Shown here in pieces: positions 1 to 64,000 of a stretch of DNA of 64,000 nucleotides (position 1 is the first letter of the stretch; the number at the start of each line of letters is the position of its first letter). The DNA lies in NCBI GenBank assembly GCA_023703675.1, contig CP097974.1, positions 581,288 to 645,287 on the forward strand, given 5' to 3'. Made by a program: the position numbers and the translations under genes. Origin of the DNA: SAR86 cluster bacterium. Lineage in GTDB: Bacteria > Pseudomonadota > Gammaproteobacteria > Magnimaribacterales > AG-339-G14. The notes beneath the pieces are model-generated. The model worked only from the letters and a program-made list of their open reading frames with translations, was not told the DNA's origin and did no database searches.

Positions 1-1473
1 ATACCACTGACGGCCCATTTCTGAGCCTCCTCTAATATGTGAAATACAAAAAATAAATCCTCTGTTCAGTAGCGGTAGCATAGTTTTTCTAAAACTTGCA
101 TCAATAATGCTTCCATAAGAACCATAACCGTACATTAGGATAGGGGCTTTTTTTAAATCTATACCTTTTTTATAAACTAAAGAATTAGGAACTTTTATTC
201 CATCTCTCGAAATAATCTTTTCTCTTTTTATTTCAAAAAGATTTTCATCAAAATTCAAAACTTCTGACCGCCAAATTTCCTTTTTTTCAAAAGTTTTTAG
301 ATTCAGAGAAAATACCGAACTCGGTTTTCTTAGGCTGGTATAACCGAACAAAAATTCATCAGAATCGTATTTTGGGTTTGCTGAGATATAACAACTATAG
401 GCTTCATCGGGAAAATCTATTAGATCTTGAGATAAATCCTCCACATTAAGTTTAAGAATTTTCGGCAATCCATCTTCTCTAATGTCCAGAAAGATCAAAC
501 CTGGAAAACAAACAAAATCTTCCAATAATATTTGATCATTGTGCTCAAGAACTATTTTCCAATCAGAATAATTACCAAAATTTTCTTTTTTAAAATTCAA
601 AAGACAAAAATTTATGCGATCATTTTTATTGGATAAAGCATAGAAAGATTCAGGTGTATCTTCTACATAATATAAATGCTTATCAGACCTTTCTAGAAGA
701 CATTTAGGCTCTTCTAGAATATTTTCAAGATCAATGATCCATATTTCATTAGATTCAGTCTTGCTTGAATTGATATAAATATAGCGGTCGGTGCGTGATT
801 TTGAAATTGATAAATTGAATTGATCATCTAATTCCTCATAAATAAGAAAATCATCCTTTTGGGACTCGCCAAGTTTGTGACGAAAAACTTTGTTGGAAAT
901 AAGAGTTTTGGGATCTTTCAGTGCGTAATAAATGTATTCATCATTCCCCCAGGAAATATTACCGGAAGTATTTTGTAATTCATCGATAAGTAAACTATCG
1001 GACCTTAGATCTTTAAATTTAACGGTATATTCTCGTCTTCCGTTTTTGTCTTCACCATAAGCAATTATATTGTTGTTTGGGGAGGGCGAAACACCAGAAA
1101 TTTGATAGTAATCTAAATCTTTTCCTAGTTCATTAACATTTAATATTTCTTCTTCTACAGTTTCTTTTTCACGAAAATAAACAGGATATTGTTCGTCTGA
1201 CTTCATTTTTGAAAAATAATAAAAATCATTTTTCTTAATCTTAAGAGAAATTTCTTCTTTGGGTATTGAGTTAACTAATTCGTCATATATTTCTTTCCTG
1301 TAATCAACTCCATTAACAAACCACTCTTCGCAGTATTTATTTTCTTCTTCAAGATAACTCAATATTTCTGGATTTTTTCTAGTATCGTCTCTTAACCAAT
1401 AATAATTATCAGTTCTTAAATCTTCATGAGCTTCAAGAATTTTAGGTATTTTCTTTGGTTTGGGTGCTGGCAT
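1..1473 (-). CDS. ptrB: Oligopeptidase B (prolyl oligopeptidase family S9A), 3' end missing
   Basis: This is a serine peptidase that cleaves short peptides after basic residues. About 491 codons are visible. They begin MPAPKPKKIPKILEAHEDLR and carry the family's N-terminal segment followed by the beta-propeller region. Near the window edge comes the start of the alpha/beta-hydrolase domain, with YGYGSYG and then HIRGG, both typical of oligopeptidase B. The catalytic Ser-Asp-His triad lies beyond base 1 and cannot be checked. The ATG at 1471-1473 is chosen because the N-terminus matches the usual start of the family. No signal peptide is visible, so the protein is probably cytoplasmic. It diverges from the outer-membrane protein gene at 1564 across a 90-base AT-rich gap that must hold both promoters. 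Confidence 0.9.
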   Translation of the reverse strand, partial: MPAPKPKKIPKILEAHEDLRTDNYYWLRDDTRKNPEILSYLEEENKYCEEWFVNGVDYRKEIYDELVNSIPKEEISLKIKKNDFYYFSKMKSDEQYPVYFREKETVEEEILNVNELGKDLDYYQISGVSPSPNNNIIAYGEDKNGRREYTVKFKDLRSDSLLIDELQNTSGNISWGNDEYIYYALKDPKTLISNKVFRHKLGESQKDDFLIYEELDDQFNLSISKSRTDRYIYINSSKTESNEIWIIDLENILEEPKCLLERSDKHLYYVEDTPESFYALSNKNDRINFCLLNFKKENFGNYSDWKIVLEHNDQILLEDFVCFPGLIFLDIREDGLPKILKLNVEDLSQDLIDFPDEAYSCYISANPKYDSDEFLFGYTSLRKPSSVFSLNLKTFEKKEIWRSEVLNFDENLFEIKREKIISRDGIKVPNSLVYKKGIDLKKAPILMYGYGSYGSIIDASFRKTMLPLLNRGFIFCISHIRGGSEMGRQWY

Positions 1474-1563
1474 TTTTTTTATAATAACTTAATTATTGCA
1501 AAAACATTTTATTCAAATATATTAACTATCAAATACATCTTAGCAATTTCTATAAATCTATAA

Positions 1564-3879
1564 ATGTCACAAAAAATAATTTATTTTTTTATCAGCATAT
1601 TATTAATTTCTAATGCCTTCAGTATTACTATTGATGGAGATCTATCCGATGACGAATGGTCAAACGCAGAAACTTTAGAAGGTTTTCTAACCGTTTTCCC
1701 TGATACTTTAGAAAAACCTAAGTATAAAACTGAAGTTAAATATTTTACTGATAACAAAGGCATATATTTTGGGATAACTAATTATCAACCAAAAAGTACC
1801 CAGGTTATCGAAAGACATCAAAGAGATAGTTTTTACGCAAATGCAGACAGAAACTATGTGATGATTGATTTTGATAATAATGCCAGTGTGGGTTATGAAT
1901 TCACCGTTACTTTAGGAGATTCCATAAGAGATTCAATTTTTGTAGATGAAAACGAATTTTCTGATAATTGGGATGCTATTTGGTATGCAAAAACTAAAAG
2001 TTATGAAGATTTTTGGATTTCTGAATATTTTATCCCTTGGGGCGTGGCTCCGTTAATTGCTGAAGATGGTCCATTTCGAAACATTAAAATATCAGTTGCT
2101 AGATGGGCTTTTGGCCAGAATGAAGTCTACAACACACCAGGATTAAACCTTTTTAAATCGCCTTTTTTATCTAAATTCACAACGATAAAAGTTAAAAATT
2201 ATAAAAATCAAACAAACAAATTAGACTTTTTTCCTTACGCCAGTTTAACGAACAACTTTATTGAAAATAATAGAAAAATTAATATTGGAGGGGAGATTTT
2301 TTGGGATTTAGATCAAAAATCAAAAATCGACCTTACTCTTAACCCAGATTTTGGACAAGTAGAGAGTGATGATGTAATTGTAAATTTTTCTGCAATCGAA
2401 ACTTTTTATCCTGATAAAAGACCTTTTTTCATTGAAAATCAAACTTTGTTCGATGTAACAGGCTACAACTTAAGATTTATTAACACCAGAAGAATTGGTG
2501 GAATCCCTGATAAATGTTCAGAAACTGCGGAAAGTCATAAAGGAGAATGCTCAGATAGTTTAATCGACACAACAGATATAAATTATGCGCTCAGATACAC
2601 TCGCAGAGATAAGGTAAATGAATTTGGCATTTTTAGTGCCTTTGAAGACGATTCTCTTTATTCTGATGGAAGAGATTTTCTTGCTTTAAGGTATAGACTC
2701 AACAGAGATTATTTAAATACCAAATTAGGTTATCTCCATACCTCTGTTGATAGGCCTAGTATTGATAGAAAAGCACACACTCACACTCTAGACTACGACT
2801 TAAAACCAACTAAATCTTCAAGATTTTATGGTTGGATCAGTCAAGTTGATACGTCCGAAAAAAATATTGATAAGACTGGATACGGAGTTAGAACAATTTT
2901 TACAAATAGATTTTCCGAAAGGTTGTTTACTTTATTTTTTTTAAATTATTTAGACGAGGATTTCAATATTAATGACATGGGTTATTTAGAACAATATGGA
3001 AACACCTACCTTGGCGGTGTATTAACTTATAACCTTCCAAATAACAATCCGAATTCAGCCATATCTCAACAAACTTATTTTCTTCAAATAGGTTATGGAA
3101 GATCTACTCAGGGCTATGGGGGAGGTACAGGTTTTAATCTTAAATATGAATTAAGTTTCAAAGATAGTTCAAGATTAGAAATGGAATGCAAATGTTCTTT
3201 AATCAGAGGAAAAGACTACGTTGAAACCAGAAATTATGTTGAATCTCCCTTTATAGAATCTTTAGGAGATAACGAATTGATTCTAAATTATTCGACACAA
3301 AGAACAGGGATGTTTCAACATAGATTTAAAGTTGGCTATTTAACTGGGGGATATGAGTCAATAAGTAAAAGTTTTGATCTTCGAGAGGAAGGCCATACAT
3401 TGGGATACAGTTTTTCAGTGAAATTTTCCGAAAATCTAAAAATTTTTGTCAGCCCAATAGAATATCAACGTCAATCAAATTGGAATATTTGGAAGAGAGA
3501 AAATCTTTTCGCATACTACGATAAAGAAATGATCAGTTCAGGCTTAAATATAGATTGGTTTATTGGCGATCGGCAGGAGATAAGAGTAAAAGGTAAGATC
3601 TATGGAATAAAAGGGAAAAGACCTAGACCTTATAGGGTAAATGTTAACGGATACTTAGGTTCTTCAGAAGATGAGATAAATTCACTTGAGTTATCGGAGA
3701 CAGCTTTTCAGGTTAGATACAAATATCAATTTGCACCTTTATCAGATCTTTACGTTGTCTATACCAGAGGTGGAAAGTATGCAAATCTTCAAACCAATCA
3801 ATTTGAAAAGATATATTCTGGCGCCTGGTCAAATCAAAATTTAGATAAATTTATCATTAAATTAAGATATAAACTTTAG
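1564..3879 (+). CDS. Outer-membrane DUF5916 protein with CBM9-like N-terminal domain
   Basis: The 771-residue product starts with a signal peptide (about residues 1-20). A CBM9-like beta-sandwich follows, opening ITIDGDLSDDEW and running to about residue 190. The rest, about residues 215-771, is rich in alternating aromatic and polar strands and ends in KLRYKL, as expected for a transmembrane beta-barrel. This order (CBM9 fold then DUF5916 barrel) is a known family in marine and soil Proteobacteria and Bacteroidetes. The family has no established substrate, and carbohydrate binding is only suggested by the fold. The phrase PDFGQVESDDVIVNFSAIET is a typical DUF5916 segment. The gene stands alone, facing away from oligopeptidase B. 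No TonB box or plug domain is seen, so it is not a standard TonB receptor. Confidence 0.8.
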   Translation: MSQKIIYFFISILLISNAFSITIDGDLSDDEWSNAETLEGFLTVFPDTLEKPKYKTEVKYFTDNKGIYFGITNYQPKSTQVIERHQRDSFYANADRNYVMIDFDNNASVGYEFTVTLGDSIRDSIFVDENEFSDNWDAIWYAKTKSYEDFWISEYFIPWGVAPLIAEDGPFRNIKISVARWAFGQNEVYNTPGLNLFKSPFLSKFTTIKVKNYKNQTNKLDFFPYASLTNNFIENNRKINIGGEIFWDLDQKSKIDLTLNPDFGQVESDDVIVNFSAIETFYPDKRPFFIENQTLFDVTGYNLRFINTRRIGGIPDKCSETAESHKGECSDSLIDTTDINYALRYTRRDKVNEFGIFSAFEDDSLYSDGRDFLALRYRLNRDYLNTKLGYLHTSVDRPSIDRKAHTHTLDYDLKPTKSSRFYGWISQVDTSEKNIDKTGYGVRTIFTNRFSERLFTLFFLNYLDEDFNINDMGYLEQYGNTYLGGVLTYNLPNNNPNSAISQQTYFLQIGYGRSTQGYGGGTGFNLKYELSFKDSSRLEMECKCSLIRGKDYVETRNYVESPFIESLGDNELILNYSTQRTGMFQHRFKVGYLTGGYESISKSFDLREEGHTLGYSFSVKFSENLKIFVSPIEYQRQSNWNIWKRENLFAYYDKEMISSGLNIDWFIGDRQEIRVKGKIYGIKGKRPRPYRVNVNGYLGSSEDEINSLELSETAFQVRYKYQFAPLSDLYVVYTRGGKYANLQTNQFEKIYSGAWSNQNLDKFIIKLRYKL

Positions 3880-3951
3880 TCTTCTGAAATTTTAGATTTG
3901 TATAATACCTATCCACAAGTAGAATAATCTTTCTTAGAAGAAATATTTATT

Positions 3952-4416
3952 ATGGATTTTATTCTAACTTATTTAAACACTTTGATTGCTTCTTTGGCAG
4001 CACTGGCAGGGATTGTTTCGATCTATTACTTGATAAGAGAAATGCAAGAACAGAACAAAGTTGCTAGAGCCAATGCTAGACAAAACGTTTCAGACAGCCA
4101 TCAGGAGATAGCTTTAAAAGGCATGACTCCAAGAATGGTAAAAATCAAAATGAAGCTCAGAAACAATGAAGAACTTACGCCAGAAGAAGATGCAGCGTAT
4201 CTCACTTATTTCAGCATTATGCTGAGATCAAGAGAAAATCAGCATTATCAATATTCTATCGGAATGATCGATGCAGGAGAGTGGGATAATTATCTGAAAT
4301 CCTTCAAAACCTTATTTAAGTCTGAGTATCATCTAAAACTTTGGAATTTTATGAAGGAAACCTTTAATGAAGATTTTGTTAAAATTGTGGAAGGAATTAT
4401 AAATGAGAATAATTGA
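3952..4416 (+). CDS. Small membrane-anchored protein of unknown function
   Basis: The product has 154 residues. A single hydrophobic segment (about residues 8-28) is followed by a charged, mostly helical cytoplasmic-looking region with many Lys, Glu and Met. I do not recognise a named domain. It resembles small proteins that place one membrane helix before a soluble helical bundle. Its end overlaps the start of the PAS/EAL gene by 14 bases, so the two are probably translated together, which places it in the signalling island. A role as membrane anchor or accessory for the downstream diguanylate-cyclase-type proteins is a guess from position alone. Confidence 0.6.
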   Translation: MDFILTYLNTLIASLAALAGIVSIYYLIREMQEQNKVARANARQNVSDSHQEIALKGMTPRMVKIKMKLRNNEELTPEEDAAYLTYFSIMLRSRENQHYQYSIGMIDAGEWDNYLKSFKTLFKSEYHLKLWNFMKETFNEDFVKIVEGIINENN

Positions 4417-5014
4417 AGCAGAACAAGCTAAATACTTAATCAAATCTCTTCAGCATCATCCAAGTCCCTATATTATTTTTGATAAATCTAATGGGGTTGA
4501 GTGGCTTAATAACTCAGCACAATACATATTTAGCCTTGAAAACGACGAATCTATTTCAATTGGGAACATCAGTAGCATTAATAAGAATTCTGTTAATAAC
4601 GAGATTGCTAGCTCATTTGATACTGACATAGAGATTAAACTAAGAAATATAGAGTTTTATTTGAGAACTAGAATTCATGAGATTCCTTTTGATACAAATT
4701 CATCTTTTTTTCTTATTGAAGCTCTTGCAAATTCTGAAGCTGCTTTAGATGCACTAAAAGAAACAATAAGCTGTCTAGAAAACGATCGCATCAGCATGGC
4801 CTTTCAAAAACAAGTAGATATAGAAACAGGAAAAATTGTTGGAGTTGAGTCTCTTTTAAGGTTATTAGATGAAAAGGGAAATATTATTTCAAATGATAAA
4901 TTAATACCTCTCGTTGAAGGAGAACATTTGTTTTCTTTGGTTGTCCTAGCTTCGTTAAAAAAACTTAAAGAGTTTTTTCCAAAGGAGCAGAAAAAATTCT
5001 GTTGGCACAGATAA
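4403..5014 (+). CDS. PAS-like domain followed by a truncated, degenerate EAL domain
   Basis: The 203-residue product has a PAS-like N-terminus (about residues 10-108). From about residue 128 it turns into the first part of an EAL phosphodiesterase domain: AFQKQVDIETGKIVGVESLL aligns with the usual start of that domain. The EAL signature reads ESL here. Only about 65 of roughly 240 EAL residues are present, so cyclic-di-GMP hydrolysis is not expected. The frame closes at 5014, just after an A6 run at 4991-4996. The next gene is open in the -1 frame across that point (from 4969), so one extra A would fuse the two into a single protein. The gene may therefore be a real short protein, half of a frameshifted gene, or a slippage-dependent product. 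Confidence 0.6.
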   Translation: MRIIEAEQAKYLIKSLQHHPSPYIIFDKSNGVEWLNNSAQYIFSLENDESISIGNISSINKNSVNNEIASSFDTDIEIKLRNIEFYLRTRIHEIPFDTNSSFFLIEALANSEAALDALKETISCLENDRISMAFQKQVDIETGKIVGVESLLRLLDEKGNIISNDKLIPLVEGEHLFSLVVLASLKKLKEFFPKEQKKFCWHR

Positions 5015-6414
5015 AACAAGAATTTTCAGCTCCAGCAGAAGCTATTGAACATTACATAGAAGTTGTTGAACAGTTTGCAAAAGAAAATCATCTAAATGTT
5101 GCTTCTGAGATAGGTCAAATAAAAGACGCGGAAAAGAAGCTTTTGAGTCAATATGAAGACGCTTTCAATGAAAATACTTCACTAAATAGCGAAAAAAAAT
5201 CTTCAGAAGAATATTCTGTATTGCGCCATAATCTTAGAACGCCATTGAACGCCATAATAGGATATAGCGAAATTCTAATGGAAGACTTTGAGAATGATTT
5301 ATCTGACGAAATAATTAAAGATCTTGAATCGATTTTAAATCTTTCTAGAGACATCGAAAAAGCAATTGAAAGATTTGTAGATTTCATTAGAGGTGAGCTA
5401 TCTGAAACAGAGACAAGTGATTCAGATCAAGGACAGATAGAAAATGCTGAATCTCTCTTTAAGTCTTTGGGTGACATTGACTATAGTTTAGAAATCGATG
5501 AGCATCTTCAAAACTCTGATGTTTTAATTGTTGATGACAACGTTACTAATTGTGAAGTTCTGGCACGAAGATTAAGTCAAAATGGTTTAAATTGCAGAAT
5601 GGCTTATGACGGAACTACTGCTATTGAAGAAGTTGAAAAGAAGACACCTGATCTGATTTTATTAGACGTAATGCTGCCAGATATAAATGGCTTAGAGTTG
5701 CTAAAAAAATTTAGAAAAAAAAATAAAATTGATTCACTGCCGATAATTATGGTTTCTGCCTTCAATGATGTTGATAGCGTTGCCAAATGTATAAAACTAG
5801 GAGCATCGGATTATTTGCCAAAACCATTGAACGGCACAATCTTAATGGCTAAATCCATCGCGAGTTTGGAGGCAAAATATTTCCGTTCGAGGGAGCAAGA
5901 ACTCCTTAAAGAATTACATGTGCGAGCAACAACCTGTCCCTTGACTGGAATTTCTAATAGAAAAGTGGTTTTTGATAAAATTAATAAAGCTTTTAGAAAA
6001 ACTAAGAAGAAAGATGATTACGTTTTTAACATTCTTTCAATGGATATAGATTTCTTTAAATCCATCAACGATACTTATGGACATCCTGGAGGAGATGAGG
6101 TTTTGATAGCAATAGCAAATAAATTAAAGAGCTCTTTTAAACCCAATCTTGTAGGAAGAGTAGGAGGAGAGGAATTTATTGCGGTTATAGATAAACTTGA
6201 AAATCTTTCAGTCATTGATTTCTGTGAAAATATTAGAAAAGAAATAGTTGATTTATCTATAAAATTTCAAGATCATAATATAAAGGTCACAATGAGTGGA
6301 GGTCTCGCTGCTTCTGATGAGATTGACAACTTAGAAGATTTAATTAATTTAGCTGATAAGAGACTTTATAAGGCTAAAGAAGGTGGACGTAATCAAATTA
6401 TTTTCAAAAAATAG
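5002..6414 (+). CDS. HisKA-like / receiver / GGDEF diguanylate cyclase
   Basis: Read from TTG at 5002 the product has 470 residues. An N-terminal stretch resembling a degenerate H-box precedes a clear HisKA helix pair with RHNLRTPLNAIIGYSE (His76), but no ATPase domain follows. A receiver domain (about residues 172-285) has DD at 178-179, phospho-acceptor Asp222 and Lys274. A GGDEF domain (about residues 310-470) has the catalytic motif GGEEF at 388-392. No RxxD inhibitory site is seen ahead of GGEEF. It should make cyclic-di-GMP in response to receiver phosphorylation. The start is uncertain: AAGGAG at 4982-4987 is 14 bases from the TTG, and the frame stays open upstream to 4969 inside the EAL fragment. 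Confidence 0.8.
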   Translation: MAQIKQEFSAPAEAIEHYIEVVEQFAKENHLNVASEIGQIKDAEKKLLSQYEDAFNENTSLNSEKKSSEEYSVLRHNLRTPLNAIIGYSEILMEDFENDLSDEIIKDLESILNLSRDIEKAIERFVDFIRGELSETETSDSDQGQIENAESLFKSLGDIDYSLEIDEHLQNSDVLIVDDNVTNCEVLARRLSQNGLNCRMAYDGTTAIEEVEKKTPDLILLDVMLPDINGLELLKKFRKKNKIDSLPIIMVSAFNDVDSVAKCIKLGASDYLPKPLNGTILMAKSIASLEAKYFRSREQELLKELHVRATTCPLTGISNRKVVFDKINKAFRKTKKKDDYVFNILSMDIDFFKSINDTYGHPGGDEVLIAIANKLKSSFKPNLVGRVGGEEFIAVIDKLENLSVIDFCENIRKEIVDLSIKFQDHNIKVTMSGGLAASDEIDNLEDLINLADKRLYKAKEGGRNQIIFKK

Positions 6415-6423
6415 GAGATTGAA

Positions 6424-6786
6424 ATGAAAAAAATACTGTACGTCGAAGATAATGAGATGAATCGCGACATGTTAGGACGCAGACTCACGAGACGAGATTA
6501 CGAAGTAATTTTTGCTTTTGATGGCCAAGAAGGTTTGGATAAAATGAAATCTGAATCACCCGATGTTGTCCTTATGGATATGGGTTTACCAGTTATGGAC
6601 GGCTGGGAAGCTACCACTAAAGCTAAAGCTGATCCTGAAATTTCTGACATACCCATAATTGCTCTAACAGCACACGCTATGGAAACAGACAAACAAAAGG
6701 CTCTTGATTGCGGAGCTGATGACTTTGATACGAAGCCAGTAGATTTTAAAAGACTTTTAGAAAAAATCGAATCTAATATTAACTAA
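6424..6786 (+). CDS. Single-domain response regulator (CheY/DivK type)
   Basis: The product is 120 residues long and consists only of a receiver domain: acidic pocket E8/D9, phospho-acceptor Asp52 in VVLMDMGLP, Thr82 and Lys104 in DTKP. The sequence style (YVEDNEMNRDMLGRRL) is that of DivK-like receivers that often accompany hybrid histidine kinases. A ribosome site, GGAG, lies a few bases upstream of the ATG. It follows the GGDEF gene by 9 bases and overlaps the 3' end of the convergent hybrid kinase by 4 bases. It is a likely phosphotransfer partner for that kinase, inferred from position. Confidence 0.9.
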   Translation: MKKILYVEDNEMNRDMLGRRLTRRDYEVIFAFDGQEGLDKMKSESPDVVLMDMGLPVMDGWEATTKAKADPEISDIPIIALTAHAMETDKQKALDCGADDFDTKPVDFKRLLEKIESNIN

Positions 6787-9773
6787 TCGTTTAAAATTTT
6801 AGAAATTAAATTCGGTAACTGATTTATCGATACTTCGTCTTTTTTTAACAATCCTTCAACATTGGCATTTAATAAATCTTCTTGAACTTCGTTTAATTCT
6901 TTCCCTGAATAAACTATTACGTTGGGTTTAGATTTAAATTCCATCGTCACAAATTTTTCTAAAAATTCAAATCCATCCATTCTAGGCATTTCTAGATCAA
7001 GAACTATTAAAGTAGGGTCATTTGATAGTTGTTTTAATCCCTCGTTACCATCTTTTGCTGTTATGGCTTTAAAGCCATTGTCTTCTAGCGCACGGGATAA
7101 AATGTCTCTAGTATTTTCATCATCGTCCACTATTAAAATAGTATTGTTATTTGATTCTTTTGAAACGAATTTTTTTACTACATCTAAAAACTTATTTCTT
7201 TCGATAGGCTTTGTTAAATAGTCATCGGCTCCAAGAGAAAAAGCCAATGATTCTTGAGACATCTGAGAAACCATTATGACTGGTATGTCTTTAATAGATT
7301 CGTCTGATTTGCATTCTTTAAGGATAGACCAACCGTCTCTTCCAGGCATAAGAACATCTAATAGAATAAGTTTTGGCATTGTTTCACGGATCATGTTTAA
7401 ACCTTGCTCACCATTTGTGGCTCCCAATAAGGTCAATCCCGCTTTCTTTATCGTTCTTTTTACTAGATCATGCATAGCAATATCATCGTCGATGAGGACG
7501 CATAAATTTTCACCTGCTAAAGCACTTACTTCCTCATTTTCTAAATCCTCAGCTTCTTCGCAGATTCTAGGAATAAAAATTGTAAAAATAGATCCTTTAC
7601 CTTTTTCAGATGAGACTGTCACTCCTCCGCCCATAAGCTCGGCAAATCTTTTTGAAATTGGTAGACCCAGACCTGTACCACCGTGAGTTGCAGATGTCGA
7701 TCTTTCTGCTTGCTCATATTCTTCAAATACCTTAGAAACGCCTTCTTGGCTCATCCCTTCACCATCATCTGTGACTTTGAATTCAATCATCTCTACACCG
7801 TCTTTATCGAAGGTGCTTACATTTAGAGTTACTAATCCACTTTCAGTAAATTTAAATGCATTGCTTAAAAAATTTGTAACACATTGTCTTAATTTTGTTT
7901 CATCTTGAGTCATTGAACCGATAGCTTCCTGAACTTCAATCTTAAATCCATTATCATTCTTAGCAGCTAAAGGAGCATTTATATCTCTTAGAGTTTCAAC
8001 AACTTTCTCAATTTCGAAACTAGTGAGATACAATTCCATTTTTCCTGATTCAATTTTTGATAAATCAAGAATATTGTTAATGAGAGAGAGTAAATGTGTT
8101 CCAGATGTAGTTATCTTTTTTAAATCAGGCATTAAATCATCGTAGCCCAAGTCTTCACACTCTTCATACAACATTTCCCCGTAACCTAAAATAGCATTTA
8201 ATGGTGTTCTTAATTCATGACTCATATTTGCAAAAAACTTACTTCTTTGCTCATTTGCTTCTAATGCTTCGTCTCTAGATTCTTCCATTTCTTTTGTTCT
8301 CGTGTCGATAAGTACTTGAACCTCTTCAGCCATTCTAGTGAAAGCTACCGTCATTAATTCTATAGAGGCTTCTTCTCCTTCTTCATCAGAACTTTCTTTT
8401 GCTAAAGACTTCATTTTATTTATATCATTTAAAATTAGTGTCCTGGAATCACCTTCTAATTCATCAGCTAAAATAGTCATTTTTTCTATGATTGCTGTGT
8501 CTCTCTCTTTTCTTCTATTCGCTTGTTTAGCTCTTATATCTTCCATTTCATTCAAATGGCCTCTATAGATTTCTAAAGCTTTAGCTAATTCTCCAACTTC
8601 ATCGTTTTCCGATCTAAAAATACCTTTTCTTTGTGGCATTGTTTTAGAGAGATCTCCGCTTGTTAAAGCTTGTAATACTTCAATAGCTTTATTAACTGAT
8701 CCAAATATATTTGCCGAGATCGTCGAAGTTATCGCAATTACAAAAATCATTACAACTATTATTAGAACCAATATGTAGGATAAGATAGAATTTTCTTGAT
8801 CAATACTAGCTTTCTCATTTCTGAAGATAAAAAACTGAGCTTTATCTGAAGATAAGTATGAACTTAAAGGTAAAAGGGTAATTGAAGAGCCTAAAGAGGC
8901 GTCACGAGCAGAAGTTCTATTTCCATAATCATTTAGGTTAACATTAGCTTTATCTACATGGGCTTTAAGATTAGATATTCCATAATTTGTTGTTTCATAG
9001 GATCCTAAATCAGTTTCAAAACTTGCGTAATCATCTCCTAAAGAAATAACTCCGTCTTTTGTTTGAACTGCTGTTACTAATTCAAATTCATCACCAAAGG
9101 TTTCCATGGACTTTCTTATATCAATTCCTAAAACTACAATTGCTTCTGCATCCCTTGAGAAGGCTCTGACAGGAAATGCCATGATTTGATTTAATGTACT
9201 AATTTCATTACCTGTTGTGTCTTCAATGATTTGCAACGATCTTCTAGGTCTAGAAGAAGCATCCGATAGATATTTATCTAAATCATTAAGGTATTCTGGT
9301 TTAGCGCTTGGATTACAAGCATCAACTCCAGATAGATCTAAAGCAGAACTACAATAAAATCTTTTACCATCAGGATAATAAGCTTTAACAAAACTCAAAT
9401 TACCCTCGTCTAAATCAAATTCGAACATTAGATCTAACAAATACCCTGATTCACCAATATTTTTATCAGAAATAAATTGAATCAATGGATTGCTGTATTG
9501 ATGGTCTGGAGAAGAAAGCTCTTCTTCTGGAAAAATTTCAATTTCAGGATCCCAAAAATTACCTCTTTCACCTGTTTGAGGTAGCCAAGCATTGATAGAA
9601 TCAAAAGAAGTTTCTAATGTCTGAAACCAGGCAGATTCATAGGTTGAGACGAGAGACTCACTTGAGAATGTTCTTTGGATATTTTCTCTATAGTTGTATA
9701 AAAAAATAAGAGAAAGGGCAAGTATTACATTACCTATTAAACCAATTAAAATTAATGTGGTTCTTATACGCAT
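6783..9773 (-). CDS. Membrane-bound hybrid sensor histidine kinase with two receiver domains
   Basis: The 996-residue protein has a transmembrane helix at about residues 6-26 and a periplasmic sensory region to about residue 330 with a Cache-like layout. A second membrane helix lies at about 331-355, then HAMP and a coiled coil. The HisKA domain carries MSHELRTPLNAILGYGE (His519). The HATPase has its N box (NFLSNAFKF) and G boxes (DDGEGM, GGTGLGLPIS). Two C-terminal receivers have acceptor Asp806 (LILLDVLMPG) and Asp926 (IVLDLEMPRMDG). The second receiver ends with LLKKDE where most have a KP motif. The ligand is unknown. The gene is preceded by the TonB-C gene 15 bases upstream and converges on the lone receiver, suggesting one signalling unit. 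Confidence 0.9.
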   Translation of the reverse strand: MRIRTTLILIGLIGNVILALSLIFLYNYRENIQRTFSSESLVSTYESAWFQTLETSFDSINAWLPQTGERGNFWDPEIEIFPEEELSSPDHQYSNPLIQFISDKNIGESGYLLDLMFEFDLDEGNLSFVKAYYPDGKRFYCSSALDLSGVDACNPSAKPEYLNDLDKYLSDASSRPRRSLQIIEDTTGNEISTLNQIMAFPVRAFSRDAEAIVVLGIDIRKSMETFGDEFELVTAVQTKDGVISLGDDYASFETDLGSYETTNYGISNLKAHVDKANVNLNDYGNRTSARDASLGSSITLLPLSSYLSSDKAQFFIFRNEKASIDQENSILSYILVLIIVVMIFVIAITSTISANIFGSVNKAIEVLQALTSGDLSKTMPQRKGIFRSENDEVGELAKALEIYRGHLNEMEDIRAKQANRRKERDTAIIEKMTILADELEGDSRTLILNDINKMKSLAKESSDEEGEEASIELMTVAFTRMAEEVQVLIDTRTKEMEESRDEALEANEQRSKFFANMSHELRTPLNAILGYGEMLYEECEDLGYDDLMPDLKKITTSGTHLLSLINNILDLSKIESGKMELYLTSFEIEKVVETLRDINAPLAAKNDNGFKIEVQEAIGSMTQDETKLRQCVTNFLSNAFKFTESGLVTLNVSTFDKDGVEMIEFKVTDDGEGMSQEGVSKVFEEYEQAERSTSATHGGTGLGLPISKRFAELMGGGVTVSSEKGKGSIFTIFIPRICEEAEDLENEEVSALAGENLCVLIDDDIAMHDLVKRTIKKAGLTLLGATNGEQGLNMIRETMPKLILLDVLMPGRDGWSILKECKSDESIKDIPVIMVSQMSQESLAFSLGADDYLTKPIERNKFLDVVKKFVSKESNNNTILIVDDDENTRDILSRALEDNGFKAITAKDGNEGLKQLSNDPTLIVLDLEMPRMDGFEFLEKFVTMEFKSKPNVIVYSGKELNEVQEDLLNANVEGLLKKDEVSINQLPNLISKILND

Positions 9774-9788
9774 GATTGCGTATTATCT

Positions 9789-10187
9789 TTATTCGGCCGC
9801 GGTCAAGTTAAAATTAATTTTTACTTGAACATCATTGACTTGGACTGGAACACCATCATAAGTGGAAGGTTCGTAAATCCATTTCCTTATTGATTTCATG
9901 GCAGCTCTGTTAAACAAACCTGCTGGCTCACCTTCTAATACGTAGGGATCAATTACTGAACCATCTTGATCCACATCAAATTCTATTATCACGTATCCTT
10001 CTCGTTCGAGACGTAAAGCTTTTCTTGGATAAGTTGCTGGTGTTTGGTATGACCTAGAAACTTCAATTTCTATTGTCTCTCCGTCAACTGTTATGTAACC
10101 AGTGTCAGCAAAAAGAATAGAGGGAAGAGCTAAACTTAGTGAAACTATCAAGAATTTTAGTTTGGATAATCTTCTGTGGAAATTCAT
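9789..10187 (-). CDS. Exported protein with TonB C-terminal domain
   Basis: The 132-residue product has a cleavable-looking signal peptide (about residues 1-27, ending LFA-DTG). A TonB C-terminal fold (about residues 45-130) follows, with YPRKALRLEREGYVIIEFDV and a late RKWIYEPSTYDG. The protein lacks the membrane anchor plus Pro-rich spanner of a classical TonB, so it would be periplasmic rather than inner-membrane fixed. It is the first gene of a two-gene unit with the hybrid kinase. The 64-base gap to the CBS gene must contain divergent promoters. A role in energising a receptor is unlikely without an anchor, so a binding or adaptor role is more plausible. Confidence 0.75.
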   Translation of the reverse strand: MNFHRRLSKLKFLIVSLSLALPSILFADTGYITVDGETIEIEVSRSYQTPATYPRKALRLEREGYVIIEFDVDQDGSVIDPYVLEGEPAGLFNRAAMKSIRKWIYEPSTYDGVPVQVNDVQVKINFNLTAAE

Positions 10188-10251
10188 TTTTTAAACTCCT
10201 TAAAATGGATTATTATAGTGCATAGGGTAATTAATTCCACTTTTATAAAAA

Positions 10252-10650
10252 ATGTCTTTAATATCAGAACTTCTTTTAAATCAGAGGTATTGGGAAATAT
10301 TTTCAATTTCAGAAAATTCTTCGATAGAGGATGCTTGTAAAATCTTGCATAAAAATAAAATTGGAGCTTTATTAGTTTATTGTGGTAAATCTGATGACCC
10401 AAATAATCTAGTAGGGATCATTACAGAAAGAGATGTTATAGAAGATATTTCTATGAAAGGAGCTGCACACCTCCAAAGTCAAATTAAGGACATTATGTCT
10501 TCTAAAATAATTAAAGTTTCTCCAGATAACTCCACAGATGAAGCAATGGATTTAATGATAGACAATCAAATTAGACATCTTGCTGTTATGGAGAATGAAA
10601 AGTTGCTTGGTGTTGTTTCTATGAGGGACATTGTAAAAAAGTCCAACTAG
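10252..10650 (+). CDS. Tandem CBS-domain protein
   Basis: The 132 residues hold two CBS motifs (about residues 8-70 and 78-130). The GIITERDVIEDIS and GVVSMRDIVKK segments are those of stand-alone CBS-pair proteins related to the inosine-monophosphate-dehydrogenase type. Such pairs bind adenosyl nucleotides and act as energy sensors or regulators of a neighbouring enzyme. The gene ends 7 bases before the ThDP enzyme, so the two are likely cotranscribed. Regulation of that enzyme is a guess from position. The start ATG at 10252 follows an A-rich leader without an obvious Shine-Dalgarno sequence. Confidence 0.85.
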   Translation: MSLISELLLNQRYWEIFSISENSSIEDACKILHKNKIGALLVYCGKSDDPNNLVGIITERDVIEDISMKGAAHLQSQIKDIMSSKIIKVSPDNSTDEAMDLMIDNQIRHLAVMENEKLLGVVSMRDIVKKSN

Positions 10651-10657
10651 TTTTTAA

Positions 10658-12205
10658 GTGAACGCCTCAGACGCATTAATAAAAACATTGGTTGCCAATG
10701 GCTTAGAAGTTATTTTTGCCAATCCTGGCACTTCTGAAATGCATTTAGTCGCTTCAATAGACAATAATCCAGAAATAAGACCTGTACTAGGATTATTTGA
10801 AGGAGTTGTTACTGGCGCTGCAGATGGTTATGCACGAATGGCTGAAAAAAGTGCAGCAAATCTCTTACATCTCGGACCAGGATTAGGAAATGGTTTTGCC
10901 AATATACACAATGCTAAGAAAGCGAGATCGCCAATGCTTAATATTGTTGGGGATCATGCTACTTATCATCTTAAGCATAATGCTCCATTAACCTCTGATT
11001 TAGATAGTTTGGCAAAATCTGCATCCGATTGGGTCGGGAGGGCAACTAGCTCAAATGATCTTTGTGATTTGGGAAACACTGCTTGGCAAAAAGCAAACTC
11101 TTTCCCAGGACAGGTAGCAACTCTGATTGTTCCCGCTGATTCGGCATGGGGAAACTTTGAATCAAAAATTCCAGCTCCTTTGGAAAAGTTGGATCTTGCC
11201 CCAATAGATGAATCGCAAATAAAAAAATCATGTGAAATCTTACAAAAAGATAATTCAATACTTTTCATAGGAGGAAAATTTTTAAATGAAGAATGCGTTA
11301 CTTTAGCTGCAAAGATCTCAAGTAAAACCGGATGTAGACTAGTTACTGATACTTTTGTCTCTAGAATAAGAAGGGGAGAAGGCCTTCCTATTATCGAACA
11401 AGTACCTTATTTTGCAGAATCAGCAACGGAATTTTTAAAAAATACTTCAGGAATAGTTTTTATTGGAAGTAGACCACCAGTTTCTTTTTTTGCTTACCCA
11501 GATAAAGAAAGTTTTCTAACTCCTAAATCTTCAGAAATTCTTATCTTATCCACCCCTGAACAAGATGGACTTAAAGCTTTAAAAGCTCTAGTAGATGAAT
11601 CAGATGCAAAAGAAATAACCAAATCTTTATTACAAAGTAAGATAGAAGATATGCCCACGATAGGGGATTTAAACATAAATAATTTAGGACTTTTAATTGC
11701 TAATTTAATGCCAGAAGAATCAATAGTTTCTGATGAAGCAGCTACTTCAAGTTTTTTGGTAACGCCACAAGCTCTAAAAGCAAAACCTCATGATTGGCTA
11801 ACCCTTACTGGAGGTTCAATAGGGCAGGGACTTCCCTTAGCAGTTGGAGCAGCAATTGCCAAACCTGATAGACCTGTTATTACTTTGCATGGAGACGGAG
11901 GCGCTATGTATACAATTCAAGCGCTGTGGTCTCAAGCAAGAGAAAACTTAAACATAACAAATATAATTTTTGCTAATAATTCATATGAAATTCTTAAAAT
12001 AGAGCTGTCCAGAGTTGGAGCAATAAAAACAGGTAAAAGAGCTGATTCCATGCTTTCTTTGGAAAATCCCCCTATAGATTGGATGAGCTTGTCTAAGTCT
12101 ATGGGAGTACCATGTTACGAACCCAAAAAAGTAGAAGACTTTATAAAGATTTTTTCTTCTGCTGTTAAAGAACCCGGTCCAACAACCATCGTAGTAAAGT
12201 TATAA
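10658..12205 (+). CDS. Thiamine-diphosphate-dependent enzyme, acetolactate synthase / benzoylformate decarboxylase-like
   Basis: The 515-residue product contains the three domains of the pyruvate-oxidase/decarboxylase superfamily. The N-terminal PYR domain has the conserved glutamate (Glu48 in LGLFEGVVTGAADGYAR). A central nucleotide-like domain follows. The C-terminal PP domain has the ThDP motif starting HGDGG and ending in NN (about residues 410-442). It lies near the IlvB and MdlC groups but is shorter than biosynthetic acetolactate synthase, and no small regulatory subunit is nearby. A catabolic 2-keto-acid decarboxylase or carboligase is more likely than valine synthesis. The start is GTG at 10658. 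Exact substrate cannot be read from the sequence. Confidence 0.8.
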   Translation: MNASDALIKTLVANGLEVIFANPGTSEMHLVASIDNNPEIRPVLGLFEGVVTGAADGYARMAEKSAANLLHLGPGLGNGFANIHNAKKARSPMLNIVGDHATYHLKHNAPLTSDLDSLAKSASDWVGRATSSNDLCDLGNTAWQKANSFPGQVATLIVPADSAWGNFESKIPAPLEKLDLAPIDESQIKKSCEILQKDNSILFIGGKFLNEECVTLAAKISSKTGCRLVTDTFVSRIRRGEGLPIIEQVPYFAESATEFLKNTSGIVFIGSRPPVSFFAYPDKESFLTPKSSEILILSTPEQDGLKALKALVDESDAKEITKSLLQSKIEDMPTIGDLNINNLGLLIANLMPEESIVSDEAATSSFLVTPQALKAKPHDWLTLTGGSIGQGLPLAVGAAIAKPDRPVITLHGDGGAMYTIQALWSQARENLNITNIIFANNSYEILKIELSRVGAIKTGKRADSMLSLENPPIDWMSLSKSMGVPCYEPKKVEDFIKIFSSAVKEPGPTTIVVKL

Positions 12206-12219
12206 AATAGAGGATTTAA

Positions 12220-13332
12220 ATGAAAATAATAATAATGTTTTTCGTTTCTTTTTTTCTGCTTTCATGTACTGAATCAATTTCAGTTGAGATTGACACTGAC
12301 GGTTTGAATATAGTTTCCCCAGGCATAGTAAGAACTCCTGACGAACGTTTTGACAATTTGCAAGATTATCCCTTTGAACCAAATTATTTAGTGGTAGATG
12401 GAATGAGAATTCATTATCTTGATGAAGGGCCAAAAGATGCAGATCCCGTCTTTCTTTTACATGGCGAGCCTACTTGGAGTTATCTTTTTAGAAAAATGAT
12501 TCCAATTCTTGTAGAAAATGGACATAGAGTAATAGTCCCAGATTGCGTAGGATTTGGAAAATCAGATAAATTTATATCGAAGTATGACTATAGTTACATT
12601 CATCATGTTGATGTAATGAAAGAATTAATTGAAACGTTAGATCTGCAAAATGCTACATTTTTTGGACAAGATTGGGGCGGGCTTGTTGGATTGAGAGTAG
12701 TTGCAGAAATGCCTGAGAGATTTGGAAACATAGTTGTATCGAATACTGGATTTGCTGCTGCCAGTCAGCTCCCAGCATGGTTTATAGAAAATTTAATAAA
12801 ATTAGTAGTTTGGTGGAATGGGCAAATTACATTTGACGAATTATCCGAAGCTGCTGAGAGGGCTTTATCTTCAGGCGAACCATCTCCTATGACAGGAGCT
12901 TCTATGTTTACCAAATGGATGGCTTATTCATACTATTCAGAAAATATGAACATAGTAGGAATTATAGAAAATTTTGGAGGAATAGATCTTACAGAAGGAG
13001 AGGCATATGCATATGAAGCACCATATCCATCAGGTTTATATAAGGCGGGAGCACATGTGTGGCCTTATTTGATTCCAACTCAATTACCAGAGAATGAAAA
13101 ATTATGGAAAGAAGTTTATGAGAAATGGGATAAACCTTTTTTGGTAGCTTTTGGAGAAAATGAAAGAATAACCTTAAGATTAAAAGATGATTTTATGAAT
13201 AGAATTCCTAACCCTGTTGAAATTACTTTGGGTGGAGCAGGGCACTTTGTTCAAGAAGAGGTGGGACCTGAGTTAGCTCAAATAATTAGTGATTTTATTA
13301 ATGGCAGGCCTGTAACTGATTTAATTAGATAA
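12220..13332 (+). CDS. Haloalkane dehalogenase-like alpha/beta hydrolase, predicted lipoprotein
   Basis: The 370-residue product starts with a lipoprotein signal (hydrophobic stretch then LLSC, Cys16), unusual for this enzyme group. The body matches subfamily-I haloalkane dehalogenases such as DhlA: HGEPTWSYLFRKM near residue 81, nucleophile Asp151 with halide-binding Trp152 in GQDWGG, and catalytic His342 in GAGHFVQEE. The catalytic-acid position of DhlA-type enzymes (Asp260) aligns with Glu315 in FGENER. The enzyme would hydrolyse carbon-halogen bonds to alcohols, here tethered to a membrane. It begins 14 bases after the ThDP gene, and the lipoprotein/exoprotein pair follows on the same strand. 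An epoxide hydrolase-like activity is an alternative, but the DW pair favours dehalogenation. Confidence 0.8.
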   Translation: MKIIIMFFVSFFLLSCTESISVEIDTDGLNIVSPGIVRTPDERFDNLQDYPFEPNYLVVDGMRIHYLDEGPKDADPVFLLHGEPTWSYLFRKMIPILVENGHRVIVPDCVGFGKSDKFISKYDYSYIHHVDVMKELIETLDLQNATFFGQDWGGLVGLRVVAEMPERFGNIVVSNTGFAAASQLPAWFIENLIKLVVWWNGQITFDELSEAAERALSSGEPSPMTGASMFTKWMAYSYYSENMNIVGIIENFGGIDLTEGEAYAYEAPYPSGLYKAGAHVWPYLIPTQLPENEKLWKEVYEKWDKPFLVAFGENERITLRLKDDFMNRIPNPVEITLGGAGHFVQEEVGPELAQIISDFINGRPVTDLIR

Positions 13333-13393
13333 AAATTGTTTATGAGGAAATTCTTTATCTTTTTTTTACTAGCTATTAAAATAATTTAGAAAT

Positions 13394-13573
13394 ATGAAAA
13401 AGTTAACTTTTCTCTTGATTTTGACTGTATCTATTTCATGTGGAGGTGGAGGGAGTAGCTCATCGATAGCTTCAAATAATTCAACCCCTTCGAATAATAC
13501 CCAACAACAAAATTCACAACTTGTTAGTATTACTTATAAAACTGTTCCAGAAAATATAGGTATTTTTGATTAA
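13394..13573 (+). CDS. Small Gly/Ser-tethered lipoprotein (module 1, small partner)
   Basis: This short gene encodes 59 residues. A type II signal peptide ends at SISC, followed by a GGGGSSSS tether, an Asn/Gln/Ser-rich stretch and the C-terminus VPENIGIFD. The stop is 3 bases before the ATG of the 512-residue exported protein. Two other small lipoproteins in the window (20121-20318 and 25087-25608, minus strand) have the same design and a matching end (PEKI, PSKV). Each also sits directly upstream of a large exported protein. No domain is recognisable. A likely role is a membrane-tethered peptide that docks the partner through its end motif, which is inference. Confidence 0.7.
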   Translation: MKKLTFLLILTVSISCGGGGSSSSIASNNSTPSNNTQQQNSQLVSITYKTVPENIGIFD

Positions 13574-13576
13574 ATT

Positions 13577-15115
13577 ATGAGGTTTTTCATTTGGATTTTG
13601 TTTCTTTCTTGCTCTCTTCACGCTTATGACATCAATACAATCCCTAAGACTAAAGCGGTACATTTAGGAGCAAAAATTTTTCTCAATCATCAATTCCAAT
13701 TAATGGTTGGATTTGGTAGAGCCAAAGATTATTTATGTCTTTTTAGAAAATCTGACTATACAAAATATAGTAATTTAGAAGAATCCGGTGTTGATATTGG
13801 TTTTAAAACTATTATAGACGCCACAGAATGCGGGACAACTGAGCTAAATACGCCATGGATTTTCAAGTCTAAACAAGCCACTACAGAAAGTAATCTTGAA
13901 ATAGAAATGTTTAGAACAACTACTAATACTGATACTAGGGCCAAATTAATTCTTGAGGAAGAAACATCTGTAGCCAATCCGTATGGAGTTCTAACACTGG
14001 ATTATAATTATGTTTTCGGGTCAGATAGCGCTAATCAATACAATGCAACTTTTGAATCCAAAAAATTAGAAAGTAACGATATTGAATTTAAATCTTCTGT
14101 CTGGGTTGACGGTCACGTGATTTCAGGTACAACTGCTATAGGTGCTAACTGTGAATTTTACTCATCAAATGTGATTCATACACCAAATTCCGGAGGAAGG
14201 GGCTCCGTAACCTCAATGTATTTTGTTAATTCTATATCAGCTTATCCAGATGGAACGCCTCTTACAGTATCAACTACAAATTTCGTTTATGACGATAATT
14301 ACGTTCGTTACAAGATGATAGAAGGCAAAACAGGTTCAGAAACATCAGATAGATGCATAAGCAGATCAGAAAGTTGGTCTTATATACCAGCTTGGTTTGG
14401 ATATGGTATTTATGATGAAAATGGAGATCTAGTTACAGGAACTCCAAATATTCTTGTAAGTTACACTGGACCTATTCAAACGAAAAATAATGAATCTTGG
14501 ACAGGTAATATTATGATTAGCTCTGGCTCAATGATTGGAATGCCATATATTTGTAAAAAAGTTAAGGATGGAACACATTGGAGCGGTAACAATGTGTGTC
14601 CAGGAACAATTGGAAGTCCTCATATTCCTGTAGAAATAGACGGGGAGAGCTACGAAAATTTTCCTTTGTTAGATGTTCTAGAAGGAACGGTGTTAACAGA
14701 TCCTGCTAATGGGAATAAATATTATGTTAGACAATTGAGACCAAGAAAAGTTTTTTCTGAAGTTTCAATGAGTAATTGTTCTGGATTAACAATCCAAGCA
14801 TCCCTTGAAACACCTGATCATAAATTTTTTAATTATCCAGTAATGTCATTACCACGCTCTGGAGCTATTTTAGTAAATGAATTTGTAACAGATTCTTCTA
14901 GAGACTTTGCGTTTGATAAACTATGGTTGAAGGATTCTGATTCTGATTCAGATGGTATTGTTAATTATCTAGATTTTTATCCAAGTGATTCTAATAAAAG
15001 CAGAGATGATGATTACGATGGCATAGATGACGCTGAGGACACTGAAATAAGAGCTTTTCAACAAACCTGGACTAAGTACTTAGATAAAGACCTATTTTCT
15101 TCTTACATTAAATAA
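13577..15115 (+). CDS. Exported protein of unknown function (module 1, large partner)
   Basis: The product has 512 residues with a signal peptide (about residues 1-16). Near the N-terminus it shows DYLCLF (Cys54) and, 31 residues later, IIDATEC (Cys85). These align with paired cysteines in the two large proteins at 17088 and 21943. A region near the end (LDVLEGTVLTDPANGNKYYV) matches their C-terminal G-T/A-x-L segment. The last 60 residues differ: residues 453-488 are Asp-rich with DSDSDSDG and DDDYDG, like calcium-binding thrombospondin type-3 loops. It follows the small lipoprotein by 3 bases. It is probably a paralogue of the larger two lacking their middle domains. No enzyme motif is seen. 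Confidence 0.7.
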   Translation: MRFFIWILFLSCSLHAYDINTIPKTKAVHLGAKIFLNHQFQLMVGFGRAKDYLCLFRKSDYTKYSNLEESGVDIGFKTIIDATECGTTELNTPWIFKSKQATTESNLEIEMFRTTTNTDTRAKLILEEETSVANPYGVLTLDYNYVFGSDSANQYNATFESKKLESNDIEFKSSVWVDGHVISGTTAIGANCEFYSSNVIHTPNSGGRGSVTSMYFVNSISAYPDGTPLTVSTTNFVYDDNYVRYKMIEGKTGSETSDRCISRSESWSYIPAWFGYGIYDENGDLVTGTPNILVSYTGPIQTKNNESWTGNIMISSGSMIGMPYICKKVKDGTHWSGNNVCPGTIGSPHIPVEIDGESYENFPLLDVLEGTVLTDPANGNKYYVRQLRPRKVFSEVSMSNCSGLTIQASLETPDHKFFNYPVMSLPRSGAILVNEFVTDSSRDFAFDKLWLKDSDSDSDGIVNYLDFYPSDSNKSRDDDYDGIDDAEDTEIRAFQQTWTKYLDKDLFSSYIK

Positions 15116-15123
15116 TTTCCACA

Positions 15124-15164
15124 ATATTATATTCGTATAATATATATTATGTTAAATAATATAT
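15124..15164 (+). repeat. Two adjacent AT-only inverted repeats
   Basis: Right after the 512-residue gene there are two perfect inverted repeats. The first has 8-base arms (ATATTATA / TATAATAT, 15124-15131 and 15136-15143) around a TTCG loop. The second has 9-base arms (ATATATTAT / ATAATATAT, 15142-15150 and 15156-15164) around GTTAA. They could fold as RNA hairpins that end or stabilise the upstream message, or they may simply reflect AT-rich sequence. No T-run follows, so they do not look like a standard terminator. Confidence 0.45.
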
Positions 15165-15218
15165 TTGTGATTCAAATAATGAATATCTATAATCTTTAAG
15201 GGCAATTATTGGGGATTA

Positions 15219-15482
15219 ATGGAAAACAATGAAATATATTACTTAGGGATAGTAATTTTTGTCTGCTATGGCTTTAATCTTGCGCAAGGTTTAAGAGCAG
15301 CTATTAATAGGAATGAGACAGTAAGAACAATACCAAAAATTTTTTGTTCTATTTATTGTATATCTGCATCATTAATTGGAATTATGATACTACCCTCTTC
15401 TTACCAATTAATATCCTACTTGCATTTATTTATTATACTATTCCAAATGGCAATGATTTGGTTTCCGAAGCCTAATGAATAA
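15219..15482 (+). CDS. Small integral membrane protein, unknown
   Basis: The 87-residue product has three hydrophobic segments (about residues 7-24, 41-60 and 63-82) joined by short loops. The first loop is basic (RAAINRNETVR). It has no recognised family motif. It ends 14 bases before the acyl-CoA synthetase gene on the same strand, so the two are probably cotranscribed. Function is unknown. The coding call rests on the membrane-protein pattern and tight operon spacing. Confidence 0.6.
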   Translation: MENNEIYYLGIVIFVCYGFNLAQGLRAAINRNETVRTIPKIFCSIYCISASLIGIMILPSSYQLISYLHLFIILFQMAMIWFPKPNE

Positions 15483-15496
15483 CTTGGAGAAAAAAT

Positions 15497-17038
15497 ATGA
15501 CTGTTAAATATTATGATTGGGTGGAATATCAATCTAACTTTAGACCTGAAAAAATAGCAATTAAAGAAATTTCTAATGGTAAAGAATTATCTTATAAAAC
15601 ATTAAATAACAGATCAAAAGCTCTTGCTGGATGGCTTCAGAAAAATGGAATAGAAAAAGGAGATAGAGTGGCAATTTTATCCCATAATTGTGCTGAAGTA
15701 TTTGAATTAGAATTTGCTTGCGGGAAAATTGGGGGTATCGAACTGCCATTAAACTGGAGACTAACTAAGCCTGAATTAGAATATATTCTTAATGATAGTT
15801 CTCCAAAAGTACTCATTTATTCAATTGAATTTAAAGAGATAGCTGAAGCTCTCTTAAAAGATTGTGATATTAAAAATTCTTTAGAAATAGAAGAGAATAA
15901 TTTTAGTAGTAGTTATGAATCTGCAATTTCTGAAGGCAATGATTTCACTTCTGTTGAATCTACTCATGACGATTTAATAATGTTGATGTATACCTCTGGA
16001 ACTACTGGACATCCTAAAGGTGCAATGATCACTCATAGAATGCAGTTTTTTAATATTGTAAATTTGGCTTCAACTGCAAGGATTACTGATAAAGCAGTTC
16101 AATTAGTATCATTGCCTTTATTTCATACTGGCGGAATGAATTGTTACGCGAATCCTGTATTACATAACGGAGGCCAAATTATTTTAACCAAAGAATTTGA
16201 TCCAGGAAAAGCCTTAGAAATTATCAACGATCCGGATTACGGAGTTACTCATTTATTCGCTGTGCCGGCGCCCTATCAATTTATGATGCTGCATCCAGAT
16301 TTTGATAATACTGATTTTTCAAGAATTCAAAGTGCTGGTGTTGGAGGCGCACCATGTGCTGAAGTAATACTTAAAACTTGGCAAGACAAAGGTGTAGAGT
16401 TTTCTCAAGGCTGGGGAATGACTGAAACAAGTCCAGCGGCAATAAGTTTATCTGGAGATGATGCAGCTAGAAAAATAGGATCTGCTGGAAAACCCCTACT
16501 ACACACTGCAGTAAAAATAGTAGATGAAAAAGGAGAAGAAGTTGAAAAAGGAGAAGTTGGGGAAATTCTCATAAAAGGACCAAACATTACCCCAGGCTAT
16601 TGGAATAACGAGGAAGCTACTAAAAAATCTTTTATAGATGGATGGTTGAAAACTGGCGATGCCGCTCAAATGGATGACGAAGGATTTATATACATTGTAG
16701 ATCGACAAAAAGATATGTATATCTCTGGAGGAGAAAATGTCTACCCTGCTGAGGTTGAAAATGTAATTTATCAAATACCTCAAATAGCAGAAGCAGCAAT
16801 TATTGGTGTTCCTGATGAGAAATGGGGTGAAGTCGGGTTTGCTTTCATAGTTGTAAAGAAAGATGAAAGTTTATCGGAAGAAGAGATAATTGATCATTGT
16901 CTTAAAAACCTAGCAAAATTTAAAATTCCAAAAGGCGTAGAGTTTATTGACGCACTTCCTAGAAACGCAACTGGAAAAGTTTTAAAGAGAACTCTAAGAG
17001 AAGAAAAATTAGGCGCCTCCGCACCGGCAATTTCATGA
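15497..17038 (+). CDS. Acyl-CoA synthetase (AMP-forming)
   Basis: This is a 513-residue member of the adenylate-forming ligase family, which activates a carboxylic acid to its CoA thioester through an acyl-AMP. The nucleotide loop YTSGTTGHPKGA is at about residues 165-176. The GWGMTETSP motif, the hinge region DRQKDMYISGGENVYP and the C-terminal catalytic lysine (Lys494 in NATGKVLKR) are all present. It resembles medium/long-chain fatty-acid ligases of the FadD/FadK type, but chain length cannot be told. GGAG lies just upstream of the ATG. A strong terminator follows the gene. It is one of three such ligases in the window. Confidence 0.9.
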   Translation: MTVKYYDWVEYQSNFRPEKIAIKEISNGKELSYKTLNNRSKALAGWLQKNGIEKGDRVAILSHNCAEVFELEFACGKIGGIELPLNWRLTKPELEYILNDSSPKVLIYSIEFKEIAEALLKDCDIKNSLEIEENNFSSSYESAISEGNDFTSVESTHDDLIMLMYTSGTTGHPKGAMITHRMQFFNIVNLASTARITDKAVQLVSLPLFHTGGMNCYANPVLHNGGQIILTKEFDPGKALEIINDPDYGVTHLFAVPAPYQFMMLHPDFDNTDFSRIQSAGVGGAPCAEVILKTWQDKGVEFSQGWGMTETSPAAISLSGDDAARKIGSAGKPLLHTAVKIVDEKGEEVEKGEVGEILIKGPNITPGYWNNEEATKKSFIDGWLKTGDAAQMDDEGFIYIVDRQKDMYISGGENVYPAEVENVIYQIPQIAEAAIIGVPDEKWGEVGFAFIVVKKDESLSEEEIIDHCLKNLAKFKIPKGVEFIDALPRNATGKVLKRTLREEKLGASAPAIS

Positions 17039-17048
17039 GATAAAAATA

Positions 17049-17083
17049 AAAAAATCCTCTTTATCAAAAAGAGGATTTTTTTA
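17049..17083. terminator. Bidirectional rho-independent terminator
   Basis: A stem of AAATCCTCTTT with AAAGAGGATTT around a short ATCAA-type loop has an A-run on its left and a T-run on its right. It can therefore stop transcription in both directions. It lies between the acyl-CoA synthetase (plus strand, ends 17038) and the convergent exported-protein gene (minus strand, ends 17088). Confidence 0.85.
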
Positions 17084-17087
17084 GTGT

Positions 17088-20000
17088 TTAATTTGCTTCA
17101 AATACGGTTTGTCCATGCACCACTGAAGGATTACCATTGTTAATAATACCAGTTGTCGGCTTAATACCTATATAGTCAGACGAACTTGATGATTGCGAAT
17201 TATTTTTTAGAAGAGAAAACGATGCACTTGTTTCTAATGCTGCTTTATCTAAAGTATAAGTAGTAGCCAGGGTGGCGGTCTCACTGTCAGTTTTTTTAGT
17301 AATAAAATCGTCGCCCCGTAAACCTAAGACTTTAATATTAGGTTTCGTTTCATCGGAATTTACAAGAATAGTTCCATCAGGAATTACAAAGTCATGAACG
17401 TATCTATAACATTGATTCCAATTGCCATTGTAATATTTTCCTACCTCAACACCGGTACAAGTGTTGATAACTCTTCCAGGAATATTGCGCAACTCTCCAT
17501 AACCTTCAAATTTTAGTAAAAACTTTTGACCAGAATAATCTAGTCCTGAAAAATTATATCTCACGTTTGTAGCTGGAACTTTGAAAGTTAAGGTTTCTGG
17601 TGGAGAAATACTAATCTCAGCACCAGTAGTTGCGTTACTCAAGCTATATTCAGGTCTTTGCATAACTCCTATTCTATAAGTGGTAGTTAATGCGCCTCTA
17701 TGAAGCTTATCAGAACAATAATATTTAGAAGTCGCTATGTTGACCATATAAGAAGTATTGTCACTAACTTTTTTGATCTCTGGTGCATAGCCCTGATATT
17801 CACCATCATCTCGTTTATCACACTCAACTGCGTTTAAGTTAAGAGTGGTATTTTCAAAGACTTCCATATCGAACCAGTGTCCAGCCCTTCTTGTGTAATT
17901 ATTAGTTGTTCCAAGGCTGTAAGGTTTCTCGTAATAATTAAAATTTCTTATCGTATCCTCTAACTGTCTAGACGCAGAACTTATTTTTGTTAATACATCT
18001 ACCGAGCTAGTCGATGGAATCGAAATACTAACTCCATTAGTCCAAGTAAGAGCAGTAGAACTATCTAAAATGCTACCGCTATTTACCGTATAAGTAACTA
18101 CCTCAGCAGCTTTAGTTCCCCCAATCCACATGTGATCGCCCGGAGACATTTTAAATTCTCCGTTAGCTGCATTGAATTCGCCGTTAGTATTCCAATCAGT
18201 ATAAACTTCCTCTTTAAACCAGCTTCCAACATTTTTATATGGAGAAATATTTAAAGTACCCCCGGTAGAACCATTAGTTATAGAGGCAAATATTCCGCCC
18301 ATTGTTTGATTCATTTTTGTTGCATCTATGCAGTTTCTTAGACAAGCAAGATTGTTTGGTAGAGAATTTACTGCGATTTTTTTCTCCGTTCTAGACTTGG
18401 TTAGATGTGCATCAGTAGTGCTGACTGGGTTTGAAAAAGCTTCAAAAGGAATCTCGTACCCTCTTCTATTAGTATCATCCCATAAATGCCAACCTTGACC
18501 CCAGTTTTGTCCAGCTTTTTTCAATTGTGTAGCCCAATCACTTGCTGTAAAGGAAAAAGAAGTATTTAAATCAAATGGACCATTTCCTGAATTCCAATCG
18601 ATGCCTTTAGTGATAGTAAAAGTAACCACAGTACTCGCACCCGTACCCGAAACTGTAACTGTTCCAGCGTATTCATCGCAATTACCATCAGTAGCGTTAC
18701 AAGAGCCGGTAGTAGGAAACCCTAAATTCGACATTCCTGATGACCAATCATTATCTCTTTTTAACCATCCTACATAACCAAAAAAGCTTACTTTATCTAG
18801 ATCAGCTAATTGTCTTTTTTCAGTAGTGATTTCGAATACCTGTAAAAAATTTTGTTTTAGATTGTAAGTGTTTGTATCGGTTGAACTGCTGTTGTTTCTA
18901 AAAATAGTAGTATTGCTCACTAAGGGTCTATCAGTGCTGTTGACGTGAGTACCCCAGTAACTTGCATGTGCATAAACTTCTCTACCATCAGGGAAAGAGA
19001 CATTGTCTCCTTTTGTAGCCCTTAAGGACATAGATCCTTGAGCAGCATCGTATTTTTTATCGGCATCAGCGGTAACTAAATTACCAGCGTTGTAAGTCCC
19101 ATATTGATAGACGGTTCTTTTGGTATCTGCAGCTGCTGTACCCCAGCAATTTTCTCCAGTTACATTAGCACCGCCTCCAAATGCTTGAACTTCTTGTGCT
19201 GCATCAGCAATTGTTTTAAAACTTGCTGCATTAAGTGGGTTACCAACATTTTGTGGTCCAGAATTAGTAAATTGAATCCTTTGCGCTTCTACAAGATTTT
19301 GACAATAAACATTAGTCGTATCATTGAAATAAAACTGATGCACAAAAGTATACTGTTCTACATTATTACTTATATCAACAACTGAACCTGCTGTTCTCAT
19401 AATTCCTTGAGTAACACCCGTAGATGAATTTTTATTTAATTTAAGTTGTATTGGAGGTCCACTTCCTCTTTCGACAAAAGTTATTTCATCTCCTGAAACT
19501 CCAACATAACCTTGTGCCATTTGGGTATTCGCTGAGATTGTTGTTTCTGGATCAGTTGAAAATTCTTCATCATTAACTAAATCATAGGTAAAAGTAAAAG
19601 TTCCCAACTGGTTCTCATCACTTACATCTTCTTGAATATCCATTTTTACAAATGCTGTAGCGGGACCCCTAAAAGATTCTTGACCAAAAAAGTCAATCTC
19701 TAGCTCAACCCATGATTTACCATCAATAGAACCATCGGTTGCAGTAACAGCAACAACGGTTTGTGTTGTGTAATCAACATTATCCACAGTACCTGTAGTG
19801 GTAGTAGTTTTAGAAGATTCTGCACTCGTTGCTTTCGCCGCACTCGCTTCCGCAGTAGAATCTGAACCATCCGCTTTTTCACAAGATTTCTCATCGATTA
19901 AAGCTTTGTAAGTACCTTTGTCTATGAAATCACTTACATTGGTGTTTTTCATAAAACAGATTAAAAAATTTAAACTTTGTAATCCGTCGTTGGCTAATAA

Positions 20001-20102
20001 TCCATTCACGTAAAAATCTTTTTTGCTTAAATCTGCTGTATAAGTTTGAGCGACCGCAAAAGAACTTATAAGCAATGCAATTAAAAATGTTATTTTTTTC
20101 AT
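17088..20102 (-). CDS. Large exported protein of unknown function (module 2, large partner)
   Basis: The product has 1004 residues with a cleavable signal peptide (about 1-18, ending AVAQ). Near the start it carries LNFLICF (Cys49) and LIDEKSC (Cys74), then a Ser/Thr/Ala-rich linker (about 77-110). After that comes a long, mostly beta, Gly/Asn/Thr-rich body. Toward the end it shows NTCTG, YRY, VIPDGTILVN and the terminus INNGNPSVVHGQTVFEAN. These elements recur in order in the 1041-residue protein at 21943. No catalytic motif, transmembrane segment or secretion tag is recognised. GGAGAG precedes the ATG. It lies 18 bases after the small lipoprotein gene. An extracellular or surface beta-rich binding protein is the best description. 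Confidence 0.75.
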   Translation of the reverse strand: MKKITFLIALLISSFAVAQTYTADLSKKDFYVNGLLANDGLQSLNFLICFMKNTNVSDFIDKGTYKALIDEKSCEKADGSDSTAEASAAKATSAESSKTTTTTGTVDNVDYTTQTVVAVTATDGSIDGKSWVELEIDFFGQESFRGPATAFVKMDIQEDVSDENQLGTFTFTYDLVNDEEFSTDPETTISANTQMAQGYVGVSGDEITFVERGSGPPIQLKLNKNSSTGVTQGIMRTAGSVVDISNNVEQYTFVHQFYFNDTTNVYCQNLVEAQRIQFTNSGPQNVGNPLNAASFKTIADAAQEVQAFGGGANVTGENCWGTAAADTKRTVYQYGTYNAGNLVTADADKKYDAAQGSMSLRATKGDNVSFPDGREVYAHASYWGTHVNSTDRPLVSNTTIFRNNSSSTDTNTYNLKQNFLQVFEITTEKRQLADLDKVSFFGYVGWLKRDNDWSSGMSNLGFPTTGSCNATDGNCDEYAGTVTVSGTGASTVVTFTITKGIDWNSGNGPFDLNTSFSFTASDWATQLKKAGQNWGQGWHLWDDTNRRGYEIPFEAFSNPVSTTDAHLTKSRTEKKIAVNSLPNNLACLRNCIDATKMNQTMGGIFASITNGSTGGTLNISPYKNVGSWFKEEVYTDWNTNGEFNAANGEFKMSPGDHMWIGGTKAAEVVTYTVNSGSILDSSTALTWTNGVSISIPSTSSVDVLTKISSASRQLEDTIRNFNYYEKPYSLGTTNNYTRRAGHWFDMEVFENTTLNLNAVECDKRDDGEYQGYAPEIKKVSDNTSYMVNIATSKYYCSDKLHRGALTTTYRIGVMQRPEYSLSNATTGAEISISPPETLTFKVPATNVRYNFSGLDYSGQKFLLKFEGYGELRNIPGRVINTCTGVEVGKYYNGNWNQCYRYVHDFVIPDGTILVNSDETKPNIKVLGLRGDDFITKKTDSETATLATTYTLDKAALETSASFSLLKNNSQSSSSSDYIGIKPTTGIINNGNPSVVHGQTVFEAN

Positions 20103-20120
20103 TTTCTCTCCTAAATTAGT

Positions 20121-20318
20121 TTACTCGGCTTCGACAACTTCTATTTTTTCTGGAATTGATCCAGTTGCACTATAAGTGGATGATGAACTGCCTCCTGAAC
20201 CAGAGCCGCCTCCAGAACCAGAACCGCCTCCAGAAGAAGCTGTGCTGCCTCCCCCACCGCCACATGAGACAAAAAAAATGGAAATAACAAAAATTAGAAT
20301 CGTAAAAGGTTTCAACAT
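20121..20318 (-). CDS. Small Gly/Ser-tethered lipoprotein (module 2, small partner)
   Basis: The 65-residue product has a type II signal peptide ending FFVSC (Cys19). A low-complexity GGGGGS / SGGGSGSGG tether of about 30 residues follows, then a short end SIPEKIEVVEAE. It has the same layout as the proteins at 13394 and 25087, including the terminal Pro-x-Lys-Ile motif. AAGGAG lies upstream of the ATG. The gene is 18 bases upstream of the 1004-residue exported protein, the same spacing as in module 3. After processing nearly the whole protein is a flexible leash presenting a short peptide, which suggests a tethering or docking role (inference). Confidence 0.75.
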   Translation of the reverse strand: MLKPFTILIFVISIFFVSCGGGGGSTASSGGGSGSGGGSGSGGSSSSTYSATGSIPEKIEVVEAE

Positions 20319-20413
20319 AAACTCTCCTTAAATGTATGAATAATTTAAGTATATATAAAGTTAAAGAAAATTATATAACTTGGTAAAAAAATATTTTTTA
20401 ATCTACTAGGCTT

Positions 20414-20740
20414 CTACTTCAATCCAAATTTTTCGATATTTGATTTTGACTTTGTTAAAAATTTTGTGAACTTTTTAAACGCTTTAGAAAAGTTTTTATA
20501 GTCATAAAATTCAGTAACTCCATAGCCATCCCAGTAACATACCCTAAAATATTCTTTAAATAATTGTATGGAAATTTCAATCGGATCGGGATTACTAGTA
20601 TTGAAAGAAATGCTAGTGAAATCATCATCACAGATTAGTTCTACTTCAAACCCTTCATTTCTCAAAAGAGATATTAATTGCGTAAATCTATCTTTTTTTG
20701 ATGTTAATTTTTCCTTGACGGTAACACCTGTGTCTTCCAA
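20414..20740 (-). CDS. Unknown protein without an internal start; possible extension of DUF2805
   Basis: The open frame encodes 108 residues, but its only candidate start at the 5' end is TTG, and the rest contains no methionine at all. It overlaps the end of the DUF2805 gene by 53 bases. An A7 run (minus-strand sense, 20693-20699) lies where the two frames could be joined by a +1 slip or one lost A. The product after that point, about 92 residues, is acidic/aromatic with DDDFTSISFNTS and a Lys-rich end, and looks like a real folded domain. It is either a TTG-started gene or a DUF2805 fusion. No family is recognised. Confidence 0.5.
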   Translation of the reverse strand: MEDTGVTVKEKLTSKKDRFTQLISLLRNEGFEVELICDDDFTSISFNTSNPDPIEISIQLFKEYFRVCYWDGYGVTEFYDYKNFSKAFKKFTKFLTKSKSNIEKFGLK

Positions 20741-20948
20741 CTAAATGCCCTCTCAATTTAATATGTTTAGTTTTTCTTCCTGAGACCCTTTGTCGCCACA
20801 ACTTAAAACTTCTAGGTTTTAAATTATTTCTCATCAAAGCAATCAATTCATTGTGAGTTAAATCAAACTCAGAATGAATAACTTCAAATGGAGTTCTATC
20901 CTCCCAAGCCATTTCGATGATTCTATTTTTATCCTCTTCACTTAGCAT
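20688..20948 (-). CDS. DUF2805 / TIGR03643 family protein
   Basis: The 86-residue product matches a short conserved family: EEDKNRIIEMAWEDRTPFEV, then LTHNELIALMRNNLKPRSF and LWRQRVSGRKTKH. The body forms a helix-turn-helix-like bundle. The family is often found near photolyase/cryptochrome genes and DUF2256, but its role is not established. In this window photolyase and DUF2256 lie 30 kb away (50032-51653). The usual family ends shortly after RKTKH, so the tail from about residue 68 (GHLVGRHRCYRQ...) is extra and ends inside the poly-A run discussed for the overlapping gene at 20414. Confidence 0.8.
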   Translation of the reverse strand: MLSEEDKNRIIEMAWEDRTPFEVIHSEFDLTHNELIALMRNNLKPRSFKLWRQRVSGRKTKHIKLRGHLVGRHRCYRQGKINIKKR

Positions 20949-21027
20949 TTACTTTTAAATAGTAATAAACTGTAAATACAATTTAATTTAATACAAACAA
21001 AAGACAACCTAAATCATAATCTTTACT

Positions 21028-21894
21028 ATGAAAATTCAAAAAAAATATATAGAAGTTAGAGGAAAAAAAATGGCTGTAATCGATGAAGGTGTCGGTGAAC
21101 CAATTATTTTTTTACATGGAAATCCAACTTCTTCTCATCTTTGGAGAAATATTGCTCCAAATTTTCTTAATACAAACAGGATAATTGTGCCTGATTTAAT
21201 TGGTATGGGAGATTCAGAAAAATTAGATGGAATAGATAACCCTGAATACAGTTTCATAGGTCATTATGATTTTTTATCTCAATTATTAGAAATTTTAGAT
21301 CTTGGAGAAAATCAGCATTTAGTTATTCACGATTGGGGTTGTGCTTTAGGACTTATGTACGCAAGATTAAATTCAGACAAAATAAAATCAATTTCTTTTA
21401 TGGAAGGTATAGCAGTGCCGCTTACTTGGGAAAAATGGCCTGAAGTTGCAAGAAAAATATTTTCGCTTTTGCGAACTGACGCTGGAGAAGAATTGGTTTT
21501 GCAAAAGAATTTTTTTGTTGAAAGATTACTTTTTAACGATCCAATAACTCCCATGAGTGATAGTGACAAGGAAGAATACTTAAAACCTTATTTAGATGAG
21601 GGGGAAGGAAGACGACCTACTCTAACTTGGCCCAGAAACATACCTCTCGATGGTACTGAGCCATCTGAGACTCTAGATGAAGTTATCTTGAATGCTGAAT
21701 TTCATAGTTCATCTGAAATTCCTAAACTTTTTATTAATGCTAATCCAGGACTAATTCTTACTGGAGAGCAAAGAGATGAAATAAGAAAATGGAGCTCAAT
21801 TAAAGAAGTAGAAGTCAAAGGCAATCATTTCATTCAAGAAGATTCTTCAGAAGAGATTACTAATCATCTTAAAGATTTTTATAACTCTCTATAA
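21028..21894 (+). CDS. Haloalkane dehalogenase (subfamily II, DhaA/LinB-like)
   Basis: The 288-residue cytoplasmic protein carries the full catalytic pentad of subfamily-II haloalkane dehalogenases. Halide-stabilising Asn32 is in HGNPTSSHLWRN. Nucleophile Asp102 and Trp103 are in IHDWGCALG. Acid Glu126 is in FMEGIAV, and His267 in GNHFIQED. The residue order and spacing match DhaA. It would hydrolyse halogenated alkanes to alcohols, halide and a proton. Natural substrates in sea water could be algal brominated or iodinated compounds (inference). It stands alone on the plus strand between two minus-strand lipoprotein/exoprotein modules and ends in a strong terminator. No signal peptide is present, unlike the dehalogenase at 12220. 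Confidence 0.92.
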   Translation: MKIQKKYIEVRGKKMAVIDEGVGEPIIFLHGNPTSSHLWRNIAPNFLNTNRIIVPDLIGMGDSEKLDGIDNPEYSFIGHYDFLSQLLEILDLGENQHLVIHDWGCALGLMYARLNSDKIKSISFMEGIAVPLTWEKWPEVARKIFSLLRTDAGEELVLQKNFFVERLLFNDPITPMSDSDKEEYLKPYLDEGEGRRPTLTWPRNIPLDGTEPSETLDEVILNAEFHSSSEIPKLFINANPGLILTGEQRDEIRKWSSIKEVEVKGNHFIQEDSSEEITNHLKDFYNSL

Positions 21895-21927
21895 AAAAAC
21901 TCCCTTAAATTTAAGGGAGTTTTTTTA
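21895..21927. terminator. Bidirectional rho-independent terminator
   Basis: An A-run, the stem ACTCCCTTAAA / TTTAAGGGAGT with almost no loop bases left over, and a T-run form a hairpin usable on both strands. It lies immediately after the stop of the subfamily-II haloalkane dehalogenase. It is 16 bases before the end of the convergent exported-protein gene at 21943. Confidence 0.85.
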
Positions 21928-21942
21928 ATCAGAAATCAAATT

Positions 21943-24900
21943 TTACGATGATGGATCAAAAACCACTGTACCGTGATTGACTGCAGTATCACCATTATTT
22001 ATCAACGTACTCTTCTCTGGAACCGCACCAATTGAGTCAGACCCACCAGGGCCCATATCTTTTAAAGTGTCAGCATCTGGAAGGATTGCTTTGGTTAGGC
22101 CAGTGTAATCTAAACCTTTCGCGGTTATTGGCGAAAGCAGTTCGTCTCCTGCAAGAGCTTTGACAATGTAAGTATTAGAAGTCGCTTCGTCGGTTAACTG
22201 AGCTCCATCTGGAATAGTAAATCTAGGAAGATAACGCATGCATTGATCGTCCCATTGTCCAAAATAATATTCGCCAAGATCTGTTCCGGTACAAGTATTA
22301 TAAATTGATCCTGGAATATTTAAGTATGAACCAAAGCCATTGTAAAAAAATCTATAATCTTTTTTGGCATCTTTAGCAGTAATTCCAGAAGCTGCAGTTT
22401 GTGCCGAAGTCCAGCTATCTGGGTCTAGAATCAAATAAGAGGGTGCAGAAAAAACAATCTTCGCACTGGAAGCAGCATTTATTAATTCCCATTGAGGTCT
22501 TATCCTCATTGAAATTCTATAATACTCAGTAACTTTTCCTTCCCAGATATTTTCTTGACAATATCTTGTTTTACCTTCATTTCCTGTACCTGTCCATTTG
22601 GTTCGAGGCGCATAACTTCCATCAATTTTTTCACATTCAAGATTAGATTGTTGAGAGGCAGGAACTAATGGGCCAGTTTCGGCTGCCCAATCCAAATAAG
22701 CAGTGTACCAAGTTCCAAAAGTCGCGTCGTAATCAGGTTTTTTCATTTGAACTTGCCTCAAAGCATCAGCTGCACTCATATTTTTCGCAGAAGCCAATGC
22801 AGTAAAAGCCGCTTGAGTATTCGACGTTGCGCCCGAACCATGAATGTTCATCTCATTATTAACATCCGCAGAAGTATCGTATATTTTTCCTCCAGACTTA
22901 ACGTATCGTACTTCATTGTCGACAATATTACCTTGACCACACTCCTGCCAATCGTCAGCAGCATTGCCACCTGTTCCATTATCATTGATCACACAATCTG
23001 AAGTCGCTGCAAAATAACCGCTATTAACGAGTTGATCATTGCCGCCGCCTGCTAAAGAATTAGCAGTAGAGGTAAGGACAGCATTGAACACACTTGCATC
23101 AATGCAATCAAAATAACAATACAAAGTATCTGGAACATCTGTCATATCTTTTACAATTGTCATGGTTTCTTTTTTAATACCGGCAGAAGCTGTTGCAGAT
23201 GTTGGAGCATTTATCGCTTCTGGTGAAATCTGATAATAGATTTGTGTTTCCGGAGACCAACCGTCTAGTCCTCTTCTATTAGTCCATCCGCCCTCACTTT
23301 TAGTCATCGTGCTATACCAATTAGCTCCCGAAATAGTGATCGGTGTCGATAATTCAACTTCAGGATTTTGATTGTTTCCAGTCAAGGCCCATTTCATTGC
23401 ATGAGTAAAGACAAAAGATGCTGATGCTTTGTCCCAGTAACCTTTGTATTCTTCGTAACAAGCCGTGTTACTAGCATCTGAATAATGAGTGTAGTCACAT
23501 TGTGTGCCACCATTAGAAGCAGTAGAACCAAACATATTGGCAGCACCGTATTCTGCCCCCCAATAAGGATCTCCAATATAAAGATTTATCTGAACTTGAT
23601 CTAAAGAATCTAATGACGAGTATGAAGTAACGAATTTTAAGATTTCGAGATGATTTTTTTGTACTTTGTATTGAGTAGTATCAGTTGAACCATCGTCTCG
23701 AACCCAAGTAGCTCCTATAAGACTAGATTCTGGGTTCATGTAATCATCGACCCAAGTGCCGTAATAATCAGCCCAACCAAACATGTCGTCTTTACCAGAA
23801 ACTGGATTGTCTGCTCTGATTGGGAAACCGCCGCCAGTCGTTTCATGTCTCGCTCCAGTGGTTGAATCGTAAACGCCATATCTGTAAACATCTTTTTTTG
23901 CTGTTGCTATATCAGAAGAATAACAAGTCTCGGCCGTGGAATAACCTTGACTAGAAATTTGGGCGTCGGTAAGAGAAACTGCAGTAGGTTCTTCTCCATC
24001 ACCATAACCATCGGCATCATAATTTATTTGTAGGAAATCGGCACCAACTAACTTTGTGCAGTAGTATTTCAGGCTGTCGTTCACTTTAAACGCATAGAAT
24101 TTATTGTATGGACCCCAAGTATTAGCATCTGTAGGACTAGGCCCCCAACCTTCTGAGCTGACATAAACTCCCTCTGAACCAGTTGAATTGAAAGTTACAG
24201 AAACTTCAAGCGCTCCAAAGATATTGTCTTTGTAACTGATAGTATTACCACTAGCAGCTAAGTATCCATTTCCAATGTTAAAAGTAGCATTGGTTGCAAT
24301 CCCAGCTGCAGTGTCTGTGGCAGCGGTACCTACAGAAGCTCCAGCAACAACGTCTGCAATAGTGCTTGGGGGAGTTAAACCTCCACCTGTTCCAGGTAAA
24401 TATACTTCTCCAGGATTTGCATAAATAGAATAATTAGCAGTAAAGTCTCCAAATTTTGAAGTTGGCGTACCATCTCCTTTCAAAACGGGATTCGGATTAG
24501 CGGTTTGAGAGAAATTAAAATAGACAACTTTGTCCATTGCGTCAAATGGATCTCCGCCAGCATTTGAATCAGCAGCACCAGTTGCACCGCCTGCCCCGCT
24601 TCCGCCTCCTTTTTTTGGAAGAAAAACCCAAGACTTAACATTCATTGCCCCTGCCGAATCAGTTTGTGTGGCTAAGTTATAAGACTTTGTTAATTGGGTT
24701 TCAGAACCTTTTGATTTACTAGCTGCATCTTTAGATGAACTTCCACCGCCCGAACCACCACTTGATTGCTGAGAAGCTTGAGAGGTTGAGTTCTTATTAG
24801 AATCTTTAGACGTATCCCTAGCTGCGTCACATAAATTTTCATTTATAGCAGCAACAAAAGGACCTGAAGTGTTTAATAAACTTTCAGGTCTAGTGTTGGA

Positions 24901-25068
24901 TATAAAACATAATAGAAAATTAACCTGTCCTAATGAATCGTTTAAAGCATTACCCCCAACGAAGAAATCGGTTTTATCAGTAAAGTAGGCAGAACCTGCT
25001 TGAGCTGTCACGTTTTGTCCGTAAGCAAAAGCCGGAATTAAAGTAAAAAGTATAATTAATTTTTTCAT
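21943..25068 (-). CDS. Large exported protein of unknown function (module 3, large partner)
   Basis: The 1041-residue product has a signal peptide (about 1-18, ending AYGQ). It shares with the 1004-residue protein the N-terminal VNFLLCF (Cys54) plus INENLC (Cys80) and a Ser/Gly-rich linker (about 85-125). A KSWVFLP segment follows, then a long beta-rich Gly/Asn/Asp body with the ADYYGTWVDD region. Near the end come NTCTG, YYFGQW, QCMRY, TIPDGAQLTD and the terminus INNGDTAVNHGTVVFDPSS. A run of Gly/Ala near residues 150-165 and several paired cysteines suggest disulfide-linked extracellular domains. No enzyme motif is recognised. It lies 18 bases downstream of the cupredoxin-like lipoprotein. 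Confidence 0.75.
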   Translation of the reverse strand: MKKLIILFTLIPAFAYGQNVTAQAGSAYFTDKTDFFVGGNALNDSLGQVNFLLCFISNTRPESLLNTSGPFVAAINENLCDAARDTSKDSNKNSTSQASQQSSGGSGGGSSSKDAASKSKGSETQLTKSYNLATQTDSAGAMNVKSWVFLPKKGGGSGAGGATGAADSNAGGDPFDAMDKVVYFNFSQTANPNPVLKGDGTPTSKFGDFTANYSIYANPGEVYLPGTGGGLTPPSTIADVVAGASVGTAATDTAAGIATNATFNIGNGYLAASGNTISYKDNIFGALEVSVTFNSTGSEGVYVSSEGWGPSPTDANTWGPYNKFYAFKVNDSLKYYCTKLVGADFLQINYDADGYGDGEEPTAVSLTDAQISSQGYSTAETCYSSDIATAKKDVYRYGVYDSTTGARHETTGGGFPIRADNPVSGKDDMFGWADYYGTWVDDYMNPESSLIGATWVRDDGSTDTTQYKVQKNHLEILKFVTSYSSLDSLDQVQINLYIGDPYWGAEYGAANMFGSTASNGGTQCDYTHYSDASNTACYEEYKGYWDKASASFVFTHAMKWALTGNNQNPEVELSTPITISGANWYSTMTKSEGGWTNRRGLDGWSPETQIYYQISPEAINAPTSATASAGIKKETMTIVKDMTDVPDTLYCYFDCIDASVFNAVLTSTANSLAGGGNDQLVNSGYFAATSDCVINDNGTGGNAADDWQECGQGNIVDNEVRYVKSGGKIYDTSADVNNEMNIHGSGATSNTQAAFTALASAKNMSAADALRQVQMKKPDYDATFGTWYTAYLDWAAETGPLVPASQQSNLECEKIDGSYAPRTKWTGTGNEGKTRYCQENIWEGKVTEYYRISMRIRPQWELINAASSAKIVFSAPSYLILDPDSWTSAQTAASGITAKDAKKDYRFFYNGFGSYLNIPGSIYNTCTGTDLGEYYFGQWDDQCMRYLPRFTIPDGAQLTDEATSNTYIVKALAGDELLSPITAKGLDYTGLTKAILPDADTLKDMGPGGSDSIGAVPEKSTLINNGDTAVNHGTVVFDPSS

Positions 25069-25086
25069 AATCTTCTCCGTTCCTTG

Positions 25087-25608
25087 TTATTGAGTATCTA
25101 TGGGTTCTACTTTAGATGGAACGGAGTAACCTGAACCACCGGATGTTCCAGAAATATTTGCGGTGCCTCCCATCCCTGAATGATTTGTGCAGAAATAGTA
25201 AAGTGGAGTAGGAGCATTAGATGCAGGAGTAAATGTAGTTTTTCCAGTGCTACCCGCAGTTCCTGTCGGTGAAACTCCCGTTGTGTATGCAGTACCCGAA
25301 GCGTGCGTTCCATTTGCAGTTTCAGAAAAAGCAAGCGGATGATTTGCATTGGTAGAGTCAGTCTGATCAAAGGTATAGGCAGTACCAGCAGTTAAAGTTA
25401 AAGTTTTTTGTGTAACTCCATCTATTGAATACTTATTTCCGCTAGCGGTAGAAACTACTTTCACACAAAAATTGGTTGCACTTGAAACACACCCAGATGC
25501 TGATCCCCCTTCATAACCAGAACCTCCTCCAGAAGAAGCTGAACCGCCTCCTCCACCACAAGCGTATAATAAAAATAAAGTTAAAATCGATAAACTGAAC
25601 TGTTTCAC
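25087..25608 (-). CDS. Lipoprotein with cupredoxin-like domain (module 3, small partner)
   Basis: The 173-residue product has a lipoprotein signal (LLYAC, Cys17) and a GGGGGSASSGGG tether. A blue-copper-like beta-sandwich (about residues 42-152) follows, then the end YSVPSKVEPIDTQ. The four classical copper ligands are visible in order: His90 (ANHPLAFS), Cys140, His143 and Met146 (FCTNHSGMGG). The same domain type is common in marine bacterial and phage structural proteins, where copper binding is often unproven. Compared with the sister lipoproteins at 13394 and 20121, the cupredoxin is inserted between the tether and the terminal Pro-x-Lys-Val motif. It precedes the 1041-residue exported protein by 18 bases and may bring a copper or redox function to that surface complex. 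Confidence 0.8.
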   Translation of the reverse strand: MKQFSLSILTLFLLYACGGGGGSASSGGGSGYEGGSASGCVSSATNFCVKVVSTASGNKYSIDGVTQKTLTLTAGTAYTFDQTDSTNANHPLAFSETANGTHASGTAYTTGVSPTGTAGSTGKTTFTPASNAPTPLYYFCTNHSGMGGTANISGTSGGSGYSVPSKVEPIDTQ

Positions 25609-25629
25609 AAACCCCCCTTTTTTAGTTGT

Positions 25630-25761
25630 CTAGCAAATATACATTCCGCAAATATCCCCACCTGTAGATTCACAAGCCATTAAACATAAAACAACCAATG
25701 TATAAAAAAATTTTTTGGATATTATTTTTGTCTTTGAAAGGAATTTATTCACTTGAAGCAT
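25630..25761 (-). CDS. Candidate 43-residue micro-lipoprotein
   Basis: A short frame upstream of the cupredoxin lipoprotein encodes 43 residues: a basic start (KFLSKTKIISKK), a hydrophobic core (FFYTLVVLCLM) and a lipobox LMAC. The mature part would be only CESTGGDICGMYIC, 14 residues with three cysteines. The gap to the next gene is 21 bases, so it could be the first gene of module 3. Against it: the ribosome site is weak (AAGG about 17 bases upstream) and short frames are frequent in AT-rich DNA. The lipobox at the right place is the main support. Confidence 0.4.
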   Translation of the reverse strand: MLQVNKFLSKTKIISKKFFYTLVVLCLMACESTGGDICGMYIC

Positions 25762-25825
25762 TTGAATTATATTAATACCTTATTCTATTTAATCAAAGCA
25801 ATAAAAGGAAAATAAATATATTAAT

Positions 25826-26593
25826 TTATTTTGGTGCCATTCTAATTCCTCCATCCAAACGGATTGTTTCTCCATTCAAAAAGGGATTCTCAATTATTTG
25901 AGCCGTTAAGAGAGCAAATTCAACAGGATCTCCTAAACGCTTAGGAAACTGAGTCATCTCAATAAGCGGCTTTCTTACTTCGTCAGATGCCATCGCCATA
26001 AGAGGTGTGTCAAATATTCCTGGAGCAATAGTATTTATTCGAATTCCCATTCTTGCTAAGTCTCTTGCAATTGGAAGTGTCATTGCTGTCACCCCGCCTT
26101 TACTGGCGCTATAAGCAGCCTGTCCAATTTGGCCATCAAAAGCAGCAACCGATGCGGTATTGATAATCACTCCACATTCGTTGTCGGCTTCTGGTTCATT
26201 CTTGCCCATCTCTTCGGCTGCAAGTCTAAGGGTGTTAAAAGTACCGACCAGATTAACGTCTATAACAATTTTAAAAATATCTAAAGGGTGCGCACCATCT
26301 CTGCCGACTGTTTTTGAGGCGCTACCGATGCCCGCACAATTAACTAAAATATGTATCGCGCCGAATTCGTCGATTGCACTTTTAATAGCGTTTTTCACGC
26401 TTTCTTCATCTGCTACATTAGTCACCACCCCTGTGACATTAGTTTTTAATTCTTCTTGTGCACTCTTGAGATTGTCTTCATTTAAATCCAATAAAACTAG
26501 TTTTGCTCCCTTTGCATGTAAATTTTTAGCAGTTGCTAAACCTAAACCGGAAGCACCTCCGGTAATGAGTGCCACTTTATTTTCTATATTCAA
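25826..26593 (-). CDS. 3-hydroxyacyl-CoA dehydrogenase-like SDR (HSD10/type II family)
   Basis: The 255-residue short-chain dehydrogenase has cofactor motif TGGASGLG (11-18), NCAG (85-88) and the catalytic triad Ser148, Tyr161, Lys165. Asp36 after the second strand (LVLLDLN) points to NAD rather than NADP. The overall sequence, with the insert GRDGAHPLDIF and the end RLDGGIRMAPK, is typical of the HSD17B10-like group. That group oxidises 3-hydroxyacyl-CoA, including branched short-chain and steroid substrates. It is divergent from the crotonase/SDR/ligase operon starting at 26710, so the 116-base gap contains promoters for both. Together they look like parts of one CoA-thioester degradation route. 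Confidence 0.88.
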   Translation of the reverse strand: MNIENKVALITGGASGLGLATAKNLHAKGAKLVLLDLNEDNLKSAQEELKTNVTGVVTNVADEESVKNAIKSAIDEFGAIHILVNCAGIGSASKTVGRDGAHPLDIFKIVIDVNLVGTFNTLRLAAEEMGKNEPEADNECGVIINTASVAAFDGQIGQAAYSASKGGVTAMTLPIARDLARMGIRINTIAPGIFDTPLMAMASDEVRKPLIEMTQFPKRLGDPVEFALLTAQIIENPFLNGETIRLDGGIRMAPK

Positions 26594-26709
26594 TTTCCTT
26601 CTCCTATTTATTTTTTAGAAATATAATTTATCATAAGATGACATTCAATTCTTAAATGATCCAGGACAAAAAAGGCCTTTTATTTAAGATAAGCAATAAA
26701 GAGGAGAAT

Positions 26710-27501
26710 ATGAAAACTGATTACGAATTTTTAACAACTGAAATAGATGGTCATATTTTGACCGTTACCATCAACCGACCTGAAGTTATGAACGCTTTGC
26801 ATCCACCTGCTCATGCTGAATTTGATGAAGTGTGGAATGAATTTGAGAAAGATGAAAATTTATGGGTCGGAATAATCACTGGAGCTGGAGACAGAGCCTT
26901 TTCCGCAGGTAATGATTTAAAATTCCAAGCGCAAAATGGCGGTAAAATGGACATCAATATAGCGTCTTCGGGATTCGCTGGTCTAACGTCAAGATTTGAT
27001 TTGAAGAAGCCTATCATTGCTGCTGTAAATGGAGTTTCAATGGGTGGCGGGTTTGAAATTGCTCTGGCATGCGATCTAATAATCGCATCTACCAATGCAA
27101 AATTTGCTTTGCCTGAACCAAAAGTTGGATTGGCTGCATTGGCAGGAGGAATGCAAAGACTACCGAGACAGATAGGCATGAAAAATGCTCTGGGAATGAT
27201 GCTCACAGGTAGACATGTACCAGCTGAAGAAGGTATGCGATTGGGATTTGTCAATGAAGTTGTAGAACCTGAAAATCTAATTTCTGCAGCAAAAGCTTGG
27301 GCTAAACAAATTGAAGAATGTTCTCCGATGTCTATTAGAGCTACTAAACAAGTTGCTTATGAAAACTTCAATGAACCGGAACTAGAAAAATCAATGGGCG
27401 TTCATTATTCAGCGGTAAAAGAATTGTTTGGAAGTGAAGATTTTATTGAAGGTCCTGTTGCATTTGCCGAGAAAAGACTTCCTAATTGGAAAGGCAAATA
27501 A
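26710..27501 (+). CDS. Enoyl-CoA hydratase / crotonase family enzyme
   Basis: The frame is open from 26656, but ATG at 26710 is preferred because GAGGAG lies 4 bases upstream and MKTDYEFL fits the family start. The resulting 263-residue enzyme has the oxyanion-hole segments FSAGNDLKF and VNGVSMGGGFEIALACD. Both catalytic glutamates of enoyl-CoA hydratase are present (Glu116 and Glu136 in ALPEPKVG). It should add water across trans-2-enoyl-CoA. Some carnitinyl-CoA-dehydratase-type enzymes look similar and cannot be excluded. Its stop overlaps the start of the next SDR (TAATG), indicating coupled translation. Confidence 0.88.
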   Translation: MKTDYEFLTTEIDGHILTVTINRPEVMNALHPPAHAEFDEVWNEFEKDENLWVGIITGAGDRAFSAGNDLKFQAQNGGKMDINIASSGFAGLTSRFDLKKPIIAAVNGVSMGGGFEIALACDLIIASTNAKFALPEPKVGLAALAGGMQRLPRQIGMKNALGMMLTGRHVPAEEGMRLGFVNEVVEPENLISAAKAWAKQIEECSPMSIRATKQVAYENFNEPELEKSMGVHYSAVKELFGSEDFIEGPVAFAEKRLPNWKGK

Positions 27502-28277
27502 TGTTTGATCTCAGGGGGAAAAATGCGGTCATAACAGGCTCCTCAAAAGGATTGGGCAAATCTATTGCTACGGCCATGGCACTTCACGGAGCTAATGTAG
27601 TAATTTCTAGTAGAAAAGCTGACGTGTGCCAAGCTACTGCAGATGAGATTAATAATTTAGATACTCCGCCTTTATATGGCGAGAAAGGAAAAGCGGTTGT
27701 TATTCCCTGCAACATTTCAGATAAAACGGCCCTTGAAATGCTTGTTGAGGAATCTAGATCTCAATTAGGAAAAATTGACATACTTGTTTGTAACGCTGCT
27801 ACAAATCCCTTTTTTGGCTCAATAAAAGATATTCCCGATGATGCTTTTGAAAAAATTATGAATAATAATATTAAAAGCAACCATAATTTATGTCAGATGG
27901 TCATTCCAGAAATGATGGAAAGAAAAGATGGTTGTATCATAGTTATTTCTTCTATTGGCGGTTTAAATGCAAGTCCTGTCATAGGTGCCTACAATATTTC
28001 CAAAGCAGCTGACTTAATGTTAGTGAAAAATTATGCTTTGGAATTTGGGCAACATAACATTAGGACTAATGCTATTGCGCCTGGTTTATTTAGAACCGAC
28101 TTTGCCAAAGCCCTATGGGAAAATCCTGAAATCCTCAAGCAATCCACAGCAACTTGTCCAATGAAAAGAATCGGTGAACCAGATGAAATTGGTGGCGCTG
28201 CTGTATTTTTAGCGTCAGAGGCAGGAAGTTTTGTTAACGGTCACACTCTGGTAATTGATGGAGGCACAATAATCTAA
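27501..28277 (+). CDS. Short-chain dehydrogenase/reductase (FabG/DHRS4-like)
   Basis: The ATG at 27501 overlaps the crotonase stop and gives MFDLRGKNAVITGSSKGLG, a standard SDR start; the upstream codons open to 27486 are not needed. The 258-residue product has the TGSSKGLG cofactor loop, NAA in the fourth strand (98-100), and catalytic Tyr164 and Lys168. Ser/Arg residues after the second strand (ISSRK) favour NADP. The sequence resembles DHRS4-type carbonyl reductases and FabG-like oxidoreductases. It is the second gene of a tightly packed operon with a crotonase, an acid-CoA ligase and a third SDR. A 3-keto or alcohol conversion in that pathway is likely, substrate unknown. Confidence 0.85.
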   Translation: MFDLRGKNAVITGSSKGLGKSIATAMALHGANVVISSRKADVCQATADEINNLDTPPLYGEKGKAVVIPCNISDKTALEMLVEESRSQLGKIDILVCNAATNPFFGSIKDIPDDAFEKIMNNNIKSNHNLCQMVIPEMMERKDGCIIVISSIGGLNASPVIGAYNISKAADLMLVKNYALEFGQHNIRTNAIAPGLFRTDFAKALWENPEILKQSTATCPMKRIGEPDEIGGAAVFLASEAGSFVNGHTLVIDGGTII

Positions 28278-30014
28278 ATGGAATCAAAACTTTTAACACC
28301 TGATGGTAGATTAGAGCTTCTTAAAGAGGTTACAAAGGAAGGGTTGCTAACTCTCTCTAAAGCTGAAATTCGAGGTAATGAATATCATGTCTTCGAAAAT
28401 GCACCCCAAAATCTTAGAGATTATTATCAACTTGGTTTCATGCATGGAGACTGGACTCACATAGTTTACGAAGACGAGAGATATCAATTTAAAGAAACTA
28501 TGGAAAAAGCTAATCAATTAGCTAATAGATTAATTGATAAATTTGATATTAAAAAAGGCGATAAAGTTGCTTTTTCAATGCGTAATTATCCTGAATGGAT
28601 GTTTGCCTATATTGCTACGACTTCAATCGGTGCAATTGCAGTTCCTTTAAATTCCTGGTGGAAAGGAGATGAATTAGAATATGGTTTGGTAAATAGTGAA
28701 GCAAAACTTTTCATTGCAGATGAAGAGAGGTTGGATAGAGTAAAAGATATCTTGCCAGATCTTTCAAGAATTGCAGTAAGAGCATCAAAACCTGAATATA
28801 TCAAAATAAATTTTGATCAAATAATTGATGGTGCAGACACAAAATTACAAAAAATTGTTGATATTAATCCAGAAGATGAAGCTTCAATCATGTATACCTC
28901 AGGTAGCACTGGACATCCAAAAGGTGTTGTCTTAACTCATAGAGGAATTATTTTTGCTCCATTGTATTGGATAACAATTACTACTATGGGAAGACTCGCG
29001 GAGATTAGTGAGGATACATCTTCTGATGATCAACTTGCCGAAGAGAAATATCAACCGGCAACCTTACTAAGCGTTCCTCTTTTTCACGTCACTGGCTGTC
29101 ATGCCATTTTTCTCCTATCAATTGCTGTGGGAAGAAAAACTGTATTGATGTATAAGTGGGATCCAGAAAACGCTTTAGATCTTATCGAAGCAGAAAAAAT
29201 CTCTGCATTTACCGGAGTCCCAACGATGTCCTCTGAAATTGTTGAAGCTCAAGCAAAGAATCCTAGAAATATTGAAACCTTAAAAGATTTGTTGGGTGGA
29301 GGATCAGCAAGGCCTCCAGAACAAGTAAGAAAACAAAAAAAACATCTTCCAAATACAAATCCTGGAATTGGTTATGGAATGACAGAAACAAATGCATTGG
29401 GTGCAAATAATGCTGGAGAAGTATATGTAAAAAAGCCAGCCAGCACTGGTTTTGGCTTACCATTACTTATGGAGTTAAAAATTATCGACGATGATGGTAA
29501 TGATTTAAATACGAATGAAACCGGCGAAGTTTGTATAAAGTCTGCTTCAACATTTAAAGGTTATTGGAAAAATAAAGAAGCTACCGATGAAGCGCTTACT
29601 AAAGATGGCTGGGTTAAAACTGGGGATATTGGATATCTTGATGACGATGGATTTCTGTATATTAACGATAGAAAAAAAGATTTAGTCATTAGAGGTGGAG
29701 AAAATATATCTTGTATTGAAGTTGAGGCTGCTATTTGTGAACACCCTTCCGTTCTCGAAGCTTCTGTGTTTGGTGTTCCTGATGATAGATTGGGTGAAAT
29801 CCTAGCGACATACATATGTATTCGTGAGGGATCTGCTTTAAGTGAAGAAGAAATTTCTAGCTTTTTGGGAGAAAAAATTGCAAATTTTAAAGTACCCTCT
29901 CACTATAGGTTTCAGACAGAAAAATTGCCTAGAATAGCTTCTGGAAAAATTGCAAAGATAGATATGCGAAAAGAAGCTGTGGAACTAATTAAAGCTAATG
30001 GAAATATCAGGTAA
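28278..30014 (+). CDS. Acid-CoA ligase (AMP-forming)
   Basis: The 578-residue ligase has YTSGSTGHPKGV at about residues 206-217, the GYGMTETNALG motif and DRKKDLVIRGGENIS in the hinge. The C-terminal catalytic lysine is Lys557 in RIASGKIAK. It starts directly after the SDR stop without a gap. A roughly 60-residue N-terminal extension precedes the AMP-binding domain. The long form and neighbours suggest activation of a fatty or more complex acid (for example terpenoid or steroid side-chain derived), but substrate is not readable. Its end overlaps the next SDR by 17 bases. Confidence 0.88.
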   Translation: MESKLLTPDGRLELLKEVTKEGLLTLSKAEIRGNEYHVFENAPQNLRDYYQLGFMHGDWTHIVYEDERYQFKETMEKANQLANRLIDKFDIKKGDKVAFSMRNYPEWMFAYIATTSIGAIAVPLNSWWKGDELEYGLVNSEAKLFIADEERLDRVKDILPDLSRIAVRASKPEYIKINFDQIIDGADTKLQKIVDINPEDEASIMYTSGSTGHPKGVVLTHRGIIFAPLYWITITTMGRLAEISEDTSSDDQLAEEKYQPATLLSVPLFHVTGCHAIFLLSIAVGRKTVLMYKWDPENALDLIEAEKISAFTGVPTMSSEIVEAQAKNPRNIETLKDLLGGGSARPPEQVRKQKKHLPNTNPGIGYGMTETNALGANNAGEVYVKKPASTGFGLPLLMELKIIDDDGNDLNTNETGEVCIKSASTFKGYWKNKEATDEALTKDGWVKTGDIGYLDDDGFLYINDRKKDLVIRGGENISCIEVEAAICEHPSVLEASVFGVPDDRLGEILATYICIREGSALSEEEISSFLGEKIANFKVPSHYRFQTEKLPRIASGKIAKIDMRKEAVELIKANGNIR

Positions 30015-30789
30015 AAATGTAGTAATTACTGGCGGTGCTAGTGGAATAGGTAAAGCATTAGCAAAAGCTTTTAAATCGGCAGGAGCTAATTATGTGTTGA
30101 TTGCTGATCAGAACGAAGAAAGTGGTAAAGCTGTTTCAAAGGAATTAGGCGTGAAGTTCACAAAAACAAATGTAGCAAAAGAGAGTGAAATAATTGGATT
30201 AATCGAAACTGCAAATGAAGATTCTGGAACTATCGATATTTTTTGCTCGAATGCAGGAATAGGTGGAGAACCAATGTTGCTTGATGTTTCGACAGATGAC
30301 TGGCAAAACATTTGGGAAATAAATGTTATGAGTCATATTTTTGCTGCAAAAAACGTATTACCTCAAATGCTAGAACAAGGTAGTGGTTATTTAATGAATA
30401 CATCTTCAGCTGCCGGACTGCTTACTCAAGTTGGACTAGCGCCCTATTCAGTTACTAAAGCTGCTGCTTTGAGTTTGGCTGAATGGATCAAAATTACGTA
30501 CGGAAATAAAGGTATTGGAGTTTCTTGCCTCTGTCCTCAAGCAGTAAGAACGCCTATGACAGAAAATGGTGCTGGGACTGCAGGCGTCGATGGCATGATT
30601 GAGCCCGAAGAATGCGCCGCTGCTGTCCTAGAAGCAATTGAAAAAGAACAATTTCTAATCACTCCCCATGAGGAAGTTTTAGAATATATAAAAAGAAAAG
30701 CTACAGACTATGATCGATGGATTGGAGGCATGCAAAGACTTCAAAGTAAATTTGAAGATTTTTATGGCGATCTTTTCAAAAAAACTTAA
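29998..30789 (+). CDS. Short-chain dehydrogenase/reductase
   Basis: The 263-residue SDR has TGGASGIG (11-18), Asp37 after strand two (LIADQN, NAD preference), SNAG (84-87) and catalytic Tyr150 and Lys154. A C-terminal extension of about 40 residues, basic and aromatic (YIKRKATDYDRWIGGMQRLQ), is longer than in FabG and typical of a marine and actinobacterial SDR group with unknown substrates. The gene begins inside the end of the acid-CoA ligase, so it is translationally coupled and the last enzyme of this operon. A role oxidising a hydroxylated intermediate is probable from context. Confidence 0.87.
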   Translation: MEISGKNVVITGGASGIGKALAKAFKSAGANYVLIADQNEESGKAVSKELGVKFTKTNVAKESEIIGLIETANEDSGTIDIFCSNAGIGGEPMLLDVSTDDWQNIWEINVMSHIFAAKNVLPQMLEQGSGYLMNTSSAAGLLTQVGLAPYSVTKAAALSLAEWIKITYGNKGIGVSCLCPQAVRTPMTENGAGTAGVDGMIEPEECAAAVLEAIEKEQFLITPHEEVLEYIKRKATDYDRWIGGMQRLQSKFEDFYGDLFKKT

Positions 30790-30798
30790 TCATTTTAA

Positions 30799-31527
30799 AT
30801 GAATGGTTATAGTGAGTTCAAAATCTTCGGAATTGATCACATCCTGGCTATATTTTTTCTGATAATAATATCTATTTTTATTCCAATGCTTTTAAAAAGA
30901 AAGTCACGCAATGATCTTTATTTATTTACATCAATTTTAGCTCTAGTAATAATTGCTAATGAATTTGCGAAACCTTTTTATTACCCTTATCTATTTCCCG
31001 AAAGATACGAGTTCTTTTCAATGCTGCCCTTTCATTTGTGTAATTTGTCATCCTTCCTGATAGCTTTTCATTTATTGTTTAACAATAAACTTTTATTTAA
31101 CATTTCTTTTTTCTGGGGCATTGGAGGCTGCTCTATGGCACTCACTCAACCAGATATTTCATATACCTTTCCTCATCCTCACTTTTTGCTTTATTTCTTT
31201 TCGCACGGTATGTTATTTTTTGCGATTTTTTTATCATCAATAACCTTCAGAGAAAGACCTAATTTTCAGGATTTGATAAAAGTCATTCTGATTAGTATGC
31301 CTACGGTTGCTGGTATTTATACAATTAATTTAACAATTAATTTCTTTGTGGAAAGTGCTCCTGCAAATTATTGGTATTTAATGGAATTTCCTATTGGAGC
31401 CAATTTAACAGCATTTATGCCAGAGCCTCCAGCGCACATTCCGGTCTTCGCAATAATTGGTTTAATATTATTTGGATTGATTTATCTACCTTTTTTTATT
31501 TACGATAAAGTTTCTGCTCGAGCTTAA
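30799..31527 (+). CDS. TIGR02206 / YwaF-like integral membrane protein
   Basis: The 242-residue product has about six transmembrane helices and the family marks LPFHLCNLSSFL, GCSMALTQPD and the late aromatic EFPIGAN segment. The TIGR02206 family is widespread but has no proven function. It begins 9 bases after the SDR operon and may be transcribed with it. A gap of 138 bases follows before the next gene, with a possible promoter but no additional credible coding frame. Confidence 0.8.
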   Translation: MNGYSEFKIFGIDHILAIFFLIIISIFIPMLLKRKSRNDLYLFTSILALVIIANEFAKPFYYPYLFPERYEFFSMLPFHLCNLSSFLIAFHLLFNNKLLFNISFFWGIGGCSMALTQPDISYTFPHPHFLLYFFSHGMLFFAIFLSSITFRERPNFQDLIKVILISMPTVAGIYTINLTINFFVESAPANYWYLMEFPIGANLTAFMPEPPAHIPVFAIIGLILFGLIYLPFFIYDKVSARA

Positions 31528-31617
31528 TGAAAATTTTTGTGCAAGAAAAAATCATACAGGCACCAAGAAACAGAGGATTTTGAAAAATAAAAAACTATAG
31601 AAATGTTTGAGACAAAA

Positions 31618-31646
31618 TTGATTTTTTTATCGCAAATGATTTAAAT
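31618..31646 (+). promoter_or_regulatory. Possible sigma-70 promoter
   Basis: TTGATT (31618-31623) and TTAAAT (31641-31646) are separated by exactly 17 bases and lie just upstream of the FATP-type acyl-CoA synthetase gene. The match is moderate (the -10 element fits 4 of 6 bases) and AT-rich sequence gives many false hits. The predicted leader would be very short, with GGAGA as ribosome site. Confidence 0.3.
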
Positions 31647-31665
31647 GATTATATCGGAGAAGTAA

Positions 31666-33432
31666 ATGAGTAATTTAAAATGGAAGCTTTTGGGGATTTA
31701 TGAGGATCTATACTATTATACTCTAGGCCTGCCTAGACTTCTTTTCACTTGGAAAGACGATGCGAATTTAACAATGTTAAATTTTTTTGATAAGAATGTT
31801 AGGTCTTATCCCAACGATGTAGCTTTAATTTTTGAAGGAGAAGAATTGACTTGGAAACAAGCCAATGATCAGGTTAACAACTATGCAGGCTTCTTAAGTT
31901 CTCAAGGTGTTAAAAAAGGAGATTGCTTTGCTATGCTGATGGATAATAGTTCAGACTTTATCTTGCTTCTTCTTGCTTCTTTTCGAATTGGCTCCATTGC
32001 GGCATTGATAAATACTACTGTTGCCGGTGATGGCTTAAAACACGTAATTAGTATTTCAAATGTAAAAATGATAACTGTTGGAGCGTCTCATTTAAAAAAA
32101 CTGAATAAATCATTAGAAAATAGTAATTTAAAAGATCTGCCTGTTTTCGTTATTGAAGACTCTGAAAAAGTCTCTAGTGATTCTAAGAACCTAAAAAATC
32201 TTTCAAAAACTTTCTCTTCTTTTGAGCCAGCGGTTCACAAAATGAAAGACGTAGCTGCCTATATATTCACTTCAGGAACAACAGGACTTCCAAAAGCTGC
32301 ATTAGTGGATCACGCTAAATTTGTAAAAGCTTCTTTTGCTGGCCATTATTTATGTTTTGGATTTAAAAAAAATGATCGTCTTTACTTAACTTTGCCTTTA
32401 TACCATTCAACGGGGTTACTTTTGGGATGGGCAGCAAGCCTAAGATCTGGATGTGCAAATGTTATTAAAGCAAAATTTTCAGCAACTGACTTTTGGGAAG
32501 ATGTTAGAAAATATAAAACCAATAAATTTATCTACGTTGGTGAGCTTTGCAGATACTTAATGAATATGCCTCCCTCGGATAAAGATGCAAAAAATCCAAT
32601 TTCAAGAATTTCTGGAAATGGCCTAAGGCCAGACATTTGGGAGGCATTTCAAAAAAGATTCAATATTAATCAAATTAGAGAAATATATGGAGCTACAGAA
32701 GCGGTAGGAATGACAATTAATTATTTTAGTCGCGCTGGAATGATTGGAAGAAAAAGATCTGATTCAACAATTATTGAATGCAACAAAGAGGATGGATCTC
32801 CGATTCTTAATGCTCAAGGTTTTTGCACGAAAGTAAAACAAGGAGAAACAGGTCTCTATATCCAAAGAATAAATTCTGTTGCTAAATTCCAAGGATATCT
32901 AGATGCTCAAGCTTCAAATAAAAAAATATTGCAAAATGTTTTTAAAGAAGGCGACCGTTTCTTTAATACTGGCGATTTAATAACTCTACATGACAATAAT
33001 TGGTTATCTTTTGCCGATCGAGTTGGAGATACTTATCGGTGGAAAAGTGAAAACGTTTCAACAATGGAAGTTGCTGCAATTCTTAATAAAGCTTCAGGAG
33101 TTTTAGATTGTAACGTTTACGGAGTTCAAGTTGACTCTGCTGAGGGCAAAGCTGGAATGGCGACTATGAGTGTTTCAGAAGAATTTTCTTTTGAGTCATT
33201 CACTCATCATGTAAACGAAAATTTAAATAGTTTCCAAAGACCTTGTTTCCTCAGATTATCAAACGAAATGAAAACAACAGGTACATTTAAACACCAAAAA
33301 GAAGATTTAAAGAAGCAAGGATTCAACCCAGAATCAATAGATGATAAATTATTTTTTTATCAAAAAGATAACTATGTTGAAATTGATAGTTCTCTTTACC
33401 AAAGAATTCAATCAGGAGAGGAGAGATTTTGA
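31666..33432 (+). CDS. Long/very-long-chain acyl-CoA synthetase (FATP/FadD6-like)
   Basis: The 588-residue protein has the AMP-binding loop FTSGTTGLPKAA at about residues 202-213 and an N-terminal region with amphipathic helices. It also has the FATP signature features YGATEAVGM and DRVGDTYRWKSENVSTMEV, which set this group apart from classical FadD. FATP-type enzymes activate long, very long or bulky acids, often steroid derived, at a membrane. The ribosome site GGAGA precedes the ATG. The 3' end overlaps the start of the DsbA/HCCA-isomerase-like gene by 4 bases, so the two are coupled. Confidence 0.88.
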   Translation: MSNLKWKLLGIYEDLYYYTLGLPRLLFTWKDDANLTMLNFFDKNVRSYPNDVALIFEGEELTWKQANDQVNNYAGFLSSQGVKKGDCFAMLMDNSSDFILLLLASFRIGSIAALINTTVAGDGLKHVISISNVKMITVGASHLKKLNKSLENSNLKDLPVFVIEDSEKVSSDSKNLKNLSKTFSSFEPAVHKMKDVAAYIFTSGTTGLPKAALVDHAKFVKASFAGHYLCFGFKKNDRLYLTLPLYHSTGLLLGWAASLRSGCANVIKAKFSATDFWEDVRKYKTNKFIYVGELCRYLMNMPPSDKDAKNPISRISGNGLRPDIWEAFQKRFNINQIREIYGATEAVGMTINYFSRAGMIGRKRSDSTIIECNKEDGSPILNAQGFCTKVKQGETGLYIQRINSVAKFQGYLDAQASNKKILQNVFKEGDRFFNTGDLITLHDNNWLSFADRVGDTYRWKSENVSTMEVAAILNKASGVLDCNVYGVQVDSAEGKAGMATMSVSEEFSFESFTHHVNENLNSFQRPCFLRLSNEMKTTGTFKHQKEDLKKQGFNPESIDDKLFFYQKDNYVEIDSSLYQRIQSGEERF

Positions 33433-34778
33433 TTGCGAAGGCCATTAGGAATTTCATTGCGCGAAGAACTTTCGCACATAAACTCAGAAACAAAACTATG
33501 AATATGTTTTCAAATTATGAAAACTTTAAGGCAATAAGAAATAAAGCCGAATCCGATAGAATTAAAGAAAAAAGAGAACATGAAATTTTATATTTTCATA
33601 AGGTGGATGATCCTTACTCCCATTTAACAATCCAATTTATAGATAAACTTATTGACGAATATTCAATAAAATTAAGCCCAATTTTAGTGGGTGATGAAAA
33701 TCCAGAAACACTGCATGAGCCTTCCTTGTACAGCAATTATTGTTTGGAAGACGTAAAAAGAATTGCTCCCTATTACGGTGTTGATTTTGGTGGGACTTCT
33801 TATCCAAATAAATCTCTGATAAACCTGGCTAATTCTGTTCTTGCATCTGTTCCTCCAGAAAATTTCACTAAAGTCGCTAAATTGGTAAGTGATTTTCTCT
33901 GGCAAAACAATAAGAATGAACTTATTAATTTGTCTAGGAATTATTCTTCTTCTCCTGAAAAGGTCAAAGAGATATTGAAAGAAGGAAATAATAAAAGAGA
34001 TGGAAGTGGTTATTATTTTGGATCAGCTTTTTACTACGAAAAAGAACTTTACTGGGGGGTAGACCGATTAAATCATTTAGAAGAAAGACTTACTGAGCTT
34101 GGAGTAAAAAAAACTTTGTCAAATGAATCTGTAGCGCCATTAATATTGTCAGCTCCTAATGAGCTAATTTCCAAAACAAAGCTAAATTTAAGCTTCTACC
34201 CTTCTTTGAATAGCCCATATACTTTCATAAGCGCAAAGAGAGTTAAAGAGTTATCTGAAAAATATCCTGTCAACTTGATAACTAAACCAGTATTACCGAT
34301 GCTTATGCGAATGATGACAATTCCTACGTTTAAAGCAAAGTACATTATTTCAGATGCAGCAAGAGAAGGAAGAAAATATGATTATGAGATGAAATCAATA
34401 TATTCACCAATTGGAAAACCGGCAAGAAAAGCTTATTCACTTTTTCCAGAAATAAATAATCATGGGAAAGGATTTGAATATATTGAAGGATTGTTGAAAG
34501 CCTCTTTTCAAGATGGTATCAACATAGGCGAAGAGAGTTTTTTGGAAAATCTCGTATCTGAGCTTGGGCTTAATTGGAGTGAAATTAAAAAGCATCTAAA
34601 TACATCAGCTTGGAAAAAAATTCTTAATGAAAACTGTGAAGACATGTATCGTGGAAATTGTTGGGGTGTTCCTAGTTTTAAAATAACTAATGCAGACGGC
34701 AGCAATCCTTACTATGTCTGGGGACAAGATAGAATTTGGTTGGTAAAAGAAGAAATTAACAAACGACTAAATTCATAA
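33429..34778 (+). CDS. Double DsbA-like / 2-hydroxychromene-2-carboxylate isomerase-like protein
   Basis: The 449-residue product appears to contain two thioredoxin-fold HCCA-isomerase-like (kappa-GST) halves. The first opens EILYFHKVDDPYSHLTIQF (about residue 51). The second opens LNLSFYPSLNSPYTFISA (about residue 256) and ends with GNCWGVPSFKI. The C-terminal helix insertion typical of the DsbA family is present in both. Neither half shows a CxxC redox motif, so disulfide exchange is not expected; glutathione-dependent isomerisation is the family activity. TTG at 33429 overlaps the previous stop; an ATG farther in (about residue 24) is an alternative start. Its coupling to a FATP ligase suggests a role in a CoA-linked degradation step. 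Confidence 0.75.
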   Translation: MIAKAIRNFIARRTFAHKLRNKTMNMFSNYENFKAIRNKAESDRIKEKREHEILYFHKVDDPYSHLTIQFIDKLIDEYSIKLSPILVGDENPETLHEPSLYSNYCLEDVKRIAPYYGVDFGGTSYPNKSLINLANSVLASVPPENFTKVAKLVSDFLWQNNKNELINLSRNYSSSPEKVKEILKEGNNKRDGSGYYFGSAFYYEKELYWGVDRLNHLEERLTELGVKKTLSNESVAPLILSAPNELISKTKLNLSFYPSLNSPYTFISAKRVKELSEKYPVNLITKPVLPMLMRMMTIPTFKAKYIISDAAREGRKYDYEMKSIYSPIGKPARKAYSLFPEINNHGKGFEYIEGLLKASFQDGINIGEESFLENLVSELGLNWSEIKKHLNTSAWKKILNENCEDMYRGNCWGVPSFKITNADGSNPYYVWGQDRIWLVKEEINKRLNS

Positions 34779-34787
34779 AATATTTTG

Positions 34788-35642
34788 ATGCGTTCCAATG
34801 TAGTCATTTCTAGAAATGGTAACAACTCGCTACATCAACATTGGCTTTCTAATGACTACGCTAATCGGAACTGGGATTTGATATTATTATTTTATGACAG
34901 AAAAGCTTTTGAAAATTTCCACACTTCAGAAGGTGTGTCGAAGTTTTACATTGAAGGAGGAAAATGGACGTCAATTTATAAATTTTTTCTTAACAATAAA
35001 CTTGAAGAATACAACTATTATTGGTTTCCCGACGACGATTTGGAAATCGACAGCATTTCGATAAATAAACTATTTCAAGCAATGGATGAACATAATTTAT
35101 TTGTTGCTCAACCTTCCCTAACAAAGGACAGTTTCTACACTTTTCTTCTGCTCATTCAGAACGAAGCCTTTATTTTAAGGTACTCAAATTTTATTGAAGT
35201 AATGGCTCCTTGTGTAACCAGAGAGGTTCTTCAGAAGGCCTTGGAAGATTTTAAAGAATGTGAGAGTGGAGTTGGTTTAGATCATCTTTGGGGTAATTAT
35301 TTCAACTACGAATTAAAAAAAATGGCTATTCTTGATGAAATTTCCATGAAACATACTAGGCCTATTGGGGGTCCGTTGTATGATTACTTGAGAAGCAAAA
35401 ATATAGATCACATGGATGAGTTAAGGAAGTTATTGAAAAAATATTCACAACGACCAATAAGGCCATATGTTTATGAAGCACTTTCCAAAACGAATAAAAT
35501 TGTGAAAAATAAATACTTATTAGGATATCTTCATTTGAAAGAATATTATTCAAAAAGAAATGAATTTAATAACCTTAAAATGACTCTAAAAAAGTTATTG
35601 AGATTATTTAAATACTATTTCATTTATTTCATAAAAACCTAA
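34788..35642 (+). CDS. DUF707-like putative glycosyltransferase
   Basis: ATG at 34788 is preferred over a TTG one codon earlier. The 284-residue product has the features of the DUF707 group: an N-terminal WDLILLFYD strand, YYWFPDDDLEIDS with an Asp cluster like the metal-binding motif of glycosyltransferases (about residues 78-90), and a later GVGLDHLWGNYF. The C-terminal 80 residues are basic and helical. No signal or membrane anchor is clear. The acceptor and donor sugars are unknown. It starts 10 bases after the isomerase-like gene and ends 3 bases before the small DUF7230 gene. Confidence 0.65.
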   Translation: MRSNVVISRNGNNSLHQHWLSNDYANRNWDLILLFYDRKAFENFHTSEGVSKFYIEGGKWTSIYKFFLNNKLEEYNYYWFPDDDLEIDSISINKLFQAMDEHNLFVAQPSLTKDSFYTFLLLIQNEAFILRYSNFIEVMAPCVTREVLQKALEDFKECESGVGLDHLWGNYFNYELKKMAILDEISMKHTRPIGGPLYDYLRSKNIDHMDELRKLLKKYSQRPIRPYVYEALSKTNKIVKNKYLLGYLHLKEYYSKRNEFNNLKMTLKKLLRLFKYYFIYFIKT

Positions 35643-35644
35643 AA

Positions 35645-35776
35645 GTGAAAAAAAAAATTACAAGAAAAAAAATAAATCCTGTTGCTAAGCACGCAAGAAA
35701 ATTTAACAAGTCTAGTGTTTTCGCTGACAAGAAAAAATATAATAGAAAGAAAGAAAATCTTCCAAACGATGAATAA
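35645..35776 (+). CDS. Small basic DUF7230 family protein
   Basis: A short GTG-started frame encodes 43 residues, almost all Lys, Arg and Asn, with the core NPVAKHARKFNKSSVFADKK. This is the conserved pattern of a tiny family (DUF7230) in Gammaproteobacteria, in which VAKH and a following FN segment are invariant. The function is unknown; the charge suggests nucleic-acid or ribosome binding. It begins 2 bases after the DUF707 gene, and its last codons overlap the ATG of the cystathionine beta-synthase-like gene (ATGAATAA), so translation is coupled to it. Confidence 0.75.
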   Translation: MKKKITRKKINPVAKHARKFNKSSVFADKKKYNRKKENLPNDE

Positions 35777-36737
35777 AATTTATTCAAATATTTTAGATAT
35801 GGTTGGAAATACTCCAATCTTAAAAATTAACTCAATAGATACAGGTTTATGTGAACTTTACGTAAAGTTAGAAAACCTAAACCCAGGAGGCTCTATAAAG
35901 GACAGAGTTGGTCTACAAATGATTACCGATGCAGAAGATAAAGGTCTTTTAAAAAAAGGTGGCGTAATAGTTGAGTGTACTGCAGGAAATACCGGTTTAG
36001 GTTTAGCACTCGCTGCAAAGTTGAAAGGTTATAAATTAATCTTAGTAATACCAGACAAAATGAGTAAAGAAAAAGTTATGCACCTTGAAGCTATGGGTGT
36101 TGATATTATATTTACAAGATCAGATGTTGAAAAAGGTCATCCAGAACATTACCAAGATTTAGCAGCAAAAATTGTTTCAGAAACTCCTGGTGCATTTTTC
36201 ACAGATCAATTTAATAATCCCTCTAATCCAAAGATCCATGAAACAACAACAGGACCGGAGATTTGGGAGCAAATGGAAGGAAATATTGATGCATTTGTGG
36301 CTGGTGTTGGGACCGGAGGAACAATAAGTGGGGTTGGAAAATATTTAAAATCCAAGAATGCAAAAATAAATATTGTTATTGCAGATCCAGTTGGCTCTGT
36401 TGTTGCAGATGCTGTTAACACTGGATCTTATAAATATGAAAATGGTTCTTGGCTTGTGGAAGGAATTGGTGAAGACCATATTCCTGGTAACTTAAATTTA
36501 GATATTATTGACGAAGGTATTTATGTTTCAGACAAAGACGCCTTTGAAATGTTGAACAAACTATTGCAAGAAGAAGGAATTCTTGCAGGAACATCATGCG
36601 GAACACTTGTTCATGCCGCAGTTGAATGGTGTAAATTGCAAAAAACTCCAAAAAAAGTTGTTACATTGATTTGTGATACTGGAAATAAGTATCTTTCAAA
36701 AGCTTACAATAAAGAGTGGCTTGAGGAAAATTTTTAA
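35769..36737 (+). CDS. Cystathionine beta-synthase / cysteine synthase family PLP enzyme
   Basis: The frame is open from 35682, but that part belongs to the small gene in another frame. ATG at 35769 gives MNKIYSNILDMVGNTP, the standard family start, and 322 residues. The PLP lysine is Lys44 in NPGGSIKDR. The substrate loop TAGNTG and the phosphate-binding GTGGT are present. There is no C-terminal CBS or calmodulin-like domain. Pairing with the cystathionine gamma-lyase gene one base downstream suggests reverse transsulfuration, homocysteine plus serine to cysteine. An O-acetylserine sulfhydrylase activity is the main alternative. Confidence 0.85.
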   Translation: MNKIYSNILDMVGNTPILKINSIDTGLCELYVKLENLNPGGSIKDRVGLQMITDAEDKGLLKKGGVIVECTAGNTGLGLALAAKLKGYKLILVIPDKMSKEKVMHLEAMGVDIIFTRSDVEKGHPEHYQDLAAKIVSETPGAFFTDQFNNPSNPKIHETTTGPEIWEQMEGNIDAFVAGVGTGGTISGVGKYLKSKNAKINIVIADPVGSVVADAVNTGSYKYENGSWLVEGIGEDHIPGNLNLDIIDEGIYVSDKDAFEMLNKLLQEEGILAGTSCGTLVHAAVEWCKLQKTPKKVVTLICDTGNKYLSKAYNKEWLEENF

Positions 36738-36738
36738 A

Positions 36739-37902
36739 ATGACAAAAAAGAAAAAAAAGAATTTCGAAACTTTGGCTATACATGCTGGTCAAAAACCTGA
36801 CCCAACTTCGGGCGCTGTAATGACTCCAATAGTCATGGCATCAACCTTCGAACAATCTAGTCCAGGAGTACACAAAGGGTATGATTATTCCAGATCAATA
36901 AATCCTACCAGAGAAGCATTTGAAGAATGCATTGCAAGTTTAGAAAATGGTATTAAAGGGTTTGGATTTTCTTCTGGTGTTGCAGCAATCTCTGCATGTG
37001 TTGAATTACTAGAACCAGGCGATCACATCATTGCAATGGACGACCTTTACGGAGGATCAGTTAGATTATTTAATGAAATCAAAAGCATTTCTCAAGGAAT
37101 TAAAATTTCCTATGTTGACATGAGCAATATTGAAAACATAGAAAAAGAGATTTCAGATAATACAAAGATGTTATTTATTGAAACTCCTACAAATCCATTA
37201 TTAAAAGTATCAGATTTGCAAAAAATTTCTGAATTAGCAAAAAATAGAAAGATACTAACTGTTTGCGATAATACTTTTGCATCGCCCTTCAATCAGAAGC
37301 CATTAAATTTTGGAATTGATATTGTGATTCATTCAGCTACAAAATATTTGGGCGGACATTCAGATTTAATTGCTGGTGCAATGGTTATAGGAAAAGATGA
37401 TCTAAATTTGATAGCGAGGATGGAAAACATCCATAATTCTCTTGGGCCTATTTCTGGAGCTTTTGATAGTTATTTACTTTTAAGGAGTTTAAAAACACTT
37501 GTGGTGAGAATGCAACGACACAATGAAAATGCAATGAAATTAGCTCAATATTTTGAGGGGCATAATAAAATTTCTAGAGTAATTTATCCAGGTCTCGTCT
37601 CACATCCGCAGCATAGTCTAGCTAAGTCGCAAATGGAAGGTTTTTCCGGAATTGTCTCATTAGAGTTAAACGGAAATTTATCAACTGCAAAGGAACTTTT
37701 AGAAAAAACTTCTATATTTACTCTTGCCGAAAGTCTTGGAGGTGTAGAAAGTCTGATTGAACACCCAGGTTTAATGACTCATGCATCTTTACCAAAAGAA
37801 CGAAGAGAGAAATTAGGAATTTCCGATACTCTTATTCGTTTATCAGTTGGATTGGAAAATATTGACGACTTAATTGATGATATTGAGAGTTCTCTTAATT
37901 AG
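36739..37902 (+). CDS. Cystathionine gamma-lyase / gamma-synthase family PLP enzyme
   Basis: The ATG at 36739 gives MTKKKKKNFETLAIHAGQ and 387 residues; upstream codons are a run-on of the frame. It has the Cys/Met-metabolism fold: YSRSINPTREAFE, IETPTNPLL, PLP lysine Lys202 in HSATKYLGGHSD, and SLGGVESLIEHP near the end. With the cystathionine beta-synthase-like neighbour it most likely cleaves cystathionine to cysteine, 2-oxobutyrate and ammonia. Gamma-synthase activity cannot be excluded from sequence alone. The last 4 bases overlap the convergent VOC gene. Confidence 0.88.
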   Translation: MTKKKKKNFETLAIHAGQKPDPTSGAVMTPIVMASTFEQSSPGVHKGYDYSRSINPTREAFEECIASLENGIKGFGFSSGVAAISACVELLEPGDHIIAMDDLYGGSVRLFNEIKSISQGIKISYVDMSNIENIEKEISDNTKMLFIETPTNPLLKVSDLQKISELAKNRKILTVCDNTFASPFNQKPLNFGIDIVIHSATKYLGGHSDLIAGAMVIGKDDLNLIARMENIHNSLGPISGAFDSYLLLRSLKTLVVRMQRHNENAMKLAQYFEGHNKISRVIYPGLVSHPQHSLAKSQMEGFSGIVSLELNGNLSTAKELLEKTSIFTLAESLGGVESLIEHPGLMTHASLPKERREKLGISDTLIRLSVGLENIDDLIDDIESSLN

Positions 37903-38285
37903 ACATCAAAATTAAAAAAAGTTAACTTATTTCCATCTAGATCGTGAACGTATGCACCATAAAAAGCTCCCGCTCTTTGACCAGGCTCTCCATCATCGCT
38001 AGCACCTAACTCAATTGCTTTGGCATACATTGCATCTACTTCTTCTTTGGTATCCAATGCAATTCCTTTCATTGTTCCATTTCCATTTGAGGCTTTTTCT
38101 CCATCATATGGAACTGCAATTGCGAGCAAAACAGAATTATCTTCGGACGACATCCACATAGTTATACGATCATTTGCAGGAAATTTTTTAGCATTTACCA
38201 GAGACAAAAGTTCATCATAAAACTTTTCTGCTACTTCTTTATTGTTAGTACCTATTGTCGAATAGTGTTTTAGCTTTGTTCCCAT
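37899..38285 (-). CDS. VOC superfamily (glyoxalase-like) protein
   Basis: The 128-residue product is a single vicinal-oxygen-chelate module: HYSTIGTNNKEVAEKFYDEL at the start, then LLAIAVPYDG, and GAFYGAYVHDLDGNKLTFFN at the end, where the last motif carries a usual metal ligand position. Substrate is unknown; related proteins are often annotated as glyoxalase or bleomycin-resistance-like. Its start overlaps the stop of purU (TAATG), so it is the last gene of an MscS - unknown - purU - VOC operon. Confidence 0.8.
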   Translation of the reverse strand: MGTKLKHYSTIGTNNKEVAEKFYDELLSLVNAKKFPANDRITMWMSSEDNSVLLAIAVPYDGEKASNGNGTMKGIALDTKEEVDAMYAKAIELGASDDGEPGQRAGAFYGAYVHDLDGNKLTFFNFDV

Positions 38286-39142
38286 TATTTAAATATCACC
38301 GTTTTGTTATCATTCAAGAAAATTCTCTGTTCAGAATGATATTGTACAGCTTTTGCTAAGGTAATCGATTCAATATCCCTTCCAATAACTTCCATATCTT
38401 CTGGCGATTTTGAATGATCAATTCTATCAACCGTTTGTTCTATGATAGGCCCTTCATCTAGTTCACTTGTCACATAATGAGCTGTAGCTCCAAGGATTTT
38501 AACCCCCTTTTCATAAGCTTGATGGTAAGGTTTTGCCCCTTTAAAACTTGGGAGAAAAGAATGATGTATGTTTATTATTTTACCAAAATATTTATTACAA
38601 AAATCTGTAGATAGGATTTGCATATATCTTGCTAGAATAATTAAATCTACATTGTCATCTTCAATTATTTTCGACATTTTCATCTCTACTTCAGATTTAT
38701 TATCTTTAGCTACCTCAATGTGGTGAAAAGGGATTCCGTAATCTGAAACTATCTTTTCTAAATCTGGATGATTAGAAATAACAGATTTAATATTAATTTT
38801 TAATGAATCAACACTTGTCCTGTAAAGAAGATCCTGCAAACAATGACTATATTTTGAAACAAATATTGTAGTGCTAGGTTTTAAAATGGCATTCTGAAAA
38901 GACCAATCCATGGAAGCTTCTTCGGCCAAAACTGAGAATGTTTTATTAAAATTTTCTTTATTAATTTCTTGATTAGGCGAGATTACTTTTACCCTCATAA
39001 AAAACTTTTTAGTTATTGGATCGCCATAATGAGCTGAATCTTTAATAAAAAGGTTTTGTTCATTTAAAAAATTTGAAACTTTTGCCACCAACCCAAGTGA
39101 GTCAGGACAAGTAACTCTTAAAATAAATTCTTGATCATTCAT
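38285..39142 (-). CDS. purU: Formyltetrahydrofolate deformylase
   Basis: The 285-residue enzyme hydrolyses 10-formyl-tetrahydrofolate to formate and tetrahydrofolate, balancing the one-carbon pool. An N-terminal ACT domain (about residues 5-80, RVTCPDSLGLVAKVSNFL) precedes the formyl-transferase fold. The catalytic triad is visible as Asn191 and His193 in INIHHSFLPSF and Asp229 in SELDEGPIIEQ. The ACT domain and the FKGAKPYHQAY segment favour PurU over PurN, although the two are related. It overlaps the upstream unknown gene by 8 bases. Confidence 0.92.
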   Translation of the reverse strand: MNDQEFILRVTCPDSLGLVAKVSNFLNEQNLFIKDSAHYGDPITKKFFMRVKVISPNQEINKENFNKTFSVLAEEASMDWSFQNAILKPSTTIFVSKYSHCLQDLLYRTSVDSLKINIKSVISNHPDLEKIVSDYGIPFHHIEVAKDNKSEVEMKMSKIIEDDNVDLIILARYMQILSTDFCNKYFGKIINIHHSFLPSFKGAKPYHQAYEKGVKILGATAHYVTSELDEGPIIEQTVDRIDHSKSPEDMEVIGRDIESITLAKAVQYHSEQRIFLNDNKTVIFK

Positions 39143-39611
39143 TTTTTCTATAATAAAACTTTATTTTCCCAGTATTTTTTTCGAGAACGTTAATTTCTCT
39201 TATCAATTCGCCGCCATCTTTATATATTTTTTGTTCTATGTCTACAGAACCATTTAATCTTTGTACCAAGAAAGATTTAGGCAGAGCATTTAAGTCTAAT
39301 TCTTCGCCATACCAGTTCCGAAAAGAATTCCAAATTATATTTCTTTCTGAGACATTACATTCGATAGAAACTAAAATTTGGCTGTTGGATAAGAGTAATG
39401 GATAGAAATTTTTAACAAGAAATTTTACAAGAGGCTTTTCATCATAAACATCTATTCCATCTATCAATCCAGAAAAATTGTCTACCCGGTTTAAATTCCA
39501 AACTTCTTTAAGTTCACAATCATCTGCTATTGGAATGGGTGAAAAGGTCAGTAACCTAAATACTAAAATCGATGATATTGCCAATAGAAATATAAATGAC
39601 AGTTTTGTCAT
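39135..39611 (-). CDS. Exported or membrane-anchored protein of unknown function
   Basis: The 158-residue product begins with a hydrophobic segment (about residues 4-21, FIFLLAISSILVFRLL) that could be a signal peptide or single anchor. A soluble region with two cysteines and the basic end NTGKIKFYYRKNE follows. No family is recognised. It sits 3 bases after the MscS-type channel gene and overlaps purU, so it is part of one tightly packed operon. Position gives no clear functional link to either neighbour. Confidence 0.6.
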   Translation of the reverse strand: MTKLSFIFLLAISSILVFRLLTFSPIPIADDCELKEVWNLNRVDNFSGLIDGIDVYDEKPLVKFLVKNFYPLLLSNSQILVSIECNVSERNIIWNSFRNWYGEELDLNALPKSFLVQRLNGSVDIEQKIYKDGGELIREINVLEKNTGKIKFYYRKNE

Positions 39612-39614
39612 AGA

Positions 39615-40706
39615 TTATTTATCTAATGAATTTTCAAAATATATTGAACTTGATGGGTAAGCGAAATCAGAACCATTTTCTAAAACTATGGACTTGGTCT
39701 TTAAAAGAAGATTTTGTTTCACATCTGAATATTCAGTATAGGAATCTTTATTTGTGTAGCATAGAATTTCTAGATCAATTGAACTTGCTCCAAATTCTAC
39801 TGCTTTTGCAAAGGATTCCTGACCAGGATTTATACAAAATCCTTGATTTTCATCATTAATAAACTGCTCTATTTCCTGACAGATCTTATTTATTTGATCA
39901 ACAGAGGTAGAATAAATTAGATTTATACTCCATCTGATTCTTCTGAACTTATTTAATCCATGATTTATAACGCTAATATCGGAAAGATCCTTATTCGGGA
40001 TTATCATTGGAGATGTGTCAAATAGCCTTACAGTTGTAGATCTAAAGCCAATACTCTCAACAATGCCGTGAAATTCACCTGGAACTTCAATCCTATGACC
40101 AGGTTGAAACCTATTTTCTCCAATGATCAACATTCCAGATATTAAATTTTTAAATAAATCTTGCGCTCCCAAAGCTATTGCAACAGAAAAAAGACCTAGT
40201 CCAGCGATTAACGGCCCTATTTCAATACCAAAAATATCAAGGATGATCGCAAGTCCTATCACCCAAACCAGAACTTTAGAAGATCTTTCAAGCCAAACTG
40301 ACATCGCTGTGGTTAGCCAAGTGTTATTGGATAATATAGAAAATAATGGACTCACAAGATTCGATAATGCGCTAAAGATTGTGTAAACAATTAAAGCCTT
40401 AACAAGATTGGTAGCAATTAAATCAATTAAACCAGATAAAGGTAAAAAAATTGTTATTAGATATATACCTATCGTGATTGGAATAAATCCTAAAGGTTTT
40501 TTAAGCGAATCTAATAAAATATCATCCAGTTCTGTTTCGGTTCGAGAAGTTAATTTTTTTAAAGAATTAACTCCTACATTTGCGAAAACGCCTCTAAAAA
40601 TTAGAGAGACTATTAAGATGAACAATGAAATTAGAACTTCTGACATACTGATACCTAAAAAACCAGAGGTCCAAACTTGATTTAGCAAATCCAAGAAATC
40701 TTCCAT
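39615..40706 (-). CDS. Mechanosensitive ion channel of the MscS family
   Basis: The 363-residue inner-membrane protein has about five hydrophobic helices. The last is the pore helix, in the GPLIAGLGLFSVAIALGAQD region (about residues 165-185) with the Gly/Ala packing typical of MscS. The MscS beta domain follows, with FQPGHRIEVPGEFHGIVESI and the IPNKDLSDISVINH segment. It opens under membrane tension to release solutes on osmotic downshock. The longer N-terminal membrane part resembles the YnaI/MSL-like branch more than minimal MscS. It is the first gene of the minus-strand operon and has about 23 bases to the alpha-E gene upstream. Confidence 0.9.
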   Translation of the reverse strand: MEDFLDLLNQVWTSGFLGISMSEVLISLFILIVSLIFRGVFANVGVNSLKKLTSRTETELDDILLDSLKKPLGFIPITIGIYLITIFLPLSGLIDLIATNLVKALIVYTIFSALSNLVSPLFSILSNNTWLTTAMSVWLERSSKVLVWVIGLAIILDIFGIEIGPLIAGLGLFSVAIALGAQDLFKNLISGMLIIGENRFQPGHRIEVPGEFHGIVESIGFRSTTVRLFDTSPMIIPNKDLSDISVINHGLNKFRRIRWSINLIYSTSVDQINKICQEIEQFINDENQGFCINPGQESFAKAVEFGASSIDLEILCYTNKDSYTEYSDVKQNLLLKTKSIVLENGSDFAYPSSSIYFENSLDK

Positions 40707-40729
40707 GTGTTGAAGGATACTATTTATAG

Positions 40730-41647
40730 TTAATTATTAAAATAACTCTTACTTATAATTTGATCGATTGAAGAAATTCTCTTTTGCGTGTTTTCAATGA
40801 ATTCATGAATTTTTTTATCGTCATACCTGCCGACTCTAGATGAGTCTAAGGATTTTAAAAATTTTTCCGTAGATGCCAAAGCTAGATTATTTTTTGGAAG
40901 ACTCAAAAAGCTCTTTTTTAGAATAGTCAAACATCTATAAATGGAACGCGGAAAATTATCATCTTTGAATAAAAAATTTATGACACTTTCTTTTTCAATG
41001 TCACCTCTAGAAACTTTTCTAAAGGCTTGATGAGCAGAGAGAGTTTTAAGTAAATTTACCCACTCCAAAGTAGACAGATCTACTGTTCCTTCCTTTTTTT
41101 TTGCAGAACTAATCGAATCAATTATTCTTGAGATCATATCTGCACGCTCTAAAAAACGGCCAAGTTTTAAAAATTCAAAAGCATATCCCCTTGAAAAATT
41201 ATCAGAGATAATTCCAAAAAATCTCTGAGAAGATGAAATTACCTCATAAATATTTTTTGCTCTTTTTCTCTTGCTTGCTTTCAAAGTCATTTCTTTTTGA
41301 AAAAACAATTGAATATTATTTAGTTCTTCAACTGATGATCTAGGTAAATCGTCTTTGATAAATTCAGAGTTATAAGTGGCTCCTTTCAGACAAGAAATTA
41401 TCGAATTTGGATTATTTTTTTCAATACTTAAAAAATTTATAACATTAGATTCTTCAAAGTTTGAATAAATTTTATGAAAATCTTTTTTTGAATCCATAGA
41501 CTCAATGATGGACTCCCACCCTAATGTGTCATCAACTGGAAAATCTAACATCATTTCAACATTTACATTTATCATCCTTGCAGTATTTTCAGCACGTTCG
41601 ATGTAACGAGCCAACCAATATAAATGTTCTGCGTCTCTACTAAGCAT
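40730..41647 (-). CDS. Alpha-E domain protein (DUF403), Anbu-associated
   Basis: The 305-residue all-helical protein opens MLSRDAEHLYWLARYIERAE, the invariant start of the alpha-E family, and contains GRFLERADMISRIID. Such proteins nearly always accompany a circularly permuted ATP-grasp protein, and often the Anbu peptidase; all three are here. The complex is thought to build or ligate a peptide-like compound, but the product is unknown. The stop of the ATP-grasp gene directly abuts the start, so the two form one operon. Confidence 0.9.
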   Translation of the reverse strand: MLSRDAEHLYWLARYIERAENTARMINVNVEMMLDFPVDDTLGWESIIESMDSKKDFHKIYSNFEESNVINFLSIEKNNPNSIISCLKGATYNSEFIKDDLPRSSVEELNNIQLFFQKEMTLKASKRKRAKNIYEVISSSQRFFGIISDNFSRGYAFEFLKLGRFLERADMISRIIDSISSAKKKEGTVDLSTLEWVNLLKTLSAHQAFRKVSRGDIEKESVINFLFKDDNFPRSIYRCLTILKKSFLSLPKNNLALASTEKFLKSLDSSRVGRYDDKKIHEFIENTQKRISSIDQIISKSYFNN

Positions 41648-43102
41648 CTAATCAATTATCCATGTATCTTTACTTCCTCCTCCTTGAGAGGAATTAACAA
41701 TCGATGTTCCCTTTTTCAATGCCACTCTAGTGAGGCCTCCAACAGTCACGTAATTTTTTGTTCCGCTGAGTATAAAAGGCCTCAAATCTAAATGTCTGGG
41801 TTCAATCTTTCCTTCAGAGAATGTTGGGGAAGTGGAGAGGGAAATAAATTTTTGAGCCACGTAATTTCTAGGATTATTTCTTATCTTTCTGAAGGTTGCT
41901 TCGACGTCTTTAGAGTTTTTTAAATTTTTCCCTATAACAATTCCATATCCGCCTGATTCAGATACTGGTTTTATCACCATCGATTTAATATCTTTTCTTA
42001 CTTTATCTCTGCTTTTTTTATCATTCATAAAATAAGTCTTTATATTCTTTAAAATAGGCTTCTCCTTCAAATAGAATTTGATCATTTTGGGGACGTATGA
42101 ATAAACTGCTTTATCGTCTGCAATGCCACAACCAGGAGCATTTACAATCGAGACCTTTTTTTGCGCCCAGCTTTTAATTAATCCTCTAACTCCCAACGTT
42201 GAATCCGGATTTCCTACATCCGGATCTAAAAAATCGTCATCAATCCTTCTATAAATAACATCAACCTTTTTTAAACCCTCAATAGTTTTTTTAAAAACAT
42301 ATCCATCTTTGCCAATTTGAAGATCGCTTCCTTCTACCAAATCTATTCCCATCTGTTGGGCAAGATAAGCGTGTTCAAAATATGCTGAATTATAAATACC
42401 AGGGGTTAATAAAACTATTTCGGGATGCTTTGCCTTAGAAAAACTTATTGAAGCGAGAGTTTCATAAAGCTTGCTTGGATAGTCGTCTACTGGATTTACT
42501 CCGTATCTTCTAAATAATTCAGGCAGAACTCTTTTCATGATCATTCTATTTTCAAGCATGTAAGACACACCAGAGGGAACTCTTAGATTATCTTCCAATA
42601 CATAAAACTCTCCATCTTCACCTTTGATTAAATCTGAACCGCAAATATGGGACCATACGCCTTCTTTTAATTTAATATTTTGGCAATACTTTTTATACGC
42701 CGATGTTTCGATAACTAAGTTATCTCCAATATCAAATTCTTTTAAAAACTTTCTTTCGTTGTAACAGTCTTCGATAAAAAAATTTAATGCCTTTACTCTT
42801 TGAATTAATCCTTTTTCAACTAGCTTCCATTCATCTTTTTTTATTAATCTTGGAATAAAATCTAAAGGCCACGATCTATTATCGCTGGTGTTTGATTCAT
42901 TTTGGTAAACTCTAAATGTAACTCCCATTGATTGTATTGCAGAAACTGTTGCAGAATTTATATCTTGCAAATCATCTAAAGAAAGTGACTCCAAAAAATT
43001 TATAACTTTTTGAGCATGTTTTCTATGCTTTAAAGAATCGCTAAAAAATTCATCATAGGATGGACCCTTTTCAAGATAGTTTATTAAACTAGCTTTTTTC
43101 AT
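41648..43102 (-). CDS. Circularly permuted ATP-grasp protein (type 2, DUF404/DUF407)
   Basis: The 484-residue product has the recognisable order of the permuted ATP-grasp family: an N-terminal helical part with SMGVTF, then DLIKGEDGEFYVLEDNLRVP with acidic metal ligands and VSYMLENR. A C-terminal VIKPVSESGGYGIVIG loop and LSTSPTFSEG follow. ATP-grasp enzymes join a carboxylate to an amine with ATP. With alpha-E and Anbu nearby, it probably makes an amide-linked product related to the peptidase substrate; the compound is not known. The promoter must lie in the 150-base divergent gap to the Anbu gene. Confidence 0.9.
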   Translation of the reverse strand: MKKASLINYLEKGPSYDEFFSDSLKHRKHAQKVINFLESLSLDDLQDINSATVSAIQSMGVTFRVYQNESNTSDNRSWPLDFIPRLIKKDEWKLVEKGLIQRVKALNFFIEDCYNERKFLKEFDIGDNLVIETSAYKKYCQNIKLKEGVWSHICGSDLIKGEDGEFYVLEDNLRVPSGVSYMLENRMIMKRVLPELFRRYGVNPVDDYPSKLYETLASISFSKAKHPEIVLLTPGIYNSAYFEHAYLAQQMGIDLVEGSDLQIGKDGYVFKKTIEGLKKVDVIYRRIDDDFLDPDVGNPDSTLGVRGLIKSWAQKKVSIVNAPGCGIADDKAVYSYVPKMIKFYLKEKPILKNIKTYFMNDKKSRDKVRKDIKSMVIKPVSESGGYGIVIGKNLKNSKDVEATFRKIRNNPRNYVAQKFISLSTSPTFSEGKIEPRHLDLRPFILSGTKNYVTVGGLTRVALKKGTSIVNSSQGGGSKDTWIID

Positions 43103-43253
43103 GATTAATAATTATCCCTATATATATTGTGTGCTTTTAAATACATTTTTATCAACTTAGTCTAACGAAATGCACTAATTTAATGCAAAATAATCGTTTA
43201 ATTTGATCTACAGGTAACTAATGAATTATGTTATTTTTATTTAAAATTAGTTT

Positions 43254-44000
43254 ATGACGTATTGTTTGGGTATTAAGGTCAACGAAGGTTTGGTTTTTGC
43301 ATCAGATTCAAGAACCAACGCGGGTCTTGATAATGTTGGTTCTTACACGAAAATGTTTACCTATAACGTAGGAGACAGAGCTTTTGTCATAATGACTGCT
43401 GGAAATTTAGCTACTTCACAGGCTGTTTACCATAAAATTCAAAAAGATCTCGATGCTGAATCTCCAAAAATTAATTTAAATCTTTGCCAAGATCTAGAAG
43501 AAGCAGCTGAATATATTGGAGAAATAAGCTTAGAGTGTCAAAAAGTTGGTCAGGATATACCAGTTCAAGAAAGTTCTTTGTTGGGATCTAGCTTTATTCT
43601 AGGAGGGCAAATTAAAAATCAAGAACCTAATATTATTTTAATTTATCCAGAAGGAAATCATATTCACGTTTCAGATGAAAGTCCTTTTGTTCAGATCGGA
43701 GAAACTAAATATGGAAAACCTATTTTAGACAGGACAATTGAGCAAGATACACCATTAGGAGATACAGCCAGAGCAGCCCTATTATCTCTCGATTCAACTA
43801 TGAGAAGTGATCTTACCGTAGGTCCGCCCATCGACTTTGTAGTTTTTAAAAAAGATCAAATAAATTTAGACTTCCAAGATCGATTGAAACTAGATTCACC
43901 CTTCTTCCAACAATTTTCTAATATATGGCACGATCAATTGCTTAAGGCTATAAATCATTTACCCAGATTTAATTGGGAAGACGTTGAATCTCTCGAATAA
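43254..44000 (+). CDS. Anbu-type proteasome-like peptidase
   Basis: The 248-residue protein is a bacterial ancestor-like beta subunit: start MTYCLGIKVNEGLVFASDSR, with the nucleophile threonine at position 2 after Met removal, Asp18 and a lysine at 33 in SYTKMF. The TAGNLATSQ loop and late GDTARAALLSLDSTMRSDL are typical of Anbu. Anbu forms an open helical ring and is expected to cleave an unusual peptide. The usual neighbours alpha-E and ATP-grasp lie on the opposite strand. The transglutaminase-like gene often found in the same cluster is not present. The last 32 bases overlap the convergent monooxygenase gene. Confidence 0.88.
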   Translation: MTYCLGIKVNEGLVFASDSRTNAGLDNVGSYTKMFTYNVGDRAFVIMTAGNLATSQAVYHKIQKDLDAESPKINLNLCQDLEEAAEYIGEISLECQKVGQDIPVQESSLLGSSFILGGQIKNQEPNIILIYPEGNHIHVSDESPFVQIGETKYGKPILDRTIEQDTPLGDTARAALLSLDSTMRSDLTVGPPIDFVVFKKDQINLDFQDRLKLDSPFFQQFSNIWHDQLLKAINHLPRFNWEDVESLE

Positions 44001-45123
44001 CATTGTATTGGTGAATAGATCTTTGAGTTCTTTCGGCAAAAATTTTTAATAATAAATTTCTCAAAAAAACAGCTATTTTATTGGACAGATGATTTACTTT
44101 GCCTTGTCTTTTTGATCTTGCTTGAACTTTATTCCCTCGCGCTACTCTGAGGATTTCATATTGTTTGAGGAATAAATCAATTTTTTTGTTTTTTAATAAA
44201 TGTGAAAAAGTGAATGCGTCTTCAATAGCCAAACACGAGCCTTGCGCTAAAAAGGGCAACATTGGGTGAGCCGCATCGCCCATTAATATGATATTTTTAT
44301 TAATTAAAGTTTTTGTGGCTTTTCTCTCAAATAACCCCCACTTATTGATTTTTAATGATTTATTGAAAAGCTCTTTAATTTCGCTATTCCAATTATTAAA
44401 TTCAATCAGCAACTGATCTCTTTTTCCTTCAAGAATCCAGGATTCCTCTTCCCAAGTATTTTGTTGTTTTATAGCGACAAAATTTATTCTTTTTCCATTA
44501 GAAATAGGATAATGAACAATGTGACCGCCAGGACCTAAATGAATATTTATTTCTGTCCAAATTTTCTTTTTTGGTAACTTTTTTAAATCTACAATTCCTC
44601 GCCAGGCAATTAAACCAGTAAATTTAGGGGATTCTTCATTAAAGTTATTTTCTCTTATCTTTGACTTTATGCCATCACAAGCAAGAGTTAAGCTTGTTTC
44701 ATAAGATGAATTATCTTTAAAGAAAATTTTTGAAGAGTTTACTTGTTCAAGCTCATGATTAAATTTTATTTCTCCACCCAAATTAATGTATTCACTTGCT
44801 AAGACTCTTATTAAATCTTTTCTATTAATACTAATGAAATCAGAATTATCTTTGTTTAACTGAAGCGATTTAATAACTGAGCTGTTATGGAAAGAACGAA
44901 AAATAACTTTATTAGGAAAATAAGCGTATTCAGATAATTTTTTTAATATGCCAACTTCTTTAAGTAATATGGTTGCATTCCTAGATAAATTTACACCAGC
45001 TCCATAATCACTTAATGCCTTATCCTTTTCATAAATAATTGGATTAAAACCATTTTTTTTTAAACAATAGCCAAGGAATAATCCACAAACTCCCGCACCG
45101 ATAATATTTATCTTATTGAGCAT
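43969..45123 (-). CDS. FAD-dependent monooxygenase (salicylate-hydroxylase-like)
   Basis: The 384-residue flavoprotein has an N-terminal FAD-binding motif (INIIGAGVCGLFLGYCL), the DG motif region (LACDGIKSKIR) and the second FAD motif GDAAHPMLPFLAQGSCLAIED. This order matches single-component aromatic hydroxylases related to 3- or 6-hydroxybenzoate and salicylate hydroxylase. It would hydroxylate a ring using NAD(P)H and oxygen; the substrate is not readable. It overlaps rlmN upstream by 11 bases and the Anbu gene at its end by 32 bases. No dedicated aromatic pathway lies beside it. Confidence 0.85.
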   Translation of the reverse strand: MLNKINIIGAGVCGLFLGYCLKKNGFNPIIYEKDKALSDYGAGVNLSRNATILLKEVGILKKLSEYAYFPNKVIFRSFHNSSVIKSLQLNKDNSDFISINRKDLIRVLASEYINLGGEIKFNHELEQVNSSKIFFKDNSSYETSLTLACDGIKSKIRENNFNEESPKFTGLIAWRGIVDLKKLPKKKIWTEINIHLGPGGHIVHYPISNGKRINFVAIKQQNTWEEESWILEGKRDQLLIEFNNWNSEIKELFNKSLKINKWGLFERKATKTLINKNIILMGDAAHPMLPFLAQGSCLAIEDAFTFSHLLKNKKIDLFLKQYEILRVARGNKVQARSKRQGKVNHLSNKIAVFLRNLLLKIFAERTQRSIHQYNVIREIQRLPN

Positions 45124-46237
45124 TGAGATTTAATGACTCAATTTGCTGGTTTATTCTTTTTTTCCTACTAGTCTTGTCTTGAACCTGTCCTACCAACTGA
45201 CCACAGGCAGCCATGATGTCATCGCCTCTAGTTGAACGAATAGTCGTAATAAATCCTTTTTTGACCAAAAAATCTTTAAAGGCTCTCACTCTATTGTTAG
45301 ACGGTTTGGTATAGTTTGATAAGGAAAATTCATTGAAAGGGATAAGATTGATTTTACAAGGATAGCTCTTGAGTAAATTTGCAAGCTCTTCAGCTGTCTC
45401 TAAACTGTCATTAACTTTATTGATTAGAATATATTCAAACGTCGTAATTCTTTTATCATTAAATGAATCAACATAATTCTTAACAGATTTTAATAACTTT
45501 TGTATAGGATACTTTTTATTTATAGGAACTAAAATATCTCTTAAATCATCATTTGGTGCATGCAGAGATATAGTTAATGAAACATCAGAAACCTTAGAAA
45601 GCTTATCTATTTCTGGTATCAGACCTGAAGTACTAAGAGTTACTTTTCTTTTGGACAAGTTATATCCACAATCGTGTCTCATAATTTCCATTGCGTTTAC
45701 AACATTATCGAAATTCAATAAAGGCTCTCCCATTCCCATCATGACTATATTTGTAATTTTTCGATCTTCTGAGTTTCGAGGGGTGCCAAAAGAATTTTCA
45801 GCGATAAATACTTGACCAATAATTTCACTCAAAGAAAGGTTTCTTGAGAATCCTTGTTTTCCTGTTGCACAGAAACTACAATTTACAACACAGCCTACTT
45901 GAGAAGATACACATAAAGTATTTCTCCCCTTTTCAGGAATAAGTACCATCTCTACAGATTCATTTTCACCAACTTCCAAAAGCCATTTTTTAGTTCCATC
46001 TTCCGAATACTCTTTATGTGAGATCTTAGGCAGCTCGATTACACAATTTTTATTTAAATAATTCCTTAGGGGCTTTGAGAAATTTGTCATGTTTTCAAAA
46101 TTAATGACACCATTTTGATGAATCCATTTAATCAATTGAGTTGTTCTAAATTCTTTTTGATCTATGGACAGGAAAAAAGAATTTAGTTCTGATATAGATA
46201 AATTTAATAAATTTACCCTTTTTGAATTAGAGTTCAT
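45113..46237 (-). CDS. rlmN: 23S rRNA/tRNA adenine C2-methyltransferase
   Basis: The 374-residue radical-SAM enzyme methylates adenine 2503 in 23S rRNA and adenine 37 in some tRNAs. The iron-sulfur motif is Cys116, Cys120, Cys123 (GCVVNCSFCATGKQGF). The conserved catalytic Cys345 is in RGDDIMAACGQL near the end. The MGMGEPLLNFDNV segment and the N-terminal helical region (QLIKWIHQNGV) are typical. Length and all key residues match the family. Its stop is overlapped by the downstream monooxygenase start. Confidence 0.95.
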   Translation of the reverse strand: MNSNSKRVNLLNLSISELNSFFLSIDQKEFRTTQLIKWIHQNGVINFENMTNFSKPLRNYLNKNCVIELPKISHKEYSEDGTKKWLLEVGENESVEMVLIPEKGRNTLCVSSQVGCVVNCSFCATGKQGFSRNLSLSEIIGQVFIAENSFGTPRNSEDRKITNIVMMGMGEPLLNFDNVVNAMEIMRHDCGYNLSKRKVTLSTSGLIPEIDKLSKVSDVSLTISLHAPNDDLRDILVPINKKYPIQKLLKSVKNYVDSFNDKRITTFEYILINKVNDSLETAEELANLLKSYPCKINLIPFNEFSLSNYTKPSNNRVRAFKDFLVKKGFITTIRSTRGDDIMAACGQLVGQVQDKTSRKKRINQQIESLNLNAQ

Positions 46238-46657
46238 TTATATTTGATTTTTAAGAACTTCACAGGAATAAGTCCTTGAAGAATTTCTTACCGATTTATT
46301 TAAAAAATCGTAACTGAAATCCATATCTAGAGAAACTTTATTAAAACTTATAGATCTTTGAATCTCTTGGTTAGTTTCATCTGACCATTCTAAAAAAAGT
46401 TTATCAAACACATCAATTTTTGTTTCCGATTCAGTAAAATTTTCTGACATATAATATTCATCATCTGAAAGATCGCTCTTCCAACCAATTCTTTTATTAG
46501 TTTTATCTAGGGTAAGCAATCCAGTATTTCCTTCGAATATCAAATCACCGTTTGGATCTTTGACATTACTTTTAATAGAACAACTGAAGGTGCTGATGTT
46601 CTGACCTGAACATGCCATTAAAATTAAAGCAATTAAAGAAGGAAGAGCTTTATTCAC
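46238..46657 (-). CDS. Lipoprotein of unknown function
   Basis: The 139-residue product has a clear type II signal peptide: LIALILMACSGQ, lipid Cys16. The mature part looks beta-rich (repeated ILF/TGLLTLD, KLFLEWSDE strands) with one further pair of cysteines, one early (Cys26) and one near the C-terminus (SYSCEVLK). I do not recognise the family. It abuts rlmN downstream and the Baeyer-Villiger-type enzyme upstream, but functional links are not evident. Confidence 0.7.
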   Translation of the reverse strand: MNKALPSLIALILMACSGQNISTFSCSIKSNVKDPNGDLIFEGNTGLLTLDKTNKRIGWKSDLSDDEYYMSENFTESETKIDVFDKLFLEWSDETNQEIQRSISFNKVSLDMDFSYDFLNKSVRNSSRTYSCEVLKNQI

Positions 46658-46662
46658 AAGAA

Positions 46663-48120
46663 TTAATCTCTAGAAAAAATTAGATTTCCGTCCTCAAGTT
46701 TTGAAAATTTAACGTCGATCCAATCTTTGATGTAATCCTGATAGTTTACCCAAGGTTTTTTGCTTCCTTGTTGTGGGTGAAGATTAATTGATCTTTGTAT
46801 GTAGCCTGAAGAAAAATCTTTCAACCAATCATAAGTCTCATCAACATCAAGAGGTTTACGTGGACAAGCTGAAGAATATTGATTTTTATCCATATGTTTA
46901 ATTAATCTACACAAATAAACGCTTGTTAAGTCTGCTTTTAGTGTCCAGGAAGCATTGATGTAACCGAATGAATTTACAAAATTAGGGATATCACTATACA
47001 TCAAGCTTTTGTAAGTCATAGTTTCTGAAACATTCACTGGATTATTATTAATTGAGATCGTCACTCCGCCAAAATTTTGTAATACCAAACCTGTGGCAGT
47101 AACGATAATATCTGCATCTAAAAAATCTCCTGACTTCAATTTAATCCCCTTCTCCTCAAAGGATTCAATATGATCTGTTACTACTGTTGCAGTTTTATTT
47201 TTAATCGCTTCAAAGAAATCACTATTAGGTATCAAGCACATTCTTTGTTCCCAAGGATTGTATCTAGGAGTGAAATGTTTATCGACATCAAAGTCAGGAA
47301 GTTCTTTTTTAACTTGATCTATCAAGAATTTCTTTGATCTATCAGGGAAAGCTCTAACTCTTTTGAAGAGTGATTGTTGTAAATAGACATTTTTAAATCT
47401 TATTAACGCATAGACCAAAGATTTAGGAAGAAATCTCTTTAAGAACAATGCAATGCTGTCTTCATCTGGTCTAGAAACAAAGTAAGTCGGAGATCTTTGT
47501 AACATAGTGACTAAATTAGCTTCTTTTGCTATTTCAGGAACAATAGTGGCCGCTGTAGCGCCACTTCCAATTACAACGACATTTTTTCCTTTGTAATCAA
47601 GAGACTCGGGCCATTTTTGTGGGTGAATTATCTGCCCCAAAAAATTATCACTACCCTTGAATTCAGGCTCGTACCCAGATGAGTACCTGTAATAACCAGC
47701 ACACATGTAAAGAAATTTTGATTTATAAAGAAATTTTTCAGAAGATTTTTTTTCAGTTACGTTTACTTCCCACAGGCCTTCTGACTCATTCCAATTGGCA
47801 GACTCAACATGATGATTGTATTTGATTTTTTCATCAAGGCCATACTCCTCTATTGTTTCTTCAAGGTAATCCATAATGAGAGGACCAGTGGCAATAGACT
47901 TTTTATGATTCCAAGGTTTAAAGGAAAAGCCTAAAGTATGCATATCTGAATCGGACCTAATACCGGGATACTTAAATAAATCCCAAGTGCCGCCAAAATT
48001 TTCTCTTCCTTCGAAAATTGCATACGTTTTATCCGGACACTTTGTATTCAAGTGTGCACCAGCCCCAATTCCCGAAATACCGGCTCCAACCACAATAACG
48101 TCTAGATAATCTTGCTTCAT
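46663..48120 (-). CDS. Flavin-containing / Baeyer-Villiger-type monooxygenase
   Basis: The 485-residue enzyme has the FAD motif GAGISGIGAGAHL (12-24) and the NADPH motif GSGATAATIVPEI (185-197). The Baeyer-Villiger fingerprint FLGQIIHPQKWP, where Phe160, Gly162, His166 and Trp170 fit FxGxxxHxxxW, is also present. These enzymes insert an oxygen into ketones to give esters or lactones. The sequence group (KRFLPKSLVYALIRFKN, NPWEQRMCLIPNSDFF) is close to EthA-like enzymes. No signal peptide is present. Natural substrates could be steroid or terpenoid ketones, which would fit the CoA-ligase and SDR operons nearby, but this is inference. Confidence 0.9.
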   Translation of the reverse strand: MKQDYLDVIVVGAGISGIGAGAHLNTKCPDKTYAIFEGRENFGGTWDLFKYPGIRSDSDMHTLGFSFKPWNHKKSIATGPLIMDYLEETIEEYGLDEKIKYNHHVESANWNESEGLWEVNVTEKKSSEKFLYKSKFLYMCAGYYRYSSGYEPEFKGSDNFLGQIIHPQKWPESLDYKGKNVVVIGSGATAATIVPEIAKEANLVTMLQRSPTYFVSRPDEDSIALFLKRFLPKSLVYALIRFKNVYLQQSLFKRVRAFPDRSKKFLIDQVKKELPDFDVDKHFTPRYNPWEQRMCLIPNSDFFEAIKNKTATVVTDHIESFEEKGIKLKSGDFLDADIIVTATGLVLQNFGGVTISINNNPVNVSETMTYKSLMYSDIPNFVNSFGYINASWTLKADLTSVYLCRLIKHMDKNQYSSACPRKPLDVDETYDWLKDFSSGYIQRSINLHPQQGSKKPWVNYQDYIKDWIDVKFSKLEDGNLIFSRD

Positions 48121-48155
48121 CTCTTAATTATATTAACAATTGATGATTTAATAAA

Positions 48156-48518
48156 TTATTCTTTTAATTTAAACCCGGTTTCTATCCATTCAGTAATTCC
48201 ACCTTTCAACGAAAATACTTTTTGATAGCCCATGTCTTGAAGAGTTTTTGCTCCAACTATAGATCTTACTCCTCTAGCGCAATACAGGACTATTTCCTCA
48301 GTTGGATCAGAGATATGTCCTTCGATATCTCTATCTAAAACACCTCGACCAATATGAATTGAATTTTCTATGACTCCAGTTTTAATTTCATTATCCTCAC
48401 GGATATCTACCAATGAAAAATTGTATTTACTTTCTATTAAATGTTTTAGCTGGAAAATATCAATTTCTTGAACTTCTTTCGCAGCCTCGTTAACTAAATC
48501 GGAAAAACTTTTTTTCAT
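48156..48518 (-). CDS. Rhodanese-like domain protein
   Basis: ATG at 48518 is chosen; the frame runs on to a TTG at 48548, inside the preceding membrane-protein gene, which is less likely. The 120-residue product is a single rhodanese domain: LVDIREDNEIKTGVIENSIH and the active-site loop IVLYCARGVRS with Cys80. The domain forms a persulfide and transfers sulfur; GlpE-like proteins are similar in size. The loop CARGVRS is a common form in single-domain rhodaneses. It follows the small membrane-protein gene by one base. Confidence 0.85.
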   Translation of the reverse strand: MKKSFSDLVNEAAKEVQEIDIFQLKHLIESKYNFSLVDIREDNEIKTGVIENSIHIGRGVLDRDIEGHISDPTEEIVLYCARGVRSIVGAKTLQDMGYQKVFSLKGGITEWIETGFKLKE

Positions 48519-48519
48519 A

Positions 48520-48729
48520 TCAATTAGAAAAATATTTTTTTTTCGCAATTCTCACTAAAAAATAAAAAGGCGAAATAATTAAAATACAAACGAATAATTC
48601 TGCCCAAAAACTTAAATCGATTCGTGCCCGAATAAATGCCGCGATGTAAACACTTCCGAAGCCCATAATTCCATAAATTATAAAGAGAGGTACATCAATG
48701 TGAGATATTATTTTTTTCAGAAATTCCAT
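48520..48729 (-). CDS. Small two-helix membrane protein, unknown
   Basis: The 69-residue product has two hydrophobic segments (about residues 12-33 and 41-60) and a basic end (RIAKKKYFSN). No family is recognised. It is the first gene of a pair with the rhodanese. The 47-base gap to the divergent crotonase at 48777 must hold promoters for both directions. Its coding status rests on the membrane pattern and tight packing. Confidence 0.55.
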   Translation of the reverse strand: MEFLKKIISHIDVPLFIIYGIMGFGSVYIAAFIRARIDLSFWAELFVCILIISPFYFLVRIAKKKYFSN

Positions 48730-48776
48730 TGGATAATCTATATTATTACAGATATTAATACTTAGGATTTAACAGA

Positions 48777-49547
48777 ATGGATGATTTAAAAGATATTGTC
48801 TTTACTTATAAAGAACACACGGGTTATATAAAAATAAATAGACCTCCAAATAATTTTTTTGATTCTGATTTAATCCGTCAGATAGCAGATGTGCTTGAAG
48901 AGATGGATAAAAAACAAGATTGTCGCTCCATAATTCTTTACTCAGAAGGTAAACATTTTTGCGCAGGAGCTGATTTTTCAAGATCAAATTTTAAGAATGA
49001 GTCAGATGCTTACTCAGCTTTATATGATCAAGCTGTTAGATTATTTAGAACTAGTAAGCCAATAATTGCTGTTATTCAAGGTGCTGCAGTCGGTGGAGGC
49101 CTCGGAGTAGCTCTTGCTGCGGATTTTAGAATTGCTTGTAAGGAATCAAGGTTTAGTGCTAATTTTTCAAAGTTAGGATTCCATCAAGGATTTGGCACCA
49201 CAATTACTTTGCCACGAGTCGTCGGTCATCAATTTGCTAAAAAAATGCTTTTAACGGCAACTCGTCTCAAAGGCGAGGAAGCAATGGCTTGCGGTCTCGC
49301 AGATTATTTAGTTGAACAAAAGGATTTAATGACTACTGCAGAAAATCTTGCCAAAGAAATTAATAGCTCTGGACCCTTAGGGGTTCAAGCCATTAGATTT
49401 ACTATCAATGAAGGAATAGCCGACGAGATAGCTAAAATTGTGAAGTGGGAATTAGCAGAACAAGACAGGCTTAGAGAAACCTCAGATTTTAAAGAAGGTA
49501 TCAAGGCTTCGCTTGAAAGAAGAGAGCCTAATTTTAAAGGCAACTAA
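48777..49547 (+). CDS. Crotonase-family protein lacking both hydratase glutamates
   Basis: The 256-residue product has a crotonase fold, with oxyanion-hole segments HFCAGADFS and QGAAVGGGLGVALAAD and the C-terminal trimer helix. Compared with enoyl-CoA hydratase, the first catalytic glutamate is Gly110 (GGGLGVALAAD instead of GGGxExA) and the second is Phe130 (SANFSKLG instead of xLPExxxG). Simple hydration is therefore not expected. Crotonases without these residues can be isomerases, hydrolases, decarboxylases or ring-modifying enzymes. It stands alone; its last 4 bases overlap the convergent thioesterase. Confidence 0.85.
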   Translation: MDDLKDIVFTYKEHTGYIKINRPPNNFFDSDLIRQIADVLEEMDKKQDCRSIILYSEGKHFCAGADFSRSNFKNESDAYSALYDQAVRLFRTSKPIIAVIQGAAVGGGLGVALAADFRIACKESRFSANFSKLGFHQGFGTTITLPRVVGHQFAKKMLLTATRLKGEEAMACGLADYLVEQKDLMTTAENLAKEINSSGPLGVQAIRFTINEGIADEIAKIVKWELAEQDRLRETSDFKEGIKASLERREPNFKGN

Positions 49548-50020
49548 TTTTTTATTTTGAGTCTTAATTCGAAGTCTAAAGGACCTAAAGCTTCGTGTTT
49601 TTCTTTTAATTTTTTTACACGCTCAAAAGTTTCATCTGGCATAGGCGCAGATTTTCTTAGTTTCATATCAATGTGAATAAGCAAACATTCTGAAATTGCT
49701 GAAAGCTCTTTTTTCTCATTGAGTAAAATTGCTGCGTGGTGAATAATTTTTCGATTCACGTTAACAATTCTAAAACAAGGATAAATTTTATCGTTTAAGA
49801 GGTTTTCTTTTACATATCGTATATTTTCTTCAAGCGTAAATGTTGAATATGTCTCTCTAATTGTTTCTTCGTCCCAAGAGAACCCAAGGTCTTGATACAA
49901 GGGACCAGAACCTTCATCGAATATTTTCGAATAAAAAGCAACATTCATATGACCATTCATATCGCACATATCCTTAGATACAGTAACTAGATTGCCTTTA
50001 TAGGGGAATTTATTTTCCAT
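49544..50020 (-). CDS. Hotdog-fold acyl-CoA thioesterase
   Basis: The 158-residue protein matches the 4HBT_2 thioesterase group: DMNGHMNVAFYSKIFDEGSG, where Asn/His and the acidic residue resemble the family active site, then a FTLEENIRYVKENL strand. Such enzymes release free acid from acyl-CoA; several relatives were described beside carnitine or betaine degradation genes, but no such genes lie here. It is divergent from the photolyase gene across 11 bases and convergent with the crotonase, so it is transcribed alone. Confidence 0.82.
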   Translation of the reverse strand: MENKFPYKGNLVTVSKDMCDMNGHMNVAFYSKIFDEGSGPLYQDLGFSWDEETIRETYSTFTLEENIRYVKENLLNDKIYPCFRIVNVNRKIIHHAAILLNEKKELSAISECLLIHIDMKLRKSAPMPDETFERVKKLKEKHEALGPLDFELRLKIKN

Positions 50021-50031
50021 ACAATAATTTT

Positions 50032-51522
50032 ATGGCAGATGATAACTTACTTATTATTCTTGGCAACCAATTATTTCCTTTAGAAGAGATAAAGAAAACT
50101 GGTGCAAAAAAAATCTTCATGAAAGAAGATTTGGGTCTGTGTACAGATTTTAAACACCATAAACTCAAGATTTTATTTTTTTTAGGAGCTATGCGTGAAT
50201 ACAAGAAAAGTCTTGAAGCTAATGGTTTCGAAGTTTTTTATTTTGACATCGACACAAAAGAATTTGATACGTCCTACCTAGAATTATTAAAAAAAACGCT
50301 TCAAAAAAACTCGATTAATAATATTTTACATTTTGAAATTGAAGATAAAACTTTTGCAACTAAATTAGATAAATTTATTTCTTCAAACCAGATTAAATCA
50401 GTAAAAATTCCTACGCCTATGTTTTTGTGTGATAGAGAAGAATTCAAGGACTTTTTTGGAAATAAATCACTACGAATGGTTTCTTTTTATCAAATGATGA
50501 GGAAAAAATTAAACGTTTTAATGGAAAATGAAAAACCGATTGGAGGTAAATGGTCGTTTGATGACGAAAATAGAAAGAAACTTCCTAAAGAAATAGATGT
50601 TCCAATGCTTCCTGTATTTAAACATTCGAATGATATAGAAAAATTAAAAAACCAAATATCTTTAAAATTTAAAACACATTATGGAGATCTAGAAACGGTT
50701 TGGTTCCCAATGAATAGAAAGGATTCATTATTATGGCTAGACAATTTTCTTTTCTACAGATTTCATAATTTTGGAACTTATGAAGACGCGCTGCACACTG
50801 AGCATAATTTTATTTTTCACAGCGCCCTTAGCCCACTTCTTAATATAGGTTTATTGACTCCAAAAGAAGTTTTAGAAAGATCCATTTCATATGCTGCAAA
50901 AAATAAAATTCCTCTAAATTCACTCGAAGGATTTATAAGGCAAATAATTGGCTGGAGAGAATTTATTAGGGGTACTTATCACTTGAAAGGAAAAGAAGAA
51001 GAAAATTCAAACTTTTTCAGTCATTCAAAAAAACTGACAAAAGAATGGTATACAGGTGAAACAGGAATTCCGCCCTTAGATGATGCGATTAAAAATTGCC
51101 TGAAATTTGGCTTTACTCATCACATCCCGAGATTAATGATAATAAGTAATTTAATGACTTTGGCCCGAATAGATCCTAAGGAAATCTATAAATGGTTTAT
51201 GGAAATGTTCATAGACTCCTCTGAGTGGGTAATGACTCCAAACGTTTTTGGAATGGGAACATTTGCAGATGGAGGAATTTTTGCTACCAAGCCGTATTCC
51301 TGCGGATCAAACTATCTTCTTAAAATGAGTAATTATAAAAAAGGAGATTGGTGTGATGTTGTAGACGGTCTTTACTGGAAATTTATGGAAGATAATATAG
51401 ATTTTTTTAGGTCAAATCCGCGTCTATCAATCATCCCCAGATCGCTAGATAAAATGAAACCTGAGCGGAAAAAGAAAATCTTCAAAGAGGCTAATAATTT
51501 CTTTGAAACTTTTACAAAATGA
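50032..51522 (+). CDS. Cryptochrome/photolyase family protein, FeS-BCP related
   Basis: The 496-residue product resembles the bacterial (6-4) photolyase/cryptochrome group: N-terminal [31 protein letters not shown], then [14 protein letters not shown], and [20 protein letters not shown] near the end. The enzyme uses FAD and blue light to repair UV-damaged DNA. In this group four cysteines usually hold an iron-sulfur cluster, two of them in a CxxC after the MSDY motif. Here that segment reads [18 protein letters not shown], so the CxxC is missing. Visible cysteines are Cys356, Cys424 and Cys441. The cluster may be absent or altered. DUF2256 overlaps the stop, a known partnership. Confidence 0.85.
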
Positions 51523-51653
51523 AAAAAAATACCGCAGAAAAGATTTGTCCAGTCTGTGAAAAACCTTTCAGCTGGAGAAAAAAATGGAAAAAAAATTGGA
51601 GCGAAGTGAGATATTGCAGTGAAAGATGCAGAAGAAATAAAGCTAAGAAATAG
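51519..51653 (+). CDS. DUF2256 small zinc-finger-like protein
   Basis: A short frame (44 residues) begins inside the photolyase stop (ATGA). It has two CxxC-type pairs: [16 protein letters not shown] (Cys10, Cys13) and YCSERCRRN (Cys33, Cys37). This is the DUF2256 pattern, a tiny family predicted to bind zinc and recurrently placed beside photolyase/cryptochrome genes. Its exact role is unknown; DNA or protein contact during repair is plausible. The last bases overlap the convergent quinone oxidoreductase gene by 11. Confidence 0.9.
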
Positions 51654-52650
51654 AAATTACTACCTTTCCTATCAATTTTCTATCTTTTAAGTATTTTAAA
51701 GCCTCAAGCGAACGTTCAAAGCTAAAGATTTTGCAAATGTGAGGTTTCAATTTTCCTTCATTTGCTAAATTGTTAATGATGTCGATGTTTTCTTTTCCTA
51801 GATCTGGATTTTTTCTACCGTACTCTCCTGCTCTTACACCGATAACTGAAAAACCTTTGATAAGAGGATAATTTACTGGAAGATTTGAAATTCTGCCTCC
51901 CGCAAACCCTATGACCAAAAGTCTTCCACCCCAGTTAATACATCTTATTGATTCATCAAACACATCACCGCCTACGGGATCATAAATGACATCTGCTCCA
52001 TTACCATTTGTTAATTCCTTTACTTCTTCTCTAAAAGAAGTTTTACCAGCTTCCAAAGTATTCACAATCTCGTCAGCCCCCCAAGATTTTACAATCTCTA
52101 GTTTTTCATCTGAAGTTCCAGTAGCTATCACTCGTGCACCGTAAAGTTTTCCAAGTTCTACAGCAGCCATACCTACCCCTCCAGTAGCTCCATGAACTAA
52201 AAGATTTTCTCCTTCCACTAAATTTCCTCTCCTAATTAAACCTACAAAAGCTGTTAAATAAACTGTTTTAAAAGCAGCAGCTTCTTCAAAAGAAAAAGAT
52301 TTTGGTTTCTGTGAAAGCATAGATTCTGGCAGAACAATTTCTTTCGCAATCGCCCCATGCCCCCAACTTCCAAACATGACTTCATCCCCCTCCTTGAAAG
52401 TGCAAGATTGTGAACCAACTTCAGAGACAATTCCTGCCCCTTCCATTCCCAAAGCAAAAGGTAATTTGGGTTTATTTTGATATTTTCCCTGAGTCATTAA
52501 TAAATCTGGGAAATTTAAAGAAGCGGCTTTTATTGAGACTTTTACAGAATTTTCTTCTACTGAAGAGATAGGTATTTTTTTAAAAGACAGTCCTTCAAAG
52601 TTATCTGAAAGATTTGAGCAAACAAATCCCTCAGTTAACTTTTGACTCAT
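51643..52650 (-). CDS. NADPH:quinone oxidoreductase-like MDR protein
   Basis: The 335-residue medium-chain dehydrogenase/reductase lacks the structural zinc cysteines and has the quinone-reductase signatures [20 protein letters not shown] and [20 protein letters not shown] (cofactor loop). NADP is probable but not proven. Related enzymes reduce quinones or enoyl groups. It is 17 bases downstream of an acyl-CoA dehydrogenase, so the two may be cotranscribed; electron transfer from that pathway is a possible link. No unusual truncation is seen. Confidence 0.87.
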
Positions 52651-52667
52651 TAATCAGCAAGAAAAAA

Positions 52668-53930
52668 TTATCCTTGCGCTGATTTTGATTTGATATTTTC
52701 TACGTTAGATTGAGCAGCCTGATGTTTACTTAATTCTATACGAGCCACTGTTCTTCTATGAACTTCGTCTGGACCATCAGCTAATCTTAAAGTTCTCATC
52801 CCTGCATACATTCTTGCTAAAGGAGTGTCTTGTGAGACACCTCCGCCGCCATGTATTTGAATTGCTTTATCAATTACTGAAAGTGCCATTTTAGGAACTG
52901 CTACTTTAATTTGAGCTATATCAGATTTAGCGATTTTATTTCCTAACTTATCCATGCGATCAGCGGCTCTATAAGTTAGTAATCTGCACATTTCTATTTC
53001 CATTCTACAATCCGCAATGATGTCGTAGTTTCCGCCTAACTCAGCTAATTGCTTCCCAAATGCAACTCTTTCAAGAGATCTTTTGCAAAGCAAGTCTAAT
53101 GCTCTTTCGGCAACACCGATAGTTCTCATACAATGATGAATTCTTCCTGGGCCTAATCTTCCTTGAGCAATTTCAAATCCCCTTCCTTCACCTAAAATCA
53201 TATTTGATTTAGGAACTCGGACGTTGGTAAATTTCATGTGAGCGTGTCCATGTGGAGCATCGTCATTGCCAAAAACCGTCATCATTCTCAAAATTTCAAC
53301 TCCAGGAGTGTCCATTGGCACTAAAATTTGCGATTGTCTTTGGTGTTTTGGATTGTCTGGATTTGAAACCCCCATGAAGATAATAATCTTACATCTTGGA
53401 TCTCCAGCTCCAGAAGTCCACCATTTTTCTCCGTTGATGACATATTCATCGCCATCTTCAACAATAGAGCTCGAAATATTGGTTGCATCTGAAGAAGCTA
53501 CATTTGGCTCAGTCATTCCAAAAGCAGATCTTATTTCACCGGCAAGTAGAGGCTCCAACCATTCTTTTTTTTGTTCATCCGTTCCATATTTATCAAGAAC
53601 TTCCATATTTCCAGTGTCTGGGGCCGAACAATTGAAAACTTCTGAAGCAATTCCTACAGTTCCCATTAACTCTGACAAAGGTGCATACTCAAGATTAGTC
53701 AAACCATAGCCGTATTCTGATTCTGGTAAAAACAAATTCCACAGGCCTGCCTTTTGAGCTTTCGCCTTTAATTCATCTAAAATAGGAGGTTGTTCCCATC
53801 TTTTACCGTTAGCACTCATTTCTTCGTGTTGCTGATGATAAGTCTTTTCACCTTCATAAAGGTGATCGTCCATAAATTGCTGGATTTTGCTTAATAATTC
53901 TTTAGTTTTGTCTGAATGTTCGAAATTCAT
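52668..53930 (-). CDS. Acyl-CoA dehydrogenase (ACAD10/11-like)
   Basis: The 420-residue flavoprotein oxidises an acyl-CoA to its enoyl form. Flavin-binding segments [16 protein letters not shown] and [10 protein letters not shown], and the [19 protein letters not shown] helix, are present. Near the end, [11 protein letters not shown] carries an Asp at the place where medium-chain enzymes have the catalytic Glu of the YEGT motif; this Asp form is usual for the ACAD11-like group that handles 4-hydroxy or very-long substrates. [17 protein letters not shown] is also typical. It is followed by the quinone-oxidoreductase gene. Confidence 0.88.
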
Positions 53931-54011
53931 AGTTTATTCTCCAATTGTGTTAGAAATTTTACACATTTCCTTAAAAATTAGTATATTTATTAAGTTATAA
54001 AACCATACTAA

Positions 54012-54809
54012 ATGATTAATTCTCTCGATCGAATTTCTGTCGCGACAAGTGATCTAGAAAGATCCAAAAAAATTTTTAATGATTTCTTTGATTCTTCACC
54101 TGCATTTGAGGTGGAAGAGAAAAATATTGGTTACAAAAGTTTAATTTATAATTTTGAAAATACTCGACTTGAATTAATAAGTCATTTAGAAAGCAAAGAA
54201 AACTCAGAGTTATCTAATTTTTTTTATGATAATCCAAATGGTGGCTTGTTTGGATTTTCTCTTAGATGTGAAAATAAAGAAATCTTTGAAAAAATGAAAG
54301 AATCCTCGACCATTGAAGTTGTAGAAACAACCGAAGGAAACAAAATAACTTTTCAAACAAATGATCTAAAGCAATCAAAAAAATTTAAGCTTTCTTTAAA
54401 TCATTACGATTCTCCATTACCAAATAAAAACATAGATTCTGATTTATTCGCTTTAGACCATTTAGTAGTCACAACCAATAATGGAGATAACTTGATCAAT
54501 TTATATAAAGAAAAATTAGGAATTAGACTTGCGCTTGATCAAATGGTAGAAGAATGGGGAGGTAGAATGTTATTTTTCAGAACAGGCCACGCAACCATAG
54601 AAGTTATTGATAACAAAGTTCCAGGAGAAGATAACTTTTGGGGTCTTGCTTGGAAGACAAAAAATATTGAAAAGACTTGTGAGAGGCTAGCTGAAAAAAA
54701 TCTAAATGTAAGTGAAGTTAGAAAAGGCAGAAAAAAAGATACCTTAGTAGCGACAGTTAAATTTGATGAAATTAAAATACCCACCCTTTTAGTTGAACAT
54801 TTAGAATAA
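54012..54809 (+). CDS. Two-module VOC superfamily protein
   Basis: The 265-residue product has an N-terminal VOC-like half (SLDRISVATSDLERSKKIFN) and a C-terminal one (ALDHLVVTTNNGDNLINLYK ... ATIEVIDN). The second carries His and Glu at usual metal-ligand positions (DHLVV and IEVID). The layout resembles glyoxalase-like ring-opening or hydrolase proteins, but catalytic identity cannot be fixed. It begins 81 bases from the divergent acyl-CoA dehydrogenase and ends 1 base before the convergent peptidase E gene. Confidence 0.8.
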   Translation: MINSLDRISVATSDLERSKKIFNDFFDSSPAFEVEEKNIGYKSLIYNFENTRLELISHLESKENSELSNFFYDNPNGGLFGFSLRCENKEIFEKMKESSTIEVVETTEGNKITFQTNDLKQSKKFKLSLNHYDSPLPNKNIDSDLFALDHLVVTTNNGDNLINLYKEKLGIRLALDQMVEEWGGRMLFFRTGHATIEVIDNKVPGEDNFWGLAWKTKNIEKTCERLAEKNLNVSEVRKGRKKDTLVATVKFDEIKIPTLLVEHLE

Positions 54810-54810
54810 T

Positions 54811-55515
54811 TTACTTTTTAATTAGGTATTTTTTAAAGCTTCTCTCCGCTAATTTACCTCTCATTAAACTAACTTCATAAGAGTTCTTATGCTCTCTAAA
54901 ACTTACTGACTTAAAAATATTTTCATTTTTGATATGTAATGCCGCTCCTCCATCAACGGCAAAGATTTTTTTTACTTTCTTAGACATAATCATTTTTTTT
55001 ACTGTCGGCCTTCTTTCTGGTTCCTCATCGTAGTGGGGACAGCAAGTTCCTTTAATAATATTCATGCAGGGCATTATTTTTAAATTTGAACTCCATGAAT
55101 CAGTAATTCCGTTTTGAAACCAGCAAATGGCGCCAGCACTCACGCCGCTCATCACAATTCCATCTTTATATCCTTTCTTTAAAATCTTATCCAAACCCCA
55201 TTCTCTCCATACAGCTAACATACTTTTTGTGTTTCCGCCGCCGACAAAGATTGCATCTTGATTTGAAATTAATCTTTTTAAGTCGGGTGTTCTTTTAAAA
55301 AAATCTAAATGTGAAGGATTACATTTTAGTTTTGAAAAAGTTGCATAAAAATTTACTTTATAGGCTTCATTGTCACCAGTTGCAGTAGGAATAAAGCAAA
55401 TATTAGGATTCTTTTTTTTTGTTTGCTTGAGAATGTATTCTTCAATGATACCTTCGCCTGGATCACGGCCAAAACCACCACCTCCAATCGCAACGATATT
55501 TCGTTCTCTAACCAT
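54811..55515 (-). CDS. Peptidase E / cyanophycinase-like S51 serine peptidase
   Basis: The 234-residue product has the S51 fold: IVAIGGGGFGRDPG, NICFIPTATGDNE, FVGGGNTKSMLAVW, and the nucleophile loop GVSAGAICWF with Ser126. CCPHYDEEP and AVDGGAALHI follow as in alpha-aspartyl dipeptidase-like proteins. It cleaves Asp-containing dipeptides or relatives. Its ATG begins only 9 bases after the 3' CCA of the tRNA-Leu gene on the same strand, so its message seems to start at the tRNA processing site and has no separate promoter or clear ribosome site. Confidence 0.88.
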   Translation of the reverse strand: MVRERNIVAIGGGGFGRDPGEGIIEEYILKQTKKKNPNICFIPTATGDNEAYKVNFYATFSKLKCNPSHLDFFKRTPDLKRLISNQDAIFVGGGNTKSMLAVWREWGLDKILKKGYKDGIVMSGVSAGAICWFQNGITDSWSSNLKIMPCMNIIKGTCCPHYDEEPERRPTVKKMIMSKKVKKIFAVDGGAALHIKNENIFKSVSFREHKNSYEVSLMRGKLAERSFKKYLIKK

Positions 55516-55524
55516 AATTACTCA

Positions 55525-55609
55525 TGGTGCGGATAGAGGGAGTCGAACCCCCACACCTTTCGGCACTGGTACCTAAAACCAGCGTGTCTACCAATTCCAC
55601 CATATCCGC
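55525..55609 (-). tRNA. tRNA-Leu (anticodon UAG)
   Basis: The 85-base minus-strand gene folds with acceptor stem GCGGATA / TATCCGC, D-arm TGGTGGAATTGGTAGACA, anticodon stem CTGGT / ACCAG with loop TTTAGGT (anticodon TAG), and a long class II variable arm. The T-arm is GGGGGTTCGACTCCC. Discriminator A and encoded CCA (55525-55527) are present. It decodes CUA. Peptidase E follows directly on the same strand. Confidence 0.97.
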
Positions 55610-55631
55610 ATAAAAGGATTGCTAAATTAAT

Positions 55632-56267
55632 CTATTCTGGACTGCTATTCAAGTCAGAGGAATTTAATTCTTTGTCTATATCAAGTAATCGCTGATTTAT
55701 CTGAATTCTATAAGCATCTATTGAGTCGATGGCTTCAAAAAGTTCATTAAATTTCTGATCATAGATGCCTGTGCTTAATTCAAGAGAAGACAATTTTGCC
55801 AATCTACCCTGAACTTCTGAAATTGAAACGTTTAACTTCTCCATTCTATTTTTTATTTCATCAAAATTTTGGTTGGTAGTATTAGTAGCTTCCGTGATCT
55901 CGTTCACTCTTGTTTCTAGCAAAGAAATATTTTTTTTATTTCTTTTATTACTCAGGTCCCATAATTTTCTAATTTCTGAATTAAGCAACTTAATATCTTG
56001 CAAAATACTTCCAACTCTCTCTTCGGAACTATTATTTTGATTTAATACACTTTCTTCAATACTAATTAACCTAGAATTAATTTGATTTAAGTTTTCTTGT
56101 TGTTGCGTTAATCCACTATAAAACCAATAAAAGAAGAAAATAAATAGCGATAGAAAAATCAAAGGCAATACTAATGATCGCGGTGGTACTTGAGAAGATG
56201 CAAATATTTTTCTGGTGACTAAGCCCCTATCTGATAGCTTATTTGCTTTTAATTTGTCCTGATTCAT
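55632..56267 (-). CDS. Single-pass membrane protein with long coiled coil, unknown
   Basis: The 211-residue product has a basic N-terminus (1-32) and one membrane helix (about 33-52, rich in Leu, Phe, Trp). A heptad-rich coiled coil covers most of residues 55-200 (LNQINSRLISIEES, VNEITEATNTTNQNFDEIKN). No family is recognised; the design recalls envelope- or division-associated coiled-coil proteins. It lies 22 bases upstream of the tRNA gene on the same strand and could share its transcript. It is divergent from the acyl-CoA dehydrogenase at 56313. Confidence 0.7.
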   Translation of the reverse strand: MNQDKLKANKLSDRGLVTRKIFASSQVPPRSLVLPLIFLSLFIFFFYWFYSGLTQQQENLNQINSRLISIEESVLNQNNSSEERVGSILQDIKLLNSEIRKLWDLSNKRNKKNISLLETRVNEITEATNTTNQNFDEIKNRMEKLNVSISEVQGRLAKLSSLELSTGIYDQKFNELFEAIDSIDAYRIQINQRLLDIDKELNSSDLNSSPE

Positions 56268-56312
56268 TGTAGATTTGTATTTTATAGAAATAACATTTCA
56301 AAGGGAGAAAAA

Positions 56313-57422
56313 ATGAATTTTGAATTTTCAGACGAACAGATGGCGATGAAAGAGGAAGTTAAAAAACTTCTCGACAAAGAAAATTCCTTAAAAAGAAATA
56401 GAACAGTACTTGAAGGTGAGGAAAAATTTGACAAAGAGTTATGGGACTCTTTAGTTGCAATGGGTTTGACAGCAGTAACTATTCCTGAGGAATACGGCGG
56501 TATTGGTATGGGCTATCTAGAACTATGTGTCATTGCTGAAGAATTAGGAAGAGCGATCGCTCCCGTGCCCTATTCCTCAAGTGTCTATTTAGCAACTACA
56601 GCTATTTTAAATTGCGCTGATGAAGAGCTAAAAAAAGAATATTTACCTAAACTTGCGTCAGGAGAGATCATTGGTACATTTGCCCATGCTGAAAGTTCTG
56701 GATTCCCACTAGAAAAAAGTATTAATTGTAAATATACGGCAGGAAAAATTTCTGGTTCAAAAGCAGCCGTTCCAGATGCTGACATTGCTGATTTTGTAAT
56801 TGTTTCTGCTAAAAATGAATCTGGAGTGGGGTTGTATTTAATTGATTTAAATACAGATAAAATAAAAATTTCATCTCTAGATACTTTTGATCCATCAAGA
56901 TCACATGCAAATTTAGATATATCTGAAGCTGATGCAAAAGAGCTTGTTTCAGATGGTTGGCTGGAAATTGAAAAAATCCTTGATCAATCAGCAGTTTTGT
57001 TTTCATTTGAACAAATCGGTGGTGCAGAAGCGGCAATGAATATGGCAAAAGATTATGCTCAAGGGAGGTATGCTTTTGGGCGATCCATTGCTTCATTTCA
57101 AGCCATCAAACATAAGGTTGCTGATATGTATATTTCTTTGCAATTGGCTAGATCAAATTGTTATTTCGGAGCTTGGGCTTTATCTAATGAAGCTGCCGAG
57201 CTTCCCACTGCTGCTGCAACTGCTCGAGTAAGTGCCACAAAGGCATTTTATGAATGTTCCAAAGAAAACATTCAGACTCATGGCGGTATGGGTGCGACTT
57301 GGGAATTTGATTGTCATTTGTTTTATCGAAGATCTAGACTACTTGCTAGTAACATAGGTAGCCAGGGAGTTTGGAAAGAAAAGCTCATTTCTTCGATAGA
57401 AAAAAGTAATTTACAGATATAA
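56313..57422 (+). CDS. Acyl-CoA dehydrogenase, short subunit type
   Basis: The 369-residue flavoprotein has the acyl-CoA dehydrogenase fold: MNFEFSDEQMAMKEEVKKL, PEEYGGIGMGYLELCVIAEE, QGRYAFGRSIASFQAIKHKV and a late IQTHGGMGATWEFDCHLFYR. The YEGT catalytic motif is not seen; the equivalent end reads RLLASNIGS. GGGAG precedes the ATG. It is followed 65 bases later by a second, longer acyl-CoA dehydrogenase. Paired unequal genes of this kind form mixed tetramers in steroid-degrading bacteria (FadE28/FadE29 type), so this may be one subunit of such an enzyme. Confidence 0.85.
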   Translation: MNFEFSDEQMAMKEEVKKLLDKENSLKRNRTVLEGEEKFDKELWDSLVAMGLTAVTIPEEYGGIGMGYLELCVIAEELGRAIAPVPYSSSVYLATTAILNCADEELKKEYLPKLASGEIIGTFAHAESSGFPLEKSINCKYTAGKISGSKAAVPDADIADFVIVSAKNESGVGLYLIDLNTDKIKISSLDTFDPSRSHANLDISEADAKELVSDGWLEIEKILDQSAVLFSFEQIGGAEAAMNMAKDYAQGRYAFGRSIASFQAIKHKVADMYISLQLARSNCYFGAWALSNEAAELPTAAATARVSATKAFYECSKENIQTHGGMGATWEFDCHLFYRRSRLLASNIGSQGVWKEKLISSIEKSNLQI

Positions 57423-57487
57423 TGTTCAGTTATACAGCTAGTAATTATTTTAATAAATTGTTTAACTAAGTTTTAAAAGAGGAAATT

Positions 57488-58736
57488 ATGGATTTTAACG
57501 ATACTCAAGAAGAAGCAAAATTTAGAAAGGAAGCCTCTGAATGGCTTAAAACAAATTTCGAGAAATTTGACAGTGAAAGATCAGCCACTGACAAATCTTC
57601 AAAATCTTCTGCAGAACCTAGCAAAACACCTATGGACGAGAGTAAGTCTCTCGAATTAGCAAAAAAATGGCAAACCATAAAGTACGATGCAGGATGGGCT
57701 TGTTTACATTGGCCCAAAGATTATGGAGGTAGAGATGCAACTCCGATTGAAAGAGTAATATGGTCTCAAGAAGAATCTAAGTTCCCTATCCCAGGAGGCT
57801 TCTTCGAAATTGGTCAAGGTATGGCTGGCCCAGTAATGATGATGTATGCCACTGAAGAACAAAAGAAAGAACATTTACCTCCTATGGCTAAAGGAGAAAA
57901 AATATGGTGTCAATTATTTAGTGAGCCTGGCGCAGGTTCAGATTTAGCTGGTATCAAAACAAAAGCAGAATTAGATGGCGACACTTGGACAATAAATGGT
58001 CAAAAGGTTTGGACTTCAGGAGCACACTACTCAGATTGGGGTATTTTGGTTACTAGAAGCGACTTTGACGCTCCTAAACACAAAGGTCTAACCTATTTCT
58101 TTCTTGATATGAAATCTCCAGGAATAGAAATTCGCCCGATTAAACAAATTAATGGTGGTGCAAACTTTAATGAAGTTTACTTTACCGATGTTAAAATACC
58201 TGATTCACAAAGACTTGGAGATGTTGGAGACGGTTGGCGAGTAGCATTGACTACACTTATGAATGAACGTCTCGCTGTTGGCGATGCTTCTGGTGTAGAC
58301 TTTAAAGAAATCTTCGAACTAGCAAAAGAAAACGATTTTTATGGCGAACCAGCAGTTAAAAACTCAGCTGTTAGGGAAAAACTTGCCGATTGGTATTGTG
58401 AATATTCGGGCTTAAAAAATACAAAGATGAGAAGAATTTCTGCTTTGTCTAAAGGAGAAACTCCTGGACCAGAGGCTTCGATCACAAAGATTGTGAGCGC
58501 AAACAAGCTTCAAGATATTGCAAATTTTGGAATGGATATTCTTGATCAAGCTGGAATTAATAGTGATGGCAATATGAAATATCACGGTAGTCTTCTAGGC
58601 GCCCCTTTGATTAGAATTGCGGGCGGTACAGATGAAATATTAAGGAATATTATTGCTGAACAAGTCCTTGGCATGCCACAAGACGTTAGATTGGACAAAA
58701 ACGTGCCATTCAACGAAATTCCTACTGGCGACAAAT

Positions 58737-58744
<8 letters not shown>
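57488..58744 (+). CDS. Acyl-CoA dehydrogenase, long subunit type
   Basis: The 418-residue product has a usual N-terminal helical domain with a Ser/Lys-rich insert (about residues 30-55), then FSEPGAGSDLAGIKTKAELD, NGQKVWTSGAHYSDWGIL, GDGWRVALTTLMNERL and the end LIRIAGGTDEILRNIIAEQV. The catalytic Glu of the YEGT motif is replaced (IAGGT), as in group members that work in mixed complexes or use another base. GAGG precedes the ATG. With its shorter neighbour it may act on steroid-side-chain or branched acyl-CoA. The stop overlaps the convergent transglycosylase gene by 8 bases. Confidence 0.87.
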
Positions 58745-61384
<2,640 letters not shown>

Positions 61385-62056
61385 TTAAGATAGGTTATTT
61401 AAGTCAAATTCTTCAGCCATTTGAGAATAATGCTCAACCATTTGTTGTGTCAATACATTTCTGTCGTAATCAAGTATTTGAGATGAGAATTGTTTTGCCA
61501 CTAGTTCTGAAAATTTAATCAGCTCTGCTAGAGCATTTACTGAATTAGTCTTTGGTCTCATCGAATAAATCAAAGTCATTACATTGGTAGAAATTATGTC
61601 TTCTTCTAGTGAAAACTTTCCAGGATTTAGTCCGTTTACAAAAAGAAAATTGTTTTCCTCTTCTAAATTAATTTTGAACCATCCACCCTCATCTGAAAAA
61701 TCAAAGTCTGAATTTTTAAGAAAGTGAATGAGAGGTTCATACTCGAAAACATTTTCCTCAGCTTCAAGGTGAATTGTTATTAAATCTGTCTTTTCATTGG
61801 ATTTAAAAACTGAATCATAATTATCTGATTCTATCGATTCATCATAGTCATCTGATATTTCTTCATCAATGGACGCTTGGTTTTTGTCAATTTTTTCTTC
61901 TGATGTCTGAACTGGCTCAAATAACTCTCTGGAATTAACTTTTTTGTTTATTTCTATCGAAGCTTTTTTTCCAAAAAAAAGTCTTCTGAACATTAACAAC
62001 AAGGTGATGGAAATTATGATTCCTAACAATAAAATTATAATTTCATTTATGCTCAT
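61385..62056 (-). CDS. zipA: Cell division protein ZipA
   Basis: The 223-residue product has an N-terminal membrane helix (about 5-23), a short acidic linker (about 50-85) and the FtsZ-binding domain from about residue 90: FEYEPLIHFLKNSDFDF, GGWFKINLEE and the late MTLIYSMRPKTNSVNALAEL segment. It tethers FtsZ to the membrane. The linker is much shorter and less Pro/Gln-rich than in E. coli ZipA. The ATG overlaps the smc stop (TAATG). Its presence points to Gammaproteobacteria. Confidence 0.9.
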   Translation of the reverse strand: MSINEIIILLLGIIISITLLLMFRRLFFGKKASIEINKKVNSRELFEPVQTSEEKIDKNQASIDEEISDDYDESIESDNYDSVFKSNEKTDLITIHLEAEENVFEYEPLIHFLKNSDFDFSDEGGWFKINLEEENNFLFVNGLNPGKFSLEEDIISTNVMTLIYSMRPKTNSVNALAELIKFSELVAKQFSSQILDYDRNVLTQQMVEHYSQMAEEFDLNNLS

Positions 62057-64000
62057 TAAACTGCTGCCATTTTGATAGCTTCTTCAATATCTACTGTAAC
62101 TAGTCTAGATACACCGGGTTCTTGCATTGTAACACCGATTAAATGCTTACTTTTTTCCATAGAAATTTTGTTATGAGTCACAAATATAAATTGAACTCTA
62201 TCTGACATTTCTTCAACCATCGAAATAAATCTTGAAGTATTGAAGTCATCTAAAGGTGCATCTATTTCGTCGAGGATACAAAAAGGAGCTGGGTTTAAAG
62301 AAAAGAAAGAAAACACTAAAGCTATAGATGAGAGAGCTTTTTCGCCTCCAGAAAGTTGTGACACATTTACATTTTTTTTACCGGGAGGCATCGCTTTAAA
62401 GATAATTCCAGTATCTAAAATGTCGTCTGAAGTAGTTTCTAATTGAGCATGGCCGCCACCAAAAAGTTTAGGGAAAAGTTCTCCAATTTTGATGTTTAAG
62501 CTGTCATACGTATCTTTGAATAAAGTTTTAGACTCCTGATCAATTTTTCTTATTGCATTCTCTAAAGTTTTTAACGCACTCTCTAATTCTTCGGTTTGAT
62601 TGTCTATTTCTTTTTTTCTTTCTTCTTCAAGTTTATATTCTTCTGTTGCTGCTAAATTAATTGGGCCAATCCTTTCAATTAAATGTTCAACTTTTGTAAT
62701 TTGTTCAATATAGTTTTCTTCGGTATCTTCTGTGGTAATTTCATTAAGTAAAGTTTTAATATCATGACCGTCTTTTTCTAGTTGTTTCAGATATATTTCT
62801 GCCTCAGAAAGATAACCTTGTCTATTAATTTTTGAGTCTTGAGAGTCTCGTTTGATTTTCTCAGCATTTAAATCGCAATCATGGGAAGCTCTTTCTAGAG
62901 ATCTAATCTCTTCAGACAACTTTGAGAATTCGTTTCTAATTTCCATTAAAGAATCCTCAACATTACTTCTTGACTCTAAGAGAGGTTTTATTTCCACCTC
63001 GAGGGTTTTAATGGGTACTTCCAAAGATTCGATTTCTTTTTGTGTATTAATTAAAAGCCTTTTTTTCATTTCTTCTTCTTTGTTCATAGAATCTTGATCA
63101 CTTGTTACCTGAGCGATTTTTACTTTTAAATTAGTTATTTCAGAGCTGAGACTTAGCAATTTATCTTTTTGCACGACAAATTTTTCTTCTTGTTCTGATG
63201 TTTGATTTTCAATTGCATCAACTAGCTTTTTCATTTTGTCGTCGAATTTGATTATTGAAGAGTAAATTTGATCTAAAGAATTAGGGCTAAATTTAGAAAA
63301 ATTATTTTTGTGGTTAGCCAAATTTGATTTTACATCCTCTAACTCTAAGAGGATCTGTTTAGCCAGAAATATTGGAGATAGAGCTCCATCTATCTCAGAA
63401 ATGGAAGCATCCATTCTTTCAAGCAGCGGCTCCTTTTCTTTTAGATTTATTTTAAGCTCATCTAAAGCTTTACTGTTAACATCTTTTTGACTGGTAAAAG
63501 TTTTTAATTCATTTTCAAGATTTTCTTTTTGAATAGCCAACTCGTTTTTTTTATTTTTTTGAAAAATTAATTCTTGCTCAGATTTAGAGAGTTTTGCGCC
63601 GCTAGAATAAAACTCCTCTTGTGCTTTATTTATTTCAGTCTGAATTTCATCTTGCCTTACTTTTGATTTATCAATTTTGGTTTGAATTTCTTGTTTTTTA
63701 GAATTTATTTTTTCAATTTCCAAATCCGTTTCCTTAATCGAAATGTTTAGTTTGGCAGCGGCTTCATTTTTTTCTTGCCAGTTGAAAGCTTTCAACAATG
63801 AATTCAATTTCTGTTCCTTCTTTTTTAAGTCGTTGTATCTCTCTGCTGATTTTACTTGCTGCTTTAGTTTTAATAATTGACGATCAATTTCATCACTTAT
63901 GTCTGAGACTCTGTTTATATTTTCTTTCGTTCTTTTAATTCTGGATTCTGTTTCTTTTCTTCTTTCTTTGTAAACAGAGATACCTGCAACTTCTTCTATG
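62056..64000 (-). CDS. smc: Chromosome partition protein SMC, 5' end missing, unusually short
   Basis: The frame runs off the right window edge; about 647 residues are visible, starting at IEEVAGISVYKERRKETESR, a segment found near residue 150 in full SMC. The C-terminal head is intact: signature motif QLSGGEKALSSIAL, Walker B FCILDEIDAPLDD and D-loop, then VQFIFVTHNKISME. The distance from the N-terminal segment to LSGGEKA is about 547 residues, while in usual SMC it is about 900 or more. No Gly-rich hinge domain and no CxxC hook are seen in the coiled-coil part. The protein would total about 800 residues. A start at 63807 is only an internal ATG. Confidence 0.92.
   Translation of the reverse strand, partial: IEEVAGISVYKERRKETESRIKRTKENINRVSDISDEIDRQLLKLKQQVKSAERYNDLKKKEQKLNSLLKAFNWQEKNEAAAKLNISIKETDLEIEKINSKKQEIQTKIDKSKVRQDEIQTEINKAQEEFYSSGAKLSKSEQELIFQKNKKNELAIQKENLENELKTFTSQKDVNSKALDELKINLKEKEPLLERMDASISEIDGALSPIFLAKQILLELEDVKSNLANHKNNFSKFSPNSLDQIYSSIIKFDDKMKKLVDAIENQTSEQEEKFVVQKDKLLSLSSEITNLKVKIAQVTSDQDSMNKEEEMKKRLLINTQKEIESLEVPIKTLEVEIKPLLESRSNVEDSLMEIRNEFSKLSEEIRSLERASHDCDLNAEKIKRDSQDSKINRQGYLSEAEIYLKQLEKDGHDIKTLLNEITTEDTEENYIEQITKVEHLIERIGPINLAATEEYKLEEERKKEIDNQTEELESALKTLENAIRKIDQESKTLFKDTYDSLNIKIGELFPKLFGGGHAQLETTSDDILDTGIIFKAMPPGKKNVNVSQLSGGEKALSSIALVFSFFSLNPAPFCILDEIDAPLDDFNTSRFISMVEEMSDRVQFIFVTHNKISMEKSKHLIGVTMQEPGVSRLVTVDIEEAIKMAAV

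Follow-up and report, generated by a model that had tools for sequence, protein, structure and literature searches.

Results

The lipocup locus

The window, as we call the whole stretch of 64,000 nucleotides analysed here, is part of the 1.19-Mb genome of a SAR86 cluster bacterium. At positions 25087..25608 of its minus strand, where the initial annotation had placed it, lies an open reading frame of 173 aa for a lipoprotein, an anchor with a cupredoxin insert; we call it lipocup. The start codon is GTG, with an SD-like GGGGGG upstream, and a same-genus relative has ATG at the same position. The protein reads MKQFSLSILTLFLLYAC-GGGGG..., then a cupredoxin-like domain, then a tail ending SGYSVPSKVEPIDTQ. 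The lipoprotein signal peptide and lipobox occupy residues 1-17 (LLYA-C17; 25558..25608, minus strand), and C17 is invariant in all seven cupredoxin anchors, i.e., the window copy and six SAR86 orthologues, which agrees with the lipid anchor proposed earlier. The lipobox of lipocup suggests lipidation, and its Gly at +2 suggests, by the sorting rule for lipoproteins, that it goes to the outer membrane. The insert sits between a Gly-rich spacer and a C-terminal tail (residues 160-173, GYSVPSKVEPIDTQ; 25090..25131, minus strand), which we propose to be a docking tail.

The gene for a secreted partner, P2 (1041 aa; 21943..25068, minus strand), begins 18 nt downstream of the lipocup stop codon. 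The only other partner copy found in this genome, P1 (1004 aa; 17088..20102, minus strand), is preceded by a sister anchor lipoprotein of 65 aa without cupredoxin (20121..20318, minus strand; tail SATGSIPEKIEVVEAE) and followed by a terminator-like hairpin (17047..17083, minus strand). It had been claimed that lipocup belongs to a gene pair whose sisters have no such domain; the absence of the domain holds, and the genome has one sister, not several. The view of the cupredoxin as a modular insertion is supported.

In front of lipocup lie a mini-lipoprotein ORF of 43 aa ending ACESTGGDICGMYIC (25630..25761, minus strand), with a match in all seven same-genus genomes and one weak match among 54 other genomes searched, and a gene that we take from its sequence to encode a short-chain dehydrogenase (25826..26593, minus strand). 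The latter adjoins lipocup and served as a synteny marker. Promoter-like sites were left unused because they were fewer (18) than in shuffled sequences (27.5). The third-position GC of the four cassette genes (0.218-0.262) is ordinary relative to the 16 other genes examined (0.236 +/- 0.030), and we rejected recent foreign DNA on grounds of composition.

The insert is a predicted cupredoxin with a conserved ligand set

An AlphaFold model built from 63 sequences has nine strands and a pLDDT of ~98 across the domain (residues 41-153; 25150..25488, minus strand). The first 13 rows of its VIA-align comparison are all cupredoxins (Z 7.6-9.1), headed by the cupredoxin domain of a nitrite reductase (Z 9.1) and including rusticyanin (8.2-8.6) and a purple cupredoxin of Nitrosopumilus (7.6); multicopper oxidases come after these, and plastocyanin further down. 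Foldseek gave no match to the domain model at E <= 0.001, and at the top of its list multicopper oxidase and rusticyanin stand beside antibody-type folds. At the sequence level, the Pfam family Copper-bind (PF00127) scores 15.4 bits, below its gathering cut-off of 21.2 (E 0.025). When compared with PDB sequences, the domain profile aligns H, C, H and M with the plastocyanin ligands (E 0.026), the alignment having a gap of two residues in the His-Met loop, and a single-sequence search of solved structures returned one weak, unrelated match only.

The initial annotation had proposed a type 1 copper site made of His90, Cys140, His143 and Met146 (codons at 25339-25341, 25189-25191, 25180-25182 and 25171-25173, minus strand). 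The order of these residues and their C-x2-H-x2-M spacing were confirmed. All four are invariant in the window copy and in the six SAR86 orthologues of lipocup (46-81% identity). All four are also kept in 127 of the 130 distinct domain copies of a first set and in 195 of the 202 of an enlarged set that includes phage copies. The seven exceptions are two copies gapped at the Cys-His-Met loop, two that read K-D-H-T and three with other losses. These fractions come from collection scans that partly pre-selected the ligands: each of the three scans had a pattern containing the Cys, and among the six patterns of the third scan one holds the second His and the Met and another holds the first His. 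Another 19 copies of the set come from whole-genome loci that were retrieved with the whole protein instead of such patterns, and 18 of these keep all four. The model and the ligand counts support a cupredoxin fold with a complete type-1-like ligand set for this domain, and the module most likely binds one copper ion through the four residues.

The domain shares with plastocyanin, amicyanin and rusticyanin a beta-sandwich in which a His is followed by Cys-His-Met in one loop before the last strand, and C-x2-H-x2-M is the loop length of amicyanin. Unlike them, it scores under the PF00127 cut-off, it is an inserted module and no free carrier, and its family has a consensus S-x-T-x2-G-T-H-x4-Y-T-T-G-V between the first His and the Cys. 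The domain is entered through a motif, C40-x2-S-x-T-N-x-C48 (25465..25491, minus strand), that was found in the seven SAR86 anchor copies only, among the 202 domain copies. A eukaryotic relative is hinted at by the Pfam At5g54830-like domain (PF25489), which 11 of 63 domain copies match at E <= 0.1, the best of them at E 2e-06.

Relatives in phages and in other SAR86 proteins

The kinship to marine phage structural proteins that had been suspected was confirmed. The domain matches phrog_27200 (unnamed; E 8.5e-19) and phrog_30742 (tail fibre; E 1.1e-13), and tblastn retrieved 165 phage records at E <= 0.001, each at less than 60% identity. Phages of Synechococcus and Prochlorococcus and cyanophages make up most of these records, and some belong to phages of Pelagibacter and Methylophilales; in Cyanophage S-TIM5 the domain lies within a virion structural protein (AEZ65678.1). 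A tail-fibre protein with three tandem cupredoxin domains was found at a viral locus that also carries a major head protein (L119:3263-5665). The phage domains are up to 62% identical to that of lipocup and have the same four ligands in most copies, whereas the lipocup domain is predicted to be lipid-anchored, belongs to a cellular two-gene unit and has the C-x2-S-x-T-N-x-C entry motif, which is absent from every viral copy examined.

Other SAR86 lipoproteins carry the domain near their C-terminus, in open frames of 305-326 aa and in ORFs of 568-578 aa, and because of these the predicted lipid anchoring of the domain is neither unusual nor unique to the lipoprotein of the window. The lipoproteins of 568-578 aa (L071:2755-4491, L072:2986-4692 and L073:3246-4979) combine the C-terminal cupredoxin with HEYFHVYQN, whose HExxH is presumably a metalloprotease-like motif, and they adjoin arrays of anchor-partner pairs. 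The domain also occurs in open frames of more than 3000 aa in other SAR86 genomes. One giant open frame of the SAR86 order (L012:1-3324; 3684 aa) has two cupredoxin copies, one of them without three of the four ligands.

Anchor and partner form a two-gene unit

Lipocup is the anchor half of a two-gene unit. In the loci examined, the upstream DNA could be read for 39 distinct SAR86 partner genes, and every one of them has an anchor lipoprotein directly in front of it. This count excludes partners with a cut-off N-terminus, repeats, and further matches without a retrieved locus; 38 of the anchors were found by script and one (L073) by eye. Seven of them have a cupredoxin, one has a bacterial Ig domain and 31 are plain, the 30 plain ones read by script being 45-107 aa long. 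The Ig-bearing anchor, from another family of the order (G041; L082:3520-9839), is a 611-aa protein with a Big_9 domain and the tail YEVPSSIDVIETKD, and precedes a partner of 1492 aa. Neither Pfam nor NCBIfam recognised a family in P1 or P2. The AlphaFold model of P1, built from nine sequences, has a mean pLDDT of 56.6 and gave no clear match with Foldseek and VIA, and for these reasons we draw no conclusion on the partner fold.

A profile search of 369 genomes of the class (E <= 1e-5) found the partner in 13, namely that of the window, one other SAR86 and 11 others; two further genomes of the SAR86 order in this sample gave no partner. In nine of the 11 non-SAR86 gammaproteobacterial genomes (G082, G092, G160, G163, G229, G242, G255, G272 and G279) anchor and partner are one chain. 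This fused form, for which there is no family name, has the same order as the SAR86 pair, i.e., linker, tail motif (L/M)Pxx(I/L/M)(S/E)V and partner body, and differs from it in being a single polypeptide. A lipobox is present in eight of the nine chains; for the ninth (G163) the contig ends before this region is reached. The linker is Gly-rich in most, with the exception of G092 and G160, and a search for a cupredoxin in the nine chains found none. Five fused relatives scanned with Pfam matched no family, and four scanned with NCBIfam gave two matches far below cut-off, both in one protein. In the two remaining genomes (G361 and G297) the unit is split: a separate short lipoprotein ending QQISVVTAK or GNVAVVTATNTN is followed by a secreted partner.

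The resemblance of the SAR86 anchor tail to the segment that is covalently joined to the partner in the fused genomes is our main ground for proposing that the tail probably docks the large partner. The tail is short, its conservation is loose, and the g4 tails (QVEFTET and QVELVET) lack the Pro. The tail pattern, which was written after seeing the tails, fits 29 of 30 distinct tails, against a mean of 9.2 and a maximum of 17 in shuffled sequences.

A constant anchor with changing partners

The cupredoxin anchor adjoins the same short-chain dehydrogenase gene in all seven genomes that have it, and the partners behind it belong to at least three lineages. In a partner tree of 36 rows the cupredoxin-anchor label needs four changes, at least three of them forced by starred branches, a rough count because the tree is quick, with long branches and a simple model. 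The tree took in six of the seven cupredoxin anchors and left out G009, whose partner is a fragment. In the g4 genome G027 a plain anchor lies near that dehydrogenase, with a 190-aa gene between them.

The sister genome G004 illustrates such an exchange. Its DNA matches lipocup up to window position 25126 and then continues as the tail of the sister anchor and P1, from 20174 to 17047, the end of the terminator-like hairpin after P1. A 3' remnant of P1 at the old site is 96% identical over 166 nt to the moved copy of the same genome. This switch from lipocup to the sister tail and P1 is a recombination joint at the tail, and it shows that tail and partner moved together. The dehydrogenase site is without a copy in five other genomes of the genus, and the second site is empty in the four same-genus genomes where it is readable. 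The initial annotation had spoken of module diversification: the modular insertion stands, and in place of one lipoprotein that diversifies, the better picture is a cupredoxin anchor that stays the same at its locus and whose partners change.

Discussion

Our results suggest, with a probability of about 0.6, that a membrane-tethered protein is here split over two genes, and that lipocup is its anchor half, which carries a copper-site module and holds P2 by its tail. The signal peptide would be cut before Cys17, which would be lipidated, and the Gly-rich spacer would lead to the cupredoxin module with its one copper ion. The C-terminal tail would dock P2 and hold it at the membrane, probably the outer one. 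The cupredoxin would then be a copper-binding surface module on the anchor that holds P2, and may also have a redox role for the partner.

A copper-stabilised module for surface binding, suggested by the relatives of the domain in phage fibres, and a short-range acceptor of electrons or copper for the partner are both compatible with these data; we favour a copper-binding surface module. The domain might also serve structure or adhesion as a beta-sandwich of the kind seen in phage tail fibres, with the metal as a leftover or a stabiliser of the fold and without redox role. Phage structural and tail-fibre proteins are its strongest annotated relatives, and the viral tail-fibre protein with the domain in triplicate, encoded close to a major head protein, fits this idea. 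Yet all but seven of the 202 copies keep the four ligands, from which we argue that the metal is used in some way, and we give this purely structural role somewhat less than an even chance. The complete type-1-like ligand set, the cupredoxin fold and the position of the gene 18 nt before that of the partner would all suit a subunit that exchanges electrons or copper with the large partner. This role seems unlikely to us, as 31 plain anchors and an Ig-bearing one serve the same partner family without a cupredoxin, and neither P1 nor P2 gave a match to a known domain. The Pfam score below cut-off could be that of a chance or degenerate domain without function, but this is very improbable given the confidence of the fold, the conservation of the ligands and the existence of six orthologues at 46-81% identity.

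The initial annotation had also raised the possible acquisition of the domain from phage. A direct transfer from a marine phage into the SAR86 anchor would fit the identities of the window domain, which reach 62% both with the closest viral copy and with the closest g4 orthologue, but only 51% with the closest cellular copy outside the anchors; the other four g4 orthologues are 53-55% identical to it. It would also fit a quick tree of 129 rows, in which the window copy and the other copy of its two-genome group (g1) fall among viral rows. A more careful tree of 65 rows, rooted on f3 copies, speaks against it by joining all seven SAR86 anchors (98/84) beside a mostly viral clade, although a tree constrained to group the g1 copies and the viral rows is not rejected on these data (p 0.13). 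When extra viral copies are added in a careful tree of 84 rows, whose bootstrap had not settled, the seven anchors are not joined, yet their union is not rejected by the AU test (p 0.197). All these trees use only ~110 columns. It also counts against transfer that the viral copies had been selected for their similarity to the window copy or to one g4 copy. One L012 copy was dropped before the 129-row tree; the 65-row tree dropped two L012 copies, L094, L105, L196 and near-copies more than 80% alike, and the 84-row tree dropped L012, L094, L105, L196, L271, L273, L275, L276 and near-copies above 74%. The ordinary third-position GC and the presence of the domain in several other SAR86 lipoproteins also count against direct transfer, which we consider doubtful. 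As the three trees disagree on the placement of the anchor domains, we rejected phage origin as a firm claim. Because of the shared entry motif and synteny, we favour a single origin of the seven SAR86 cupredoxin anchors.

Among the literature matches listed, nothing was found on the metal site of the domain, on its occurrence in phages or on the anchor-partner pair. The parts of these sources that were retrieved deal with tail-fibre gene clusters and photosynthesis genes (PMC3686209), with phage structural genes and a petE entry (PMC10436341), and with a list of folds (PMC3567143).

More broadly, it is an even bet that an undescribed surface platform, made either of one lipoprotein or of an anchor and a tail-docked partner, is common to SAR86 and other Gammaproteobacteria; in it the spacer would be a slot for modules, and recombination at the tail would swap the partner. 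SAR86 is an abundant ocean lineage, and the members of the large partner family that were scanned have no Pfam or NCBIfam name. The existence of fused and split forms provides a testable rule for how the partner is tethered. If the platform is real, the slot before the tail would here hold a copper protein shared with phage tail fibres, and one copper-bearing anchor could exchange its large partner by recombination at the tail. The copper-site module ties a protein of the bacterial envelope to a fibre domain of marine phages.
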